Shown: positions 1 to 64,000 of the stretch, in pieces
How positions within the stretch are numbered: position 1 is the stretch's first letter
Layout of the letters: each line of letters begins with the position of its first letter
Source: Chryseolinea soli
GTDB taxonomy: Bacteria; Bacteroidota; Bacteroidia; Cytophagales; Cyclobacteriaceae
DNA length: 64,000 bases
Direction of reading: 5' to 3'
NCBI RefSeq assembly: GCF_003589925.1
Contig: NZ_CP032382.1
Span: forward strand, 2,914,001 to 2,978,000
Notes under the pieces: model-generated
What the model was told of the DNA's origin: nothing
The model's input: only the letters and a program-made list of their open reading frames with translations
Databases searched by the model: none
Made by a program: the position numbers and the translations under genes

Positions 1-1649
1 ATCCCCCGCGCTATACGGACAACAATGCGCGGCTCACCCTCCAGAGCATCAAAGACATTCATTTGTATTCTGATTTCACCGGCGGGGAGATGTCGGTGAG
101 TGGCAATATTCAATATATCTACACACTCGGGTCCATTGCCGTGCTGGTGTTGCTGATTGCCTGTATCAATTTTATGAACCTGTCCATCGCGCGTTTCTCG
201 AACCGGGGCAAGGAAGTAGGCATGCGCAAAGTGATGGGCGCGGAGAAGCAGAACCTGATCTTCCAGTTTTTGGGCGAGTCGGTGCTCATCGCGTTGATGG
301 CCGGTGTCGTGTCGCTGGTGTTGGTGCGCTTGTCGATGCCTGTTTTTAATGCGCTCGCCAATGTGCAGTTGGATGCGATGGAAATGATCAGGCCGTTCAA
401 CCTCCTGGTGATCCTCGCCATCATTTTGTTCACGGGGTTGCTGGCAGGCCTTTATCCGGCAGTGGTCATGGCGGCCTTTCAGCCGGTAAAAGTATTAAAG
501 GGTTTGCACAAGGCAGGGCATCAAAAGATCAACCTGCGAAAGGTGTTGGTGATCGGTCAGTTCACCGTGTCGCTCATTCTGTTGATTGGAACGTTGGTGA
601 TCTCCAATCAACTGGATTTCATGCGCAACAAAGATCTTGGCTTTGCTAAGGATCAGATCATGATGATCCCCACGAGCAGCCAGGCGTTGGCGCGCGACTT
701 TGCAACCTTCAAAAATAAACTCAAGCAACAGGAATCGATTGCCGCGGTTACACACGTTTCGCATAACCTCGGACAGGAAACGTTGCCCTATCTGCCCCTG
801 TTTGTAGAAGGCAAGGAAGAAGAGCAAATGCTGCCGACAATGACGGTGGGATACGATTTTCTGGAGACCTTCGATATAGAAGTAGTGAACGGCAGATTTT
901 TTGATGTCGACCATAACACCGACAGCACGCAGGCCTTTGTGATCAACGAATCGGCGGCCAAGGCGTTGAATTGGTCCGATCCGATCGGCCGGAAGATGTC
1001 CTTTGGTGTGGGAGGAAATCCAAATAGTGTGGTGATCGGTGTGGTGAAGGATTTTAATTTCGATCCGCTGCGCAACAAGGTGGGGCCGCTGGTCATGAAT
1101 TTTTCGCCGGTGCAGGGCAATGTGGCAGTGAAAATAAAACCTGGAGACTATCAAAGCACATTGGCGGCTGTGAAGAAAGCCTGGGGTGAGATCGAAACCG
1201 AAAAGCCCTTTGCTTTTTATTTCCTCGACGAAGGACTGGCCAAAACCTATGTGGCGGAAGAGAACCTTGCATTGGTGTTCAAATATTTTTGTGGCCTTGC
1301 CATTTTTGTGGCCTCCCTGGGCTTGTTTGCGTTGGCCAGCTTCAGCGCCGAGCGCCGGTTGAAAGAGATCGGTGTGCGCAAAGTGTTGGGAGCTTCTGAG
1401 GCAGGGCTTGTGGTTTTGTTGTACAAGGAATTCCTCGTACTGATTCTGATCTCCTTCATCGTAGCCAGCCCGTTGGCGTACTACTTCTTTAACCGATGGC
1501 TAAACGAGTTTGCCTACCGCATCGACATCGGTGTGATGCCCTACCTGATTGCCGTGGTGTTCATCACGCTCATCGCGCTGATCACCGTGGGCTATCAATC
1601 CATTTCGGCGGCGCGCAGCAATCCGGTAAAGATCCTGCGAAGCGAGTAG
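1..1649 (+). CDS. FtsX/MacB-type ABC transporter permease, 5' end outside the window
   Basis: The reading frame is open from the left edge, so at least 548 residues are present and the start is missing. It is an inner-membrane permease of the MacB/FtsX superfamily. The visible part starts inside a periplasmic loop. It then shows an FtsX domain with a hydrophobic segment followed by the family signature GKEVGMRKVMGA. A middle membrane segment (LVIGQFTVSLILLIGTLVIS) and a second periplasmic domain follow. The C-terminal FtsX domain carries RLKEIGVRKVLGAS and two final helices, ending in NPVKILRSE. Bacteroidetes encode many such ~800-residue proteins without an adjacent ATPase; their substrates are mostly unknown. 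The 826-residue gene at 2287-4767 is a paralogue on the other strand. The family call is secure; the substrate cannot be read from the sequence. Confidence 0.9.
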   Translation, partial: PPRYTDNNARLTLQSIKDIHLYSDFTGGEMSVSGNIQYIYTLGSIAVLVLLIACINFMNLSIARFSNRGKEVGMRKVMGAEKQNLIFQFLGESVLIALMAGVVSLVLVRLSMPVFNALANVQLDAMEMIRPFNLLVILAIILFTGLLAGLYPAVVMAAFQPVKVLKGLHKAGHQKINLRKVLVIGQFTVSLILLIGTLVISNQLDFMRNKDLGFAKDQIMMIPTSSQALARDFATFKNKLKQQESIAAVTHVSHNLGQETLPYLPLFVEGKEEEQMLPTMTVGYDFLETFDIEVVNGRFFDVDHNTDSTQAFVINESAAKALNWSDPIGRKMSFGVGGNPNSVVIGVVKDFNFDPLRNKVGPLVMNFSPVQGNVAVKIKPGDYQSTLAAVKKAWGEIETEKPFAFYFLDEGLAKTYVAEENLALVFKYFCGLAIFVASLGLFALASFSAERRLKEIGVRKVLGASEAGLVVLLYKEFLVLILISFIVASPLAYYFFNRWLNEFAYRIDIGVMPYLIAVVFITLIALITVGYQSISAARSNPVKILRSE

Positions 1650-1680
1650 CGCAAGCGTGGATAGTATTTGGTGGTAACCC

Positions 1681-2097
1681 TTAAAGGGTAAAGGGAATGG
1701 GGACCAATTGCCTTGACTTAATGGGTTTGCCCAAATGCGTGGCCGGCTTCCAATCGGGCATGATCTTTACGAGGCGCAAAGCTTCTTTGTCGCACGACGG
1801 GCACAAGCCACGTTCAATATGCTCTTCCACTATTTTTCCATTGGTGTCTACCCAGAATTCTACGAAGACCTTGCCCACGACGATGTTGTGGGGTTGTTTC
1901 CATTTGAAATTTTTGCGGAAGAATTTGGTCATGCCGCTGGCGCCACCGGGAAATTCAGCGGGGGTGTCGGCAGCCATGTAGATGATCTTGGTCACCGTGT
2001 CGACCCTGACAGTGGTTTTTTGTTTAACAGTGTCGGTGGCCTGTCCATAGGCAGCAGCGGCCAGGATCAAGAAGAGGAGTGTACTGAGTGCTTTCAT
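1681..2097 (-). CDS. Small secreted TonB C-terminal-domain protein
   Basis: A 138-residue protein starting with a signal peptide (MKALSTLLFLILAAAAYGQA). After a short linker comes a TonB-C-like domain at about residues 60-138: an EFPGG entry motif, a VFVEFWVDTNGKI beta strand, then HIERGLCPSCDKEALRLV and a final strand. There is no long proline-rich spacer and no membrane anchor, so it is not a classical energy-transducing TonB. It resembles the short periplasmic TonB-C proteins common in Bacteroidetes. The ATG at 2097 was chosen because it begins the signal peptide; the longer frame upstream would need a TTG start within a few bases of the predicted transcription start. A good promoter lies at 2162-2191. 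CPSC is a possible disulfide. Its partner is unknown. Confidence 0.75.
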   Translation of the reverse strand: MKALSTLLFLILAAAAYGQATDTVKQKTTVRVDTVTKIIYMAADTPAEFPGGASGMTKFFRKNFKWKQPHNIVVGKVFVEFWVDTNGKIVEEHIERGLCPSCDKEALRLVKIMPDWKPATHLGKPIKSRQLVPIPFTL

Positions 2098-2161
2098 GCG
2101 TGGGCGCGATTCGGTTTGGGTTGAGCGCCGGGTATGGTGGTGGACGATCAACCTTGCTTTA

Positions 2162-2191
2162 CAAACCTACTAAAAAACGGGGAAGCATCAA
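2162..2191 (-). promoter_or_regulatory. Promoter of the small TonB-C protein (TTG-N19-TAGGTTTG)
   Basis: On the minus strand a TTG at 2191-2189 is followed after 19 bases by TAGGTTTG (2169-2162), an exact match to the Bacteroidetes primary sigma factor -7 consensus TAnnTTTG at the usual spacing. Transcription would start near 2155, giving a leader of about 58 bases before the ATG at 2097. Confidence 0.6.
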
Positions 2192-2286
2192 TCGGGTGAA
2201 AAGATCTGCCGGGCGTGAATGCACCTCACGCGTTTGCGTCGGTACATTAGGGGCGATTTTTTACATTCTTTGACTTTGGATGGGCA

Positions 2287-4767
2287 TTATTCGCTGCGCA
2301 ACGCGTTCACCGGGTTGGTCCTTGCCGCCTTCCAGGTTTCGTAACTGATGGTGATCAGCGTCACCAGTAGAAGTCCCAACAGGCTCACCCCAAAGATCAG
2401 CGGACTGATCGACGACCGGTACATAAATCCCTCCAACCAATATCGCGCAATGAAATATGCAGCCGGCACGGCAATAACCGCCGACACGAGAAAGATCTTG
2501 ACAAACACCCACAGGAACATACCCACCACTTGCTTCACCACGGCCCCCAACACTTTGCGGATGCCCACCTCCTTGGTCTTTTGCTCCGCGGTGTAGGAGG
2601 CAAGCCCGAAGACGCCTAGCACGGTGATGAGAATGGCCAGCACGGCAAAACTTTTCGACAACGACGATACCCGTCCTTCCTCCAGGTACATCCGGTTGAA
2701 CTCGTCGCTCACAAACCAGTAGTCGAAACCCACGCCGGGCATGATCTCTTTCCATTTCTTTTCGATGGAAGCGATCTTCTCCTGGAATTTTCCAGGCGGC
2801 AGTTTGATATAGGCGATGCGATCGATGAAGTGGACGTGCGGGTTGAGCATGAGCGGCTCGATGGCCTGGTGCATGGAGCGGAACGGGAAATCTTTTACAA
2901 TGCCGATCACCCGGAACGAAGAAGAACTGCCGTCGCCGCGATTGTTCCTGAGGGTGACCGACGAACCCATCACTTTTTCGATCGGTTGATTCAAAGCTTT
3001 GACCGCCGCTTCGTTCAGGATGACCGACGAGGAGTCGTTGATGTTGGCGGCGTCAAAATCGCGACCGGCGATAAACTCGAGGTCGTATGTTTTTGGGAAA
3101 TCGAAATCCACGTTCAGTTGGTTCCATTGCATTTCTTCTTCGTGCAATCCGGGAAACCGGACGGTGGCGCCGATGAAGCCAAAGTAGTTGAGGCGTGGCA
3201 GGTGGTTGGCCATGGTCACGTGCTCGATGTCTTTGTCTTGCAACACGGCTTGTTTGAAGGCGAGAAATTTATCCTGCGGCGCATTGCCGCCATAGCGGAT
3301 GGAAAGCAGCTGACCGCCCTGCTCGTTCAGTTTTGTGTTTTGCATGTAGCTCATCTGCCGGATGATCGTGAACGTGGAGATGATGAGAACGAGTGCCACG
3401 GCATACTGCGCGGTGACGAGACTTTTGCGAAACAGTTCAGCGCCACGCCCTTTCACCACTTGCCCCTTCAATACTTCGGAGGGTTTGAAACCAGAGAGAT
3501 AAATGGCGGGATAACTGCCGGAGATAAAGGCCATCAAAAAGACGATGACCAACACAATGGCGATCATGTACGGATTGAGCAACGAGGCCACCGTAAAAGT
3601 TTTGTGAGCCAATTGATTGAAAGGCTGCAGGAAGGCGATCACCAACAAAACCGCCAGGACCAACGCGGCTACCGTCATCAACGTCGACTCGAAAAAGAAT
3701 TGTTTGGCGATCTCGCGTCGTTTGCTGCCCAGCGATTTGCGCAGACCCACTTCTTTGGCACGCCGCGCCGAGCGGGCTGTGGCCAGGTTCATGTAGTTGA
3801 TGCATGCGATGAGCAGGATGAGGATGGCCACTGTGCTGAAAATGGCGAGGTAGCTTTTGTTGCCCTGTGTGTTGTCTTCCTCCCACAGGACTTTTTCATC
3901 AAAATGCATGTCTTCCATTTTCACGATGAAGGGTGCCAGTTTAAAACCGTTGGCCACAAAGTTGGAGTCGGCTTGGGTGAGTTGGTCCGACATGCGTTGC
4001 AATTCAGCCTCGATGGGTTTCATGTCGGTCCCGGGTTTCATCACCACGTAGTTTTCGAAGAACTCGATGTTGTCGCGGAAGCGCAAGCCCTCCATGTAGT
4101 TGTTGAAGTTGTCGCCCATAATGGTGCGGAAGGCGTTGACGTTGATGAGGTACTTGGGCTTGAAATGCGAATTGGCCGGGTAGTCTTTGAATACCCCGGT
4201 AACCACTACGTCGATCTCGCGTCCTTGCGTGGCGAAGTTGTGTTTTAAGGTGATCGTTTCGCCGATCGGATCCTGGTCGCCGAACAGCCGCCGGGCACCG
4301 GTTTCGCTCAGCACCATCGTGTTGTGGTCGTCGAACATCTTCTCCTGGTTGCCCTTCACCAGTTTAAAATCGAGGATCTGGTCGAAATGCGGTTCTGCCC
4401 ATTTGATCTCTTCGGTGAGGATGATCTTGTCTTTGGCCTTGTGATGGAGTGACGTCGGATAGCCGATATAGTCGACGCGCGTGCCGCTGATCACTTCGCT
4501 GCGCGTTTCTTTGAGCTGCTTCAACCAGAAACCGGGCGAGGTGGTGTTGTCGAACGTCTGTCCTTCGCGATTGGTGAAGCGGCAGCCGATGCGATAGGTG
4601 TTGTGGAAATAGGGATGCATCGTGTCGTACTGCAGTTCGTCGCTCACATAGAGAAAAATGAGAATGGCACTGGCCAATCCCAGGGCAAGGCCGGACATGT
4701 TGAGGAGGGCAAACATTTTTTGCCGTTGGAAATTCCGGAGGGTGATCAGCCAGTAATTGCGCAGCAT
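2287..4767 (-). CDS. FtsX/MacB-type ABC transporter permease
   Basis: A complete 826-residue inner-membrane permease. The first membrane helix is at about residues 20-42 (ALLNMSGLALGLASAILIFL). A MacB-like periplasmic core follows to about residue 300, then an FtsX domain with AKEVGLRKSLGSKRREIAKQ. A middle helix (SLVTAQYAVALVLIISTF) leads into a second periplasmic domain. The C-terminal FtsX domain (about 700-826) has KEVGIRKVLGAV and ends in NPVNALRSE, almost the same tail as the partial permease at the left edge. The family is known for exporting lipoproteins, peptides or drugs, or for driving periplasmic machinery; no ATPase gene lies beside it. The ATG at 4767 sits directly before the typical N-terminal sequence. 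The two paralogues face each other around the small TonB-C gene. The substrate is unknown. Confidence 0.92.
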   Translation of the reverse strand: MLRNYWLITLRNFQRQKMFALLNMSGLALGLASAILIFLYVSDELQYDTMHPYFHNTYRIGCRFTNREGQTFDNTTSPGFWLKQLKETRSEVISGTRVDYIGYPTSLHHKAKDKIILTEEIKWAEPHFDQILDFKLVKGNQEKMFDDHNTMVLSETGARRLFGDQDPIGETITLKHNFATQGREIDVVVTGVFKDYPANSHFKPKYLINVNAFRTIMGDNFNNYMEGLRFRDNIEFFENYVVMKPGTDMKPIEAELQRMSDQLTQADSNFVANGFKLAPFIVKMEDMHFDEKVLWEEDNTQGNKSYLAIFSTVAILILLIACINYMNLATARSARRAKEVGLRKSLGSKRREIAKQFFFESTLMTVAALVLAVLLVIAFLQPFNQLAHKTFTVASLLNPYMIAIVLVIVFLMAFISGSYPAIYLSGFKPSEVLKGQVVKGRGAELFRKSLVTAQYAVALVLIISTFTIIRQMSYMQNTKLNEQGGQLLSIRYGGNAPQDKFLAFKQAVLQDKDIEHVTMANHLPRLNYFGFIGATVRFPGLHEEEMQWNQLNVDFDFPKTYDLEFIAGRDFDAANINDSSSVILNEAAVKALNQPIEKVMGSSVTLRNNRGDGSSSSFRVIGIVKDFPFRSMHQAIEPLMLNPHVHFIDRIAYIKLPPGKFQEKIASIEKKWKEIMPGVGFDYWFVSDEFNRMYLEEGRVSSLSKSFAVLAILITVLGVFGLASYTAEQKTKEVGIRKVLGAVVKQVVGMFLWVFVKIFLVSAVIAVPAAYFIARYWLEGFMYRSSISPLIFGVSLLGLLLVTLITISYETWKAARTNPVNALRSE

Positions 4768-4898
4768 AGTGTATAGGGGTTGGTTAATCTAAGAACGCGT
4801 TTTGTCAGCTCCGAGGTTATCCCCCGTTACACCTGATTTTTTCGCCGGCGGAAATGCCGCTTCGATCGATTGAAATGAGAAGAAAAAACGGTTCCGCC

Positions 4899-4929
4899 TT
4901 GGAAATGGACCCGGCCCTGGCTAAGTTAA
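4899..4929 (+). promoter_or_regulatory. Weak candidate promoter of the GMC dehydrogenase operon
   Basis: TTG at 4899-4901, 20 bases, then TAAGTTAA at 4922-4929. The spacing is right, but the -7 element matches TAnnTTTG only in part. The predicted start lies about 20 bases before the ATG at 4954. Confidence 0.3.
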
Positions 4930-4953
4930 ACACCCGAAATTTACCCGGAAGGC

Positions 4954-6663
4954 ATGAACCTCAATATCGACGCACAAAAACAACAATCCTACGACGCCAT
5001 CGTCGTGGGCACCGGCATCAGCGGTGGATGGGCCGCCAAGGAGCTTACCCAAAAAGGACTGAAAACCCTCGTTCTGGAGCGCGGCCGCGACGTGAAACAC
5101 GTTGTGGACTATCCCACGATGACTAAAGACCCGTGGCAGCTTCCCCACGGCAACAAGCTGACGGACGAAGAACTGAAATTTTATCCCGTGCAGTCGCGCA
5201 CCAACTGGGTGAGCCAGGCCAACAAGCACTGGTGGGTGAAGGACACGGAAAACCCATACACGGAAGTGAAACCCTTCGACTGGATCCGTGGCTATCACAC
5301 CGGCGGCCGCTCCATCATGTGGGGCAAGCAAACCTACCGCCTGTCGGATCTGGATTTCACCGCCAATGCCAAAGACGGCGTGGGCGTCGACTGGCCCATT
5401 CGCTATGCCGACCTGGCGCCGTGGTATGACTACGTAGAAACCTTTATTGGCGTGAGCGGTCGCGCCGAAGGTATCCCGCATTTGCCCGACGGAAAGTTTT
5501 TGCCCCCGATGGAGTTGAATTGCGTGGAAGAGACGTTTCGCGATAAAGTGGCCGAAAAATTCAACGGCCGCAAGATCACCATCGGCCGCGTGGCCCATCT
5601 CACGGCGCCGTTGCCGCACGATCCCAGTCGCGGCGTATGCCAGTCGCGGAACATGTGCGACCGGGGTTGCCCTTATGGAGCCTATTTCAGCAGCAATGCT
5701 TCCACTTTGCCGGCAGCTGCCAAAACCGGCAACATGACGTTGAAGCCCAATGCCATCGTGCATTCTATTATATATGACGAAAAGAAGGGCAAAGCGATCG
5801 GCGTGAAAGTGCTGGACGCAGAGACCAAACAGGAGGTGGACTATTTTGCAAAAATTATTTTCCTGAACGCCTCCACCCTGGGCAGCACTTTCATTTTGAT
5901 GAACTCCATCTCCAACCGCTTCCCCAATGGACTGGGTAATGGCAGCGGCGAGTTGGGCCACAACATCATGGATCACCAATATCGCGCAGGAGCAACAGCA
6001 CTCGTGGAAGGCTATGAAGACAAGTACTACATCGGTCGCCGCCCCAACGGCATCTATATCCCCCGCTTCCGCAACGTAGGCGACGACAAGCGCACGGACT
6101 ATCTCCGCGGCTTTGGTTATCAAGGCGCCGCAAGCCGCAGCGAGTGGCAACGTGGTGTGAGGGAAATGTCCTTTGGAGAGGATTTGAAAAATTCACTCAC
6201 GGAACCCGGAGGATGGAGCATTGGCATCACCGGCTTTGGCGAATGCCTGCCCAGCCATAGCAACCACGTGACCCTGAACAAGGATAAAACCGACATCTAT
6301 GGCTTGCCTACCCTGAGCTTTGACGCCGAATGGGGACCCAACGAAAAGGCTATGCGCAAAGACATGAAAGACAGCGCCGCCGAAATGCTGGAAGCTGCCG
6401 GCTTCAAAAACGTGGCCACCTACGACAACCCCGATAACATCGGCCTCGGCATCCACGAAATGGGCACCGCCCGCATGGGCAAAGACCCCAAGACGTCGGT
6501 ACTGAACAAGTGGAACGCTGTGCACGAAGCCCCCAATGTATTTGTTACCGACGGCGCCGCCATGACCTCATCGGCTTGCCAAAATCCGTCGCTGACCTAC
6601 ATGGCGCTGACCGCCCGTGCCGCCGACTACGCCGTGAACGAATTGAAAAAAGGAAATCTGTAA
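4954..6663 (+). CDS. GMC-family FAD-dependent dehydrogenase, large subunit (sugar 3-dehydrogenase-like)
   Basis: A 569-residue FAD oxidoreductase of the glucose-methanol-choline family. The N-terminal dinucleotide fold is at about residues 13-45 (AIVVGTGISGGWAAKEL, then VLERGRD). A GGRSIMWG segment typical of FAD contact follows. Near the C terminus GIHEMGTARMG and CQNPSLTYMAL carry the active-site His and Asn region. Cys229, Cys235 and Cys239 form a C-x5-C-x3-C-P cluster that could bind metal or an iron-sulfur centre. There is no signal peptide, but the next gene, 17 bases downstream, encodes a small subunit with a twin-arginine signal, so the complex is probably exported on that partner. 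Related pairs oxidise glucosides or sugars at C3; gluconate or other polyol dehydrogenase activity is the alternative. Confidence 0.88.
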   Translation: MNLNIDAQKQQSYDAIVVGTGISGGWAAKELTQKGLKTLVLERGRDVKHVVDYPTMTKDPWQLPHGNKLTDEELKFYPVQSRTNWVSQANKHWWVKDTENPYTEVKPFDWIRGYHTGGRSIMWGKQTYRLSDLDFTANAKDGVGVDWPIRYADLAPWYDYVETFIGVSGRAEGIPHLPDGKFLPPMELNCVEETFRDKVAEKFNGRKITIGRVAHLTAPLPHDPSRGVCQSRNMCDRGCPYGAYFSSNASTLPAAAKTGNMTLKPNAIVHSIIYDEKKGKAIGVKVLDAETKQEVDYFAKIIFLNASTLGSTFILMNSISNRFPNGLGNGSGELGHNIMDHQYRAGATALVEGYEDKYYIGRRPNGIYIPRFRNVGDDKRTDYLRGFGYQGAASRSEWQRGVREMSFGEDLKNSLTEPGGWSIGITGFGECLPSHSNHVTLNKDKTDIYGLPTLSFDAEWGPNEKAMRKDMKDSAAEMLEAAGFKNVATYDNPDNIGLGIHEMGTARMGKDPKTSVLNKWNAVHEAPNVFVTDGAAMTSSACQNPSLTYMALTARAADYAVNELKKGNL

Positions 6664-6680
6664 CAATTGAATCACTGACA

Positions 6681-7283
6681 ATGAACAGAAGAGAAGCCAT
6701 TCAACGCACCGCCCTCGCCCTGGGCTATGCCATATCCGCACCCGCCATGGTAGGTGTGCTTAACGGATGTAAAGCCTCACCTGAGCTTTCATTCAAGCCC
6801 GTATTTTTTAGTGAACCGCAGGCCCAAACCATCGCTGAACTTTCCGAGATCATTCTCCCGAAGACAACCACCCCCGGCGCCAAAGACGCGGGTGTGCCTG
6901 GATTTATCGACAGCATGTTGAAGGAAGTCTATAGTAAAGAGGCTCAAGAGAAATTCATAGAAGGTCTCAACGCTTTTGAGGAAGACGCGAAAAAAACTTT
7001 GGGCGACGGCTTCATGGACTTGAAACCTGAACAACGCGTAGCCCATTTCAAAAAACATCACGATGAGGCGCTGGCTGCTGCCGGCAAAGGAGGTCCCACA
7101 GGCTGGTGGAATGCCGGAAAGGATGGGGACAAACCCTTCGTTCTAAAAATGAAGGAACTGACGCTGCTGGGATTTTTTACGAGTCAGCCTGGGGCTACTG
7201 AAGTGTTGCAGTACAAGCAGGTTCCCGGACCGTATCATGGATGTGTACCGCTGGCAGAGGTGGGGAAGGCTTGGGCGACGTGA
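6681..7283 (+). CDS. Gluconate 2-dehydrogenase subunit 3 family protein with Tat signal
   Basis: A 200-residue small subunit. The ATG at 6681 was chosen because it begins MNRREAIQRTALALGYAISA, a twin-arginine-type signal (Arg3-Arg4) with a hydrophobic stretch and a Cys at about residue 30. The longer upstream frame overlaps the dehydrogenase and reads as arginine-rich shadow. The mature part has the family's features: FFSEPQAQTIAELSEIILP, then a PGAKDAGVPGFID segment and a C-terminal GFFTSQPGATEVLQYKQVPGPYHGC. In the family this subunit chaperones or exports the flavoprotein and helps pass electrons to a cytochrome. No cytochrome subunit is encoded next to it. Cotranscription with the GMC gene is very likely. 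Confidence 0.88.
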   Translation: MNRREAIQRTALALGYAISAPAMVGVLNGCKASPELSFKPVFFSEPQAQTIAELSEIILPKTTTPGAKDAGVPGFIDSMLKEVYSKEAQEKFIEGLNAFEEDAKKTLGDGFMDLKPEQRVAHFKKHHDEALAAAGKGGPTGWWNAGKDGDKPFVLKMKELTLLGFFTSQPGATEVLQYKQVPGPYHGCVPLAEVGKAWAT

Positions 7284-7576
7284 ATTTGCGCGTCATATCG
7301 CAGGCACATGCTGGTTAGAGAACTACGCCTGAAATTCAAGACATCCCGAATTTCGAGTGCACGGATCTGGAGACGCTTCGAACGCCGTAAAACGAAACCC
7401 GGCAAACACCGAAAAGCGTACCCCCCATTCAAAATGCATCACCACACGGATCAAAATGCGCTATCCACTGGATTCCTTGAAAAACGTGCGAAGCCAGATG
7501 ACGTGCGTGCATGCGGAATGACGCGCTCTGTCGGAAAACTTTGAACGGCTGCAACACGCGCAAGCACAAGCTCCTC
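7284..7576. other. Gene-free interval between the dehydrogenase operon and the protease pair
   Basis: About 290 bases between two convergent operons. Short frames here show no signal peptide, motif or plausible start. No clear terminator hairpin with a T-run was found. Confidence 0.5.
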
Positions 7577-9241
7577 TTAGTTCTTCAATGGACTGGAAAT
7601 ATAAATCTTATTCTCCTCCTGATAAGGAATCCGCAACGGTGCCGCATCCATATTATCCAGCAACAGTGCATCGGGGACGATAAAGGATACCAGACTGCCT
7701 CCGGAAGTTTGGAGATTGACCACTTGTTTTTCTTTGCCCACGGCGGGTACGCGCTTTAGATTTTTCAAACCGCCTGAACCCATTCTTGCCGAGCGAAGTA
7801 ATTCTTCTTTTCCGGTTTCAAGATTCACTTTATAGATCTCCGGAACTCCGTCGCCGCCAGAGGAAATTTTTCGAGCGATGAGGGCAAATTCAAGACCGTC
7901 TTTCTTGGCTGCATCGATGAGGGCCTGCTTCAGCGCTTGAGTCGTTTGACCGTTGCTGGTGGAAACCTCCAGGACACCTGGACCACTAGCGTGCCCGTTG
8001 GCGACCTGGCCTGTTTTCGTGAGGGAACGATCGTTCAATTGATTTTTCAGGATGCCTTTTTCGATGAGCACGAGATTTTCTTGAGGCACCACACCTTCGT
8101 CGTCGATGTCATAGCTGCCGAGGAGCGAGGTGTTGTTGAATTTTTGGAGGGATGTGCGGGCTGTGACGGTGAAGGCGTTGTCGATGAAGAGCTTTCCAAT
8201 CTTGGCATCCATGCCGGTGCTGCCTTCGTTGCGATCCATTGTGCTGGTGAGCGTGTTGGAGGCGACGAGGTTGTCGCGATAAGAGAAGAACGCATTGGAG
8301 AAAATTTCGGCTACGGCGGGGCCCAGGAACAACACGGGGCCGTTATACTCTTCTTCCAAGGCCACGTTGTCTTTCGAGGTGGTGAGCTTGCGGGCCATCT
8401 TCTCCACTTCGGCTTTCATGTCTGCGAGGCTGGGGAGCTCTTCCGGTGTGCGGGCGTAGCGCACCAAGTTGTCGAAGAAGGGTTCGCCTTTTTCGGTTTC
8501 CATGTAGGCGCCGCATTGCAGATAGACGGTGGTGAAGGGCTTCACAATGGTGGTGCCTTCGCTGTTCACAAAATACTCATCGCCATAGGTAATCGTCAGG
8601 GCTACGGCTGAGCCTTCAATATCGGGATACGATTTGAAGACGGCGGACAACTCTTTTGTGTACTTGTTCCAGTGTTCCTGGTTCAGGTTGAAAGGTTTGG
8701 CAAAATCGATTTTTGTCACCACGGGCACGGTGGCAAACTCGCGGTGGGGAAGGTCTTCCAGTTTTTTATTTTCTTCCTTCAGGGTGAGCTGGTGTTTTTT
8801 GTATTTCTGCGCTGCGCCTTTGTAGACCACGTCGGTGGAAGCCCACAGCGCGCGGCGTATGCCGTAATAGTCGTCGTCGAGGGGGACGGAGAGATCGTTG
8901 GCATTGGGTGGACTGGTCAGGTTGTTGTCGAGGCTTTCGTCGTTGAAGGTGTAGTTGCCCACCAGCAGCCGCACCGATTTGTTCCGGCTTTGAAAGGCGT
9001 CGGACCGGATCAGGGCACCCAAGGTGGCCTGGGCGGTGAACACATGACGGTCGTTGATGCCATAGCTGATATAGAAGGGTTTGTCGTGGCCTTCATATTT
9101 GGCGTCGGTCATCGTTCGCTTCATCTCGTCCTTCATCGCTTTGAGGATGACGGACTCTCGTTCTTGCGCACACAGCGGTTGAGCGATGGCCATCCATCCG
9201 GCAAAAAGAACAACGGGTCTTATAACACGAAATATGCGCAT
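7577..9241 (-). CDS. Secreted TldE/PmbA-like protease-family protein (no metal-binding motif)
   Basis: A 554-residue member of the TldD/PmbA (peptidase U62) superfamily. It begins with a signal peptide (MRIFRVIRPVVLFAGWMAIA, ending LCAQ), so it acts outside the cytoplasm. The body carries family segments such as YNGPVLFLGPAVAEIFSNAF, SYDIDDEGVVPQENLVLIEKG, NGHASGPGVLEVSTSNG and RMGSGGLKNLKRVPAVGKE. Where the upstream partner has HEIFGH this protein has AEIFSN, so the catalytic metal site is absent, as in TldE/PmbA. It follows the TldD-like gene after 4 bases, so the two are co-made and probably form a TldD-TldE-type heterodimer. Its substrate is unknown; cytoplasmic relatives degrade unstructured peptides and mature microcins. 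Confidence 0.85.
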   Translation of the reverse strand: MRIFRVIRPVVLFAGWMAIAQPLCAQERESVILKAMKDEMKRTMTDAKYEGHDKPFYISYGINDRHVFTAQATLGALIRSDAFQSRNKSVRLLVGNYTFNDESLDNNLTSPPNANDLSVPLDDDYYGIRRALWASTDVVYKGAAQKYKKHQLTLKEENKKLEDLPHREFATVPVVTKIDFAKPFNLNQEHWNKYTKELSAVFKSYPDIEGSAVALTITYGDEYFVNSEGTTIVKPFTTVYLQCGAYMETEKGEPFFDNLVRYARTPEELPSLADMKAEVEKMARKLTTSKDNVALEEEYNGPVLFLGPAVAEIFSNAFFSYRDNLVASNTLTSTMDRNEGSTGMDAKIGKLFIDNAFTVTARTSLQKFNNTSLLGSYDIDDEGVVPQENLVLIEKGILKNQLNDRSLTKTGQVANGHASGPGVLEVSTSNGQTTQALKQALIDAAKKDGLEFALIARKISSGGDGVPEIYKVNLETGKEELLRSARMGSGGLKNLKRVPAVGKEKQVVNLQTSGGSLVSFIVPDALLLDNMDAAPLRIPYQEENKIYISSPLKN

Positions 9242-9245
9242 AGCC

Positions 9246-10961
9246 TTACGGTTGAGGTTGTGATCCCGGGCGGCTCAACAGGGTGGCCTCCTGGTGTTGA
9301 CGGGGTTTCTTTTGTGTTTCGATCCTTCGCACGAACAAAGAAGGCGATGCGGCACTCACCGGTACATAGCCCGACTCGGCGCCGCAAAAACCGATAAACG
9401 TATCGCGGTCGTTGCCCGTGGCTTGTATTTCGGCAAACATCGCGAGGGGTGTGCCGATCAGGTCGACGCCCCGCACCAGCTCGTCGGCGCGGCCATCGAC
9501 ATAAATGCGATAGACCATGGTGGGGAAAATGTTGAACGCGTTGGGATTGTAACGATCCGTCACCGTAAATCCCCCGACGACATCGCGAAACAGGTAGCCA
9601 TAGGGTTTACCCTGGCGTTTGCATTCCTTCAGCAACATTTTCCGCAGATCTTCCATGGGCACGCCTTTCGATGTTTCCACGATCAGGTTGGATTGCCGCG
9701 AAACGGGTTCCATGCCGATGGACGCGCGACCGTGACCATTGGAGCGAGCCAGGTTTTCCAGCGGTGTGCGCGACATGAGGAAAGTTTTCAGCATGCCTTT
9801 GTCCACCACGGTCACGCGTTCGCCTTTGATGCCTTCGTCGTCGTATTTATAGCCGCCGTTGATCGGTTTGCCATCGATGGTGGTCAGCGTGGGATCGAAA
9901 TATACTTGCAAGGTTTTGGGCAACACGTATTCGCCGATCTTGGCTTTGAAGGTGTGGCCGTCGTATTCTTTCTTCATGCGATGGCCCTCCACCCGGTGAC
10001 CAAAAATTTCGTGGAAGAAAACACCGGCGGCGGGTGCCAGCAGAATGGCCGGTCCACTGTAGGGCTCGGCCAGTGGCGCCGTTTTTAGTTTCTCCAGGGA
10101 TGCGATCATCTTTTCGATGTCGCCCATGATTTTTTCATCGGCGGGAAATCCATCGGGTGTTACGGCATAGTAGGAGAGGTGGAGCGGGATCACATCGCCG
10201 TCGCTGGCGCGGATGCTGCCGTTCACGTGGATGTAGGCCGACGTGTTGTTTTGAACGATCTGGGTTTGTTCGGTGGTGATGAAATATTTTCGTTCCTGGG
10301 AAAATTGCAGCGATACGTCCCCTTCGACGAGGTCACTGTTTTTCAGGAAGAGGGCGGAATATTTTTTGAGTTTTTCTTTCCAGGTGGCGTTGTCGAAAGC
10401 GGTGATCAGGTCGGTCTGGGGTGGTTCATAATAGCGGGTCGGGGCCTCTTTCGAGAAATCGTCCGTGGGTGTGGTGGTGACCGGCGTGGTGATCCGCTCG
10501 CGCGCCTGGCGGGCGGCTTTGAATCCGCGCAGCGCTTGTTTGTATTGGTTTTGGGTGGTCATCCAGATGCCCATGCGCAGGGCGATCTTCTCGTTTTCAT
10601 AGGGCAGTTCCGTGGGGTCCGAACCCTCGTGCATTTCGAAGTCGTCGGGTCCTTGCGGATGGGTGTTGTCAAATGCATAGCTGCCCACTTTCACGCGCGA
10701 CACCAGCACACGGCTTTTGTCGCTGCCGGCGCGCACCAGACTGCCAAAGGACGTACTCAGGTGAAGGTTCGACAAATCGTCGACGCGATAGTCGATGTAG
10801 TAGGCCGGGACAGTTGCTTTTTTTAACTCGGTAAAACTCCGGGCGAGTTCAGCCTCTAGGACCGTCATCAGTGAATCTTGTGCCCGTACCGCGAAGGCGG
10901 GCAGCATAAACAACAGGAAGACCCCCAGGCGTCTTTTGATATAACCAAATAACAATTTCAC
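9246..10961 (-). CDS. Secreted TldD-like metalloprotease
   Basis: A 571-residue TldD-family metallopeptidase with an N-terminal signal peptide (about residues 1-27, ending AVRAQ). The metal-binding HExxxH motif is His317-Glu318-...-His322 within FFHEIFGHRVEGH. Family features follow: YKYDDEGIKGERVTVVDKG, SNGHGRASIGMEPVSRQSNLIV and a C-terminal GFCGAESGYVPVSAASPSLFVRRIE. The start is GTG at 10961, which gives a good signal peptide. It is the first gene of a two-gene operon with the inactive partner 4 bases downstream. Canonical TldD and TldE are cytoplasmic, so a matched pair with signal peptides is a distinct, exported version. It may process secreted or periplasmic peptides; that is inference. 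Confidence 0.88.
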   Translation of the reverse strand: MKLLFGYIKRRLGVFLLFMLPAFAVRAQDSLMTVLEAELARSFTELKKATVPAYYIDYRVDDLSNLHLSTSFGSLVRAGSDKSRVLVSRVKVGSYAFDNTHPQGPDDFEMHEGSDPTELPYENEKIALRMGIWMTTQNQYKQALRGFKAARQARERITTPVTTTPTDDFSKEAPTRYYEPPQTDLITAFDNATWKEKLKKYSALFLKNSDLVEGDVSLQFSQERKYFITTEQTQIVQNNTSAYIHVNGSIRASDGDVIPLHLSYYAVTPDGFPADEKIMGDIEKMIASLEKLKTAPLAEPYSGPAILLAPAAGVFFHEIFGHRVEGHRMKKEYDGHTFKAKIGEYVLPKTLQVYFDPTLTTIDGKPINGGYKYDDEGIKGERVTVVDKGMLKTFLMSRTPLENLARSNGHGRASIGMEPVSRQSNLIVETSKGVPMEDLRKMLLKECKRQGKPYGYLFRDVVGGFTVTDRYNPNAFNIFPTMVYRIYVDGRADELVRGVDLIGTPLAMFAEIQATGNDRDTFIGFCGAESGYVPVSAASPSLFVRRIETQKKPRQHQEATLLSRPGSQPQP

Positions 10962-11132
10962 AGCTTTCGAAAGTTAGGACCTTGGCAGCATAGAGCAGCT
11001 CCAGAATGTAACGGTAAAGTATCTCAAAAAACGTGGAAGACAAAAAAATATATGTTGTTCTTTGTCAGGGTCCTAACCTCCTACTTCGCTGGTGTCAACG
11101 TTTTTGTTGATCGCGAAAGCGGCCACAAAGGC

Positions 11133-11984
11133 TCATTTCGTTTCGGTTTTGGCCATTTCCCAGCCGATGATGCTCTTCTTCCGGGCAGGGCTCCACCGGT
11201 ACTCACCCAGGATACCGTCTTTGCGGATGACGCGATGGCACGGGATGAGATAGGCAATGTGGTTGGCGCCCACCGCCGATCCAACGGCCTGCAGGGCATT
11301 CGGATTGTGGATGTTGGCGGCAATGCCCTGGTAGGTGGTCACGTTGCCCATGGGGATCTTTAACAGCGCTTCCCACACCTTGAGCTGGAAGTTTGTGCCC
11401 TTCACAAACACATGGAGCCGTCCCGATGCGGGGGCCTCACCCGGATGAAAGATCCGATCGACAAAGGATGCCGTGAGCGCCTGGTCCTGGTGAAAGATCG
11501 AATTGTGCCAGTGTTCTTTCATGGCCTCGATGTGCCCCTTGGCATCTTCGTCCGTGGCCAGGAACGACAGCCAGCAGATGCCTCGGTCGGTCACGGCAAG
11601 GAGGCAGTTGCCGAAAGGCGTTTCGTGGATGCCATAGTGAATGTGCAGCCCGGAGCCGTGGAGTTTGTACTCCTGGGGTGTCACACCTTCCAGCGTGGTG
11701 AACAGATCATAGACCCGCGATTGGCTGGAGAGCCCGGCCGATTCGGCGGCTTCCACCAGGTTGCGGGATTGTTCCAGTTTCTCTTTCAGGAAATCGACCG
11801 TCAGGAACTGCAGGAATCGCTTGGGACTGATGCCCGCCCATTCCGTGAAGATGCGCTGAAAGTGAAAGGGTGAAAGATGAACTTTTTCGGCCACCTCGTC
11901 CAGTTCGGGTTGGCGTTGAAAATTTTTTTCCAGGTAAAGAATAGCTTCTTCGATACGCTGGTAATTAATGTGGTTTTCGTTCAT
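11133..11984 (-). CDS. AraC-type HTH fused to O6-alkylguanine-DNA methyltransferase (Ada-like)
   Basis: A 283-residue DNA-repair protein. Residues about 5-100 form an AraC-type helix-turn-helix (LDEVAEKVHLSPFHFQRIF, then SPKRFLQFL). Residues about 110-275 form the methyltransferase, with the acceptor Cys249 in IPCHRVIRKDG and a downstream EYRW. It transfers alkyl groups from O6-methylguanine to its own cysteine. The N-terminal Ada zinc domain that senses methyl-phosphotriesters is missing, so it cannot self-activate as E. coli Ada does. The ATG at 11984 (MNENHINYQRIEEAI) matches the usual start of this subfamily; a GTG frame could extend it to 12032. An AlkA-like glycosylase lies about 4.6 kb away. 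Confidence 0.92.
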   Translation of the reverse strand: MNENHINYQRIEEAILYLEKNFQRQPELDEVAEKVHLSPFHFQRIFTEWAGISPKRFLQFLTVDFLKEKLEQSRNLVEAAESAGLSSQSRVYDLFTTLEGVTPQEYKLHGSGLHIHYGIHETPFGNCLLAVTDRGICWLSFLATDEDAKGHIEAMKEHWHNSIFHQDQALTASFVDRIFHPGEAPASGRLHVFVKGTNFQLKVWEALLKIPMGNVTTYQGIAANIHNPNALQAVGSAVGANHIAYLIPCHRVIRKDGILGEYRWSPARKKSIIGWEMAKTETK

Positions 11985-12133
11985 GGTCAACAGCATAAAA
12001 CTATCATTTTTTTGTTGACTCAAAATTGCCACCGCCGGGGCGATTACTCAACCTGCTTCTTGCGGACTTCATTTGTGATGAGGGGTAGCGTAATCTTTCG
12101 ACTTTTCTTTATTTTTAAAGAAATCCCACAATC

Positions 12134-13039
12134 ATGAAAAGAACTTTACTGACGCTCTTTTTTGCGATGGCCACCACGGCCGCGATCCTGGCCCAACAAC
12201 CCAACTACGATACGGTGAGGATACGGCCCGTGCTGGTAAGCAACAACCTGTATATGTTAAAAGGTTCCGGCGGCAACATCGGGGTGCTCATCGGAAACGA
12301 CGGCACGCTGATGATCGACGACCAGTTTGCGCCCCTCTCGAATAAGATCAACGGCGCCATCAAAACCCTTAGCCCGGGAGAGATAAAATTCCTCATCAAC
12401 ACCCACATCCATGGCGACCACACCGGTGGCAACGACAACTTTAAAAAGATGGGCATCACCATCCTGGCCCAGGACCAGGTGCGCGAGCGCATGACCAGGG
12501 AAACGGTGAATCGCATGAACGAAAAAGTTCCGCCACGCGAAAAAGATGCCTTGCCCGATATCACGTTTGCCGACAAACTGAACCTCCACATCAACAACGA
12601 AGACATCGAACTGATCCACTTCGATCCCGGCCACACCGATGGTGACGTGATCGTTCATTTCAAGAAAGCGAATGTGTATCACATGGGCGATATGTTTGTC
12701 ACGTATGGCTATCCGTTTATCGACGTTTCCAGCGGCGGTTCTGTGAACGGGATGATAGCGGCCCTGGACAAAGTCCTCGCCTTGATGGATGACAATGCCA
12801 AAGTGATTCCCGGGCATGGCGAGGTGAGTACAAAAGCCGACGTGAAAGTGTTTCGCGACCGGTTGGCGGATATTCGCGATCAGGTGGCCGCAGCGTTGAA
12901 GAAGGGAAAGAAGAAAGAAGACCTGGCAAGCCTGGGCATCACCGATAAATATGATGCCGAGTGGGGAAAAGGATTTTTGAAGGGAAAGGATTTTGTGATG
13001 TTGGTGGCGGATAATATTGCTATCCCTCCGAAGAAATAA
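12134..13039 (+). CDS. Secreted metallo-beta-lactamase-fold hydrolase
   Basis: A 301-residue protein with a signal peptide (MKRTLLTLFFAMATTAAILA, cleavage near AQQ). The HxHxDH zinc motif is at His91-His93-Asp95-His96 (NTHIHGDHTGGN). Further ligands are expected at FDPGHTDGD (about residues 162-170), MGDMFV and IPGHGEVS. It lacks the beta-lactamase-specific sequence around these ligands. It resembles the broad family of periplasmic MBL hydrolases, which includes quinoprotein-relay-like and subclass B3-like proteins, so beta-lactam hydrolysis cannot be claimed. It stands alone between divergent and convergent neighbours and ends directly at a strong inverted repeat (13041-13117). Confidence 0.88.
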   Translation: MKRTLLTLFFAMATTAAILAQQPNYDTVRIRPVLVSNNLYMLKGSGGNIGVLIGNDGTLMIDDQFAPLSNKINGAIKTLSPGEIKFLINTHIHGDHTGGNDNFKKMGITILAQDQVRERMTRETVNRMNEKVPPREKDALPDITFADKLNLHINNEDIELIHFDPGHTDGDVIVHFKKANVYHMGDMFVTYGYPFIDVSSGGSVNGMIAALDKVLALMDDNAKVIPGHGEVSTKADVKVFRDRLADIRDQVAAALKKGKKKEDLASLGITDKYDAEWGKGFLKGKDFVMLVADNIAIPPKK

Positions 13040-13040
13040 A

Positions 13041-13117
13041 TTGAACCGCAGAGTCGCAAAGTCAATGCAAAGCATAATTTGTGTCTTCTTTGCTGCCTCT
13101 GCGACTCTGCGGTTCAA
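13041..13117. repeat. Long palindromic repeat with 18-bp perfect arms
   Basis: The arms at 13041-13058 (TTGAACCGCAGAGTCGCA) and 13100-13117 are exact reverse complements. Inside, GCAAAG (13067-13072) pairs with CTTTGC (13088-13093) around a 15-base loop. The element sits between convergent genes, 1 base after the hydrolase stop codon and 17 bases before the oxygenase stop. Neither side ends in a T-run, so it is not a textbook intrinsic terminator. The CCGCAGAG-type arm resembles dispersed palindromic elements found in many bacterial genomes. Confidence 0.7.
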
Positions 13118-13134
13118 AAATGATTTTCACATCG

Positions 13135-13833
13135 TCATGCCGCATCATGAAAAATGATGCCCAACGAATACCGCACTCCTGATTTCACTTCGCTAACGCC
13201 GTGCTTCATCGTAGCACGATAATATCCCCGCGAGCCTTTTACGGGCCGGAAATTAGTGGTGAAGATGAGCGCATCTCCCTGATTCGGCTGCAACACCTCC
13301 GCCTTCGACTGCGCGCGAGGCACCTGCTCCGTAAGCACAAACTCCCCGCCCTCATGATCCCTCCCCGCCTGACTTAACACAAACACCACCTGGAAAGGAA
13401 AATACACGGCGCCATAAAGATCCTGGTGAAGCGTATTGAATCCTCCCGCTTCATACCGAAGGATCAGCGGCGTTGGCCTGGGCTGATCATGATCGTGACA
13501 ATGCGCGACGAGCGCTTTGTGATCGCCGGGATAGGTAATATCCATCCCCAACTTCTGCATCCAGGCATTGGCGAGCTTGGCCAACGGCGCGTACAGCATT
13601 TCTCGCAAGACTTGGATGGTCGGTGGCAGGGGATAGTTGAAATATTTATACTCTCCTTTGCCAAAGCGATAACGCTGCATGTTGATCGTGTTCCGGTAGA
13701 GATCCGGGTCGGCATACAATCCGGAAAGGTGCCGGCACTCGTCGGCCGAGAGCACCCGCGGCAGCAGGGCGTACCCTTTTTCATTGAGTGCAGTATAGAT
13801 CGATTCCCAGGGCATAGCGACAATATCCTCCAT
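13135..13833 (-). CDS. 2-oxoglutarate/Fe(II)-dependent oxygenase
   Basis: A 232-residue non-haem iron dioxygenase with a double-stranded beta-helix fold. The iron ligands are visible as His136-x-Asp138 (TLHQDLYG) and a distal His211 (MKHGVSEV). Arg221 (VRYSLGIIFH) is placed to bind the 2-oxoglutarate carboxylate. It belongs with the prolyl-4-hydroxylase-like bacterial oxygenases. The substrate (protein residue, nucleobase or small molecule) cannot be told. An alternative start is the second Met at 13815. It is monocistronic and converges on the hydrolase gene across the palindromic repeat. The Ada-like and AlkA-like genes nearby suggest a DNA-repair setting, but the sequence does not show AlkB-specific motifs. 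Confidence 0.85.
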   Translation of the reverse strand: MEDIVAMPWESIYTALNEKGYALLPRVLSADECRHLSGLYADPDLYRNTINMQRYRFGKGEYKYFNYPLPPTIQVLREMLYAPLAKLANAWMQKLGMDITYPGDHKALVAHCHDHDQPRPTPLILRYEAGGFNTLHQDLYGAVYFPFQVVFVLSQAGRDHEGGEFVLTEQVPRAQSKAEVLQPNQGDALIFTTNFRPVKGSRGYYRATMKHGVSEVKSGVRYSLGIIFHDAA

Positions 13834-13914
13834 AATTTTTTTCTGTAAAGATCCGGGATCCGGTGGACCCGCTCAACCCGAAACTTGCGGAATGAAACGG
13901 GGTGGATTTTTTCG

Positions 13915-13945
13915 TTGATCATCGGCATAAAAAGAAGTACCTTTC
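13915..13945 (+). promoter_or_regulatory. Promoter of the TPR lipoprotein (TTG-N20-TACCTTTC)
   Basis: TTG at 13915-13917, 20 bases, then TACCTTTC at 13938-13945, seven of eight matches to TAnnTTTG counting free positions. The expected start near 13952 gives a short leader before the ATG at 13966. Confidence 0.5.
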
Positions 13946-13965
13946 TATGCTTAAATCCGAACACC

Positions 13966-15552
13966 ATGAAAACCCTCTTCCTCTCCGGGTTGTTTCTCTG
14001 CGCCACGGTGCTCTCCTGTAAACAACCCTCCAAAACCAACTACACACTCGGCACGGTAACGTTCGAGGTGGCGGGCACCGATGCTGCGCAGCAAGCTTTT
14101 CTGAAAGGCCATTTGTTGATGCACAGCTTTGAGTTCATGGACGCCGCCGAAGCTTTCCGCGAAGCGCAAACACTGGACCCCACGTGTGCGATGGCCTTCT
14201 GGGGAGAGGCCATGACCTACAACCACGCCATCTGGCAGGAGCAGGATTATGAAAAAGCGGCAGCCACATTGAAGCGTCTGGCCGCAACACCGGAAGCACG
14301 GGTGGCCAAAGGGGCAACGCCGCTGGAGAAAGATTTTCTGCAAGCTGTGAACGTTCTCTATGGTGAGGGAACAAAAACAGAACGCGACCGGGCCTATGCC
14401 AAATTCATGGGCGAGCTATACAACAAATATCCCGGCAACCATGAAGTAGCGTCGCTGTATGCCCTGGCGTTGTTGGGTGCAGAGCCCGTAGGCCGCAGCG
14501 AGGAATTGTACCGGCAGAGCGCGCGCATCTCTGCGCAGATCTTGAAAGAGAACCCGAATCACCCCGGAGCGTTGCATTATTTTATTCATGCGAACGACGA
14601 TCCTTATCATGCCCGCGAAGCCCTCCAGGCAGCAGACGAATATTCCGTCGTGGCCCACGATGCGACGCATGCCCTGCACATGCCCACGCATATTTATCTC
14701 GCCCTCGGCATGTGGGACCGCGTAGTAAGTTCAAATGAAGTGTCGTGGCAAGCCAGCGTGAACCGGAAGCAAAAAAGAAATTTACCCAACGATGCACTGG
14801 GCTATCATTCCTTTCACTGGCTGGAATACGGCTACCTGCAACAGGGCCGCATCCAAGACGCTCAAAAACTTTTGCAGGACATGATGACCTACTGTGCTAC
14901 ACAACCCTCCATCAAAGGCCGCACCCACGAGATCTATTTGAAATCGTCTTACGCCGTGGAAACCAATGACTGGAAATCGTCTTTTGTGGCGCACGAAACC
15001 GATGCCAAAGGATTGAACGTTGCCACCCAGGGCTTGGAGAACTTTGTCAAAGGCATGCGGGCGTATGCAATGGCCGACATTCCGACGATGGAAAAAGTTA
15101 TCGCCACCATGGATCGGGACCGCGTGCTCGAGCTCTCGAAGATCGATAGCGATGGCATTGCCCTTTGTGGCAGTGGTGCGAGTCGTGAAAATACGACGAA
15201 GACCGATATCGATCTCGTGCAGCTGATGGAGATGGAACTTCAGGGCATGAAAGCCTGGCAGCAGAAAGACCTCACCGCCGCCAACCGCTGGCTGAAAGAT
15301 GCTGCTTCGTTCGAGGATCGCATTGCCTTTGGTTACGGCCCACCGGTGGCCAAGCCTTCATCCGAACTCTACGGCGAATTCCTGCTCAGCCAAAACCAGC
15401 CCAGCGAAGCCCTGCAATATTTCGACAATGCCCTGAAACGTGCACCGCGGCGTGTGCTGTCCCTCAAAGGAAAAATGGAGGCTGCCAAAATGTTAAAGCA
15501 AGACGATGTGGTGGCGGCGATCGAGAAGGAACTCAACAGCATTAAGGTATAG
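13966..15552 (+). CDS. TPR-repeat lipoprotein
   Basis: A 528-residue envelope lipoprotein. The ATG at 13966 begins MKTLFLSGLFLCATVLSC with the lipidation Cys18. The mature protein is helical and repetitive, with TPR-like units from about residue 35 (AFLKGHLLMHSFEFMDAAEAF, then LDPTCAMAFWGEAMTYNHAIW). A conserved middle has GALHYFIHANDDPYHA and HALHMPTHIYLALGMWDRV, in which His-rich turns recur. The C-terminal repeats end in YFDNALKRAPRRVLSLKGKMEAA. This layout is typical of a widespread uncharacterised bacterial family of TPR proteins. No enzymatic domain is apparent. It has its own promoter at 13915-13945. Function unknown; a scaffold role in the periplasm is a reasonable guess. Confidence 0.8.
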   Translation: MKTLFLSGLFLCATVLSCKQPSKTNYTLGTVTFEVAGTDAAQQAFLKGHLLMHSFEFMDAAEAFREAQTLDPTCAMAFWGEAMTYNHAIWQEQDYEKAAATLKRLAATPEARVAKGATPLEKDFLQAVNVLYGEGTKTERDRAYAKFMGELYNKYPGNHEVASLYALALLGAEPVGRSEELYRQSARISAQILKENPNHPGALHYFIHANDDPYHAREALQAADEYSVVAHDATHALHMPTHIYLALGMWDRVVSSNEVSWQASVNRKQKRNLPNDALGYHSFHWLEYGYLQQGRIQDAQKLLQDMMTYCATQPSIKGRTHEIYLKSSYAVETNDWKSSFVAHETDAKGLNVATQGLENFVKGMRAYAMADIPTMEKVIATMDRDRVLELSKIDSDGIALCGSGASRENTTKTDIDLVQLMEMELQGMKAWQQKDLTAANRWLKDAASFEDRIAFGYGPPVAKPSSELYGEFLLSQNQPSEALQYFDNALKRAPRRVLSLKGKMEAAKMLKQDDVVAAIEKELNSIKV

Positions 15553-15669
15553 CGGGAACACTTTTGCTATAAATCATGCCGCGGTTATCGGCCGGGGTAT
15601 GCTACGATCTTGAATACCGCCAGCAGAAAACCCCCGGGGATTTCTCGCCCAATTCCGTACTTTCGTCGC

Positions 15670-16569
15670 ATGAAGCATTTTAATCTCCTGTTTTCTTTAG
15701 CCCTGTTATTTTTGATAAGTGCCTGTGCTACAAAAAGCAACCCCGATTCCACCCGAGAGGAATGGATCGACCTGTTCAACAACAAAGATCTTACCGGCTG
15801 GGATATCAAGATCGCGAAACACGATCTGAACGATAATTTCAATAACACCTTTTATGTAAAAGACAGCCTACTGGAGATTGACTATAGCCACTACGATAAA
15901 TTTGACGGCGAATTCGGCCATCTTTATTATCATCAACCTTTTTCTTATTACAGAATTCGGCTGGAGTATCGCTTCCGGGGCAAACAGCTGCGCGGCGGAC
16001 CCGACTATGCTTACCTGAACAGCGGCGTCATGCTCCATTCGCAGGCGGCCTCTACGTTGACAAAAAATCAGACGTTCCCGGTATCCCTCGAAATGCAGTT
16101 CCTGGCGAGCAACGATTCGGTGAAACGAACCACCGGCAATCTGTGCACCCCCGGCACAGAAGTTTTTCAAAAAGGAAGCCTCTTTCCTGGCCATTGCATC
16201 GACTCGAACTCAAGGAACTACGACGAGAGTGAATGGGTCACTATCGAGGCCGTGGTGTTGGGCGACTCGATCGTTCATCACATTTTGGGAAAGGACACCG
16301 TACTCACCTATGAACACCCGCGTGTCGGGGGTGGTTTTGTGGGGGGCAGCATGAACTGGACGCGCGGCGGCTTTGCCGACTCGCTCCAATGGATGGCCAA
16401 GCATGGCACGCCGTTGAAGGAAGGCTATATTGCGTTGCAAGCCGAAAGTCATCCGCTGGAATTCCGTAAAGTACAACTGATGAACCTGAAAGGCTGCACC
16501 GACCCGAAGGCCTTGAACTATAAATCGTATTTCATAAAATCTGACAACACCCAGTGCCGCTATAAATGA
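15670..16569 (+). CDS. DUF1080 (3-keto-disaccharide hydrolase-like) lipoprotein
   Basis: A 299-residue lipoprotein. The ATG at 15670 begins MKHFNLLFSLALLFLISAC with lipidation Cys19. From about residue 30 it shows the DUF1080 jelly-roll start (EEWIDLFNNKDLTGWDIK), then FGHLYYHQPFSYYRIRLEYRF, SGVMLHSQ, and a closing GYIALQAESHPLEFRKVQL. Members act on 3-keto-glycosides or bind glycans. The presence of a candidate sugar 3-dehydrogenase pair at 4954-7283 fits that chemistry. The last ~25 residues (GCTDPKALNYKSYF) resemble a motif often appended to secreted Bacteroidetes proteins. The stop codon overlaps the next ATG by 4 bases, so the genes are translationally coupled. Confidence 0.85.
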   Translation: MKHFNLLFSLALLFLISACATKSNPDSTREEWIDLFNNKDLTGWDIKIAKHDLNDNFNNTFYVKDSLLEIDYSHYDKFDGEFGHLYYHQPFSYYRIRLEYRFRGKQLRGGPDYAYLNSGVMLHSQAASTLTKNQTFPVSLEMQFLASNDSVKRTTGNLCTPGTEVFQKGSLFPGHCIDSNSRNYDESEWVTIEAVVLGDSIVHHILGKDTVLTYEHPRVGGGFVGGSMNWTRGGFADSLQWMAKHGTPLKEGYIALQAESHPLEFRKVQLMNLKGCTDPKALNYKSYFIKSDNTQCRYK

Positions 16570-17447
16570 TCACGCTCACGGTTCCCGTTCCCAAGGAATT
16601 CAGTTTCGACCAGGCCTTGTCTTTCCTGAAGCGCTCGCCCCGTGAGCTGCTCCACCAGGTGGAAGGCGAAACCGTGCGCAAAGCCCTGCGCGTTGACGAT
16701 GATGTGGTCGCCATCGAAGTGTCGTTCGAAAAAAAGAAAGTCCGGATCGACGTTTTGGCGGAGAGTCTCACCCCAGTCCAACAAGAAGAAGTGATCGCCT
16801 ATGTGCGCGAATGGTTTGACCTGGACACCGACCTCAAACCTTTCTATGCCATGGCGGAGAAAGATAAGTTGCTGAAAGACCTCGTGCAGCAATACTACGG
16901 CTACCGTATCGTGGGCCAGCCCGATCTCTACGAGGCCGTCACCTGGGCCATGCTGGGCCAGCAGATCAATGTGGCGTTTGCCTATACGTTGAAACAAAGA
17001 TTTGTAGAGCAATTCGGTGCGTCGTTGCAAATGCTGGACAGGAGATATTATTTGTTTCCCGTTCCGGAAGCCGTGGCCGTGTTGTCGCCCGACCTGTTGC
17101 TGCCCTTGCAGTACTCGCGCCAAAAAGCAGCCTACACCATCACGATTGCCGAAGCTTTTGCCAACGGCACCGTCTCCAAAGAAAGCCTGAAAGGTTTGCC
17201 GTTGCAGGAAGCCAAGGAACGCCTCATGAAAATAAAAGGCGTGGGCAACTGGACGGCCAACTATGCCCTGATGAAAACCTTTCGCTACCCCGATGCCTTT
17301 CCCCTGGAAGACGCGGGTTTGTACAACGTGGTAAAAAAATACAAGAAGCTTGACCGCAAACCTACGCCCGACGAAATGAAAAAGGTATTCAAAAAGTACA
17401 AAGGCTGGGAAGCTTATGCTACCTTGTACTTGTGGAAGAGCTTGTGA
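16566..17447 (+). CDS. DNA-3-methyladenine glycosylase II-like (AlkA family)
   Basis: A 293-residue base-excision glycosylase. The first ~95 residues resemble the AlkA N-terminal domain. The helix-hairpin-helix is at residues 221-233 (MKIKGVGNWTANY), and the candidate catalytic aspartate is Asp249 in FPLEDAGL, the position of the HhH-GPD aspartate. YEAVTWAMLGQQINVAFAY upstream matches the conserved helix of the family. It would remove alkylated purines from DNA, complementing the Ada-like methyltransferase at 11133-11984. It overlaps the DUF1080 stop by 4 bases, an odd operon partner for a lipoprotein gene. No iron-sulfur cysteines are present, which argues against MutY/Nth-type enzymes. Confidence 0.88.
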   Translation: MITLTVPVPKEFSFDQALSFLKRSPRELLHQVEGETVRKALRVDDDVVAIEVSFEKKKVRIDVLAESLTPVQQEEVIAYVREWFDLDTDLKPFYAMAEKDKLLKDLVQQYYGYRIVGQPDLYEAVTWAMLGQQINVAFAYTLKQRFVEQFGASLQMLDRRYYLFPVPEAVAVLSPDLLLPLQYSRQKAAYTITIAEAFANGTVSKESLKGLPLQEAKERLMKIKGVGNWTANYALMKTFRYPDAFPLEDAGLYNVVKKYKKLDRKPTPDEMKKVFKKYKGWEAYATLYLWKSL

Positions 17448-17481
17448 TCCATGCCGGATCACTTTAATTTCCTGAAGCCTT

Positions 17482-17913
17482 ATGTCCCGCATACAAATTC
17501 AATTACCGGAGAAATTTATTTACGAGACCACCCTGACCGTTCGCGCCTCGGATCTGAACTATGGCGCGCATGTGGGCCACGACAGGATCCTTACACTGAT
17601 GCAGGATGTACGGGTTGAGTTCTACCGAACGCGGGGCATAGAAAACGAACTGCATTTGGATGGAACTGTTGGGCAAGTGATCGCGGATTTGGGTGTCGTA
17701 TACAAATCGGAGGCTTTTCTGGGCGACGAGCTTTTTTTTCAGATGGGCGTTTCGGATTTTCATCGCGTGGGGTTTGATATGTTATATCGCGTCACGCAAA
17801 AAGCATCGGGCAAGGAAGTGGCCTTGGCCAAGCTGGCGATCATCACCTTCGACTATGCCGTCAGAAAGATCGCTCCGTTGCCCCCCGCATTTTTAGCAAA
17901 GCTTCAATCCTAA
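17482..17913 (+). CDS. Acyl-CoA thioesterase (hotdog fold)
   Basis: A 143-residue single hotdog-fold protein of the 4-hydroxybenzoyl-CoA thioesterase type. The signature is in ASDLNYGAHVGHDRILTLMQDVRVEFY (about residues 22-48): an Asp near the fold start and a helix lined with small residues, followed by the beta sheet (VGQVIADLGVVYKSEAFLGDELFF, VGFDMLYRV). It should hydrolyse acyl-CoA in the cytoplasm; chain-length preference cannot be read. It sits 34 bases after the glycosylase and 17 before mazG, probably in one transcript. Confidence 0.82.
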   Translation: MSRIQIQLPEKFIYETTLTVRASDLNYGAHVGHDRILTLMQDVRVEFYRTRGIENELHLDGTVGQVIADLGVVYKSEAFLGDELFFQMGVSDFHRVGFDMLYRVTQKASGKEVALAKLAIITFDYAVRKIAPLPPAFLAKLQS

Positions 17914-17930
17914 ACTCAATCCCGAACCGC

Positions 17931-18257
17931 ATGACTCTTGAACAAGCCCAGCAACAAGTGGACGAGTGGATAAAGACACACGGTGTGCGCTATTTCAATG
18001 AGCTCACCAACATGGCCATGCTCACGGAAGAGGTGGGCGAGGTCGCGCGCATCATGGCGCGGCGGTATGGCGAACAGTCGGAAAAAGAATCCGACAAGAA
18101 CAAAGATCTTGGCGATGAGATGGCGGATGTGTTGTGGGTATTGATCTGCCTGGCCAATCAAACGGGCGTGAACCTCACGGAAGCGTTTGCCCGCAACCTG
18201 GAAAAGAAAAGCCAACGCGATAAAGACCGTCATCATCAAAACCCCAAATTGAAATGA
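17931..18257 (+). CDS. MazG-like nucleotide pyrophosphohydrolase
   Basis: A 108-residue all-alpha NTP pyrophosphohydrolase. The metal site is given by EEVGEVARIMARRYGE (an EExxE-type motif at about residues 34-49) and DLGDEMADVLWVLICLANQ (an ExxD-type motif at about residues 60-78). It should cleave non-canonical or surplus dNTPs to NMP and pyrophosphate, a house-cleaning role. It has the length of the single-domain form, not the double-domain MazG of E. coli. Its stop overlaps the start of the amidohydrolase by 4 bases. Confidence 0.87.
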   Translation: MTLEQAQQQVDEWIKTHGVRYFNELTNMAMLTEEVGEVARIMARRYGEQSEKESDKNKDLGDEMADVLWVLICLANQTGVNLTEAFARNLEKKSQRDKDRHHQNPKLK

Positions 18258-19894
18258 AAAACGTCTTCGGCGCCGTCATCGCAGGATGCTTGCTGGTCGC
18301 CTGCAGCCAGCATCCCGCAGCAGATAAAATTATTCTCGGCCGCATCTGGACCGGCAATCCGTCGCAACCGTGGGCTGAGGGGGTTGCCGTAAGTGGCGAT
18401 ACCGTTGCAGCCGTCGGCGACGCCGGTGCGATAAAGAAATGGCAAGGTGAAAAAACCGAGGTGATCACCCTAAACCAAGGAGAGCTGTTGACCCCCGGCT
18501 TTATCGATTGCCATACACACTTCATCGACGGTGGTTTCGCCCTTTCATCCGTGCAGTTGCGCGATGCAAAAACACCTGATGAATTTATTTCACGCATCAA
18601 AGCCCACGCGCTAACGCTCCCGAAAGGCGTGTGGATCACCGCCGGCGATTGGGACCATGAGAACTGGGGCGGCGAGTTGCCCACGCGCGCGTGGATCGAT
18701 TCCGTCACTGTAGACCACCCGGTATGGATCAACCGCCTCGACGGCCACATGTGCCTGGCCAACACGGCCGCGCTGAAAGCTGCCGGCATTACTGACCAGG
18801 TGAAAGACGTTGCCGGCGGTTCTATCGTGCGCGACAAAGCGGGCAAACCCACAGGCATCTTTAAAGACAATGCCATGGGCATGATCTCCAAGGCCGTGCC
18901 ACCGCCCACCCCAGACCAGGAGGACAAGGCCCTGGAGGCGGCCATGGCCTATGTGGCCGCGCGCGGTGTAACCTCCGCGCACAATATGATGGGCTACCAG
19001 GAAGTGTTCGAGCGGGCCCACGACCGCCATGCCCTCACCACCCGCATCTATTCCGGCATGATGTTGAGCGATTGGAAAGCACTTGCCGATAAAATAAAAC
19101 AAAAGGGACGTGGCGACGCTTGGCTGCGCAGGGGCGTGCTGAAAGAATTTGTAGACGGCTCGCTGGGCTCGCACACCGCCGCCTTCTTCAAGCCCTTCGA
19201 CGACACCCCGAAAGATTCGGGCTTCTTTGTGATCCGCGAGCAGGAACTGCACAGCCTCATCAAATCTGCCGATAGCGCCGGGCTCCAGGTGACAGTGCAC
19301 GCCATCGGCGACAAAGCCATTCACACGTTGCTGAACACCTTCGACCAGGTGGCCCACGAGAATGGCAACCGCGATCGCCGCTTTCGCATCGAACACGCGC
19401 AACACATTGCCCCGGACGACATCAAGCGCTTCGCTGCCCAAATGATCATCCCTAGCATGCAACCTTACCACGCCATCGACGACGGCCGTTGGGCCGAGAA
19501 AGTCATCGGTCACGAACGCTCGAAGACCACCTACGCCTTTCGCTCCCTGCTGGACGCCCACGCCAAGCTTGCCTTTGGCAGCGACTGGTTCGTGGCGCCA
19601 CCCACACCGTTGGAAGGCATCTATGCTGCCGTGACACGCCGCACCCTGGACGGCAAAAACGATGACGGATGGATCCCGGAACAAAAGATCACCGTGGAAG
19701 AAGCGTTACAGGCTTACACCACCAATGCCGCTTATGCATCCTTTGAGGAGAACATCAAAGGCATGCTGGCGCCCGGCATGCTGGCCGACATGGTGCGGCT
19801 GGAGAAAGACATCACCGTCATTCCTTCTCCCGAGATCAGAGACGTAAAAGTGTTGACAACCTGGGTAGGCGGGAAAGTGGTCTATCAAAAATAG
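18254..19894 (+). CDS. YtcJ-like amidohydrolase lipoprotein
   Basis: A 546-residue member of amidohydrolase family 3. The N terminus is a lipoprotein signal with Cys17 (GCLLVACSQ). The metal-binding His87-x-His89 lies in GFIDCHTHFIDGG. Further family motifs are AGDWDHENWGG, DGSLGSHTAAFFKPF, LQVTVHAIGDKAIH, RFRIEHAQHI and LAFGSDWFVAPPTPL, carrying the remaining His and Asp ligands. It should hydrolyse an amide-like or cyclic bond in the periplasm; the substrate is unknown. Most YtcJ homologues in Gram-negatives are exported like this one. It is the last gene of the run starting at 15670. Confidence 0.9.
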   Translation: MKNVFGAVIAGCLLVACSQHPAADKIILGRIWTGNPSQPWAEGVAVSGDTVAAVGDAGAIKKWQGEKTEVITLNQGELLTPGFIDCHTHFIDGGFALSSVQLRDAKTPDEFISRIKAHALTLPKGVWITAGDWDHENWGGELPTRAWIDSVTVDHPVWINRLDGHMCLANTAALKAAGITDQVKDVAGGSIVRDKAGKPTGIFKDNAMGMISKAVPPPTPDQEDKALEAAMAYVAARGVTSAHNMMGYQEVFERAHDRHALTTRIYSGMMLSDWKALADKIKQKGRGDAWLRRGVLKEFVDGSLGSHTAAFFKPFDDTPKDSGFFVIREQELHSLIKSADSAGLQVTVHAIGDKAIHTLLNTFDQVAHENGNRDRRFRIEHAQHIAPDDIKRFAAQMIIPSMQPYHAIDDGRWAEKVIGHERSKTTYAFRSLLDAHAKLAFGSDWFVAPPTPLEGIYAAVTRRTLDGKNDDGWIPEQKITVEEALQAYTTNAAYASFEENIKGMLAPGMLADMVRLEKDITVIPSPEIRDVKVLTTWVGGKVVYQK

Positions 19895-20007
19895 GGCGCC
19901 ATTTAAAAAAAATATTTCGGTGTGCGCGGTGTGTCTCCGATTTCGTATGCGTCTCTCTTGCACGGTTGGAAAAAATCCTGGAGCTTTAGTCAAATCCTGA
20001 ACAGCTT

Positions 20008-21126
20008 ATGTCCGAGAATCAGCGCTACCTTTCCCTCGATGTGTTTCGGGGAATGACCGTTTGCTTTATGATCATTGTCAACACGGGCGGCGGTCCCATC
20101 AACTACGCGCCCCTGCTGCACGCCTCGTGGCATGGTTTCACACCCACCGACCTTGTGTTCCCTTCTTTTCTTTTCGCCGTAGGCAATGCCATGGCGTTCT
20201 CGCTCCATAAATATGAGTTGCAAGGCGAAGGCGTTTTCTGGCGGAAAACATTGAAGCGGACGGCCATCATTTTTCTGTTGGGTTTTTTGATGTACTGGTT
20301 CCCGTTTTTCCGTCCTGACGAGAGCGGCGAATGGGCCTTCAAGTCAATCACGACCACCCGGATCCTGGGCGTACTGCAACGCATCGCGTTGTGCTATTTC
20401 TTTGCGTCGATCATACTACACTACGGTTCAAAGCGCTTTGCCATTTGGTTTAGTGCATTTGCGTTGCTGGCCTATTGGATCTTGAGTTATGCGTATGGCG
20501 ATGCCAATGATCCATATAGCCTGGCGGGAAATGCAGGATCAAAAATTGATTTGTGGCTGTTTGGTGAACAACACCTGTATCATGGAGAAGGCATAGCATT
20601 CGAACCCGAAGGACTGTTGAGCACGCTGCCGTCGATTGTGAACGTGATCTTTGGTTACCTCGCCGGGGATTTTATCCGGCGGTATGGAAATAAATACGAA
20701 ACCATCGCTAAACTCATGTTAGCCGGTGGGTTGCTGGTCTTTCTGGCCCTCACCTGGGATATGGTTTTCCCTATCAACAAAAAATTGTGGACAAGCTCCT
20801 TCGTACTGCTCACCGTGGGCATCGATCTCATGGTGTTGTCGTTCCTCATCTATGTGCTGGAAATCCTCCATCGCACCAAGTGGACGCCGTTCTTTTTAGT
20901 GTTTGGAAAAAATCCGTTGTTCATCTACCTGCTTTCGGAATTGTTGATCATCATCATGTACATGATCCCAACCGCATCCGGCAGTCTGCAACGTTCGGTT
21001 TATTTGGGATTTGAAAAGATCTTCAGCCCTATCAATGCCTCGTTCCTGTTTGCGTTTTTCTTTATGCTGACCTGCTGGGCTGTGGGCTATGTTTTGGACA
21101 AGCGAAAGATCTATATCAGGGTGTAG
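20008..21126 (+). CDS. Membrane acyltransferase, HGSNAT/DUF5009-like
   Basis: A 372-residue polytopic inner-membrane protein with about ten hydrophobic segments. The N-terminal signature RYLSLDVFRGMTVCFMIIVN and the following HASWHGFTPTDLVFPSFLFAVGNAM are typical of the family that includes heparan-alpha-glucosaminide N-acetyltransferase and bacterial NagX-like proteins. The His of HGFTPTDLVFP is the residue proposed to carry the acyl group across the membrane. A later LGVLQRIALCYFFASII is also conserved. The role is probably acetylation of an amino sugar during glycan uptake or recycling. It stands alone and converges on comB with only 8 bases between the stop codons. Confidence 0.87.
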   Translation: MSENQRYLSLDVFRGMTVCFMIIVNTGGGPINYAPLLHASWHGFTPTDLVFPSFLFAVGNAMAFSLHKYELQGEGVFWRKTLKRTAIIFLLGFLMYWFPFFRPDESGEWAFKSITTTRILGVLQRIALCYFFASIILHYGSKRFAIWFSAFALLAYWILSYAYGDANDPYSLAGNAGSKIDLWLFGEQHLYHGEGIAFEPEGLLSTLPSIVNVIFGYLAGDFIRRYGNKYETIAKLMLAGGLLVFLALTWDMVFPINKKLWTSSFVLLTVGIDLMVLSFLIYVLEILHRTKWTPFFLVFGKNPLFIYLLSELLIIIMYMIPTASGSLQRSVYLGFEKIFSPINASFLFAFFFMLTCWAVGYVLDKRKIYIRV

Positions 21127-21134
21127 CGATACGA

Positions 21135-21845
21135 CTACCCGACATAGGGCACCAGCACATTTTCCTTCAACACCGGGATCACGTTGAACTGATCCGGCGT
21201 GAGACAAAACGAGATGTCCTTGAATACATGGAGTTTCGCCAGCCGCTTCACGTGACTCGCATTTTTGAGGAATCCTTCGAGATCGTTTTTGGCCTGATTG
21301 TATAAATGCTGCGCAGCAAGGGGTGCATCACAATCCGGTTCGATGTGATCTTTTAAAAGTTCAACCAACGCGCCGGCAAAAAGTGTATCCTCCAAATTCA
21401 CTTTTCCTTTCCATCCCGCGCACACCACCAGCACGTTGTTGTCGCCATTGCGCAAATACTTCGCGACGGCCGAAAGGTTGAGGAAGGAACCGATGATAAT
21501 TTCTTTAGCGTCTGCCGATTTGGCAATGGCCTGTGTGCCGTTGGTCGTGGTGAAAGCGATCTTTGCGCCCTTGAGCGATTCGGCCATGTACTCGAAAGGG
21601 GAGTTTCCCAAATCGAAGCCGTCTACCTTTTTTCCGTCGCGTTCGCCTGCAGTGAAATAGCCTTTTGCTTTCATGGCCCGGCAGTCGTCCAGGGAGGCAA
21701 ACGGTGTGATGCTTTCGATGCCGTGTGCCAGGGCCGTGGTCATGCACGAGGTGGCCCGGAAAATATCGACCACCACCACGGTGCGGTCGTGCACTTTATA
21801 CAAGTGCATCAGGTCGGGACTGAGGCAAACGTCGATAGTCTTCAT
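21135..21845 (-). CDS. comB: 2-phosphosulfolactate phosphatase
   Basis: A 236-residue ComB-family phosphatase. Recognisable segments are VVVVDIFRATSCMTTALAHGI (residues about 23-43), AGERDGKKVDGFDLGNSP, TTTNGTQAI and NVLVVCAGWKGKVNLEDTLFAGALVE. The family converts 2-phospho-3-sulfolactate to sulfolactate, first described in coenzyme M biosynthesis. In a gliding Bacteroidetes a more likely use is supply of sulfolactate/sulfopyruvate for cysteate and the sulfonolipid capnine; that link is inference. The gene starts 27 bases after gcvT and is probably cotranscribed with it. No comA or comC is in the window. Confidence 0.85.
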   Translation of the reverse strand: MKTIDVCLSPDLMHLYKVHDRTVVVVDIFRATSCMTTALAHGIESITPFASLDDCRAMKAKGYFTAGERDGKKVDGFDLGNSPFEYMAESLKGAKIAFTTTNGTQAIAKSADAKEIIIGSFLNLSAVAKYLRNGDNNVLVVCAGWKGKVNLEDTLFAGALVELLKDHIEPDCDAPLAAQHLYNQAKNDLEGFLKNASHVKRLAKLHVFKDISFCLTPDQFNVIPVLKENVLVPYVG

Positions 21846-21872
21846 AACCAGATGGACAAAAAAAGCGATGGA

Positions 21873-22958
21873 CTAACCGATCAGTGGTGTTTTGCTCACT
21901 TGCGCTTTCAACGCCTTCCCGCGAACATCGATGAAGATCTCGGAACCTACGGCGGAGTTGGAGGTGGTCACGTAGCCCAACCCGATGCCGATACCCAGCA
22001 AGGGCGACATGGTCCCTGAGGTTACTTTTCCAATCACGTCGCCGGCAGCATTTTTAATGAGATAGTCGTGGCGGGGAATGCCTTTGTCCACCATTTTAAA
22101 GCCCACCAGCTTGCGGGTGACGCCTTCTTCTTTTTGCTTTTTGAGGGCGGAGGAGTTGGTGAAATCTTTTTTGAATTTGGTGATCCATCCCAATCCTCCT
22201 TCCAGCGGCGACGTGGTGTCGTCGATGTCGTTGCCGTAGAGGCAGAAGCCCATCTCCAGGCGCAGCGTGTCGCGGGCACCTAGACCAATGGGTTTGATGT
22301 CAAATTCTTTACCGGCTTCAAAGATGGCGTGCCAGATCTTTTCGGCGTAGGCCTTGTCCACATAGATCTCGAAGCCGCCAGCACCCGTGTAGCCCGTGTT
22401 GGACATGATCACGTTCTTCACCCCGGCAAATTCGCCAACGGTGAAATGGTAGTATTTTATGGTGCTAAGGTCTGTCTTGGTCAGTTTTTGCAGGGTGGCG
22501 ACGGCCTTCGGGCCCTGCACGGCGAACAGGCACGTATCGTCCGAAACATTTTTCATGTCCACACCCTTGGTATTGAACTGGCTGATCCAGTTCCAGTCTT
22601 TGTCGATGTTGGAGGCATTGACCACCAGCATATAGCCTTCGTCTTCAATTTTATAGACGATGAGATCGTCCACGATGCCGCCGGTTTGGTTGGGCAGGCA
22701 GGAATATTGTGCCTGGCCGTCCACGAGCGTGGAGGCGTCGTTGCTGGTCACGCGCTGGATGAGGTCGAGTGCGTTGGGGCCCTTCAAAAGAAATTCGCCC
22801 ATGTGCGATACGTCGAACACACCCACGCCGTTCCGCACGGTCATGTGCTCTTCGATATCCGATGAATAGCGGACGGGCATATTGTACCCTGCAAAGGGAA
22901 CGATCTTTCCACCCAATGAAACGTGAAGCTGATGCAAGGGAATGTTCTTTATCTCCAT
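21873..22958 (-). CDS. gcvT: Aminomethyltransferase, glycine cleavage T protein
   Basis: A 361-residue tetrahydrofolate-dependent T protein of the glycine cleavage system; it releases ammonia and passes a methylene group to tetrahydrofolate. Diagnostic segments: [37 protein letters not shown] (with the conserved Asp), [23 protein letters not shown] sequence around residue 95, [24 protein letters not shown], and [20 protein letters not shown]. Length and domain order are those of a normal GcvT. gcvH and gcvP are not adjacent, which is usual. On the minus strand TACCTTTG (22984-22977) gives a clear -7 element 19 bases upstream of the ATG, but no good TTG lies at the proper distance. Confidence 0.96.
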
Positions 22959-23013
22959 GGTGCGATTTTAAGTGCACAAAGGTAAGAGATTTCCCAAAAG
23001 CAGAAACTCCTGT

Positions 23014-25773
23014 TCAATCAATAACCTGCACCCAACCCTTCACCACCCGGTGCTGCGCTTCCGGATTGCGCATATCGAAATACACATCGGCCGAATAAAA
23101 ATACACGCCGCTGCTCACCTTCTTGCCGGCCGGGTCCAGCCCATTCCAAAAGACATAATTATTTTCCCCACCTGGCAGGGCATCCAGCGCAAAAACTTCC
23201 TTGCCCCATCGATCATAGATCTTCAGAGCAATGGACTTTACAAAACGAGGGCACGAAGCCCCATCGGCCACGTCGGTAAAGGCCTCAAAATAATCATTAC
23301 GTCCATCGGCATTATAGGGAGTGATCACATTGGCAAACGTCACAAAGCCGCAGTTGTCGTTGCAAACGGGCTGACTTTGGGGGCTCATATTGCCTGCAGG
23401 ATCGATCGCCGCCACCGTATAACATTTCGCCAGCGATGGAAGTCCGCCGTGCATAAAAGAATTCCCGGTCACGCGGGCCAGCGGCGTATAGTTAACCTCA
23501 TCGTCCGAGACAAAGACCTGGTAGGTTTCAATGTCGTCGCCGCACTGCGCCGGCATGCTCCAGGTAATTTTGTTTGCGTAGTTGTTGCCCAGGCACGAAA
23601 AGGAACGGCAGTCCGTCGTCTCCATCACAGCGACCGGGGCGCATGGCGGTATCGTATCAGGTTTTAGGGCACGCAATACTTGTGAGAAATTTTCCAGGGG
23701 GTGCGGAAGGTCCGGATTTCCATAGGACCCCCGTGTTAACACTTTATAGTAATAGACAATATCGGGTTGCGCCCTCAGATCGGTATACACAAATCCATTC
23801 TCATTGACATCCACACTATCCAACAGCGTGAAAGGTCCATCAGGACCGGTTTCATTTCTGTAAATAAGATGATACGGATATGCTTGCGTGAAATTATACC
23901 AAGGCGTTTCCGCATCCCAGGCCATCGATAGTTCTTTCGTGTCAGGCTGAGCGGAGAGAAATACCGATGAAGCCGCATCCGATGTGTCTACCGGTGCCGT
24001 GGTGAGGGCGGGCACGTACAACTCGATCCGGTAGCGATGCGCAAGATCCTGTGTATTCAACGTATCGATAAAAACCGTATCCTGTAAAGGGCCCTGTACA
24101 AAAACAAAATCGGAACTCGCCAGTCCATTGCTGCGATACACTTTATACGTGTAGGGCGGCGGATACTGATTTTTATCCAAGGCAAACGGCGATGTCCAGC
24201 GCACCAGGGTGTGGCCGGTGGTCGCATGGGTTTTTGTTACGCTCACCGTGGTGATCACGGGCGCTTCCGGTGGTTTGGGAATAAGACAAGTATCCAAAGA
24301 GATCCGGCTGGGAACCTTGGCATCGCCCACCAATGACACGATCCGGTAACAATATTGCGCACCCACGGCTATGGCAGCATCCGTGTAGCTGACGGCATCT
24401 CCCGGCAATTCGGCCAGCAACCGGTAGCGCAAAGCTTTCGGCATGCCTGTGACACATTCCGGTGGGTCGTACGTATAGCGCGCCACCCGCCGCCATACTT
24501 GTATGGCTTTCGTGTTTGCGCACGCGGGCGATTTCCACTGTAACGTGAGAACCTTATTCACCGGATTAACGGTCACCCGTTCGTATTCCGGCGCTGGCGC
24601 CAGCACCTTTACAAACAAAGTTTGAAACCGAACCAACGGTGGCCCTGAGCGCGGACGGTCGGTGATCTTAAAGACAACCGCATAGGGCTGCTCCCGCACG
24701 CGAACACAAGCGGGCTTCCAGGAAAACGCAAGCGAGGCAGTGTCGTATGGAGGTGATGTCGATTGCTGTCTACCGTTGTTTTGAACGGTCGCCGGGTTTT
24801 CATCAAAGGAAAAAATATCCGAAAACGCCTCCATGATGACGGGATCTCCATCGGGGTCCGAGCCCTTCAAGGTTACGTTTACCAATGTGCCGGCGATCAC
24901 GCAGACGTCTTGCGGGACACTTATTTCCGGCCGGCGGTTCATACAATCCTCGACAATGATCTGCATGTCGCGTAACACGTAGCCTGTAAGGTTCCAGAGG
25001 CTATCGTTCGGCGAGCGTCTCCATTCATAGATCCGGATCGAAATCGTGTACTCACCCACGGTGTTGGGAGCATCCCAGGTCAGCAAACCCGTTATGGGAT
25101 CAATGGAGAAAGTCGGCGGACCATTGTGCGCTTCCGTGGCATGGTTATAGTCGACGCCAGCGTAAAATGCGATGTCGTTTGGAGACTTATAGTTGGTGAC
25201 GGGTGTGTTGGACGTCGACAGCGGCACGGATAAGCCATACGATAAACTGTCCCCATCCCGGTCGGCGGCACCGATCGCGTGATAGAAAGCCAATCCCGGG
25301 CATGCACGATCAATGGGAGGGACGCTGAGCGTAGGCAAAGAATTGCAGTGGCAGGGTTCTATCAGGAGTGAGACCTCCGTATAAAAGACGGTAGAACCGG
25401 AACCGGTGAAATTCAAAACCCCTTCATTTCGGTTGGCTTCGGTGTAGGAAATAGTATACGTGCCTGGATTGAGGAAGGTGACCGTGGTCTCGAATTGTAC
25501 GCGGCCAACCTTTAAGAGGGCATCGATCGTGTCGATGTCTATCAGTTCGGGCAATACAACCGAGCTGCCATTACCAAAACTTAGCAGGCTTCCGTCGCCG
25601 CCAAAGGCAACGGGAGTGCCATAGTTGACATAGCCAATGACCACGATCGTATAGGTGAGCACACTACAATTTTGCTGCAACGCCTGAATTTCCACGGAGC
25701 GGATATGGCTGGCCTGCAAACGGGTTCCTGTCAACAGCAACAGGAAACAGAAACCGGCGGTAAACGATTTCAT
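23014..25773 (-). CDS. Secreted multidomain protein with gliding-motility-associated (type B T9SS) C-terminal domain
   Basis: A 919-residue extracellular protein. A signal peptide (MKSFTAGFCFLLLLTGTRLQA) is followed by Ig/cadherin-like beta domains (LTYTIVVIGYVNYGTPVAFG, then SDPDGDPVIMEAFSD) and several fibronectin type III-like repeats between about residues 400 and 800, with recurring YRIELYVPAL / YRIVSLVG-like strands. The last ~95 residues are the gliding-motility-associated C-terminal domain (ANVITPYNADGRNDYF, KIYDRWGKEVF, NGLDPAGKKVSSGVYFYSADV), which in Bacteroidetes directs type IX secretion and surface attachment. It is likely a surface adhesin-like protein. Cysteine pairs in the beta domains suggest disulfides. 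No operon partner. Confidence 0.88.
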   Translation of the reverse strand: MKSFTAGFCFLLLLTGTRLQASHIRSVEIQALQQNCSVLTYTIVVIGYVNYGTPVAFGGDGSLLSFGNGSSVVLPELIDIDTIDALLKVGRVQFETTVTFLNPGTYTISYTEANRNEGVLNFTGSGSTVFYTEVSLLIEPCHCNSLPTLSVPPIDRACPGLAFYHAIGAADRDGDSLSYGLSVPLSTSNTPVTNYKSPNDIAFYAGVDYNHATEAHNGPPTFSIDPITGLLTWDAPNTVGEYTISIRIYEWRRSPNDSLWNLTGYVLRDMQIIVEDCMNRRPEISVPQDVCVIAGTLVNVTLKGSDPDGDPVIMEAFSDIFSFDENPATVQNNGRQQSTSPPYDTASLAFSWKPACVRVREQPYAVVFKITDRPRSGPPLVRFQTLFVKVLAPAPEYERVTVNPVNKVLTLQWKSPACANTKAIQVWRRVARYTYDPPECVTGMPKALRYRLLAELPGDAVSYTDAAIAVGAQYCYRIVSLVGDAKVPSRISLDTCLIPKPPEAPVITTVSVTKTHATTGHTLVRWTSPFALDKNQYPPPYTYKVYRSNGLASSDFVFVQGPLQDTVFIDTLNTQDLAHRYRIELYVPALTTAPVDTSDAASSVFLSAQPDTKELSMAWDAETPWYNFTQAYPYHLIYRNETGPDGPFTLLDSVDVNENGFVYTDLRAQPDIVYYYKVLTRGSYGNPDLPHPLENFSQVLRALKPDTIPPCAPVAVMETTDCRSFSCLGNNYANKITWSMPAQCGDDIETYQVFVSDDEVNYTPLARVTGNSFMHGGLPSLAKCYTVAAIDPAGNMSPQSQPVCNDNCGFVTFANVITPYNADGRNDYFEAFTDVADGASCPRFVKSIALKIYDRWGKEVFALDALPGGENNYVFWNGLDPAGKKVSSGVYFYSADVYFDMRNPEAQHRVVKGWVQVID

Positions 25774-25952
25774 GAGGAAGGGTTTTTAGGTACGGATACA
25801 ACGGCGGCCTGCCGGCCTTTAGTATTCGTACCCCGCATTCAATGGCCAACAGCCTTCAAGACCCGGAGGAAACCCTGTCCCCGGGTCGTCTTTTTTCAGA
25901 CGCAGGCAAATAGCATTGCGTTTTTTTTCCTTGTAACCCGCAGGCTGGGGGA

Positions 25953-26399
25953 TTACTGTGCCTTCGCCTTCTCGATGGATTCGAGGATGTCGGTTTTCAC
26001 CTTTTGCACTTTCTCCATTTGACCTTCCAGGTATTCCCGTGCCTTTTCTTCTCCAAGGCTGTCGGGTGGGGCGTTGAAGGCGCGCATCCACACCATCATG
26101 TTCTCGCTGGCCGAGTCGAGCTGAACGATGGTCTGTTCGATCGCTTTCTTCTTGGCTTCGGCCATCGACGGGGTGTTGGCAATTTTATCTTTCAGCGCTT
26201 CTTTCAGCGTATAGATGTCGTTGAGCTTGGGCATGACTTCGTCGTGCACCTTCATCACTTTCTCGTACAACAGTTGGTTGCCGGTGGCTTCCATGGTATC
26301 GGACGCTGCGGCTTCGTGCCCTTCGTGTTCGTGTGATTTATGACCGCAGGCCAGTGCAAAAAAGATGGGGATGAGTAAGAATAGAGAAGATTTTTTCAT
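25953..26399 (-). CDS. Small helical lipoprotein of unknown function
   Basis: A 148-residue protein. The signal sequence ends in a lipobox with Cys18 (FFALACGHKSHEHEGHE), followed by a His/Glu-rich stretch. The rest is predicted helical and probably coiled coil (YEKVMKVHDEVMPKLNDIYTLKEAL, then DSASENMMVWMRAFN and REYLEGQMEKVQKVKTDILESIEKAK). Such proteins occur across Bacteroidetes and are sometimes misnamed viral A-type inclusion proteins. The His cluster after the lipid anchor could bind metal. On the minus strand TACCTTTG at 26427-26420 gives a -7-like element. No function is known. Confidence 0.75.
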   Translation of the reverse strand: MKKSSLFLLIPIFFALACGHKSHEHEGHEAAASDTMEATGNQLLYEKVMKVHDEVMPKLNDIYTLKEALKDKIANTPSMAEAKKKAIEQTIVQLDSASENMMVWMRAFNAPPDSLGEEKAREYLEGQMEKVQKVKTDILESIEKAKAQ

Positions 26400-26658
26400 G
26401 GGATGCTAAGGTTGAGCGTCAAAGGTAATGCGCGGCCTGCAATGAACCATAAGGCATGGGAACCCATTTCGACAAGTGGTGCCCGGCTGGCATCGGTTGA
26501 TGGGTTTACCTGCCGGTATTGCAGATTCCTGACCGCTTAAGTCAATATAGGATGGTGGATGGCGGCATGGGTGGCTCCTGTCATAGGCCTCCGCAGCATT
26601 TTCTTCGCTAACAACCATTAGTTACCATAAAATATTTTGCGAAAGGTGGCATGCAAAC
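26400..26658. other. Gene-free interval upstream of the aromatic amino acid operon
   Basis: About 260 bases between the divergent lipoprotein gene and the operon promoter. Only a small ATGGG-AA-CCCAT palindrome (26456-26467) and the -7-like element of the lipoprotein gene stand out. No coding frame with a believable start or motif was found. Confidence 0.5.
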
Positions 26659-26690
26659 TTGCAACACTAAAAAAAAACATTTTATCTTTG
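26659..26690 (+). promoter_or_regulatory. Promoter of the Phe/Tyr biosynthesis operon (TTG-N21-TATCTTTG)
   Basis: TTG at 26659-26661, 21 bases including an A-tract, then TATCTTTG at 26683-26690, an exact -7 consensus. Transcription should start near 26697, about 14 bases before the leader peptide ATG at 26711. Confidence 0.75.
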
Positions 26691-26710
26691 AACCACTTCA
26701 AGAAGAAGAT

Positions 26711-26773
26711 ATGACCATCAACCGCACAAGCTTTTACTTTTACTACTTTTTTAGTACCCCAGCGGGACTTTAA
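26711..26773 (+). CDS. Phe/Tyr-rich leader peptide of the aromatic operon
   Basis: A 20-codon frame beginning ATG at 26711 and ending TAA at 26771-26773. Codons 8-14 read Phe-Tyr-Phe-Tyr-Tyr-Phe-Phe, that is four Phe and three Tyr codons in a row, a composition with no likely use except as a translational sensor. It lies just downstream of a strong promoter and upstream of a perfect terminator hairpin, in front of genes that make exactly phenylalanine and tyrosine. An A/G-rich stretch (AAGAAGAAGAT) precedes the ATG in place of a classical Shine-Dalgarno. The last codons and the stop overlap the strand that forms the antiterminator (26764-26771). The peptide itself probably has no other function. 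Confidence 0.88.
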   Translation: MTINRTSFYFYYFFSTPAGL

Positions 26774-26822
26774 GAGCAGTGTGTTGTTGATTAAACGATA
26801 ACGAAAAACTCAAAAAAGTCCC
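26764..26822 (+). promoter_or_regulatory. Antiterminator pairing of the Phe/Tyr attenuator
   Basis: GGGACTTT at 26764-26771, at the end of the leader frame, is exactly complementary to AAAGTCCC at 26815-26822, the left arm of the terminator. The two pairings exclude each other. A ribosome stalled at the last Phe codons (26747-26752) would leave 26764-26771 mostly free, so the antiterminator can form. A ribosome that reaches the stop codon at 26771 covers it, so the terminator forms. Confidence 0.8.
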
Positions 26823-26845
26823 GGAACCCCGGGACTTTTTGTTTT
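26813..26845 (+). terminator. Attenuator terminator upstream of pheA
   Basis: A perfect 12-bp stem: 26813-26824 pairs with 26829-26840 around an AACC tetraloop, with the T-run continuing as TTTTTGTTTT. It lies 18 bases before the pheA ATG, inside the transcribed leader, so it is a regulatory terminator and not the end of an upstream gene. Confidence 0.9.
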
Positions 26846-26862
26846 ATGGACATAGTGTAAAA

Positions 26863-27705
26863 ATGGCAAAGAAGAAGAAACTCAGCATTGCAATTCAAGG
26901 GATCGCCACCAGCTTTCACGAAGTGGCCGCGCTCACCTATTTCAACGAGCCCATCGACACCATCGAGTGCCTGTCGTTTCACCGTCTTTGCGAAAGCCTC
27001 AAGAACGGCGAGGCCGACTATGCGGTGATGGCCATCGAGAATTCCATTGCCGGAAGCATTTTGCCAAACTACTTTCTTTTGCAGGAATATCACTTCAGCA
27101 TCATTGGCGAGCTCTATCTCCCCATCCACATGCACCTGCTCACATTGCCGGGCGTGAAGTTGAGCGAGATCACCACCATCGAGTCGCATCCCATGGCCAT
27201 CCGCCAATGCGCCGAATACCTCCACGCCCTGAAGAACGTCGAGATCCGCGAAAGCGATGACACGGCGCTTTCGGCCAAACGCGTGAAAGAGATGAAGCTG
27301 AAGACCACCGCGGCCATCGCCAATGAGCATGCCGCAAAAAAATATGGCCTGCAGATCCTGGAGAAACGCATCGAGACCCATAAGAAGAACTTCACCCGCT
27401 TCCTGGTGCTCACCAAGCGCAGCCACGACAAAAAGGAAAGCAACAAAGCGTCCCTCAGTTTTGAAGTGGCCAACGAAGTGGGCAGCCTCGCCGACGCGCT
27501 CATGACCTTCAAGAACAACAGCATCAACCTGACCAAGATCCAATCGATACCGATCATTGGAAAGCCCAGCGAATACTCCATCCACATCGACGTGGAGTGG
27601 AAACGCCGCAAGCAATACGACGATGCCATGCACCAGGTGTTGCTGCAGGTAAAAAATCTCAACGTGTTGGGAGAGTATAAAAAAGGAAAGATCGAATACA
27701 AATAA
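26863..27705 (+). CDS. pheA: Prephenate dehydratase
   Basis: A 280-residue cytoplasmic enzyme that converts prephenate to phenylpyruvate. The catalytic TRF motif is Thr178-Arg179-Phe180. The N-terminal lobe begins LSIAIQGIATSFHEVAA, the Bacteroidetes variant of the usual YQGxxGAYS start, and IENSIAGSI matches the conserved substrate loop. Residues about 198-275 form a C-terminal ACT domain (EVGSLADALMTFKNNSINLTKIQSIPI) for feedback inhibition by phenylalanine. There is no chorismate mutase domain; that activity is fused to the DAHP synthase at the end of the operon. The ATG at 26863 was chosen because it lies after the terminator; the longer frame starts inside it. Confidence 0.95.
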   Translation: MAKKKKLSIAIQGIATSFHEVAALTYFNEPIDTIECLSFHRLCESLKNGEADYAVMAIENSIAGSILPNYFLLQEYHFSIIGELYLPIHMHLLTLPGVKLSEITTIESHPMAIRQCAEYLHALKNVEIRESDDTALSAKRVKEMKLKTTAAIANEHAAKKYGLQILEKRIETHKKNFTRFLVLTKRSHDKKESNKASLSFEVANEVGSLADALMTFKNNSINLTKIQSIPIIGKPSEYSIHIDVEWKRRKQYDDAMHQVLLQVKNLNVLGEYKKGKIEYK

Positions 27706-27719
27706 TAAAGACGCGAGCG

Positions 27720-28919
27720 ATGATCACAACAGCCAACCGAATTGCACAGGTAGAAGAATACTACTTCAGCCGCAAGCTGGCCGAAGTACGCGGCCTCGAC
27801 ACCCCCGAACTGCGGGTGATCAACCTGGGCATCGGCAGCCCCGACCAGGCGCCATCGGCTTCCACCATTGAAGCGCTGACGGCCTCTGCAAAAAATCCGG
27901 CCAACCATGGCTACCAGAATTACAAAGGCATTCCCCAACTGCGCGGTGCCATTGCCGACTTTTATAAAAAGACCTACCAGGTTTCGTTGAATTCCGAAAC
28001 GGATATCCTTCCCCTTATGGGTTCCAAGGAGGGCATCATGCACATCGCCATGGCATTTGTGAACGAAGGCGACGAAGTGCTCATCCCCAACCCAGGCTAT
28101 CCCACCTATTCATCGGTGGCCAACCTGGTGGGAGCAAAGCTCAGTCCCTATGCCTTGCGCGAAGATTCCAATTGGGGCATCGACATGGAGGCGTTGAAGA
28201 AACGCGATCTTTCGAAAGTGAAGATCATGTGGGTGAACTTCCCGCACATGCCTACCGGCAGAACCGCGTCGCGCGAAGAATTGAAGGAATTGGTTGACCT
28301 GGCCCGCAAGCATCAATTCCTGATCGTGAACGACAACCCTTATAGCCTCATCCTGAACGATGAGCCCATGAGCATTCTTTCTATCGAGGGTGCTGATGAA
28401 GTGGCGTTGGAGTTGAACTCCCTTAGCAAATCGCACAACATGGCCGGGTGGCGCATCGGTTGGGTGGCCGGCCGCAAAGAATATATCGAGGCGGTATTGA
28501 AAGTGAAGAGCAACATGGACTCGGGCATGTTCCTCGGTCTGCAACACGCTGCCGTGGAAGCCTTGAAGAATGGAGCCGAATGGTTCACATCGCTTAATGC
28601 CGTGTACGCCGACCGGAAACGGGTAGCCATGCAGTTGCTCGACCTGCTCGGCTGCACCTATTCGACAAAGCAATCCGGTTTGTTCGTGTGGGCAAAAGCG
28701 CCCGACCAAATCCAGGATGTGGAGAAGTGGATCGACGAGATCCTCTACGGCACAAAAGTGTTCATCACACCCGGTTTCATTTTTGGCGAAGCCGGAAGAC
28801 GATACATCCGCATTTCCCTCTGCTGCACCACGACGATGCTCACAGAGGCCGTGCAGCGTATTCAAAAGTTTTTAGGCGATAAGGCTGCTGTTTCGGCAAA
28901 GGCCTCTGTCAACGCATAA
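27720..28919 (+). CDS. PLP-dependent aminotransferase class I/II (aromatic branch)
   Basis: A 399-residue fold-type I aminotransferase. The PLP lysine is Lys237 in LNSLSKSHNMAGWRIGW. Other family marks are INLGIGSPDQAPS near the N terminus, NPGYPTYSSVANLVGA, VNFPHMPTGRTAS (in place of the usual NPxNPTG), a following NDNPY, and a C-terminal RRYIRISLC with the carboxylate-binding Arg. Position between pheA and tyrA suggests it makes phenylalanine and tyrosine from phenylpyruvate and hydroxyphenylpyruvate, though by sequence it also resembles LL-diaminopimelate- or alanine-type enzymes. It starts 14 bases after pheA. Assignment of the aromatic role rests on context. Confidence 0.88.
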   Translation: MITTANRIAQVEEYYFSRKLAEVRGLDTPELRVINLGIGSPDQAPSASTIEALTASAKNPANHGYQNYKGIPQLRGAIADFYKKTYQVSLNSETDILPLMGSKEGIMHIAMAFVNEGDEVLIPNPGYPTYSSVANLVGAKLSPYALREDSNWGIDMEALKKRDLSKVKIMWVNFPHMPTGRTASREELKELVDLARKHQFLIVNDNPYSLILNDEPMSILSIEGADEVALELNSLSKSHNMAGWRIGWVAGRKEYIEAVLKVKSNMDSGMFLGLQHAAVEALKNGAEWFTSLNAVYADRKRVAMQLLDLLGCTYSTKQSGLFVWAKAPDQIQDVEKWIDEILYGTKVFITPGFIFGEAGRRYIRISLCCTTTMLTEAVQRIQKFLGDKAAVSAKASVNA

Positions 28920-28934
28920 GTTTAAAAAAAGAAA

Positions 28935-29816
28935 ATGAAGACAACGGTAATCGGTCTGGGGTTGATTGGAGGTTCCATCGCGTTGGATCTGAAAAAAGCA
29001 GGTCTTGCGTCGGAGGTGATCGGGCTGGAACAAAACGCCGCACACGCCGCCCGGGCTGTGGAGCTGGGATTGGTTGATCGGATCGGGGAAAAAGAAGAGG
29101 CTTTGGCAACTTCCGATCTGATCATCTTGGCCATCCCGGTTAACGCCTTGGGCAAATTGCTGCCTTCCGTGTTGGACAAAGTGCACAAAGACGCCGTGGT
29201 GATGGATGCCGGATCGACCAAAAGTTTGATCTGCCGCGCCATCGCCCACCATCCGAAACGCAGTCAATTTGTGGCGGCACACCCCATTGCCGGTACGGAA
29301 AACTCGGGACCCGAAGCAGCCTTCGAAGGACTGTTCCGCAACAAGACCAACATCATCTGCGAACGCGACAAGTCCTCCGCACAAGCGCTGGATGTGGTAA
29401 GCCAGGTGTTCGACGCCTTGGGCATGAACACCATCTTCATGGAACCGGAAGAACACGATAAACACGTGGCCTATGTATCGCACCTGTCGCACGTGAGCTC
29501 CTTTTTGCTGGGACAAACGGTGTTGGACATCGAGCGGGATGAAAAAAATATTTTCGCACTGGCGGGTAGCGGCTTCGCTTCTACGGTGCGTCTTGCGAAA
29601 AGCTCGCCCGACATGTGGGCGCCCATCTTCGAGCAAAACGCCGAATACCTGAGCCAGGCCTTGCTGGAATACATTATGCACCTGCAGAAGTTTCAGTACT
29701 ACCTCATGAAACGCGACGCCAAAGAACTTCATCGCATCATGGCCGACGCCAACCGCATCAGAGAAATTTTAAACGGAATAGAACACAAACAAACAAAACA
29801 ACAGATCGCAAAATAA
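28935..29816 (+). CDS. tyrA: Prephenate dehydrogenase
   Basis: A 293-residue NAD(P)-dependent enzyme that converts prephenate to 4-hydroxyphenylpyruvate. The Rossmann motif GLGLIGGS is at residues 7-14. DAGSTKSLI and AAHPIAGTENSGPEAAF contain the conserved Ser/His active-site region, and HVAYVSHLSHVSSFLLG follows in the helical dimerisation domain. No ACT or chorismate mutase domain is attached, so feedback by tyrosine may act elsewhere. It is 15 bases after the aminotransferase and 12 before the DAHP synthase gene, clearly one operon. Confidence 0.95.
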   Translation: MKTTVIGLGLIGGSIALDLKKAGLASEVIGLEQNAAHAARAVELGLVDRIGEKEEALATSDLIILAIPVNALGKLLPSVLDKVHKDAVVMDAGSTKSLICRAIAHHPKRSQFVAAHPIAGTENSGPEAAFEGLFRNKTNIICERDKSSAQALDVVSQVFDALGMNTIFMEPEEHDKHVAYVSHLSHVSSFLLGQTVLDIERDEKNIFALAGSGFASTVRLAKSSPDMWAPIFEQNAEYLSQALLEYIMHLQKFQYYLMKRDAKELHRIMADANRIREILNGIEHKQTKQQIAK

Positions 29817-29828
29817 AAACACACGCAT

Positions 29829-30932
29829 ATGAAGCATACATTGCAACTGGAATCAATTTCGAAATGGCTCCCCACCGCCAGTAAGCCCATCATCATTAGC
29901 GGACCTTGCAGCGCGGAAACCGAAGAACAGACCATCGCCACCGCCAAGCAACTGGCCGCTACGGGCAAAGTACACGCCCTGCGCGCCGGCATCTGGAAAC
30001 CCCGCACACGCCCCGGCCAATATGAAGGCGCAGGCGAAGAAGGATTGAAGTGGCTCATCGCCGCTAAAAAAGAAACCGGCTTGCCCGTCACCACCGAAGT
30101 GGCCAACGCCGCCCACGTAGAAGCCTGTCTCAAGGCCGGTGTCGACATCCTTTGGGTAGGCGCCCGCACCACGGTGAACCCCTTCTCCGTGCAGGAGGTG
30201 GCCGACTCGCTGAAAGGCGTGGACATCCCCGTGATGGTGAAGAACCCCATCAACCCCGACCTGGAGTTGTGGATTGGCGCCCTCGAGCGTCTCAACAAAG
30301 CCGGCCTCACCAAGCTGGCCGCCATTCACCGCGGATTCTCGTCGTTCGAAAAAGGACCTTTCCGCAATGCCCCCATGTGGGACATGGCGATCGAACTGAA
30401 GACCCGCATCCCCGAACTGGACATCATCTGCGATCCCAGCCACATTTCGGGTAACCGCGAGCTCATCTCGTTCATCTCCCAAAAAGCGCTCGACCTCGAT
30501 ATGGCCGGTCTCATGATCGAAAGCCACATCAACCCCGACGCGGCCTGGAGCGACGCCAAACAACAAGTGACCCCCGCAAACCTCGGCAAGATCATCGACG
30601 GCCTGGTGGTGCGCACGGTGTCGTCCGACAACAAAACGTTCAAAGATACCCTCAGTATCCTGCGCGAACAGATCGACCAACTCGACGACGAGATCATGTC
30701 CAAACTGGCGGCCCGCATGAAAATATCCGAGAAGATCGGTCAGTACAAAAAGGAGAACGGCGTCACCATCCTGCAAGTGGCACGCTGGGAGGAGATCATC
30801 CAAACCCGCATCACGCTGGGCAAGGCCATGGGCCTGAATGCTGACTTCACCAGCGACCTGCTGAAGCTCATTCACCAGGAGTCCATCCAGATCCAGACCA
30901 AGGTCATGAACAAGGTGGAAGAACGCGTGTAG
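29829..30932 (+). CDS. Bifunctional DAHP synthase / chorismate mutase
   Basis: A 367-residue fusion. Residues about 1-260 are a type I-beta 3-deoxy-7-phosphoheptulonate synthase: GPCSAE at residues 25-30, GIWKPRTRPGQYEGAG, TEVANAAHVEACLKAGVDILWVGART, and CDPSHISGNRELI. Residues about 275-365 are an AroQ-type chorismate mutase (LREQIDQLDDEIMSKLAARM, with KISEKIGQYKKENG). One protein thus catalyses the first step of the shikimate pathway and the first step of the Phe/Tyr branch. In the related Porphyromonas/Bacteroidetes and Bacillus fusions the mutase domain mediates feedback by prephenate or chorismate. It is the last gene of the operon and is followed by a strong terminator. Confidence 0.95.
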   Translation: MKHTLQLESISKWLPTASKPIIISGPCSAETEEQTIATAKQLAATGKVHALRAGIWKPRTRPGQYEGAGEEGLKWLIAAKKETGLPVTTEVANAAHVEACLKAGVDILWVGARTTVNPFSVQEVADSLKGVDIPVMVKNPINPDLELWIGALERLNKAGLTKLAAIHRGFSSFEKGPFRNAPMWDMAIELKTRIPELDIICDPSHISGNRELISFISQKALDLDMAGLMIESHINPDAAWSDAKQQVTPANLGKIIDGLVVRTVSSDNKTFKDTLSILREQIDQLDDEIMSKLAARMKISEKIGQYKKENGVTILQVARWEEIIQTRITLGKAMGLNADFTSDLLKLIHQESIQIQTKVMNKVEERV

Positions 30933-30959
30933 ACATTGTTGCGATATGCTTTTTAAACA

Positions 30960-30996
30960 AAAACCCCTCTTTTCTTACAGAGGGGTTTTATTTTTT
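30960..30996 (+). terminator. Terminator of the Phe/Tyr operon
   Basis: An 11-bp perfect stem, 30960-30970 (AAAACCCCTCT) with 30979-30989, loop of 8 bases, followed by ATTTTTT. It lies 28 bases after the DAHP synthase stop codon. Confidence 0.92.
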
Positions 30997-31058
30997 ATTC
31001 TCATTCGAAAAGCATAACGCGTTTTTTTTTACTTTATGAATTGAATGGTAAAAGTTCT

Positions 31059-34000
31059 ATGAATCGTTTTTTGTTGGCCGCCGGCCTGTTGATCAGTCTC
31101 ACCAGCTATTCGCAAACCCTTCCCCCTCCGTATGTTCCCGTAGCCGACGTGCTGAGTCTGGCAAAGGAATTGTATGATTCCGGGAAATACGATAAGGCTA
31201 TCGAAAAGTACCAGATCATCTCCAAGCGCGACACCGCCTACACCCTGGCCCTGGCCGAGATGGCACAAGCGTATGTGGCGAACAAGGAATACGACAAGGC
31301 CATTGCTGCCAGCGAAGAAGGGCTCCAAAAGCCGTCGATCTACCAACCGGAATTCATGCGGTTGCGCGGAGTGGCTTACGAACGCAAAGGCGATTTCGAC
31401 AAAGCGGTTTCATTTTTTGAGAAAGCCCTCGAAACCTACCCGTTCAACTACGCGATCATGTTCAACCTGGGGCTTGCCTACTACAACCACAAAGACTACG
31501 ACAAGGCCACCACACAGTTTTTCAAGATCCTGGCCGTCGATCCCTTTCACCCCGGGAGCCATTTGAACCTGGGCCGGATGGCGGCAGGCCAGGGAAAAAG
31601 AACACACGCCCTGTTGTCGCTGGGATTATACATGGGCGTGAACAACAAAGACCACGACCGCCTGGTGCTGCTGGAAAAAGTGATGTCCAATCAATTCGCC
31701 GACGACGGATCGCTTCCGTTCACGGGCGAGAATGCTTTTGACAAACTGGATCAGATCCTCAAGGCGGGCATCGCGATGGATAAAAATTATAAGACGAAAA
31801 TTCCCGTAGACGCCGCCATCGTGCGGCAGTTCCAAATGTTCTTCGAGCAACTCTCCAAGGTGGAGAATAAACCGAATGATCCCTGGTACACATTCTATAT
31901 GCCCATCTATCAGATGTTGAAAGACCGGGATTTGGCGGAGCCCTTCGTGTATCACATTCTTGGATCTATCGACAACGACCAGGTGCGCAAGTGGACAAAG
32001 AAAAACGACGACCGGCTCAAGGTGTTTTATAGCGCCACCAACACAGAGCTAACCAAGAAGCGCGTGTTGACCACGGCGCCCCAATTTGGATTTTCCGGGC
32101 CCGTGCAAGCCTGGTATAACGACAACAATGGACTGGAGGCCCTGGGCAAAAAAGATGAAGCAAAAGCGAGGCAGGGACACTGGTTGTATTTCACCAACTC
32201 GGTGCGCATAGCCGAAGGCAACTATTCGGATGCCGGAAAGAAAATCGGCGTGTGGAAATATTATGGCGACGACGGCGTACTCTCCAGCACAGAGAACCAT
32301 GATACCGGTGAAACGAGGCTCTATAAAAATGGGGTTCAAGTCGAATACTTTTTTCTGAAAAACGACGAGATCGACGGCGCCGTGGAATTATACAATGCCT
32401 GCGGTGCGCTGCGGGAGAAACTGCTCTACGCCAATGGCAAACGCCATGGCAAAGGCACCTCTTACTTCAGCAGTGGAAAGGTGATGCAAGAATACAGCTA
32501 CGATAACGATCAGCTCACCGGCACATTTACCAACTATTATGAGACGGGCACCGTCCGGAACAAAGCCACGTATGCGCTAGGGAAGGCGGAAGGTGTCTAC
32601 GTGGAATATTTTGCCAACGGAAAAGTGAGCAGCACGGGCAGCTACAAAAACGGCGAAGTGAACGGCGTTTGGAAATATTATCACGCCAACGGAAGATTAA
32701 ACCGCACCGGTAATTTTGTCAACGGCACGGCCACTGGCGAATGGACCTTCTACGACGTTCGGGGAAACCTGTTTGGGAAAAGAACCCTGGATGAGAAGGG
32801 GAACATCACCGGTGAAGACAACACCTATCACGACGGCAAACTCCATTACACCGAAACCTATAAAAACAGCGTGCTGGTGAAAGTGGTCTACTTTGAGCCC
32901 AGCGGCAAAGTGATCGGCACGTATGGAAAGAGTGACGGCACATTTCCTGTAAAATTCCACTACCCGACCGGGCAACTTTTCGCGGAGGGCGCCTATAAAA
33001 AAGGCCGCCGCGACGGCCACTGGAAATACTATTACCCGGAAGGCACCGTTGAAAGCGAACTGACCTACAAAGACGGCCAGGCGCAGGGAGAATCCATTGA
33101 GTATTTTCACACCGGGCAAAAAATGTACGTTTCGCACTATAAGGATGATGAGCGGGAAGGAACATTCGAAGAATTTTTCGTGCACGGACAATTGAAGCAA
33201 CGCGGCTACTATGTGGCCGGCCAGCGCGAACAACACTGGTATGCCTATCATCCCGATGGCAAGCTGGCATCCGATTACTATTACATCCATGGCGATCTCT
33301 CCGGCGCGGCCACCGAATACACCGGCAGTGGTAAAGTGGCCGAAGTGACCACCTACGATGCCAACCGGATGACGGACGTTGTTACGATGGGCGCCGACGG
33401 AAAGGCTTTGACGCGGCGTGTGGAGAAAGACAAGACCGGCCGCGTGAACTTCGAGTCGACTTACAAGAACGGCAAGCGGCAGATTGTTTATGAAACGAAT
33501 TGTGGTGAATATACCTACATCGGTAAAATGTTTCCCGATGAAAAAACGTTCTACGACTGGTCCTCGCTCAGTGGCAAGCGTGAGGGGCTTTTCAGACAGT
33601 ATGCCATGAACGGACAACAGACAAGAGAAGGCCACTACCGCGACGGCAAAGCGGAGGGAATGTGGAAAAGTTTCGAGGCCGACGGTGCCGCCGATTATTC
33701 GGGCCTATACCTCCAGGATGAACACGATAGCACCTGGACCTTCAACTATTTCAATGGAAATGTATACTACACCCGTGAATACCGGGGCGACGAGGCGGAC
33801 GGCATCCTGCGCGTCTTTGCACCCGACGGTACACCCCTGGTGGAAAAGCTCTATTACAACAACAAGCTTGTAGCGTTTCGCAAAGTCGCACCCCACGAAA
33901 AACAAGAAGATTGGACAGCTTTCAACGGAAATCAAACCATTATGGCAACCTACGCCAACGGAAAGACGGCGTATGAGGAAAAGCTGGTGAAGGGATTGAT

Positions 34001-34295
34001 CGATGGAGCGCGGAAGATATACTACAGCAACGGTCAGCTCCACTTGGAATATCATTTCGCGCTGGGCGATTACCAGGGACCCTATACAATTTATTTCCCC
34101 GATGGCAAGGTAGAAGAGAGAGGGACCTATAAATTTGATGAACTGGACGGTCTTTATGAGAAGTTCTACCCGAACGGCACGCCGTTCATCCGCGAAACCT
34201 ATCAAATGGGAGTACTCAACGGGGATGCCACCTATTACAGCAAAGACGGGAAGTCGAAAACATATCATTTTTACGAAGGGTTACCACATGACTAA
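31059..34295 (+). CDS. Large secreted TPR and YwqK/MORN-repeat protein
   Basis: A 1078-residue exported protein. The ATG at 31059 begins a signal peptide (MNRFLLAAGLLISLTSYSQT). Residues about 25-190 are TPR repeats (YDSGKYDKAIEKYQII, YPFNYAIMFNLGLAYYNHKDYDKA). A spacer follows to about residue 370. From there to the end run roughly two dozen beta-hairpin repeats of the YwqK/MORN type, each near 23 residues with a core like YxNGKxxGxWKYYxxxG (for example NGVWKYYHANGRLNRTGNF and GRRDGHWKYYYPEGTVESEL). Such repeats form long beta sheets that bind surfaces or lipids. The 3' end overlaps the next gene by 8 bases, so a joint function with the DUF3857 protein is likely. No enzyme domain is seen. 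Confidence 0.85.
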   Translation: MNRFLLAAGLLISLTSYSQTLPPPYVPVADVLSLAKELYDSGKYDKAIEKYQIISKRDTAYTLALAEMAQAYVANKEYDKAIAASEEGLQKPSIYQPEFMRLRGVAYERKGDFDKAVSFFEKALETYPFNYAIMFNLGLAYYNHKDYDKATTQFFKILAVDPFHPGSHLNLGRMAAGQGKRTHALLSLGLYMGVNNKDHDRLVLLEKVMSNQFADDGSLPFTGENAFDKLDQILKAGIAMDKNYKTKIPVDAAIVRQFQMFFEQLSKVENKPNDPWYTFYMPIYQMLKDRDLAEPFVYHILGSIDNDQVRKWTKKNDDRLKVFYSATNTELTKKRVLTTAPQFGFSGPVQAWYNDNNGLEALGKKDEAKARQGHWLYFTNSVRIAEGNYSDAGKKIGVWKYYGDDGVLSSTENHDTGETRLYKNGVQVEYFFLKNDEIDGAVELYNACGALREKLLYANGKRHGKGTSYFSSGKVMQEYSYDNDQLTGTFTNYYETGTVRNKATYALGKAEGVYVEYFANGKVSSTGSYKNGEVNGVWKYYHANGRLNRTGNFVNGTATGEWTFYDVRGNLFGKRTLDEKGNITGEDNTYHDGKLHYTETYKNSVLVKVVYFEPSGKVIGTYGKSDGTFPVKFHYPTGQLFAEGAYKKGRRDGHWKYYYPEGTVESELTYKDGQAQGESIEYFHTGQKMYVSHYKDDEREGTFEEFFVHGQLKQRGYYVAGQREQHWYAYHPDGKLASDYYYIHGDLSGAATEYTGSGKVAEVTTYDANRMTDVVTMGADGKALTRRVEKDKTGRVNFESTYKNGKRQIVYETNCGEYTYIGKMFPDEKTFYDWSSLSGKREGLFRQYAMNGQQTREGHYRDGKAEGMWKSFEADGAADYSGLYLQDEHDSTWTFNYFNGNVYYTREYRGDEADGILRVFAPDGTPLVEKLYYNNKLVAFRKVAPHEKQEDWTAFNGNQTIMATYANGKTAYEEKLVKGLIDGARKIYYSNGQLHLEYHFALGDYQGPYTIYFPDGKVEERGTYKFDELDGLYEKFYPNGTPFIRETYQMGVLNGDATYYSKDGKSKTYHFYEGLPHD

Positions 34296-36219
34296 AATTT
34301 CTTTTGCAGGCCTGATCATCGCAGTTTGCGGCTTCACGGGGGCAAGCGCGCAAAGCGATCTCTATAAAACATTCAAGCAAAAATTCCCGGACGACCCTGC
34401 CGTGTTTGTAGAGCGCTCGGAAGTGCTCACCATCCAGCTCAAGGATGACTCGCTGCAGGTGTTCACCGATGTGTCGGAAGATATCTTGCATTTGAAAGAA
34501 CAAAGCGAAGCCTATGCTTCGGGCCGTGTGTACGGCTCGCACTTCAACCAGGTGAAAGACATCAAAGCAAAAACGCTGATCTGGGACAAGAGCCGCTACA
34601 AGGAAATGAGCGTCTCCGATTTTAAAAAGAACAGCGACCGCGATGCGGGCATTTTCTACGACGACTCGTATTACTATTCCTTCAACTATCCATCGGTCTC
34701 TAACGGCAACCGTACCCAACTGGAATACCGTTCTTTTCAAAAGGATGTGAAGTTCATCCCCGGCTTCATCTTCTCCACCTACCTGCCGCAGGGAAAAACC
34801 TCCTATACGATCAAGACCAGCCCGCAAGTGGATTTGTTTTATGAAGTGCTGAACGATGCCGCCGGTGTCATAAAATTCCGGAAGTTTGAGAAAGGCGGGT
34901 TTAAGTATTATGAGTGGACGGCTACCAACCTGCCCGCCCGCCGGAGTGAAGACAGCAGCCCTTCCATTCGCTATTACGTTCCACATGTGATCACCTACGT
35001 GAAATCGTATGAATCGAAAAAAGGAAAAGTGAATGTGTTGAGTAACCTCGATGATCTCTATCATTGGTATTACAGCTTCGTGGACGGTCTGGACAAAGAA
35101 GCCGCTTCGCCGGAGCTCACGGCCGTCGTGGAAAAAATTAAAAGCCAAAGCAAGAACGAAACGGACATCGTCCGGAACGTTTTCTATTGGGTACAGGAGA
35201 ATATTCAATACATCGCTTTCGAGGAAGGCATGCGCGGCCTCATCCCGCACAACGGCACCTATGTATGCGAGAAGCGCTACGGCGATTGCAAAGATATGGC
35301 CAGCCTTATTGTGAGCATGCTGAACATCGCCGGCGTAAAATCCTATCGCACCTGGATCGGCACGCGCGACCTGCCCTACAAGTATTCGCAGGTGCCCACC
35401 CCGTTGGTTGACAACCACATGATCGCCACCTACATCGCTGCCGATGGCCAGTATTATTTTTTGGATGCCACCAGCGACCACACGCCGTTTGGCTTGCCGT
35501 CGTCGATGATCCAGGGCAAGGAGGCATTGATTGGATTGGACAAGGATCACTATGTGGTGAAGACCGTTCCGGAGATCCCGAAAGAACGGAACACCATGAC
35601 GGATTCGATCACCATCAAACTGGATGGCAACCAGATCGTGGGGAAGGGCGCGAGCGCGTTAACGGGATATGCAAAAGTATTCGGGGGCTATGAACTGGAC
35701 CGCGCCGAAAAGGACGATGTGAAACGCTACGTCACCCGGCTCATCGGCAAAGGCAGCAATAAATTTTATCTCGACGACTTCAAGGTGGCCAACGAAAACG
35801 ACCGCGACAAACCCACCCGGATCAACTATACGTTCCGCATCGGCGATTATTTTCAGAAGATCGGGGATGAACTCTACATCAACCTGAACCTCAACAAAGA
35901 TTATTACAACGCCTTTATCAACACCGCGCTCCGGCAAACGCCAAAGGAGAACGACTACCGGTACGAGTCATTGGAATATAGCGAGCTCACCATCCCCGAC
36001 GGATACGAGATCGAATACCTGCCCCCGGGTGCCAAACAGGACGGGGACCTGCTGGGCTTCGAAACGCGCTATGAAAAAAAGAACGGCAAGATCGTATTCT
36101 CGAAAAAATTATACATCAACTACCTGCTCATGCAGACCAACCAGTTCGATCAGTGGAATGAGGCCGTGAAATCGTTGAGCGAAGCTTATAAAGAATCCCT
36201 TATTCTAAAGAAAAAATAG
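34288..36219 (+). CDS. Secreted DUF3857 / transglutaminase-like protein, catalytic triad present
   Basis: A 643-residue protein with a signal peptide (MTKISFAGLIIAVCGFTGASA). The N-terminal ~250 residues are a DUF3857 beta domain. A transglutaminase-core domain follows with Cys334 in YGDCKDMASLIVSML, a His in VDNHMIATYI and an Asp in YYFLDATSDHTPFG. A C-terminal beta domain ends the protein. The family is common in Bacteroidetes and of unknown role; proteolysis or cross-linking in the periplasm is possible. The ATG at 34288 was chosen because it begins the signal peptide; it lies within the last codons of the repeat protein, so translation is coupled. Confidence 0.87.
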   Translation: MTKISFAGLIIAVCGFTGASAQSDLYKTFKQKFPDDPAVFVERSEVLTIQLKDDSLQVFTDVSEDILHLKEQSEAYASGRVYGSHFNQVKDIKAKTLIWDKSRYKEMSVSDFKKNSDRDAGIFYDDSYYYSFNYPSVSNGNRTQLEYRSFQKDVKFIPGFIFSTYLPQGKTSYTIKTSPQVDLFYEVLNDAAGVIKFRKFEKGGFKYYEWTATNLPARRSEDSSPSIRYYVPHVITYVKSYESKKGKVNVLSNLDDLYHWYYSFVDGLDKEAASPELTAVVEKIKSQSKNETDIVRNVFYWVQENIQYIAFEEGMRGLIPHNGTYVCEKRYGDCKDMASLIVSMLNIAGVKSYRTWIGTRDLPYKYSQVPTPLVDNHMIATYIAADGQYYFLDATSDHTPFGLPSSMIQGKEALIGLDKDHYVVKTVPEIPKERNTMTDSITIKLDGNQIVGKGASALTGYAKVFGGYELDRAEKDDVKRYVTRLIGKGSNKFYLDDFKVANENDRDKPTRINYTFRIGDYFQKIGDELYINLNLNKDYYNAFINTALRQTPKENDYRYESLEYSELTIPDGYEIEYLPPGAKQDGDLLGFETRYEKKNGKIVFSKKLYINYLLMQTNQFDQWNEAVKSLSEAYKESLILKKK

Positions 36220-36336
36220 GCCTGGGAAATAATCCGACCACATCACCGCAACAAAGCGCTTTTTTGTATGTTCCTATTAGGGAAATTGACGGGAGACTGT
36301 CGTAAATTCGGCCTGTGATTTGTTAACTCTGAAAAC

Positions 36337-38292
36337 ATGAAATTGATCCGCAACTGTATCCTCACGGTTCTTGCCCTGGTAAGCCTCGGCGCCCGGGCAA
36401 ACGATTATAAACCCTACGAGTGGGAGAAGGACCGCGCCCGCTATGTGTTGCAGGAAAAAGATGCAGCCCTGTCGGAACTCATCCTCAAGCAACATGCACA
36501 ATACGACTACGTGTTGAAGGACAATGAATTCGTGTTGTATTCCACGGTTCACCGCATTGTGTACGTGAACAACAACGAAGCGGTTCAGAAGCACAACCGC
36601 ATCGTCATCTCCATGAACAACACCCTGGAGTTGTTGGATGTGAAAGCCCGCGCCATCAACAAGGCCGGCAAAGCGGTGTATTTCGACAAGACCAACCTGA
36701 AAGAGTTGAAAGACGAGAACAGCGGCAACGCCTATAAGATCTTTGCCATCGAAGGGATTGAAATGGGGAGCGAGATCGAATACTACTTCACACGCAAAAT
36801 GACGGCAACCCTTTTCGACCGGGCTTTCATGCAGTTCGACGCGCCCGTAAAAAACAATTCCTTTTTGCTCACTTGCCCCGGCCACCTGCGATTCGATTTC
36901 AAATCCTACAACGGTTTCCCGGAAGTGAAAAAGGATGAGAAGGAAAATCAAAATACCTACAGTGCGGAAGCGAAGGACGTGCCCGCATTGAAGAAGGAGC
37001 CGTTCTCCTATTTTTCTCCCAACCGTAAACGCATCGAATTTAAACTGGCCTACAACGTTGGCCGGTCACCGGCAAGACTCTACACGTGGGACGAAGCTGC
37101 AAAAACTTTCTACAAACTGTTGGTCACCCTTTCAAAAGAGGATGACAAAGCCGTTGACAAATTCGTAAAGACCATCGGCGACAAACCCACTGCCACGCTG
37201 GACGAACGCATCCGTAACGTTGAAGCCAAGATCAAAACCACCATCCAGGTGAACAAGGAAGGCGACAACGAATCGTTGAACCAGGTGGAGAGCATCCTCA
37301 AATACAAATTGGCCTCGCACCAGGGCATGACCCGCCTGTTCGTAGCCGTATTTGACAAGCTGAAAATAAATTGCCAACCGGTCATCACCTGCAGCCGTGA
37401 GAACATCAAGTTCGATGGCTCGTTCGACTCTTGGTCTTTCCTGGACGACTACGTGTTGTTCTTCCCCGATACCCGGAAGTTCCTCGAACCCTACACATTC
37501 GAATTCCGCTACCCGCTCATTCAACCCGACTTCACGGCCACACAAGGCTTGTTCCTGGAACCGTTCGTGACAGGCGATGTGAAATCAGCGTTATCATCGA
37601 TCGGCGAAATTCCCCCGACGGACTATGCCATCAACCAGGATAACCTCGACATCGATGTCACTTTCACCGATGATCTTGGTGCCAACCAAATCCGGCAAAA
37701 GCGCGACTTCGGAGGCTACAACGCCGCCCTCTTCACGCCCTACTATGAATTGATCCCCGCGGCAGACCGCGTCAAAATGATCGAGGAGCTGACCAAGCAA
37801 ACCGCTCCCGATGCTTCGATAAAGAAGTGGACAGCGACGCCCGTGCCCGGCGAAAATGCCGGCAACTTCCTGGTTGACGTCGATTTTCTCTCCAATCACT
37901 TCGTGGAAAAAGCAGGCCCTCGCATTCTGTTCAAAGTGGGTGAACTGATCGGTCCCCAGGTTGAAATGTATCGCGACGATGAACGCACTACGGTGGTGGA
38001 GAATGAATACAACCGCAAATACGATCGCAAGATCCGTGTCCACATCCCGAAAGGCTACCAGGTAAAAAATCTCGACGATCTGAAAGTCGATATCGCCTAC
38101 CACGATCGCGACTATGTGCCCTATATGTTTAAGTCCGACTACACGGTGAAAGATGATGTAGTGGAAGTCAGTATTGTTGAATACTACAAAGAGATCTACG
38201 CGCCGCTGTCGCGCTATGAGGATTTCCGGAAAGTAGTGAATGCGGCTGCGGACTTTAACAAGATCACGCTGGTGTTGGAGAAGCGATCCTAG
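36337..38292 (+). CDS. Secreted DUF3857 protein, degenerate transglutaminase
   Basis: A 651-residue paralogue of the preceding protein with a signal peptide (MKLIRNCILTVLALVSLGARA). Domain order is the same: DUF3857, transglutaminase-like, C-terminal beta domain. The catalytic positions are changed. Where the neighbour has GDCKDMASLIV this protein has ASHQGMTRLFV, with His328 in place of the Cys; the His of DNHMI aligns with SWSFL, and the LDAT aspartate with LEPY. It is therefore probably an enzymatically inactive partner. It begins 117 bases downstream and may be cotranscribed. The closing hairpin at 38310-38367 ends the transcript. Confidence 0.83.
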   Translation: MKLIRNCILTVLALVSLGARANDYKPYEWEKDRARYVLQEKDAALSELILKQHAQYDYVLKDNEFVLYSTVHRIVYVNNNEAVQKHNRIVISMNNTLELLDVKARAINKAGKAVYFDKTNLKELKDENSGNAYKIFAIEGIEMGSEIEYYFTRKMTATLFDRAFMQFDAPVKNNSFLLTCPGHLRFDFKSYNGFPEVKKDEKENQNTYSAEAKDVPALKKEPFSYFSPNRKRIEFKLAYNVGRSPARLYTWDEAAKTFYKLLVTLSKEDDKAVDKFVKTIGDKPTATLDERIRNVEAKIKTTIQVNKEGDNESLNQVESILKYKLASHQGMTRLFVAVFDKLKINCQPVITCSRENIKFDGSFDSWSFLDDYVLFFPDTRKFLEPYTFEFRYPLIQPDFTATQGLFLEPFVTGDVKSALSSIGEIPPTDYAINQDNLDIDVTFTDDLGANQIRQKRDFGGYNAALFTPYYELIPAADRVKMIEELTKQTAPDASIKKWTATPVPGENAGNFLVDVDFLSNHFVEKAGPRILFKVGELIGPQVEMYRDDERTTVVENEYNRKYDRKIRVHIPKGYQVKNLDDLKVDIAYHDRDYVPYMFKSDYTVKDDVVEVSIVEYYKEIYAPLSRYEDFRKVVNAAADFNKITLVLEKRS

Positions 38293-38309
38293 GCTCAACT
38301 GATCTTATC

Positions 38310-38367
38310 AAAAAACTTAAAACGAGTACCGACCGGCAGCGGTGATGTGTACTGTTTTAAGTTTTTT
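38310..38367. terminator. Bidirectional terminator between convergent genes
   Basis: Arms 38310-38323 and 38354-38367 are exact complements over 14 bases, beginning with an A-run and ending with a T-run, so either strand ends in U-rich RNA. A second inner pairing, AGTAC (38325-38329) with GTACT (38349-38353), extends the stem. The element includes the last codons of the L,D-transpeptidase gene. Confidence 0.8.
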
Positions 38368-39042
38368 TGTTTTCTCGAAATCGTCGTATATCACCTTGAG
38401 GTTGTCCCAGAACGATTGTGTGGCAGCGTTGTCGAATTCTTGTTTTAATCCTTGGAGGGAGGCATCCGAAAGTTTCGTGGGAAAGATGTGGACTGGAATT
38501 TTTTCCTGGCCTGCCTGGCGGGCTTCCACAGCCAGCACATAGAGCTCTTTTATTTTATCGTCCGTCAACGGAATGCAACCCACCGTCACGCAATTGCCAT
38601 GAATATAGATCGCGCTGCCGGGATGCTGGCGATCGCCGAGAATTTTGTCGGACGCATTGGGATAGTCGATGCCCAAAGACAAATAAAAATTGCTCGAGGG
38701 GTTAAAGTGCTCGATCGTGTAGAGGCCCTCCGGAATTTGCAAGTCACCTTCTTTGCGCTTGGGCCCAAGCGTGCCAGACGAGGCGCAAAATGGATAGGCG
38801 TGGAGCAAAGCGAACGTCGCTTTTCCTTTTTCCCGTACCCACACCTCCACCGTGCGCTCGCGCTTGAAGGCGCGGATGAACAATTGAAAACCGGTGAATG
38901 AAATTTTTTTGTCTGCGAAATATTGTTTGATCACGCGCTCCTTCTCATCATAGGCTGTCCGTACGCGTGGGAATTGAAGTTGGCTTTCTTTGAACGGCAC
39001 CGGGAGCAATGTGGCCATGAACAAGAGCAGGGAGAGTTTCAT
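38317..39042 (-). CDS. L,D-transpeptidase, YafK-type (YkuD domain)
   Basis: A 241-residue periplasmic protein with a signal peptide (MKLSLLLFMATLLPVPF). The YkuD-type catalytic motif is IYIHGNCVTVGCIPLTDDKI (about residues 147-166), with the nucleophile in VGCIPL and the partner His in IHGN. YafK-type members (for example E. coli DpaA) release lipoproteins from peptidoglycan, while others cross-link it. Additional family segments are VEVWVREKGKATFALLHAYPF and GDLQIPEGLYTIEHFNP. Its ATG overlaps the stop of the upstream MscS gene by 4 bases, giving a two-gene envelope operon transcribed leftward. Confidence 0.9.
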   Translation of the reverse strand: MKLSLLLFMATLLPVPFKESQLQFPRVRTAYDEKERVIKQYFADKKISFTGFQLFIRAFKRERTVEVWVREKGKATFALLHAYPFCASSGTLGPKRKEGDLQIPEGLYTIEHFNPSSNFYLSLGIDYPNASDKILGDRQHPGSAIYIHGNCVTVGCIPLTDDKIKELYVLAVEARQAGQEKIPVHIFPTKLSDASLQGLKQEFDNAATQSFWDNLKVIYDDFEKTKKLKTVHITAAGRYSF

Positions 39043-40103
39043 GATACGGAGGGAACGTCTTTTGCCATAAAGGTCGTCTGCGTAGGATAGGCAAATTGAA
39101 TGCCCTTCGCCAGAAACGCATCGTAGATCTGGAGATTGATCTCCTGCTGAATATCAGCGTAACGATTGTAGTCGCTGTTTTCCACAAAGTATACGATCTC
39201 ATACTTCAGGCTGTATTCGCCGTAGGTAAGAAAGTGAACGCGGTCCAGCGTCGTTTCTTTTTGTGCCTCGACGATTTTTTTGATGATTCCCGGGATCTCA
39301 CGCAACAACGAAGGCGGCGTTTGATACACCACACCCAGGACGAAAGCAATCCGCCGCCGCTCCATTCGCTTGAAATTGTGAATTCGCGATTTCGACAAGT
39401 CGCTGTTCGAGAACACCAATTGTTCGCCCGTTAAACTTTTTAGCCGGGTGGTCTTGATGCCAATATGCTCTACGTTGCCTTTCTTGTCATCGATCACAAT
39501 GTAATCGCCGATCTCGAAGGGGCGGTCGAAAAAGATCACGAAATAGTTGAACAGGTCACCGAGAATATTTTGAGCGGCCAGGGCGATGGCAATACCGCCG
39601 ATGCCCAACCCGGCGATGATGGTGGTGACATTATAGCCCAGGTTGTCGAATAGCACCAGGATCCCCAGCGCCCAAATCACAATGTTGAGGATGAGCATGA
39701 TGCCCCCGAGCTGTTTCACTTTTTCCTCGCCCTGCTCTTGCTTCCGCACCCGCGTTTGCAACGTCAGCAGAACGGTGGTCGAGATGAGGCGCAACACAAA
39801 AAAGGTGATCACCACGGCAATGGCGATTTCCAACACGCGGGTTGCCTTGGGAGAAAAGGTGAGATAGTTTAGCCCGGCATAGATGACGATGAAATTGAAG
39901 ATCGGCAACCCGAATTTTTCAAGACCCGCCACGGCATAGTTATCCAGGTTGGTCTCAGTCTTCTCCGACCATTTTTTGAGCCGGCCTAAAATGATCTTTT
40001 TAAAGACGGCCATGAGCGACATCCCCAACAGGATGACGCCGGCGGCGATGAGATAATCTTGTACGGTGTTACCGAAATATTTCTGGTTAAGCAAGTCTTC
40101 CAT
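39039..40103 (-). CDS. Small-conductance mechanosensitive channel, MscS family
   Basis: A 354-residue inner-membrane channel that opens on osmotic downshock. Four hydrophobic segments occupy about residues 10-195 (DYLIAAGVILLGMSLMAVF, PIFNFIVIYAGLNYL, VLEIAIAVVITFFVLRLIS, IMLILNIVIWALGILVLF). The pore helix and MscS core follow with TTIIAGLGIGGIAIALAAQN, LFNYFVIFFDRPFEIGDYI and VEHIGIKTTRLKSLTGEQLVFSNSDL. The ATG at 40103 was chosen: it begins directly before the first membrane helix, while the 32 residues of the longer frame are basic and unlike the family. It is cotranscribed with the L,D-transpeptidase. Confidence 0.93.
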   Translation of the reverse strand: MEDLLNQKYFGNTVQDYLIAAGVILLGMSLMAVFKKIILGRLKKWSEKTETNLDNYAVAGLEKFGLPIFNFIVIYAGLNYLTFSPKATRVLEIAIAVVITFFVLRLISTTVLLTLQTRVRKQEQGEEKVKQLGGIMLILNIVIWALGILVLFDNLGYNVTTIIAGLGIGGIAIALAAQNILGDLFNYFVIFFDRPFEIGDYIVIDDKKGNVEHIGIKTTRLKSLTGEQLVFSNSDLSKSRIHNFKRMERRRIAFVLGVVYQTPPSLLREIPGIIKKIVEAQKETTLDRVHFLTYGEYSLKYEIVYFVENSDYNRYADIQQEINLQIYDAFLAKGIQFAYPTQTTFMAKDVPSVS

Positions 40104-40285
40104 ATGGGCATGGTGAATTTTCGATGCCGTAAAAGTAAAGATTTTATCAGCCCGAGTCATCCTAAACCAGCGATAGACAAAAAGTTTCCGGCAACACACC
40201 CTCCAGGGAAAATTTTGTAATTGTACTTTTTTGAAGAGTCGGCCGATTACGCCTACCTTCCGGTATCAAAAACGTTGGCGAAGAA

Positions 40286-41080
40286 ATGGGATACAATATT
40301 TTTATGATGATCTCGCTCATCGCCCTGCTGGTGGTGCTGGTGTCGATGTATTTCCTGCATTCTGCAAGAAAACAAGTGCGTGAAGAATTGCTGGCCAAGG
40401 AAAACGAGCAATTGCGACAGACGCTGAAAGATCAGCAGGAGTCGCTGGAAGAAGAGCGCAAACGCATTGGCCATGACTTGCACGATGACCTGGCCCAGCT
40501 GTTGGCGGGCACGCGCCTGGCCCTGGAGAACCTGCGCCTGGAGCCCACGCTTTCGGGACGCAACAAAAGCCTGTTGCTGCGCATCGACCACGACCTGAAC
40601 GACCTGCTCAACCGCGTACAGAACATCATCTGGAACCTGGCGCCCGAATCGCTTCGCGAGAAAGGGTTGTCGTATGTGCTCTGGAAAATGTGCGACCACC
40701 TCAAGGAACTGCGGTCCTTTCACATCGAGTTCTTCGAGACCGGCAACGTCACCCGCATGCCCGACGAGGTGGAGGTTACGCTTTTTCGCATCGTGCAGGA
40801 GATCGTCAACAATGCCATGCGTCATTCGCTGGCCTGGAATATCAACATGAAAATGCGCTGGTCCGATACATCCCTTCGCATCGAAGTGAAGGACGACGGC
40901 ATCGGCAAGGACCGCGCTATCGGCGAACGACGGGCCACCGCCCGTGGACGGGGCTTGCCCGGCATGAAACGAAGAGCCGAACTCATCGGCGCCACCGTGG
41001 TCACCGAACCCATCGAAAAGGGAACGCTGTTTGTCGTGACCTACCCCTACAAAGTGACAATACCGTTGCTCAACGCGTAG
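40286..41080 (+). CDS. Membrane-anchored histidine kinase, NarL-partner type
   Basis: A 264-residue sensor kinase. One membrane helix (residues about 6-24, MMISLIALLVVLVSMYFLH) is followed by a coiled coil and a HisKA_3-type dimerisation helix with the phospho-acceptor His66 in RIGHDLHDDLAQLLAG. The HATPase domain follows with an N-box (IVQEIVNNAMRHS), D/G-box DDGIGKDRA and GRGLPGMKRRAELIGA. There is no sensory domain beyond the helix, so the signal may come from the membrane or a partner. The cognate regulator is almost certainly the LuxR-type protein encoded on the opposite strand, whose 3' end overlaps this gene by 34 bases. Confidence 0.92.
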   Translation: MGYNIFMMISLIALLVVLVSMYFLHSARKQVREELLAKENEQLRQTLKDQQESLEEERKRIGHDLHDDLAQLLAGTRLALENLRLEPTLSGRNKSLLLRIDHDLNDLLNRVQNIIWNLAPESLREKGLSYVLWKMCDHLKELRSFHIEFFETGNVTRMPDEVEVTLFRIVQEIVNNAMRHSLAWNINMKMRWSDTSLRIEVKDDGIGKDRAIGERRATARGRGLPGMKRRAELIGATVVTEPIEKGTLFVVTYPYKVTIPLLNA

Positions 41081-41691
41081 TGGATCAACTCGTACGTATT
41101 TTTAGTGTTCGTCTTTTTGATGATCTCCTTCCGGTAATCCTCAATGGTATACTCGCTGAGGAAAAGCTTCTCGGCAATGTCTTTTGTGCCGTTGCCATGA
41201 CAGAGCAACACGATGATCTCGAATTCGCGGGCCGTCAGTTTGATTCGGGGTGGATGGTGAATGCCGTCGGGCTTGGAGTGCAGGACAATGCTCACTTTCT
41301 CGTTGTAGAAGTGCTTGCCTTCCAACACCGTGATGATGGCGGTGTAGATCTCCTGCATGTGCGTGGTCTTCTTGAAAAGGATGCCCGCAATACCCATTCG
41401 CATCAGGTTGAGGATCATGGCCTCTTCGTCGAAGGCCGTCAGCGCGATGATGCGCGTCGACAATTTTAGCTTGTGCACATATTCGATCACCTCAAACCCA
41501 TCGACCACCGGCATCCGGATGTCCAACAAGACCACGTCGACGGCGTGTTCGGCCATCAATTCCATGGCCTTCTGGCCGTTTTCGGCTTCGTAGATCTTTT
41601 TTACAAACGCGGTCTTTTCCAGCATGGCCCGGAGGCTTTCACGCATAAATAACTGATCGTCAGCCACAAGTACGGAGATACTACTCTTCAC
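41047..41691 (-). CDS. LuxR/NarL-type response regulator
   Basis: A 214-residue two-component regulator. The receiver has the acidic pair Asp11-Asp12 (VLVADDQLFM), the phospho-acceptor Asp57 (VVLLDIRMP) and the conserved Thr/Lys region (RIIALTAFDEE, GILFKKTTH). The LuxR-type helix-turn-helix is at about residues 150-205 (KLTAREFEIIVLLCHGNGTKDIAEKLF). GTG at 41691 is taken as the start because VKSSISVLVADD fits the usual receiver start; a TTG at 41715 would add eight hydrophobic residues. Its promoter is at 41732-41761. It converges on the kinase gene with 34 shared bases, an unusual arrangement for a cognate pair. Confidence 0.92.
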   Translation of the reverse strand: MKSSISVLVADDQLFMRESLRAMLEKTAFVKKIYEAENGQKAMELMAEHAVDVVLLDIRMPVVDGFEVIEYVHKLKLSTRIIALTAFDEEAMILNLMRMGIAGILFKKTTHMQEIYTAIITVLEGKHFYNEKVSIVLHSKPDGIHHPPRIKLTAREFEIIVLLCHGNGTKDIAEKLFLSEYTIEDYRKEIIKKTNTKNTYELIHYALSNGIVTL

Positions 41692-41731
41692 AATTTGCAG
41701 TATTAGAAAGTACAAACTTATTAGACAACTT

Positions 41732-41761
41732 CAAAGATACCGACGCTTTCGAAGCCATCAA
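41732..41761 (-). promoter_or_regulatory. Promoter of the response regulator (TTG-N19-TATCTTTG)
   Basis: On the minus strand TTG at 41761-41759 is followed after 19 bases by TATCTTTG at 41739-41732, an exact -7 consensus. The start near 41725 gives a leader of about 34 bases to the GTG at 41691. Confidence 0.65.
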
Positions 41762-41782
41762 CCCCTACTTCCGGGGGTTTTT
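41760..41782 (+). terminator. Hairpin/T-run module 1 of the 41.7-42.3 kb region
   Basis: AACCCC (41760-41765) pairs with GGGGTT (41774-41779), 8-base loop, then TTT. The 15-base sequence CTTCCGGGGGTTTTT at 41768-41782 recurs exactly at 41871-41885 in module 3. It could end rightward transcription coming from the kinase gene. Confidence 0.5.
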
Positions 41783-41796
41783 CCATGCGTTTTTGC

Positions 41797-41815
41797 GGTC
41801 GTTTCGGCCCTTTTT
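41797..41815 (+). terminator. Hairpin/T-run module 2
   Basis: GGTCG (41797-41801) pairs with CGGCC (41805-41809) around TTT with one G-U pair, followed by C and five T. The stem is short and the call is modest. Confidence 0.35.
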
Positions 41816-41860
41816 AAGGAGAACAGTCGCCGTAAAATTTTGGTTTGACCCCCCGAAAAG

Positions 41861-41887
41861 AACCCCCCTGCTTCCGGGGGTTTTTTT
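41861..41887 (+). terminator. Hairpin/T-run module 3
   Basis: AACCCCC (41861-41867) pairs with GGGGGTT (41876-41882), 8-base loop, then a run of T to 41887. It is the strongest of the three modules between the regulator promoter and the candidate RNA gene, and it lies just upstream of that gene's promoter, insulating it from readthrough. Confidence 0.7.
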
Positions 41888-41895
41888 GAACGCTA

Positions 41896-41927
41896 TTGCC
41901 TTGTACATAAGCGTTCGACTATCTTTA
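41896..41927 (+). promoter_or_regulatory. Promoter of the candidate structured RNA (TTG-N21-TATCTTTA)
   Basis: TTG at 41896-41898, 21 bases, then TATCTTTA at 41920-41927. Spacing and the TATCTTT core equal those of the pheA operon promoter; only the last base departs from consensus. The start is expected near 41934, at the first base of the closing stem of the RNA. Confidence 0.6.
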
Positions 41928-41933
41928 AAAAGT

Positions 41934-42148
41934 TAAGAATGGATTCATCGCGAGCTTTGCTTCTTCGGGGTGGATACCTTGGGCTCCAAATAAGGTTTAC
42001 TTTCCTTCGATACATTCATTATATCTTATGAATGATCATTTCGAAGCGTTCATCAGTAGAAGGAAAATTTGAGCGGAATCCATTTTTGAAATATCGTTGG
42101 CACAATTCGCAAAAAGCCTCTTATCTTTTATAGGAGGCTTTATTTTTT
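41934..42148 (+). ncRNA. Candidate structured small RNA, possibly 6S-like
   Basis: A stretch of about 215 bases with no coding frame but with promoter, long-range closing stem and terminator. AAGAATGGATTC (41935-41946) pairs with 42076-42087 over 12 bp with one G-U; after a 2-base bulge CGC (41949-41951) pairs with GCG (42073-42075). The apex is a hairpin: GAT-A-CATTCAT (42009-42019) with ATGAATG-ATC (42028-42037), closed further by CTTC (42005-42008) with GAAG (42043-42046). ACCTT/AAGGT (41976-41980 / 41992-41996) can form a side hairpin in the large internal loop. A closed rod with paired ends, wide middle loop and apical hairpin is the general shape of 6S RNA. SRP RNA, RNase P RNA and tmRNA signatures were looked for and not found. 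The gene call is fair; the 6S identity is a guess. Confidence 0.55.
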
Positions 42149-42149
42149 T
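42113..42149 (+). terminator. Terminator of the candidate structured RNA (module 4)
   Basis: A 12-bp stem, 42113-42124 with 42130-42141 including one G-U pair, loop CTTTT, followed by ATTTTTTT. It lies 25 bases after the closing stem. Confidence 0.85.
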
Positions 42150-42170
42150 GGTAAGCCGCCATCACTACCC

Positions 42171-42194
42171 GCCTGTTTACCAGGCCTTTTTTTT
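42171..42194 (+). terminator. Hairpin/T-run module 5
   Basis: GCCTG (42171-42175) pairs with CAGGC (42181-42185), loop TTTAC, then C and eight T. It stands about 20 bases after the RNA terminator and about 90 bases before the alpha-2-macroglobulin start. Confidence 0.55.
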
Positions 42195-42228
42195 CACCGG
42201 ACTTCCTGTTTTTTTATTTTTTGATACC

Positions 42229-42253
42229 ACCGATTTCGGTAGCGGTTTTTTTT
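42229..42253 (+). terminator. Weak hairpin/T-run module 6
   Basis: ACCG (42229-42232) pairs with CGGT (42237-42240), loop ATTT, then AGCGG and eight T. The short stem and the gap before the T-run make this doubtful as a terminator. It lies directly upstream of the alpha-2-macroglobulin ATG at 42284. Confidence 0.3.
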
Positions 42254-42283
42254 CGATCTTTTCAACAAATCTCCCCAATCCAT

Positions 42284-45200
42284 ATGCAAAACATCTCCTG
42301 GAAGAAAGTTGCCATCGGCATCGTCACCGTTGTGGTCCTGGCCGTCGGTATATTTTATGCGACTACCCTCAAAGGCAAGAAGCCTGCACAGACCTTTGTG
42401 AACCCAGCCTTTGGCGAATACATTTCTTCCTACACCGCGGGTGTGGTCCCCTCCAGCTCAACCCTGCGCATCATCCTGGCGGCCGACGCGGTAGACTCCC
42501 TGGCGGTGGGCCAGGAGACTTCCGTTAACCTTTTCTCCTTCAGTCCCTCGGTAAAGGGAAAGACTACCTGGCTTGATCGCCGGACCGTGGAGTTCAAGCC
42601 CGACGCCCGGCTCGCATCCGGCCAAACCTATGAAGTGAGCTTCGCGCTGTCGCGACTCGTGGAGGTGCCGCAGGAGCTAAAGACCTTTGAGTATTCCTTC
42701 CAGGTGATCCCGCAGAACTTCGAGGTCTCCATCGAGAATGTGAAGCCTTATGTAAAAACAGAACTCAAACGCCAACGCGTGGAGGGCACCCTGGTCACCG
42801 CCGACGTGGCCGATGCCGCCGCGGTGGAGAAGACCATGGAAGCCACCCAGGACGGCAAAGCCCTGAAAGTGACGTGGACCCACACCGCCGAAGGCAAGCA
42901 ACACCCTTTTGTGATCGAAGACGTAGCCCGCAAGGAGACGGCCAGCGTCGTGAAACTCTCCCTGGACGGCCAACCCCTGGGCATCAGCCAGGGCGATACC
43001 CGCGAAGTGGAGATACCCGCCCTGGGCGATTTCAAAGTGATGAACGTGCGCGTGGATCAAAGCTCCACCCAGCATGTCGTCATCCAATTCTCCGATCCCC
43101 TCAATGAAAAGCAAAACCTCGACGGCCTGGTCTCCCTCAACGACGTGGGTACGCTCGACTTCGATATCAAAGACAACGAGATCCGCGTCTATCCGCCCGT
43201 GCGCCAAGCGGGCTCCAAAACGCTGAAGCTCGAAGGCGGCATACGCAACGTACTCGACTATAAAATGAAGAGAGACACCACCATGGAGGTCGTCTTTGAG
43301 CAATTGAATCCCGCCGTGCGTTTCACCGGCAAAGGCTCGATCCTTCCCGGCACCGATGGACTGATCATGCCCTTCGAAGCCGTGAACCTGAAATCGGTGG
43401 ATGTAGAGATCGTAAAGATCTATGAAAAGAACGTCCTCCAATTCTTCCAGGTGAACGACTACGAGGGCAGCCAGGAGCTGCAACGTGTGGGTCGACCCAT
43501 GTTGCGCAAAACCATTTCGCTGGAAAACGCGGGTGTGACCGATCTGGGCAAATGGAACCGCTTCACCCTGGACCTCTCCAAAATGATCAATACCGAACCG
43601 GGCGCCATCTACCAGGTGCGCATCGGCTTCAAGCGTTCTTACCTGGCCTATGTGTGTGACGGAGGTGAAGAGACCGCCTCCGCCAACGACATGCAAGGCG
43701 TGGGCGAAGATTGGGAAGCGCAATCTGAAGATGAAAACAGCTACTGGGATTCATACGAAGAATATTACTACGACGAAGATTACGACTGGAACCAACGCGA
43801 CAATCCCTGCAACAGCTCGTATTACACCGGTGACAAAAACATCCGGCGCAACGTGCTGGCGTCCGACCTCGGCTTGCTGGCCAAACGCGGCAGCGACGGC
43901 AACACCACGATTCTCGTCAGCGACTTGAAAACCGCGCAACCCCTTTCGGGGGTTATCCTCGAGCTCTACGACTACCAACAACTGTCCATCGGCACGGCCA
44001 CGTCGGGTTCCGATGGCAAGGCCGTGATCAAATCAAAAGAAACACCCTTTGTGTTGCTGGCCAGAAAAGAAGCACAGCGAGGCTACCTGAAAATGCAGGA
44101 CGGCGAATCGTTGTCGATCAGCAATTTCGATGTCGGTGGAGAACGCGTGAGCAAAGGATTGAAAGGCTTGCTCTACGGCGAGCGCGGCGTATGGCGCCCG
44201 GGTGATTCGCTTTACCTGACGTTTATCCTGGAAGATAAAATGAAGCTGCTGCCCGCGGCACACCCCGTGGTGTTGGAGCTTCAAAATCCGCAAGGGCAAG
44301 TCACCAACCGGCTGGTGCGCTCTACCGGTGAGAACGGATTCTATTCCTTCGCCACAAGCACCGCAGCCGATGCGCCCACGGGCAATTGGACGGCCCGGGT
44401 GAAAGTGGGTGGTGCTGAGTTTTCGCAACCCGTAAAGATCGAGACCGTAAAACCCAACCGCCTCAAAATAAACCTTGACTTTGGCGTAGAAAAGATCACG
44501 GCCGGCAACAGCAACGTGTCGGGCAAGCTCAATGTGAAATGGTTGCACGGCGCCCCCGGCCGCAACCTGCGCGCGGAGTTCGAAGTGCTCCTCACCAAAG
44601 CAGAAACAAAATTCCAACGCTACCCCGACTTTACATTCGAAGATCCTTCGCGCGGGTTCTCCAGCGAAGCAAAACCCATCTTTGAAGGCAATACCGACGA
44701 CGACGGCAACGCTGTGGTAAACACCACGCTGGAGCCTTCCGAAAATGCTCCGGGTATGCTCAATGCTGTGTTCCGCGGCAAAGTGTACGAGGAAAGCGGC
44801 AACTTCAGCATCGATCGCTTCTCGATACCCTATTACCCTTACACGTCGTTCACGGGCATCCGGCTGCCACTCGGCGATAAGGCACGCGGCATGCTGCTGA
44901 CGGACACCACCCATCGCGTAGACGTGGTCACCGTGGATGCAGACGGCAAACCGGTGTCGCACGACGGCATTGAAATGTCTCTCTACAAACTGAACTGGGC
45001 GTGGTGGTGGAGCTCGGAGAGCTCGAACGCCGACTACATGTCGTCCACGACCACCCAGGCCATGGCTAGCGGCACGATCCGCACGGTAAATGGAAAAGGA
45101 GCGTGGACCTTCAAGGTCAAATATCCGGAATGGGGCCGTTTCTATGTGAAGGCATATGATCCCGTATCCGGTCACACCACCGGCAAAGTGGTGTACATCG

Positions 45201-47857
45201 ATTGGCCGGGTTGGGCAGGAAGATCGCGTGGCGGCAATGAAGGCGCCACCATGCTGTCGTTCTCATCCGACAAACCATCTTATAGCATTGGCGAGAAGGC
45301 AACGCTGACGATCCCGGGCAGCGACCAGGCGAGGGCTTTGGTCAGCATCGAGAATGGCAGCAGCGTGTTGCAAACCTATTGGGTGGATACAAAGAAAGGC
45401 GACACACCTTTCTCTTTCGAGATCACCAAAGAAATGACACCGAACATCTTCGCGCACGTCACACTGGTTCAGCCCCACGCACAAACCACCAACGACCTGC
45501 CCATGCGTTTGTATGGCGTGATACCCATCGGTGTGGAAGATGCGCAAACCCACCTGGATCCCGTCCTGGCCATGCCCGACGTGCTGGAACCCGGCAAAGA
45601 GGTGACGATCAAAGTATCGGAAAAGACAAACCGGAAAATGACGTATACCCTGGCCGTGGTCGACGAAGGCCTGCTGGACCTTACCCGCTTCAGAACGCCC
45701 GATGCCTGGAGCCGCTTCTATGCCCGCGAGGCCCTCGGTGTTAAAACGTGGGACGTTTATGATGATGTGATGGGCGCCTTTGGATCGCGCATCGAAAGAC
45801 TACTGGCCATCGGTGGCGACATGGAAGGCGCCGGCAAGGAAGACGACGCCAAAGCCAACCGCTTCAAGCCCGTGGTCAAATTCATGGGACCGTTCACGCT
45901 GAGTGGCGGCAGCCAGGAACATAAATTCATCATGCCGCAATACATCGGTTCGGTAAAGACCATGCTGGTGGCTGGTTACGAAGGCGCTTATGGTAAAGCG
46001 GAAAAAGCTACTCCCGTGCGCAAACCGCTCATGGTGCTGGCCACCTTGCCGCGTGTGCTGGGCCCGGAAGAAAAGCTGAAGCTGCCCATTACGCTTTTCA
46101 CGATGGAAAAAAGTATCCGCAACATAAAGATCACCGTAAAAGCCTCCGGCCCGCTGCAAGTGGCCAACCCAACCCAGAGCGTGACCATGGCCGGCGCCGA
46201 CATGACGGTGGATTTTGATCTGGCCGTGAAAAGCGCCACCGGTGTGGGCAAAGTGGAGGTGACGGCTTCGTCCGGAAACTATTCCGCTACCGATGTCATC
46301 GAGATCGATGTCCGCAACCCTAACCCGCCGGTATCCAAAGCAACGGAAGCGCTGGTGGAATCCGGAAAGACCTGGAACGGTAATGTCGAAGCGATCGGCA
46401 TGGCGGGTACAAACTCGGCCACGCTGGAGGTGTCGTCGTTGCCGCCGGTCAACCTGGGACAGCGTTTGAAATACCTCCTGCAATATCCTTATGGTTGTAT
46501 CGAACAAACTACATCTTCCGTTTTTCCTCAACTCTACCTTGACCAGGTGAAGGCACTCAACGATGGCGAGAAAGCCGCTGTCCAAAACAACGTGAAGGCC
46601 GGCATCGAACGCTTGAAATCGTTCGTGACGCGCGACGGTGGCTTTGGCTACTGGCCTGGCGACGATGACTCGCAGAGCTGGGGGTCGACCTATGCGGGCC
46701 ACTTCTTGCTGGAAGCGGAAGCAAAAGGCTATTTTGTTCCCGGCGATATGTTGAAGCGTTGGAAAAAATATCAGCGCAACAAAGCGCAAGGCTGGCGCAA
46801 GAACCAGGAGGCCTACAGCAGCGAACTGATCCAGGCCTATCGTTTGTATTCACTGGCACTGGCCGGCGACCCGGAAATGGGCGCCATGAACCGCCTGCGC
46901 GAACAGCCGTCGTTGTCGTCGACCGCCAAGTGGATGCTGGCCGCTGCCTATGCCAAGGCCGGACAACCGGAAGCTGCGAAAAAATTGATCGCGAACTTGT
47001 CTACTACCGTGAAGCCTTATCAGGAACTGGCTTACTCTTACGGTTCTGATCTACGCGATAAGGCGATCATCCTGGAGACGTTGTTGTTGGTGAACGATCG
47101 CGTGAAGGGCTTCGAGCTGGTAAAAGATATATCCGCGTCGCTGAGCAACGGCTCGTATTGGATGAGCACACAAACCGTGGCGTGGTGTCTCAAATCCGTG
47201 GGCGCCTTTGCCGGTTCTGAAAAGAAAGGACCGATCAAGTTTACATACACCTACAACGGCAAGACCTTGGAAGCGCAGACCGACCTCACCGTGGCACAAG
47301 TGCAGTTGCCCGTGGATGGCGTGAAATCACGCGCCGTAAGCGTAGTGAGCGCCAGCAAAGGAACCCTCTTCCTTCGCCTGATCACTGACGGAACACCGGC
47401 GCGCGGAACGGAAGAGGAAGCTGAAAACAATCTCTCCCTCGACGTGGTCTACACCAACACTGATGGCGGCTCCATTGATCCCGCACACCTGGAACAAGGC
47501 ACGGAATTTATCGCGACCATAACCGTGAGCAACCCAGGCCTGCGCGGCCAATACGAAAACCTGGCCCTCAACCAGATCTTCCCCTCCGGCTGGGAGATCA
47601 ACAACCTGCGTCTCGACGAAGCCGAAGCCCGCCTCAAGAGCGACCGGCCGACCTACCAGGACATCCGCGACGACCGGGTTTATACCTATTTCAATCTCAA
47701 TGCCGGCCAACACAAAACCTTCAAGGTATTGCTCACGGCCAGCTATAGTGGAACGTATTATTTGCCGGCCGTGTCTTGCGAGGCCATGTATGACCACAGC
47801 ATATACTCCCGCAAGAAAGGCATGGAAGTAGAGGTGACGAAACGCGTAACGCAATAA
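42284..47857 (+). CDS. Bacterial alpha-2-macroglobulin with thioester
   Basis: A 1857-residue envelope protein. An N-terminal hydrophobic anchor (about residues 7-26, KKVAIGIVTVVVLAVGIFYA) keeps it at the inner membrane; there is no lipobox. A series of macroglobulin-like beta domains follows, including GLLYGERGVWRPGDSLYLTFILED typical of the family. The bait/ANA region is around residues 930-1020. The thioester motif is Cys1405-Ile-Glu-Gln1408 in YPYGCIEQTTSS, so the covalent trap is intact. A helical thioester domain and a receptor-binding-like end (LNQIFPSGWEINN) close it. The acidic, Tyr-rich insert near residues 490-520 is unusual. It traps foreign proteases that breach the outer membrane. 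Its standard partner pbpC is next. The ATG at 42284 precedes the anchor. Confidence 0.95.
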   Translation: MQNISWKKVAIGIVTVVVLAVGIFYATTLKGKKPAQTFVNPAFGEYISSYTAGVVPSSSTLRIILAADAVDSLAVGQETSVNLFSFSPSVKGKTTWLDRRTVEFKPDARLASGQTYEVSFALSRLVEVPQELKTFEYSFQVIPQNFEVSIENVKPYVKTELKRQRVEGTLVTADVADAAAVEKTMEATQDGKALKVTWTHTAEGKQHPFVIEDVARKETASVVKLSLDGQPLGISQGDTREVEIPALGDFKVMNVRVDQSSTQHVVIQFSDPLNEKQNLDGLVSLNDVGTLDFDIKDNEIRVYPPVRQAGSKTLKLEGGIRNVLDYKMKRDTTMEVVFEQLNPAVRFTGKGSILPGTDGLIMPFEAVNLKSVDVEIVKIYEKNVLQFFQVNDYEGSQELQRVGRPMLRKTISLENAGVTDLGKWNRFTLDLSKMINTEPGAIYQVRIGFKRSYLAYVCDGGEETASANDMQGVGEDWEAQSEDENSYWDSYEEYYYDEDYDWNQRDNPCNSSYYTGDKNIRRNVLASDLGLLAKRGSDGNTTILVSDLKTAQPLSGVILELYDYQQLSIGTATSGSDGKAVIKSKETPFVLLARKEAQRGYLKMQDGESLSISNFDVGGERVSKGLKGLLYGERGVWRPGDSLYLTFILEDKMKLLPAAHPVVLELQNPQGQVTNRLVRSTGENGFYSFATSTAADAPTGNWTARVKVGGAEFSQPVKIETVKPNRLKINLDFGVEKITAGNSNVSGKLNVKWLHGAPGRNLRAEFEVLLTKAETKFQRYPDFTFEDPSRGFSSEAKPIFEGNTDDDGNAVVNTTLEPSENAPGMLNAVFRGKVYEESGNFSIDRFSIPYYPYTSFTGIRLPLGDKARGMLLTDTTHRVDVVTVDADGKPVSHDGIEMSLYKLNWAWWWSSESSNADYMSSTTTQAMASGTIRTVNGKGAWTFKVKYPEWGRFYVKAYDPVSGHTTGKVVYIDWPGWAGRSRGGNEGATMLSFSSDKPSYSIGEKATLTIPGSDQARALVSIENGSSVLQTYWVDTKKGDTPFSFEITKEMTPNIFAHVTLVQPHAQTTNDLPMRLYGVIPIGVEDAQTHLDPVLAMPDVLEPGKEVTIKVSEKTNRKMTYTLAVVDEGLLDLTRFRTPDAWSRFYAREALGVKTWDVYDDVMGAFGSRIERLLAIGGDMEGAGKEDDAKANRFKPVVKFMGPFTLSGGSQEHKFIMPQYIGSVKTMLVAGYEGAYGKAEKATPVRKPLMVLATLPRVLGPEEKLKLPITLFTMEKSIRNIKITVKASGPLQVANPTQSVTMAGADMTVDFDLAVKSATGVGKVEVTASSGNYSATDVIEIDVRNPNPPVSKATEALVESGKTWNGNVEAIGMAGTNSATLEVSSLPPVNLGQRLKYLLQYPYGCIEQTTSSVFPQLYLDQVKALNDGEKAAVQNNVKAGIERLKSFVTRDGGFGYWPGDDDSQSWGSTYAGHFLLEAEAKGYFVPGDMLKRWKKYQRNKAQGWRKNQEAYSSELIQAYRLYSLALAGDPEMGAMNRLREQPSLSSTAKWMLAAAYAKAGQPEAAKKLIANLSTTVKPYQELAYSYGSDLRDKAIILETLLLVNDRVKGFELVKDISASLSNGSYWMSTQTVAWCLKSVGAFAGSEKKGPIKFTYTYNGKTLEAQTDLTVAQVQLPVDGVKSRAVSVVSASKGTLFLRLITDGTPARGTEEEAENNLSLDVVYTNTDGGSIDPAHLEQGTEFIATITVSNPGLRGQYENLALNQIFPSGWEINNLRLDEAEARLKSDRPTYQDIRDDRVYTYFNLNAGQHKTFKVLLTASYSGTYYLPAVSCEAMYDHSIYSRKKGMEVEVTKRVTQ

Positions 47858-47863
47858 TCTACC

Positions 47864-47909
47864 GGTCCGCGTGCTTGCTGTTTTCCGGCAGGTACGCGGA
47901 CCTTTTTTT
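47864..47909 (+). terminator. Strong terminator between alpha-2-macroglobulin and pbpC
   Basis: GGTCCGCGT (47864-47872) pairs perfectly with ACGCGGACC (47894-47902), and CTTGCTG (47874-47880) with CGGCAGG (47886-47892) including two G-U pairs, around TTTTC; seven T follow. It starts 6 bases after the stop codon and ends 9 bases before the pbpC ATG. Confidence 0.9.
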
Positions 47910-47918
47910 ATCAAAGAA

Positions 47919-50282
47919 ATGAAACGCCTGCTGAAGTATAGGGTATGGGTTGTGGCGACGGTGCTTCTTCTTGTTGTCTATTATTTTATTCTCCCCCGCC
48001 GCCTGTTCGACGATCCGTATTGCACCGTGCTGGAAGATGCTCAGGGCGAACTGTTGGGGGCCACCATTGCCGCCGACGGGCAGTGGCGTTTTCCGGAGAT
48101 CAAATCAGTGCCAGAGAAATTTTCTACGGCCTTGCTGGTGTACGAAGACAAACGCTTTCGCCATCACCCGGGAGTCGATCTGCTTTCCATGGGGCGTGCC
48201 ATACGACAAAATATTCAGGCACGGAGTGTGGTGAGCGGGGGCAGCACCATTACCATGCAGGTCATCCGGTTGTCGCGACGGGGGAAGGCGCGCACGGTTT
48301 TTCAGAAAGCGATGGAGATGCTGTTGGCCACGCGCCTGGAGTGGCGCCTTTCTAAAGACGAGATCTTGTCGCTCTATGCGTCACATGCGCCCTTCGGCGG
48401 AAATGTGGTAGGGTTGGAAGCCGCATGTTGGCGATATTTTGGCCGCGACCCCCAAGAGCTTTCCTGGGGAGAAGCGGCGTTGCTGGCGGTGTTGCCCAAC
48501 GCACCGTCGCTGATGCACCCCGGGAAGAACCGGGAGCGTTTGAAGGCTAAGCGCGACCGAGTGCTGGAGGCCTTGAAAGCGCAAGGTGTCATCGATGCGT
48601 TTGCTTGTTCGCTGGCCCAGGATGAGCCCATTCCAGAGGCACCCCAGCCGTTGCCACGCCTGGCCCGCCACTTGTTGGCGCGGGTGGCGAAAGAGGGTGG
48701 AGAGGGTTATAAAGTGAAAACAACGTTGCGAGCCGGCCTCCAACTGCGGATCGAGCAGTTGGTAAATGAACATCATCAACGGCTCGCCAGCAATCAGATC
48801 TTTAATGCCGCAGCCCTTGTTGCCGATGTGCGCACGGGCAATGTATTGGCCTATGTGGGAAATACCGAAACCAAAGTTCCCGGAAACTATGGCGACGCCG
48901 TAGACGTCGTGACGGCGCCCCGCAGCACCGGCAGCATTCTCAAACCCTTTCTCTATGCTGCCATGCTGGATGAAGGAAAAATATTGCCGCATACGCTCGT
49001 TCCCGATGTGCCTACCTTTATCAACGGTTTCTCTCCGAAGAATTTTTCGCATAGCTATGACGGCGCCGTGGCGGCCGACAAAGCTTTGATCCGGTCGTTG
49101 AACATCCCTGCGGTCCATCTCCTAAGAAGCTACCGGTATGAAAAATTTCATACGCTGCTCGGCAACATCGGTTTTTCTACGTTGACCAAGCCCGCCGATC
49201 ACTATGGTTTGTCTCTCATCCTCGGAGGTGCCGAAGGCACGCTGTGGGATATTACGGGCATGTACGCGTCCATGGCGCGCACGCTCACGAACTATTTCGG
49301 CCATCCCGGTTCAAACCGCTACGACCGCAATGACTTTCATTCCCTGCAATACTTGCCAGTCGATACCACCCAGGAAACGCCTGCGCTGGATGCAACCTCA
49401 TGGCTAAGCGCCGGCGCCATCTATCAAACTTTTGATGCGCTGAAAGAAGTCTATCGCCCCGGCGAAGAAACGGGCTGGCGCTATTTCAATAGTTCCAAAA
49501 AGATCGCCTGGAAAACGGGCACCAGCTTTGGCTTTCGCGACGGCTGGGCCATTGGCGTCACACCCGACTATGTGGTGGGCGTATGGGTGGGCAACGCCGA
49601 CGGCGAAGGACGCCCGGGCCTCACGGGAACAGATGCCGCCTCGCCACTCCTCTTCGATATCTTTGCCCAGCTGGATGGCCAGCGATGGTTCCAACTTCCG
49701 CGCATGGAGATGGAGCAGATCACCGTCTGTGCCGAAAGTGGCCATCGCAACACGCCACAATGCAACGTAGTGGATACTGCCTGGGTGGTGAAACAGGGAT
49801 TGCAAAGCGCGGCGTGCCCGTATCACAAAACGGTATACCTCACCAAGGACAAAAAATTCAGGGTGCACAATTCTTGTGAGCCTGCGGCACGCATGGTGGA
49901 AACCCGGTGGTTTGTGTTGCCCCCTGCGCAGGAATATTATTTTAAGGCTCATGCGCTATCGTATCGCTCACTACCTCCTTTCCGAAAAGATTGTGAAGTG
50001 GCATCGGGCGTGGCCATGATGGACCTGATCTATCCCAAGCCGGGCGCAAAAATTTTTATCCCGCGTGATCTAGACGGTACGTTGGGTAGCACTGTTTTTG
50101 AGTTAGCACACCGCAATGCCACGACGCTGGTCTATTGGCATCTCGATGGGGAGTATATCGGCAGCACCCAGCGCACCCACAAGTTGCCGCTGCGGCTGGG
50201 CGAAGGTCGGCACACCCTCACCCTGGTGGACGAGAACGGCGAATCTGTGGAACAATCTTTCGAAGTACTGTCAAAAATGTAA
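47919..50282 (+). CDS. pbpC: Penicillin-binding protein 1C
   Basis: A 787-residue bifunctional murein synthase. An N-terminal membrane anchor (residues about 8-25) is followed by a GT51 glycosyltransferase domain: catalytic Glu76 in YEDKRFRHHPGVD, then GGSTITMQVIRL, and a third motif in KAMEMLLATRLEWRLSKDEIL. The transpeptidase domain has Ser339-x-x-Lys342 (STGSILKP), SLN (LIRSLNIPAV) and Lys532-Thr-Gly (AWKTGTSFGFRDGWAIG). The C-terminal ~100 residues (MMDLIYPKPGAKIFIPRDLDG) are the PBP1C-specific BiPBP_C domain. Together with the macroglobulin it is proposed to repair and defend the wall after a breach. The ATG at 47919 begins the anchor, after the terminator. Confidence 0.96.
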   Translation: MKRLLKYRVWVVATVLLLVVYYFILPRRLFDDPYCTVLEDAQGELLGATIAADGQWRFPEIKSVPEKFSTALLVYEDKRFRHHPGVDLLSMGRAIRQNIQARSVVSGGSTITMQVIRLSRRGKARTVFQKAMEMLLATRLEWRLSKDEILSLYASHAPFGGNVVGLEAACWRYFGRDPQELSWGEAALLAVLPNAPSLMHPGKNRERLKAKRDRVLEALKAQGVIDAFACSLAQDEPIPEAPQPLPRLARHLLARVAKEGGEGYKVKTTLRAGLQLRIEQLVNEHHQRLASNQIFNAAALVADVRTGNVLAYVGNTETKVPGNYGDAVDVVTAPRSTGSILKPFLYAAMLDEGKILPHTLVPDVPTFINGFSPKNFSHSYDGAVAADKALIRSLNIPAVHLLRSYRYEKFHTLLGNIGFSTLTKPADHYGLSLILGGAEGTLWDITGMYASMARTLTNYFGHPGSNRYDRNDFHSLQYLPVDTTQETPALDATSWLSAGAIYQTFDALKEVYRPGEETGWRYFNSSKKIAWKTGTSFGFRDGWAIGVTPDYVVGVWVGNADGEGRPGLTGTDAASPLLFDIFAQLDGQRWFQLPRMEMEQITVCAESGHRNTPQCNVVDTAWVVKQGLQSAACPYHKTVYLTKDKKFRVHNSCEPAARMVETRWFVLPPAQEYYFKAHALSYRSLPPFRKDCEVASGVAMMDLIYPKPGAKIFIPRDLDGTLGSTVFELAHRNATTLVYWHLDGEYIGSTQRTHKLPLRLGEGRHTLTLVDENGESVEQSFEVLSKM

Positions 50283-50305
50283 GCCCCTGACAGGTAGAAT
50301 CTTAA

Positions 50306-50335
50306 TTGTATTTTGTTGATTCTTTGCTATATTCG
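50306..50335 (+). promoter_or_regulatory. Promoter of the OmpA-family gene (TTG-N19-TATATTCG)
   Basis: TTG at 50306-50308, 19 bases, then TATATTCG at 50328-50335, one base from TAnnTTTG. The start near 50342 gives about 30 bases of leader to the ATG at 50372. Confidence 0.55.
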
Positions 50336-50371
50336 TGGAACTTTTTGTGCTTGCACAATAAACCCAGTGTT

Positions 50372-51718
50372 ATGAAGACCTACAGATTTTTTGCACTGGT
50401 AGGGATTTTAGCCATTATCTTTTTTGATCAACCTACCGTAGCGGCGCGTTTGGAGCAAGCGCCGATGGAGGAAACTCCGAACTATGTCGTTATCGGCGCC
50501 TTTTCGGTGCATCGAAACGCGCTGCGATTCACGGCCCGGGCCCACTCGGAGCTGAAAGTGAACGCCCGGTTTGAAATGAATGCCAACCGGAACCTGTACT
50601 ATGTCTATGTGCTGAGCACGGACGACCACTCGCTGGCCATCCGCGAGGCGCTGCGGCTGCGACAGGAATCCGAATATACCGATACGTGGGTCTATCACGG
50701 GCCACTCGGTAAACAGAGTGCCGGAGTGATCGCCGATGCCAGCGGCACCGACATCAACCCGGAAACCCGCCAGAGCATGGCCGATGTGAAGCGTCGCGAT
50801 CCGGCTTCATCAAAGGAGACCAAAGCTACTTCGCCGGGCTCGTCTGCTCCCACCGGGACCGCCCAGGAACAGAGCCGTTCGTTGTCGCCCGCCGGGGCAT
50901 CTCCGGCAGCCCCCACAAGTGAACAGGCAACTTCACCGGCAGTATCAACCACCTCACCAACAACGACCACACCTGCCCCCACCACCGCGAAGGCGGAGCC
51001 GGACAATGGCGTGGAGGGGAAACGTTTCTTTTTCAAACTCATTCGCGCGATGGACCAAACCCAGGTGGAAGGCGAGGTAGATGCCATCGACACGGAGCGC
51101 GCACGCAAAATGGGAACCTACAAAGGAAACGCCCCCGTAAAGGTCTCGACACCCGCCAACAAGTCGGGACAGATCTCGCTGGTATCCGAAGTGTTCGGCT
51201 ATCGCAAAGTGCAACACGACCTCAATTATAATGCCCCGGAAGGCGAGGGCATCGCTACCGACGATCAGGGCGACATCGTCGTGCCCTTTGACCTGGTGCG
51301 TCTGCAAAAAGGCGACGTGGCCGTTATGTACAATGTATTCTTCTTTAAGGACGCCGCGATCATGCGGCCCGAGTCGCGTTATGAGGTGACCAGCTTACTG
51401 GAAATGCTTAACGAGAATCCGAAGTATAGAATAAAGCTTCACGGCCACACCAACGGTAGCGCTGCGGGCAAAATCATTTCCCCGGCAAAAGACAGCAAGA
51501 ATTTCTTTTCGCTTTCCGACACCAAGGAAGGCTTTGGCTCGGCCAAGCAATTGTCGGAAGCGCGTGCCGAGATCATTCGCGACTACCTCGTGGCCAATGG
51601 CATCGACACCGAGCGTATCGAGATCAAAGCATGGGGCGGTAAACGGCCGCTGCAGGATAAGAACAGTACGCGGGCACAGGAAAACGTGCGTGTCGAGGTA
51701 GAGATCCTGGAGAACTAG
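50372..51718 (+). CDS. OmpA-family peptidoglycan-binding protein
   Basis: A 448-residue exported protein. A signal peptide (MKTYRFFALVGILAIIFFDQ) is followed by a small SPOR-like domain (about residues 33-105, YVVIGAFSVHRNALRFTARA and YYVYVLSTDDHSLAIREAL). Next comes a long low-complexity Ser/Thr/Pro/Ala linker (about 140-215). A short carboxypeptidase-like segment and the C-terminal OmpA domain (about 330-448) follow: FFFKDAAIMRPESRYEVTSLLEML, IKLHGHTNG, LSEARAEIIRDYLVANGID and the final NVRVEVEIL. The OmpA domain anchors the protein to peptidoglycan. Its stop codon shares bases with the stop of the convergent gene at 51715 (CTAG). Confidence 0.87.
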   Translation: MKTYRFFALVGILAIIFFDQPTVAARLEQAPMEETPNYVVIGAFSVHRNALRFTARAHSELKVNARFEMNANRNLYYVYVLSTDDHSLAIREALRLRQESEYTDTWVYHGPLGKQSAGVIADASGTDINPETRQSMADVKRRDPASSKETKATSPGSSAPTGTAQEQSRSLSPAGASPAAPTSEQATSPAVSTTSPTTTTPAPTTAKAEPDNGVEGKRFFFKLIRAMDQTQVEGEVDAIDTERARKMGTYKGNAPVKVSTPANKSGQISLVSEVFGYRKVQHDLNYNAPEGEGIATDDQGDIVVPFDLVRLQKGDVAVMYNVFFFKDAAIMRPESRYEVTSLLEMLNENPKYRIKLHGHTNGSAAGKIISPAKDSKNFFSLSDTKEGFGSAKQLSEARAEIIRDYLVANGIDTERIEIKAWGGKRPLQDKNSTRAQENVRVEVEILEN

Positions 51719-53241
51719 TCGCGTTTCTCGGGATGGATAGAGGCCTCCAGGTTTTGGCTGATCTCGCGGATGATGCAGTCCAGTTGGTCGCCACAGGTTT
51801 TTAAATGTTTCAAAATGATCTCGTGCTCCTGCGGGTCAGCTTGTTGGATCAGGCTGATCAGTCCCAGCATGCTCGCGACCGGCGCCCTCAGTTTGTGCGC
51901 ATTCACAAAGGTATATTCCGCAAGCTTCTGATTTTGAACCACCAATTGGCGCGAGCGTTCGTCGATGCGGGTCTCCAACGAGCGGTTTAGCTCCTGCAGG
52001 GTCTCGTTCAGTTTCAACAGCGACGCGGCTTGGAGTTCGATAGAATTTTTCTGGGAATGGATCTCCTCATTCTTCCCTTTCAGATCGGCATTGGCCACGA
52101 GGATCTTCCGGCGTTGGCGAAATAGGATGATCGCAAATACAGCAGTGATGACCAATAAAATGGACACCGCAGCGATCAGATTCTCGCGTTCGATCAATTG
52201 CGTATCCTTCAATTCTTTCTCGATGCGCAGCTCCCGGTTCTCGCGCTCGCGCATTTCCGTTTCGTAGATGGCCTGCACCCTTTCCACCTGTTCCGATTTC
52301 AGCAGCGAATACACGCTATCCTTGAGCGCATTGTGGCGCGTCAGAAAATACAGGGCGCGGTCGTAGTGTCCCAGGGTGCTGTCGATGCGGAAGTACTCCA
52401 GGAAGGCCGTGATGCGCAGGTCGGGCACCTGGAGCGTTTTCGATAGGGCGGAGGCCTTGTTGAGATACTGGAGCGCTTCGTTGAGGTTGCCCTCCAGGCG
52501 TCGCGCGCGGGCCATGTCCTGGTAGGTTTGAATGAGCGACCGCGTTTCGCCCAATGCGATCCAGGCGTCCTGCGCCGATTGAAATTCCCGGAAGGCCTTT
52601 GTATAATCTTTTCGCTCCACGTTGATGCGGGCAAAACACCAATGGCAATAGGCGATGACGCGTTCGTCTTTGCTCACTTGAGCCAGCGTGAGCGCATGGT
52701 TCAGGTAATCCTCGGCTTTGCCGTATTGGCGCATGGTCACGTAAAGCTCACCGATGTTGTAGAGCGTCAGCGCACGGGTGGAGTCGCCGCGTTTCAGATC
52801 CAGCGAACGCTGCAGGTATTCCAGTGCGCGCTCGTTTTCACCCAGCCGCTTGTTCACCTCACCGATGTTGTTGTATACACCCGACAAGCCAAAGCTGTCG
52901 TGAATGCTCAGGTATTGACGGGCCGCCAGCAGATAATAGTTTTGAGCAAATTCGTAGATGCCTTCATACCAATAGGAGTTTCCCATCACCGTGAGCGCCC
53001 GCGCATAGCCGCGGGTATATTTCAATTGTGTAGAAAGGTTGATCACGTAAGAACTGACGTGCCGCGAGGCGGCCGGGTTGGTCTTCAGGTACGACGAGGC
53101 CAGCGCATTCAGTTTGATCACATAGTTGCTGTCGAGCGCTATTCCCATGAACTTCTGTTGGATACTATCGGGCAACGTGAATTGCGCCAGCGAAGTGCTC
53201 ACGGAAAGAAACAGAACGAGTATGATAAAGGGAAACTTCAA
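51715..53241 (-). CDS. TPR sensor protein ending in a histidine-kinase DHp domain, no ATPase domain
   Basis: A 508-residue protein. A signal peptide (KFPFIILVLFLSVSTSLAQ) leads into periplasmic TPR repeats (about 40-320, e.g. SGVYNNIGEVNKRLGENERALEYL). A membrane helix at about 345-366 (LIAAVSILLVITAVFAIILF) and a cytoplasmic coiled coil follow. The last ~75 residues match a kinase dimerisation domain, with His449 in FVNAHKLRAPVASMLGLISL. The chain then stops; the HATPase domain expected next is absent, and no remnant is found because the OmpA gene occupies the sequence. It may be phosphorylated in trans or act as a scaffold. The start is TTG at 53241; no ATG fits the signal peptide. Confidence 0.82.
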   Translation of the reverse strand: MKFPFIILVLFLSVSTSLAQFTLPDSIQQKFMGIALDSNYVIKLNALASSYLKTNPAASRHVSSYVINLSTQLKYTRGYARALTVMGNSYWYEGIYEFAQNYYLLAARQYLSIHDSFGLSGVYNNIGEVNKRLGENERALEYLQRSLDLKRGDSTRALTLYNIGELYVTMRQYGKAEDYLNHALTLAQVSKDERVIAYCHWCFARINVERKDYTKAFREFQSAQDAWIALGETRSLIQTYQDMARARRLEGNLNEALQYLNKASALSKTLQVPDLRITAFLEYFRIDSTLGHYDRALYFLTRHNALKDSVYSLLKSEQVERVQAIYETEMRERENRELRIEKELKDTQLIERENLIAAVSILLVITAVFAIILFRQRRKILVANADLKGKNEEIHSQKNSIELQAASLLKLNETLQELNRSLETRIDERSRQLVVQNQKLAEYTFVNAHKLRAPVASMLGLISLIQQADPQEHEIILKHLKTCGDQLDCIIREISQNLEASIHPEKRD

Positions 53242-53302
53242 ATCCGAGAAGATTGATTCTTGATACGCCCAGGGGGAGGAGCAGTAACCTCCGGCAGACC
53301 GG

Positions 53303-54673
53303 TTAACTCGTCATGGCCTTCAAGACATCGTGTTGGGTAATGATGTGCACCTTCTCTTGTGCATCTCTCACCAAAACGGCTTTGTTGTCTTTGTTCAAAA
53401 GCGATGAAAGTACATCCAGGGTGCTGTCGGGCGCCACGAACTGCATGGGCTTGTCCATGATGTCGCCGACTTGCTTGGTTTGGAGTTGCGGGTCCTGGAT
53501 GATCTTCTCCAGCAAACTGCTGGAGCTAACGCTGCCCACGAAGTTTTCATTCTCCGTTACCGGGATCTGATCGATGCCTTCGCGGTTCATCACCAGGATG
53601 GCATCGCCCACCTTCGAGGTCTTGCTGACGGTGTACAAACTGTTCTTGCCATTGCGGCTGGCAATGATCTCGCGGGCCGACCCGAACGAACGGGTTTCGA
53701 GGAAACCGTGGTCCTTCATCCATTGGTCGTTGTAGACCTTGGCCAGGTAGCGCGTGCCATGATCGGGAAGAAGGATCACCATCATATCGTCCTTCTTCAA
53801 ATGTTCGCGCGCATATTCCAGTGCGCCGTGGATCGCCGAACCGCTGGACCATCCCACGAACAAACCTTCCTCACGCGACAGCCGGCGTGCACCAATGGCA
53901 CCATCCTTGTCGGTCACCTTGATGAAGTGATCGATCACATTGAAGTTTACGTTCTTGGGCAGAATGTCTTCGCCAAAACCTTCGGTGAGATAAGGATAGA
54001 TCTCGTTCTCGTCGAAGATGCCGGTCTCTTTATATTTTTTGAACACGGAACCGTAGGTGTCGATGCCGACGGTGACCAGCTTGGGATTTTGTTCTTTCAG
54101 ATACTTGGCGGTGCCACACATGGAGCCACCGGTGCCGACCGTCGCCACATAGTGTGTGATCTTGCCTTCGGTTTGTTTCCAGATCTCGGGTCCCGTGGTT
54201 TCGTAGTGCGCTGCCGTGTTGCTTAGGTTATCGTATTGATTGGGATAAAACGAGTTGGCGATCTCCTTGTTGAGCTTGCGCGCAATGGAGTAGTAGGAGC
54301 GTGGATCGTCAGGGGCCACGTTGGTAGGGCACACGATGACTTCCGCGCCAACGGATTTCAGGATGTTGATCTTTTCTTGTGATTGTTTATCGGCCATCGT
54401 AAAGATGCAGCGATAGCCTTTTGCGGCCGCGGCCAGCGCCAGTCCCATGCCCGTGTTGCCGGACGTGCCTTCAATGATCGTTCCACCGGGTTTGAGGAGG
54501 CCTGCCTTTTCGGCGTCTTCCACCATTTTCAGAGCCATGCGATCTTTAGTGGAGTTCCCGGGATTAAAGTATTCCACTTTCGCCAGGATGGTTCCGGCGA
54601 TACCTTTCGTCATTTTGTTCAGCCGCACCATGGGGGTGTTCCCGATGGTTTCAATGATGGAATTGTAGATCAT
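53303..54673 (-). CDS. Cystathionine beta-synthase with CBS-pair
   Basis: A 456-residue PLP enzyme. The N-terminal catalytic domain (about 1-320) has the PLP lysine Lys43 in NPGNSTKDRMALKM, the phosphate-binding loop SGNTGMGLALA and GTGGSMCGTAKYLKEQ. The C terminus (about 340-456) holds two CBS motifs (KVGDAILVMNREGIDQIPV, VGDIMDKPMQFVAPDSTLDVL), as in eukaryote-type cystathionine beta-synthase. It condenses serine and homocysteine to cystathionine; cysteine synthase activity is the alternative. The CBS pair may bind S-adenosylmethionine or an adenine nucleotide. On the minus strand TAATTTTG (54703-54696) is an exact -7 element about 23 bases upstream of the ATG. Confidence 0.93.
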   Translation of the reverse strand: MIYNSIIETIGNTPMVRLNKMTKGIAGTILAKVEYFNPGNSTKDRMALKMVEDAEKAGLLKPGGTIIEGTSGNTGMGLALAAAAKGYRCIFTMADKQSQEKINILKSVGAEVIVCPTNVAPDDPRSYYSIARKLNKEIANSFYPNQYDNLSNTAAHYETTGPEIWKQTEGKITHYVATVGTGGSMCGTAKYLKEQNPKLVTVGIDTYGSVFKKYKETGIFDENEIYPYLTEGFGEDILPKNVNFNVIDHFIKVTDKDGAIGARRLSREEGLFVGWSSGSAIHGALEYAREHLKKDDMMVILLPDHGTRYLAKVYNDQWMKDHGFLETRSFGSAREIIASRNGKNSLYTVSKTSKVGDAILVMNREGIDQIPVTENENFVGSVSSSSLLEKIIQDPQLQTKQVGDIMDKPMQFVAPDSTLDVLSSLLNKDNKAVLVRDAQEKVHIITQHDVLKAMTS

Positions 54674-54695
54674 GCTCCGCGTTTTAATAGAGGGA

Positions 54696-54727
54696 CAAAA
54701 TTACGGAAAATTATAGCGCGATGTCAG
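54696..54727 (-). promoter_or_regulatory. Candidate promoter of cystathionine beta-synthase
   Basis: An exact -7 element TAATTTTG on the minus strand (54703-54696) with only a CTG (54727-54725) at the -33 position, 21 bases away. The start would be near 54690, about 17 bases before the ATG. Confidence 0.4.
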
Positions 54728-54788
54728 GAAAAGGGATGGGAGGAAGCAAGGGAAAATGCCCGTTTTCAGGCCTTTTCGGAGGACTTTG

Positions 54789-55712
54789 TTACTTGGCTCC
54801 GGCCAGGAGGTAGAGCACCGCCATGCGCACGGCAACGCCGTTTTCCACCTGGTCCAGGATGATGGAATGCGGCGAATCGGCGGCATCGCTGGTCAGTTCG
54901 ACGCCCCGGTTGATGGGGCCGGGGTGCATGATGATGATCTGCTTTTTGAGACCGTCCAACATCCGCTTGTTGATGCCATAATACAGCGAATATTCGCGCA
55001 GGGAAGGGAAATATTTAATCTGCTGGCGCTCCAGCTGGATGCGCAGCACGTTGGCCACATCGCACCATTGCAGGGCTTTTTTGACATCCAGCTCCACCTC
55101 CACGCCCAGTTGGGCAATGAACTTGGGCAACAGGGTTGGCGGGCCGCACACCATCACTTTGGCGCCCAGCTTTTTCAAAGCGAAGATATTGGAGAGCGCC
55201 ACCCGCGAATGCAGGATGTCGCCGATGATGGCGATCTTTTTACCCGCCAGGTCGCCCAGTTTTTCCCGGATCGAAAAGGCGTCGAGCAGGGCTTGGGTGG
55301 GGTGTTCGTGGGTGCCGTCGCCGGCGTTCACGATGTTGGCGGAAATGTGTTTGGCCAGGTAATGCGGTGCCCCGGGACTCGCGTGGCGCATCACGATCAT
55401 GTCCACCTTCATCGCCAAGATGTTGTTGACGGTATCCAGCAGCGTCTCTCCCTTTTTCACGGAACTGTTGGAGGCCGAAAAGTTGATGACGTCGGCCGAC
55501 AATCGTTTTTGGGCCAGTTCGAACGAGAGACGGGTACGTGTGGAGTTTTCGAAAAATACGTTGGCGATGGTCACATCCCGCAACGAGGGCACTTTCTTGA
55601 TGGGGCGGTTGATGACCTCTTTGAAATTGTCGGCGGTCTCAAAAATAAGTTCAATGTCTTCCGGGGTGATGTCTTTGATACCAAGCAGGTGTTTTTGACT
55701 GAGTTTAGACAT
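54789..55712 (-). CDS. pyrB: Aspartate carbamoyltransferase catalytic subunit
   Basis: A 307-residue enzyme of pyrimidine synthesis, joining carbamoyl phosphate and aspartate. The carbamoyl-phosphate motif is Ser57-Thr-Arg-Thr-Arg61 in FFENSTRTRLSFELA. Further marks are GDGTHEHPTQALLDAFS, IIGDILHSRVALSNI and IIIMHPGPINRGVEL. Length fits a catalytic chain. No pyrI regulatory gene is next to it, so it probably belongs to the class without regulatory chains. It starts 5 bases after pyrR, clearly in one operon. Confidence 0.97.
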   Translation of the reverse strand: MSKLSQKHLLGIKDITPEDIELIFETADNFKEVINRPIKKVPSLRDVTIANVFFENSTRTRLSFELAQKRLSADVINFSASNSSVKKGETLLDTVNNILAMKVDMIVMRHASPGAPHYLAKHISANIVNAGDGTHEHPTQALLDAFSIREKLGDLAGKKIAIIGDILHSRVALSNIFALKKLGAKVMVCGPPTLLPKFIAQLGVEVELDVKKALQWCDVANVLRIQLERQQIKYFPSLREYSLYYGINKRMLDGLKKQIIIMHPGPINRGVELTSDAADSPHSIILDQVENGVAVRMAVLYLLAGAK

Positions 55713-55717
55713 AGACC

Positions 55718-56260
55718 TTAATCCTTGTTGATCAACCAGATTTTATTTTGCTTATGACCTTGGGCTTCCAGCTCCACCAGCACGCGCTGCGACGTGAGGG
55801 TATTTACCACTTTGCCGATGTAGTCGGCGGCGATGGGCAATTCGCGGTTGTATTTGCGATCGATGAGTACCAGCAGTTCCACGGTGGCGGGCCGGCCAAA
55901 GGCGATCATGGCATCCATGGCTGCGCGGATAGACCGGCCTGTGAACAACACGTCGTCTACCAGTACCACTTTTTTGCCTTCGATGATAAACGGAACGCGG
56001 GTTTCGTTGGCTTTGACGGGGGTCTCGCGGCGTCTGAAATCGTCGCGATAGAACGTGGCATCCAGGTAGCCCAATAAAATGGTCTTACCCGTGTCCTGCT
56101 CTAATTTCCGGTGGATGATCTCGGCCAGGAAAATGCCCCGGGGCTGCATGCCGATGATGACCGTATCCGCGAAATCGTTGTGATTTTCAATTAATTGCTG
56201 GCAAAGACGCCTTATGGTAATGTCCAGGAGATCGGTGTCGAGGATGAGTTTTTTCTGCAT
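55718..56260 (-). CDS. pyrR: PyrR bifunctional regulator / uracil phosphoribosyltransferase
   Basis: A 180-residue type I phosphoribosyltransferase. The PRPP loop is at residues 97-110 (KVVLVDDVLFTGRS), and IGMQPRGIFLAEIIH is the family's N-terminal motif. In Firmicutes PyrR binds pyr mRNA and promotes termination; here no hairpin pair with a T-run is seen upstream. On the minus strand TATATTTG (56278-56271) lies only 11 bases before the ATG, so the leader would be a few bases at most. It probably serves here as a uracil salvage enzyme, or regulates elsewhere. It heads the pyrR-pyrB operon. Confidence 0.93.
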   Translation of the reverse strand: MQKKLILDTDLLDITIRRLCQQLIENHNDFADTVIIGMQPRGIFLAEIIHRKLEQDTGKTILLGYLDATFYRDDFRRRETPVKANETRVPFIIEGKKVVLVDDVLFTGRSIRAAMDAMIAFGRPATVELLVLIDRKYNRELPIAADYIGKVVNTLTSQRVLVELEAQGHKQNKIWLINKD

Positions 56261-56339
56261 AATTGCCAGGCAAATATAATAATTACCGAAAGATAAATCC
56301 CCGGACGCCCAGCAGGTAATAAAAAAAGGCTGTGCGGAC

Positions 56340-57443
56340 CTACTTCAACATTTCCGCCAATCGCTTTCGCAACTCTTCGCCGCGAAGAGATTTGGCCACG
56401 ATAACGCCCTTGTCGTCGATGAGAAAGTTCATGGGGATGCCATTGACGTCATAGATCAGGGCGGCTTCATTATGGGCTCCTTTCAGGTCGCTGACCTGCG
56501 GCCACGGTAAGCTGTCGTTTTGAATGGCGGCCATCCAGGGGGCGCGCTTGTTGTCGAGGGAGACACCCAATATCTCGAATCCCTTTTTGCGAAACTCGGC
56601 GTAGGTCTTCACCAATGCAGGATTCTCCTGGCGGCACGGTCCGCACCACGAAGCCCAGAACTCGAGCAGGACGAGTTTGCCGGATACAGCCGAGAGTTTC
56701 AGTCGCGTGCCTTCGGGTGTCGACTGTTCGAAGTCGGCATAGTGATCGTTGATCTTCAGGTCGCGACTCAGCGTGAGATACCGGTGAATGTCTTTGCCGA
56801 ACGAGGTTTGTTTGTTGGCCTCGGTAAAATGATCATACAATTCCTGGGTGGCTTCCCTTCCATACGTCGAACCCATGATGCTGAGAATATTCGCGCTGAC
56901 GATCGATTCGGGGTGATCGCGCAGGAAAGTTATCGAGCGATTCTGCAAGGCGGTTTCGGCGGCGCGCAATTGTGTCATCAACATTGTTGTGTCGGCCTTG
57001 GCTTGTGATATGGGAGAATAGATAAGTCTTCTCAGGCTGTCTACTTCCTCCCGGCCGGGGTCGAGGAATGCTTCATACTGATCATTCACTTGCTGTGTTG
57101 CAGATCCTGTTATCGTTGTGCCTCTGAATTTTCCTTTCTCGCCCGTAAGCGTTAGCGCAGCAGGTTCGGCCCAAAAGAATTTATAGTCGGTGTAGTTCTT
57201 CGTATGCAGGATCATTTGTGCCGCCGGCAAGGAATCGGGAAATGGACCTTCGATCTGAAAATGATCATGCATGACCTGTGCTGAATCCAATACATGATCA
57301 TTATACTCAAGGAAAAACCACGTGCTGTCGGCAAACCCGTTCACCTGTGCTTGAATAGAAAATGTTGATGGTGCGTCGCTTTTTTTCTGATGACAGGCAA
57401 CGGCCGCCCAAACGATGGCGGCGAAGAGTATTTTTTTTGACAT
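56340..57443 (-). CDS. TlpA-family thiol-disulfide lipoprotein (DUF4369 type)
   Basis: A 367-residue periplasmic lipoprotein. The lipobox gives Cys17 (AAVACHQKKS). Residues about 28-140 match the DUF4369 domain (FSIQAQVNGFADSTWFFLEYN, FQIEGPF). The C-terminal ~140 residues form a thioredoxin fold of the TlpA/ResA type with the active site Cys267-Gly-Pro-Cys270 (WASWCGPCRQENP) and a cis-Pro in NGIPMNFLIDDKG. It should reduce or isomerise disulfides of exported proteins. It is monocistronic and lies divergent from the small gene at 57654. Confidence 0.92.
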   Translation of the reverse strand: MSKKILFAAIVWAAVACHQKKSDAPSTFSIQAQVNGFADSTWFFLEYNDHVLDSAQVMHDHFQIEGPFPDSLPAAQMILHTKNYTDYKFFWAEPAALTLTGEKGKFRGTTITGSATQQVNDQYEAFLDPGREEVDSLRRLIYSPISQAKADTTMLMTQLRAAETALQNRSITFLRDHPESIVSANILSIMGSTYGREATQELYDHFTEANKQTSFGKDIHRYLTLSRDLKINDHYADFEQSTPEGTRLKLSAVSGKLVLLEFWASWCGPCRQENPALVKTYAEFRKKGFEILGVSLDNKRAPWMAAIQNDSLPWPQVSDLKGAHNEAALIYDVNGIPMNFLIDDKGVIVAKSLRGEELRKRLAEMLK

Positions 57444-57477
57444 GAGTCAATCTATTAAAAGCTGAAATGAATTCCTA

Positions 57478-57491
57478 ATCCTTTGAAGGAT
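57478..57491. promoter_or_regulatory. Palindrome in the divergent intergenic region (ATCCTT-TG-AAGGAT)
   Basis: A 14-base near-perfect palindrome between the divergent TlpA gene and the small gene at 57654. It could be an operator or chance; there is no T-run, so it is not a terminator. Confidence 0.25.
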
Positions 57492-57653
57492 GCACGACCA
57501 TAGAAAAAAGTTTTCCACTACCGAAGTTAATGACGGGACTCTATACCCGTTTTCTAAGAACCACGCAAGCATGGTTTTCTGCCGATTTTGTGAACTGCAA
57601 AAAACTTTCAGAGGATCGGGTCACATTTGAAGCGTTTAACGAATGGAAGCGAT

Positions 57654-58103
57654 ATGACGAACGCAAACCTATTTTTTGTGAGCAAACTACCGAACACGGG
57701 CGGGCTAGACACCCTTCATATTCTCGGACCTTCCTATTTCGACCGAATCGACAGAAAACAACTGGACAACATCACGGACGACCTACACGACATCGTGCTG
57801 ACCTTCTCGTTTATCAAAGGCTCGATGCCCTTGCGCAACTACCTTTTTCTAACACACATGCCACACCTGCTAAAGCGCATCCGCCCCGATGCGTTGGCCT
57901 GCCTGGTGAATCGCTACTATTGGTTGAAGAAATTCAGCGTTCACTACGAGAAGCGCGATAAAAAATTCGGGCTCTTGCAAAAGCAGATCGTGTCCATCAT
58001 CGAAACCATCGACCACAACTTCCCGAACTTCGATTGGGACATCATTCAAGACATCCAACACCACATCCGCCAGGGCGACAACCGGCTGGAACGGGATGAG
58101 TGA
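57654..58103 (+). CDS. Hypothetical cytoplasmic protein
   Basis: A 149-residue protein of no recognised family. The ATG at 57654 (MTNANLFFVSKLPNTGG) was preferred over a TTG nine codons earlier. It has no signal peptide or membrane segment. The sequence is rich in His, Arg, Asp and aromatic residues, predicted helical in its second half (HMPHLLKRIRPDALACLVNRYYWLKKFSVHYEKRDKKFGLLQKQIVSI is the longest helix region, given here by its edges at residues about 70-118). It ends in a charged tail (HHIRQGDNRLERDE). It stands alone between divergent and convergent genes. Coding is supported by length, start and Bacteroidetes-like codon use only. Confidence 0.55.
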   Translation: MTNANLFFVSKLPNTGGLDTLHILGPSYFDRIDRKQLDNITDDLHDIVLTFSFIKGSMPLRNYLFLTHMPHLLKRIRPDALACLVNRYYWLKKFSVHYEKRDKKFGLLQKQIVSIIETIDHNFPNFDWDIIQDIQHHIRQGDNRLERDE

Positions 58104-58122
58104 TCGTACACTACGCTGTTGC

Positions 58123-59646
58123 CTATTGATACGTGATCTTGTTGATGTAGAACACCCTGCGTTTTCCTGAAGGGCCCGTGATCTCCTGCACACCGTAGGC
58201 ATAAAAATAGCCGTTGTACCAATACTCCAGCTTATTGATGTCGCTTTGATCGCGCTTCACAATTTCATTGGTCGAGTGCGTACGAATGGGTTCAAACGTT
58301 TTGCCCTCCAGCACTTCATTGTTCTGGATGATCTTGGTGCGTAACTGATTCTCGAAAAGGTAGAGCAGTACAATTTTGTCTTTCTTTACTTCCAGCTTTA
58401 CAAACTGTTCCAGCGTGTAGGTGCGAACGTCGTTGATCTCAAAACTGTTGTCCCACAACAACCTGCCCTGGTGGTCGAAGCCCATCACCACGGCGTGGGT
58501 ATATTGATAGCCATCGAAGATACGACCATCGCGGATCATGGAACCATTGAAGTAGGGGTTGCCAAACGAGCCATATCCCGATGAGATGGTGGTGTAGTGT
58601 GGATAGAAGGCTTCGCCGAGCAACACGTATTGATTATTATAAGGCACGATCTCGTGCACGAGGAAGCGGTAGTTGAATTTTATTTTTTTGCCTTTGATCT
58701 TCCGTCGCTGGATGCGTTCCTTCACCCGCGCCTCACGTTTGGCTTTCATGTATTTGAAGAAGTTCTCCAGGTCGCCATAACCATAGTAGCGCAGTCTTTC
58801 CGCTCCCTTCTCGTCGACGCTGGCCAGGAAAAGACCGCGCGAATATTCGGAGTTGCGCGCGCCGTAGACGCCGGCGATCAATTGCGTGTTGTCGGTGGTC
58901 TTCATGGAGCGCGCGAAGATGAGGTGCTTGCCAAGCTCCGGTCGAAGCGCAAAGTTGTTTTGAAGGTTGCCGTCCGCGTCATAGTTCTTTAGCCACACCG
59001 TTTTTTGTCCTTCAAAGTTGCGCGCACAGATCACGACATCGAACGTGGCGTCGGGATAGAGTTTGATCTGGGTGAGCTCGCCCGTTTCGTTGGCCAGGCC
59101 CGGCAGTATTTTTGATTTATGGGTGGCGAAGGAATAATACATCACCACTGGGACGTGATTATAATATCCGCCAATGAGCACGCCGTTTTTTGTCACCTGG
59201 AACTCCGAGGGCGCAAAGGGAATAAAATTGCGGATCACGTGGACGATGAATTTTCCATTGCTGTGGTCGAGTGCCACCACCTGGAAGTCGTTGCGTGTAT
59301 AGTCATAATAACGGAAAAGCAAATAGAGATAATCGCTATCGGTTTTCTTTCCCATCAGCAGGAGCTTGCGATCCACGGGGAGATAGCCCTTCCAGTCCTC
59401 GTGAAAGACGGTGTCCAGTTTGATCAACTCCAACTGGTCGGTGGGGTGTGACGCCAGGCGGCGGTAGAGATAAACGCCGTGGTCTTGTGCGGGGATGATC
59501 TCGAAGAAGTTTTCGTCGCGCGACAGCGGAAGCTCATAGCGGTTACTTTGCTGCAACTGTTGAGCAAAGCTCGGTTGCAGGCAGCAGGTCAGCAAAAGCC
59601 AAAGGACAACCCTAGTGGACTTCCACCTTAATGATGTAGAATACAT
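58123..59646 (-). CDS. Secreted protein of unknown function, paralogue of its upstream neighbour
   Basis: A 507-residue protein. The ATG at 59646 begins a signal-like N terminus with a basic stretch and hydrophobic core (VVLWLLLTCCLQPSFAQ). It then reads as a beta-rich, possibly propeller-like protein with recurring strands (DYLYLLFRYYDYTRNDFQVVALD, VPVVMYYSFATHKSKILPGLAN). It shares many positions with the 537-residue protein encoded just upstream, for example NDFxxVxLxxxN, ILPG/VLPG and WDNSFEINDV versus WDHSFKIADV. Overlap with that gene is 35 bases. Both are probably exported to the periplasm or surface and act together. No known domain was recognised. Confidence 0.72.
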   Translation of the reverse strand: MYSTSLRWKSTRVVLWLLLTCCLQPSFAQQLQQSNRYELPLSRDENFFEIIPAQDHGVYLYRRLASHPTDQLELIKLDTVFHEDWKGYLPVDRKLLLMGKKTDSDYLYLLFRYYDYTRNDFQVVALDHSNGKFIVHVIRNFIPFAPSEFQVTKNGVLIGGYYNHVPVVMYYSFATHKSKILPGLANETGELTQIKLYPDATFDVVICARNFEGQKTVWLKNYDADGNLQNNFALRPELGKHLIFARSMKTTDNTQLIAGVYGARNSEYSRGLFLASVDEKGAERLRYYGYGDLENFFKYMKAKREARVKERIQRRKIKGKKIKFNYRFLVHEIVPYNNQYVLLGEAFYPHYTTISSGYGSFGNPYFNGSMIRDGRIFDGYQYTHAVVMGFDHQGRLLWDNSFEINDVRTYTLEQFVKLEVKKDKIVLLYLFENQLRTKIIQNNEVLEGKTFEPIRTHSTNEIVKRDQSDINKLEYWYNGYFYAYGVQEITGPSGKRRVFYINKITYQ

Positions 59647-61225
59647 CGCGTACTCTATCCGCTTTCGTGACATTGCGCACGGTTTGATAGCCCCACACAT
59701 AAAAACTGTTGCCGGTCCAGTACCGCACGCTGCCTTCCCCTTCTTTTTCCGACCGTATTTCGTCTACCGGGTCACTGACCAGCATCTTTGCCGAACTTTC
59801 GGAGGCGCTGTCTTCCGATAGAACAATAGATTTCAATTTCAGTTCCGATTCCTTTTTATAGAGCAAAAAAAGCTTCTTCTCGTCCAGGTAGAAATCCGAA
59901 ACCTGCTCGATGCCCGACATCTTTACATCGGCGATTTTAAAGCTGTGATCCCACTGCACTTTACCCGTGGGATCGAAGGAGACCACCACGCTCTCCGTAG
60001 CCTTGATCTCGTCCACATTCTTGGTGTTGTTGCCGTAGGCATAGGGGCGATACATACGGCCCATTCCCGGGTAGTAATAACCGGGGTAATACGAGTTCAT
60101 CCCGTATGGACTATAATACGGATTGTAGTAATACGGGTTGGAATAATAGGGATTCATGTTCGACACGGGGTTGAATACCTCCGCCAGCAATAGGTAGCCG
60201 TGTTCATACTCCATCACTTTATACGGCTGTACATAACTGGTGAAATTGGGGATCTTGCCATCGGCCAGGTCTTGTTTGGAGCTTTCCTTGATGCGGGCGG
60301 CACGCTTTGGGCTGAGGTAGTCGAGGTAGTGCGAAAGTTGGCCAACGTCCAGGAATTTTATTTTCTGTTCGTTGAAGGGATCGATGGTCACAAAATAGAA
60401 GCCGATGGACTGTTTGGAGTTTCGTTCGCCCCAGGTGCCCAGGATGCTGAGGTCTTCGCGCGCCAGCGCGCTGGTGATACCGGCCTGCAGGGCTTTATTT
60501 TCATCGATGGGGACAAGGTCTTCCAGGAGTTGCTTGCCGGTGTCGTCGAACGTGCGGAACACCAGCTTGCGATTTTCCTTTGAGCCGCCGCGGTCGATGA
60601 GCACGGTGTTGAAAGTCTGGTTTAGGTTGGTCCGCAGGTCCACCAATTCCGTGTCTTTTTGAAAGAAGCCGGGTAGGACGCGGATGTGATTGTTGGGAAG
60701 CTCGAACAGCAACACGGCGGGTTCGTTGTTCACATAGCCCCCGAAGATGAAGTTGCTGCCGGCCTTGATAAAGTGTGTCAGCTTGAAATCCAGGTCGGGT
60801 TTGAAATGATGTTTGACGTTCTCCCAGGTTTTGAGATTGATCTCCACGATCTCGAAATCATTTTTGTTGGTCTCACCCGTGCGGTAGAGCAAGAACAGCG
60901 TTCCCAGTGTCACTTCATAGCCGATCATCTTGTTGCGGCTGTTCACTTCCAGTTCGATGGTCTTCTTTTCCTGCAGGGCGGTGTCCAGCAAAATGAGCTC
61001 CCAGATCTTGTTGTTGTTCTGGAATTTGTCGCGTTCGCGAAAAAGCGCCAGCCCGTCGTCCACCAGCGGAATGACATTGAAGTAATCGTCCGACATTTTC
61101 TGATGCCGCTCAAAGCGATGCGTCTGCACCAATTGGGCAACGGAGGCCTGGGCGGCGCAGAGGAGGGCCATGAGCAAAAGCATGCCGACCGTGAAGGACG
61201 ATGTGTTCCGGGGGAAAGGGCGCAT
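59612..61225 (-). CDS. Secreted protein of unknown function with Tyr/Asn/Pro-rich loop
   Basis: A 537-residue paralogue of the next gene. A signal peptide (SFTVGMLLLMALLCAAQASVA) is followed by a beta-rich body. Residues about 355-403 form a low-complexity insert of NPYY, NPYYY, SPYG and PGYYYPG units rich in Tyr, Asn, Pro and Gly, not present in that form in the paralogue. The rest includes VVSFDPTGKVQWDHSFKIADVKM and a C-terminal SFYVWGYQTVRNVTKADRVRDVFYIIK. It starts 11 bases after the EVE-domain gene and overlaps the paralogue by 35 bases, so the three are an operon. No domain recognised. Confidence 0.72.
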   Translation of the reverse strand: MRPFPRNTSSFTVGMLLLMALLCAAQASVAQLVQTHRFERHQKMSDDYFNVIPLVDDGLALFRERDKFQNNNKIWELILLDTALQEKKTIELEVNSRNKMIGYEVTLGTLFLLYRTGETNKNDFEIVEINLKTWENVKHHFKPDLDFKLTHFIKAGSNFIFGGYVNNEPAVLLFELPNNHIRVLPGFFQKDTELVDLRTNLNQTFNTVLIDRGGSKENRKLVFRTFDDTGKQLLEDLVPIDENKALQAGITSALAREDLSILGTWGERNSKQSIGFYFVTIDPFNEQKIKFLDVGQLSHYLDYLSPKRAARIKESSKQDLADGKIPNFTSYVQPYKVMEYEHGYLLLAEVFNPVSNMNPYYSNPYYYNPYYSPYGMNSYYPGYYYPGMGRMYRPYAYGNNTKNVDEIKATESVVVSFDPTGKVQWDHSFKIADVKMSGIEQVSDFYLDEKKLFLLYKKESELKLKSIVLSEDSASESSAKMLVSDPVDEIRSEKEGEGSVRYWTGNSFYVWGYQTVRNVTKADRVRDVFYIIKVEVH

Positions 61226-61236
61226 CGGGTATTTTT

Positions 61237-61647
61237 TTAGTTTACTTTTTTCTCACTGAGGGCAACGATCATATCGAATTCCGCGGCCGTTACCGGCTGC
61301 ACCGACAGGCGTGAGGATTTCACCAGCACCATGTCGGCCAGGCGCTTGTCGGCTTTCACCTCGGCCAGTGTGACGGGCCGCTTTAGTTTTTTTTCGGGGG
61401 ATATCTCTACCGCAACCCAATCCTTGTCCTTGGGGTCGGGATAGTTTTCCTTTGTGATCTTGGCAATGCCCACCACAGCCTTGTCGTCCATGCTGTGATA
61501 GATAAAGGCCAGGTCGCCTTTTTTCATTGCTTTCAAATTGTTGCGTGCCTGGAAGTTTCTCACGCCATCCCAACCCGTCTTTTTGTCGCGCACCAGGTCG
61601 TCCCATGAAAAGGTGCTGGGTTCGGTTTTCATCAGCCAATAGTTCAT
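61237..61647 (-). CDS. EVE-domain protein
   Basis: A 136-residue single-domain protein of the EVE/PUA-like superfamily. The N terminus NYWLMKTEPSTFSWDDL and DGVRNFQARNNLKAMKKGDLAFIYHS are the family's signature, followed by AVVGIAKITKENYPDP and VTLAEVKADKRLADMVLVKSSRLSVQPV. EVE domains bind modified bases in RNA or DNA, such as methylated cytosine or thymidine-derived modifications in tRNA. Here it is the first gene of an operon with two secreted proteins, which gives no hint of its partner. Confidence 0.93.
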   Translation of the reverse strand: MNYWLMKTEPSTFSWDDLVRDKKTGWDGVRNFQARNNLKAMKKGDLAFIYHSMDDKAVVGIAKITKENYPDPKDKDWVAVEISPEKKLKRPVTLAEVKADKRLADMVLVKSSRLSVQPVTAAEFDMIVALSEKKVN

Positions 61648-61961
61648 ATTCGTTCGTCGGTTAAGTCATACAAAATAGTAAATAGTCTTTGTATTTTCTT
61701 GTTGCAGAATCCAAAATGAAAGCGTGAGCCTTCGCGGAGAAGATGCGCAGTCCGTTGTTTTTCCACACCTCCTTCAACATTTAAAATGCAACCCGACGAA
61801 CACGCCCCTTGGGGATGACGGCATAGGTTGGTTGCTGATCGTTGGGATGGCGTGCCGGTAACGCTATCCATCAAAGCATGAACGAGTTAGGGGTGCACAA
61901 AAAAAGAAGGGCCATGCAGCGCGCAGCGGCATGACCCTTATATTTTTTCGATGCGTCTTGA
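61648..61961. other. Gene-free interval between the EVE gene and the PurF-like gene
   Basis: About 310 bases on the promoter side of the EVE operon and the tail side of the PurF-like gene. It holds the PurF-like terminator (61899-61939) and nothing else convincing; a frame of 76 codons here has no family features. Confidence 0.5.
61899..61939 (-). terminator. Terminator of the PurF-like gene
   Basis: On the minus strand 61939-61929 pairs with 61917-61907 over 11 bp with one G-U, loop of 11 bases, followed by a run of seven T (61905-61899 read as A on the plus strand). It lies 22 bases after the stop codon. Confidence 0.85.
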
Positions 61962-63845
61962 TCAGTAGGCCCGCACCAGCTTGCCTTCCATGTAATTCAC
62001 ATAAGAACGGTTCACAACCTTCATACCACCGGGTGTGGGATAGTTGCCGGTGAAATACCAGTCGCCGGTGTGATGCGGTATGGCTTTGTGCAGGTTGTCT
62101 ACGGTCTGGAAGATCACTTCCAGCTCGGCTTTCATATCGGCGGGACGAACGATCTCGGAGATCTTTGCCGAGATCTCGTCGTCGGTGAACGGCTCGTACA
62201 ATTGCTTCACGTAGTTGAGTTGGCTCTGATGGCCGCGGGCGCGAATGCTTTTTTCATAGGCTTCACCCAACAAATAATCCTTGCCGTGATCCTTCAGCAG
62301 GGAGATCATGGCACGGAAAGCCACGAACTCACCCATCTTGCTCATGTCGATGCCGTAGCAATCGGGGAAGCGGATCTGGGGTGCAGAGGAAACCACCACG
62401 ATCTTTTTCGGTTCGAGGCGATCGAGCATTTTCAAAATGCTTTTCTCCAGCGTGGTGCCCCTGACGATGGAGTCGTCGATGACCACCAGCGTGTCGATGC
62501 CTTTGCGGATCACTTCATAGGTGGTGTCGTAAACGTGGGCCACCATCTCGTCGCGGTGCTCGTCGTCGGTGATGAAGGTGCGAAGCTTTACGTCTTTCAA
62601 TACCAGCTTTTCCACGCGCGGACGGAAGGAGAGAATGTCTTCCAACGAATCCACCGACGGCTTCTGGTCGATGATGATATCTTTTTGCTTATTGATGAGA
62701 TAGTCTTCGATGCCCGCCATCAAACCGTAGAACGCGGTCTCGGCCGTGTTGGGAATATAGGAGAAGACAGTGTTCTTGATATCGAAGTTGATGGACCGCA
62801 GCACCTGAGGCACCAGCAGGCGTCCCAGTTGTTTCCGTTCTTTGTAGATGTCGGGGTCGTTGCCGCGCGAGAAGTAAATGCGCTCGAAGCTGCACGACTT
62901 TTTCTCGCCTGACTTCACGATCGCATATTGTCCATACTCGCCGCTCTTGTCGATCACGAGCGCGTGACCGGGCTTGATCTCTTCAATTTGATTGTAGTCT
63001 ACATTGAAAGCTGTTTTGATGGCCGGCTTTTCGGAAGCCACGACCACCACTTCGTCGTTTGCATAGAAATAGGCGGGGCGAATGCCGTTGGGGTCGCGCA
63101 CGACAAACGAAGAACCCGAACCGGTCATGCCGGCCATGGTGTAGCCGCCGTCAAAATCTTTACAGGCGCGGCGCAGCATGCGGGGAATGTCGAGCTCGTT
63201 CTCGATGATGTCGGAGATCTCGCGATTCGAGAACTGGTCTTTATATTTTTCGAAAAGACCTTGCACTTCTTCGTCGAGGAAGTGGCCGATCTTCTCCATC
63301 ACCGTGACGGTGTCTACTTTTTCTTTGGGGTGTTGCCCGAGGTCCACCAACAGGTCGAACAACTCGTCCACGTTGGTCATGTTAAAGTTGCCGGCCATCA
63401 CCAGGTTACGGCTGCGCCAGTTGTTTTGCCGGAGGAAGGGGTGCACGTTTTCGATGCTGTTCTGGCCGTGGGTGCCATAGCGCAAGTGACCCAACCAGAT
63501 CTCGCCGGAGAAGGCGACGTTTTCCTTTAACCAACGTTCATTTTTGAATTTATCTTTTCCTTCTTTTTGGGCTTTCTTGAACTTCTTGCCGATTTTCTTG
63601 AAGAGGTGGGCGACGGGCTGGGCTTTGATGGAACGATAGCGGCTAATGTAACGGTGTCCGGATTCTACGTCGATCTTGATGTTGGCGACGCCTGCTCCAT
63701 CCTGACCGCGGTTATGCTGTTTTTCCATCAGGATGTACATCTTATTCATGGCATACAGGGGGCCATATTTTTCGATGTAATACGAAAGAGGCTTTCGCAG
63801 GCGGATCATCGCTATTCCGCATTCATGAAGAATCTGGTCGCTCAT
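61962..63845 (-). CDS. Amidophosphoribosyltransferase-like class II glutamine amidotransferase (PurF-like)
   Basis: A 627-residue protein. The ATG at 63845 places the N-terminal nucleophile as Cys9 after a short propeptide (MSDQILHE-CGIA). The glutaminase domain has RGQDGAGVA and IWLGHLRYGTHG. The expected NGN motif is changed to AGNFNMTN. The phosphoribosyltransferase domain has the PRPP loop at about residues 453-466 (VVIDDSIVRGTT, with Asp457-Asp458). Compared with E. coli PurF (about 505 residues) it carries roughly 120 extra residues, including a Lys-rich insert (about 88-110). It would make phosphoribosylamine in purine synthesis; a Bacteroidetes-specific paralogue with another acceptor is possible. 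It has a clear promoter and terminator and is monocistronic. Confidence 0.85.
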   Translation of the reverse strand: MSDQILHECGIAMIRLRKPLSYYIEKYGPLYAMNKMYILMEKQHNRGQDGAGVANIKIDVESGHRYISRYRSIKAQPVAHLFKKIGKKFKKAQKEGKDKFKNERWLKENVAFSGEIWLGHLRYGTHGQNSIENVHPFLRQNNWRSRNLVMAGNFNMTNVDELFDLLVDLGQHPKEKVDTVTVMEKIGHFLDEEVQGLFEKYKDQFSNREISDIIENELDIPRMLRRACKDFDGGYTMAGMTGSGSSFVVRDPNGIRPAYFYANDEVVVVASEKPAIKTAFNVDYNQIEEIKPGHALVIDKSGEYGQYAIVKSGEKKSCSFERIYFSRGNDPDIYKERKQLGRLLVPQVLRSINFDIKNTVFSYIPNTAETAFYGLMAGIEDYLINKQKDIIIDQKPSVDSLEDILSFRPRVEKLVLKDVKLRTFITDDEHRDEMVAHVYDTTYEVIRKGIDTLVVIDDSIVRGTTLEKSILKMLDRLEPKKIVVVSSAPQIRFPDCYGIDMSKMGEFVAFRAMISLLKDHGKDYLLGEAYEKSIRARGHQSQLNYVKQLYEPFTDDEISAKISEIVRPADMKAELEVIFQTVDNLHKAIPHHTGDWYFTGNYPTPGGMKVVNRSYVNYMEGKLVRAY

Positions 63846-63968
63846 GGGCTTGTGAATCGTTACATCGCCATCCGAAACCGACGGCATGCCCCACGGACTA
63901 ACCTGTACTCCAAATACAGGAATCTTGGAGGGCGCTGCGAACGGTTAACGGCTAACGAAATTAGAGTA

Positions 63969-63999
63969 CAAAGTTAATTTTATTAATCCATCCCATCAA
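63969..63999 (-). promoter_or_regulatory. Promoter of the PurF-like gene (TTG-N20-TAACTTTG)
   Basis: On the minus strand TTG at 63999-63997 is followed after 20 bases by TAACTTTG at 63976-63969, an exact -7 consensus. The start near 63962 would give an unusually long leader of about 117 bases to the ATG at 63845, with a small hairpin (CCTGT/ACAGG, 63902-63920) in it. Confidence 0.65.
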
Positions 64000-64000
64000 C

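Follow-up and report, generated by a model that had tools for sequence, protein, structure and literature searches.

The region upstream of pheA in Chryseolinea soli is most probably a ribosome-mediated transcription attenuator, through which the levels of charged tRNA-Phe and tRNA-Tyr would set the expression of an operon for phenylalanine and tyrosine; we place the probability of this reading at roughly 85%. Textbooks know leader-peptide attenuation from proteobacteria, and the Phe/Tyr leader described here is a widely conserved case of this known class, with a putative bivalent response. Comparison of related loci reveals that many Bacteroidota have one and the same anatomy before the Phe/Tyr operon, and that its pairing arms coevolve. 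The locus lies in a stretch of 64,000 nucleotides (hereafter the window) and was singled out in an earlier reading made from the letters of that stretch alone (the sequence-only reading), whose observation as a whole is confirmed and whose interpretation of the locus is partly supported.

The features of the locus are collected in Table 1. Upstream of pheA we found a leader with a run of codons for the products of the operon, a terminator before the first gene, an antiterminator that shares a strand with that terminator, and a competing protector. The 20-codon leader with FYFYYFF at codons 8–14 and the perfect 12-bp terminator were both present as first described from the sequence, and anatomy, conservation and arm pairing all agree with the proposal of a leader-peptide attenuator before a Phe + Tyr operon. 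The antiterminator pairing that had been proposed also exists, sharing the terminator strand and overlapping the leader stop codon, but it comprises 9 bp rather than 8.

The promoter required revision. A consensus promoter had been claimed, but a sigma-70 promoter search returned no match at this site; that candidate was rejected and a Bacteroidota-type arrangement, TTG – 21 nt – TATCTTTG, put in its place. We read TATCTTTG as fitting TAnnTTTG, which we take to be a Bacteroidota promoter motif. TAnnTTTG occurs at most 90 nt upstream in 29 of the 85 leaders tested, compared with 6% of letter shuffles, and a TTG stands 15–23 nt ahead of it in 25 of these 29 loci, at a spacing of 21 nt in 14. Because this promoter lies upstream of the leader ORF, a transcript start downstream of 26773, which the sequence-only reading had named as a refuting finding, is without sequence support.

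Table 1 Features of the Phe/Tyr leader and operon, in window coordinates.
Feature	Position	Strand	Description	Basis
-33-type promoter element	26659-26661	+	TTG	Sequence and spacing in related loci
-7-type promoter element	26683-26690	+	TATCTTTG (TAnnTTTG)	Sequence; motif upstream of related leaders
Leader peptide ORF	26711-26773	+	ATG 26711, stop 26771-26773, 20 codons, peptide MTINRTSFYFYYFFSTPAGL	Sequence; frame and run conserved
Protector helix strand 1	26717-26736	+	Codons 3-9	Predicted folds
Control codons 8-14	26732-26752	+	F-Y-F-Y-Y-F-F	Sequence
Strand A	26763-26771	+	Antiterminator 5' arm CGGGACUUU, overlaps leader stop codon	Fold, alignment, cross-locus pairing
Strand 2	26771-26791	+	Protector 3' arm; also gives GAG and 5' side of antiterminator apical hairpin	Fold
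GAG	26774-26776	+	Antiterminator middle helix (with 26809-26811)	Fold and alignment
Antiterminator apical hairpin	26782-26803	+	26782-26789 with 26796-26803	Fold; 6 of its pairs in alignment count
CUC	26809-26811	+	Antiterminator middle helix	Fold and alignment
Intrinsic terminator	26813-26840	+	Perfect 12-bp stem, 6 bp GC, then GUUUU	Terminator search and alignment
Strand B	26815-26823	+	Antiterminator 3' arm and part of terminator 5' arm	Fold, alignment, cross-locus pairing
pheA, prephenate dehydratase (PDT)	26863-27705	+	ACT domain sub-threshold	PF00800 8.8e-58
Aminotransferase class I/II	27720-28919	+		PF00155 5.9e-66
tyrA, prephenate dehydrogenase	28935-29816	+		NF006307 over cut-off; PF02153/PF20463
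DAHP synthase fused to chorismate mutase (DAHPS/CM)	29829-30932	+		PF00793 and PF01817
Terminator-like hairpin	30960-30989	+	Closes operon	Terminator search

The operon behind the leader has the order pheA-aminotransferase-tyrA-DAHPS/CM. Searches of the genome (8.24 Mb, one contig) gave one PDT match (pheA), one tyrA match and four DAHP_synth_1 matches, so that, as far as these searches detect, the committed steps to Phe and Tyr lie in this operon alone.

Predicted folds suggest an RNA with three mutually exclusive pairings: a protector (1:2), an antiterminator (A/2:2'/B) and a terminator (B:C). The antiterminator is predicted to be a three-segment stem spanning 26763–26823, built from the 9-bp A:B helix, GAG:CUC and an 8-bp apical hairpin. 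The segment 26753–26828 folds into this structure at -23 kcal/mol (z -4.56), which none of 200 shuffles equalled, and a transcript ending with strand B does so at -25.6 kcal/mol, equalled by 2 of 200 shuffles. The complete leader folds as 1:2 together with the terminator (z -5.62 for 26695–26847). In the window the predicted protector joins codons 3–9 to 26771–26791 at -21.8 kcal/mol (z -3.57).

These pairings suggest how supply could be read. Stalling at codons 8–11, near the start of the Phe/Tyr run, would place the ribosome over strand 1; with A and strand 2 left free, the antiterminator would form and polymerase would continue. Fast reading to the stop codon would, in the window, bring the ribosome over A, and the terminator would form. 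If the leader were not translated, 1:2 and the terminator would form together, giving an off state. The extent of RNA covered in each case is reckoned from established ribosome dimensions. Because the run opens with a Phe codon followed by a Tyr codon, shortage of either amino acid should stall the ribosome at an effective place, and we infer that a shortage of Tyr alone would open the gate. If so, the leader would work as a clean, naturally occurring OR-gate with two amino acids as its inputs.

The sequence-only reading had envisaged a compact two-state mechanism in which a ribosome at the stop codon masks the antiterminator strand directly. We rejected this as incomplete, since a protector helix and a longer, three-segment antiterminator were found, which together give classical three-state logic. 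Direct masking of A is also not general, because the stop codon lies up to 18 nt beyond the A strand in some relatives (L077, L079, L082, L089); in relatives with a later stop, the ribosome at the stop codon would cover strand 2, and the terminator would again form. In these loci and similar ones the leader is extended past the A strand by E-R-E-S-V/L-C. The codons of this extension are the partner strand of K/N-R-F, indicating a peptide sequence set by RNA pairing.

Across loci the predicted pairing arms coevolve: the terminator covaries strongly, and A:B and 1:2 fit their own partners better than those of other loci. Among 43 aligned leaders, 97.0% of terminator cells are paired, with double changes at 8 of the 12 pairs; none of 500 shuffles reached either measure, and both stand far above slid controls. 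In the same leaders the antiterminator (A:B, GAG:CUC and the apical hairpin) is 83.5% paired against 33.6–54.9% when slid, with a covariation score of 0.151 against 0.124 in shuffles (0 of 500). Double changes give it no support: double-changed cells number 13 as against 20, 21 and 14 at slides of -3 to -1, and the count of double-changed pairs was reached by 50 of 500 shuffles.

Exchange of arms between the 88 distinct loci, in permutations that leave the relatedness between loci in, gave mean A:B duplex energies of -14.29 kcal/mol for cognate and -11.05 kcal/mol for non-cognate partners (0 of 2000 permutations), and mean 1:2 energies of -16.08 and -11.15 kcal/mol (0 of 2000). When a locus was compared with partners bearing a different B core, its own A:B was better in 5592 comparisons, worse in 1474 and tied in 370. 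A:B clearly beats letter shuffles in 77 of the 88 loci and 1:2 does so in 38. Among 19 leaders of a sister group, the protector helix (K-R-F/S-L-C as against N-R-F/S-V-C) has one pair that is GC in 10 sequences and CG in 7; it is 85.0% paired against 28.6–51.0% slid, and 0 of 500 shuffles match it on percentage or score. Its double-change pair count (1) was reached by 494 of 500. For the 15 leaders of the window's own group, the protector is 79.6% paired against 39.6–59.1% slid, but its covariation does not exceed that of shuffles, of which 137 to 478 in 500 reached the observed value on four measures and 75 in 500 on the score.

Conservation was assessed with a strict leader-plus-terminator criterion, namely a short ORF with at least five F, Y or W residues in seven, followed by a suitably placed stem with 8 or more pairs. 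This pattern stands upstream of 90 of 207 pheA-like loci, 88 of them distinct, where the 207 come from overlapping sets in which some genomes are counted twice. Together with the coevolving arms, this bears out the conservation of leader frame and paired arms in relatives that the sequence-only reading had named as its check. By set, the pattern was found at 31 of 70 family loci, 35 of 80 named loci and 14 of 29 loci in the class sample; in the phylum sample it was found in 17 of 24 members of the class and 2 of 20 from other classes. The family search matched 140 of 148 genomes, with upstream DNA taken from 70 of the 75 best-scoring hits (L034 has no DNA left of the gene). The class search matched 29 of 99 genomes, all of which were examined, and the phylum search 102 of 118, of which 40 were taken and one of the same class (G240) left out.

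A terminator that is unregulated, or controlled by a protein or ligand, could in principle stand behind a Phe/Tyr frame that is incidental U-rich sequence, and the region is indeed U-rich. However, when the strict criterion was applied to dinucleotide shuffles and to reverse complements of the upstream regions, 1 of 590 and 0 of 204 passed. Among the 29 residues that interrupt the runs there is no Leu, though Leu is the commonest single-base product of Phe codons, and the pairing arms coevolve. We regard this explanation as largely refuted and give it next to no credence.

The pattern was absent from 39 of the 70 loci in the family and from 15 of the 29 in the class sample. Eight of the latter 15 (L190, L192, L200, L256, L257, L260, L265, L267) have an F/Y-rich leader ORF and no passing terminator. 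Presence of the leader goes with the full four-gene operon, which was found at 26 of 31 loci with a leader and 1 of 39 without (Fisher p 3.7e-13, with ten short-contig loci set aside and relatedness contributing to the association); at the sole leaderless full-operon locus (L123) the contig ends before the leader region. Many marine members of the family carry pheA without a leader, which may have been lost in these lines or never present.

Several other arrangements were seen upstream of pheA. At the leaderless loci of many family members, pheA lies behind an ORF for a conserved hydrophobic peptide ending YFIFKK (L036-L038, L040, L044, L046, L049, L056, L059, L067, L070). Two F/Y-rich leaders in tandem, each with its own terminator, precede pheA at L198 and L266; L200 has two F/Y-rich ORFs with no terminator passing the cut and is possibly also tandem. 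A query-like PheA with an aromatic-rich leader and a terminator was found at L184 and L185, from another class of the same phylum, and at L099, from an Acidobacteria MAG; either transfer of the whole switch or misbinning would explain these three.

Nascent-peptide arrest, as in TnaC, which arrests in response to Trp, would offer a different use for such a leader, with the aromatic peptide stalling the ribosome on free ligand rather than on uncharged tRNA. Short aromatic-rich peptides are conserved here, as arrest would have it, but F and Y follow one another in any order from locus to locus. Beyond the run, the only residues conserved as peptide are those that RNA pairing accounts for, namely GL at the A strand and S-L-C/S-V-C opposite K-R-F/N-R-F. 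We consider peptide arrest very improbable.

The sequences show the mixing of Phe and Tyr codons to be the rule. The runs comprise 666 residues (352 F, 266 Y and 19 W among them), and their commonest start is F-Y-F (35 of 88). Both Phe and Tyr codons occur in 88 of 88 distinct loci, a count that is no test of dual sensing and no proof that both amino acids are sensed: although the criterion did not require both, chance at the observed frequencies would leave about 2 of the 88 without one of them.

The same attenuator might sense Phe only in practice, its Tyr codons being tolerated as Tyr supply rarely limits or Phe stalls dominate. Phe codons outnumber Tyr codons in the present runs, and the Phe-Tyr-Phe leader of Corynebacterium glutamicum aroR is reported to respond to Phe limitation and not to Tyr availability (PMC11802643). 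Against a Phe-only response, every run keeps Tyr codons, with at least two in 82 of 88, although E. coli pheL, with Phe as its only control codon, has none. Given the chance expectation just stated, their universal presence does not by itself prove selection for Tyr. The operon also contains tyrA, the only one detected in the genome. On balance we think a Phe-only response unlikely, though it carries real weight, and favour attenuation that follows both amino acids.

A Trp codon lies inside the Phe/Tyr run of 19 of the 88 leaders (e.g., L010, L013, L081, L097, L181). Trp makes up 19 of 666 residues within runs and 9 of 1952 outside. Since the run was picked as the segment with the highest F, Y and W content, this enrichment is biased and serves only as a lead. 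Trp-bearing leaders could possibly act as three-amino-acid sensors.

Within the genome, 17 loci (L151-L167) were checked for a further Phe/Tyr leader by the presence of a short ORF and terminator, and only the site in the window (L159, L160) passed. Six successive TWY triplets occur at 31 sites (11 forward, 20 reverse), with 20 and 10 for the control, so the pattern is neither rarer nor commoner than its control; among the 30 loci returned by this search, those outside L151-L167 are a TAC repeat. A search with CAY runs for a His leader gave 228 sites and was set aside as uninformative.

More broadly, these leaders may represent an old, class-wide aromatic attenuator whose single leader responds to both Phe and Tyr, opening for shortage of either. 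A Trp codon added in some lineages (19 of 88) and tandem leaders in others would then have tuned the switch to a third amino acid or given it a second gate. We put this forward tentatively, at somewhat less than even odds. If Tyr shortage alone opens the gate, the relatives, with their differing F/Y order, added Trp, later stop codon and tandem copies, would form a ready series on how codon choice sets the amino acid that is sensed.

No Rfam family matched the window at gathering level. At E values up to 10, the best same-strand match was Phe_leader (RF01859), with 28.7 bits and E 0.0047 for model positions 1-125 at 26716-26844; an sRNA model also matched on the opposite strand, over the terminator palindrome (E 0.0034). 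Phe_leader was recovered full length and in place at 8 of 12 relative loci (25.3–39.5 bits), and its gathering score of 55 bits was reached neither in the window nor in those 12. Like this proteobacterial pheA/pheST element, the locus combines a leader ORF with Phe codons, a protector, an antiterminator and a terminator before pheA. In contrast, its control codons are mixed (3 of 7 are Tyr), its operon makes both amino acids, and its alignment to the long helix of the model has many non-standard pairs, so the match speaks more for a shared layout than for a shared helix. The Bacteroid-trp leader RNA is marked by an Rfam match and by Trp codons in the leader; the window has neither an Rfam match to it, the presence of that family in our copy of Rfam being unconfirmed, nor a Trp codon in the leader. 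Enteric thr and ilvGMEDA are multivalent attenuators, whose single leader carries control codons for more than one of the amino acids that the operon makes; they differ from the present case in amino acids and in phylum.

A 2010 survey (PMC2965389) states that leader-peptide attenuation was known outside Proteobacteria and Actinobacteria only from a Firmicutes case of its own and from an atypical erm leader. For Bacteroides thetaiotaomicron, PMC7366714 mentions short ORFs that resemble leader peptides. Our literature search, mostly of open-access texts without supplements, found no description of a Phe/Tyr leader in Bacteroidota beyond PMC9723704 (section 19, 2021), which lists a structured 5' element before pheA in Flavobacterium psychrophilum that is conserved in other Flavobacteriaceae genera, and reports clues to leader-peptide attenuation for amino-acid operons. 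This element shares the gene, the phylum and a structured 5' region without an Rfam hit with the present locus; it differs in that the main text, as far as it was drawn on, gives neither codon content nor switch anatomy. The aroR leader of C. glutamicum (Neshat 2014, as described in PMC11802643) likewise has Phe-Tyr-Phe codons before an operon with a DAHP synthase gene and ribosome-mediated attenuation, whereas it belongs to an actinobacterium, has a short run and is reported to answer to Phe and not to Tyr. It is the nearest precedent for mixed Phe/Tyr codons, and as such counts against a response to Tyr.
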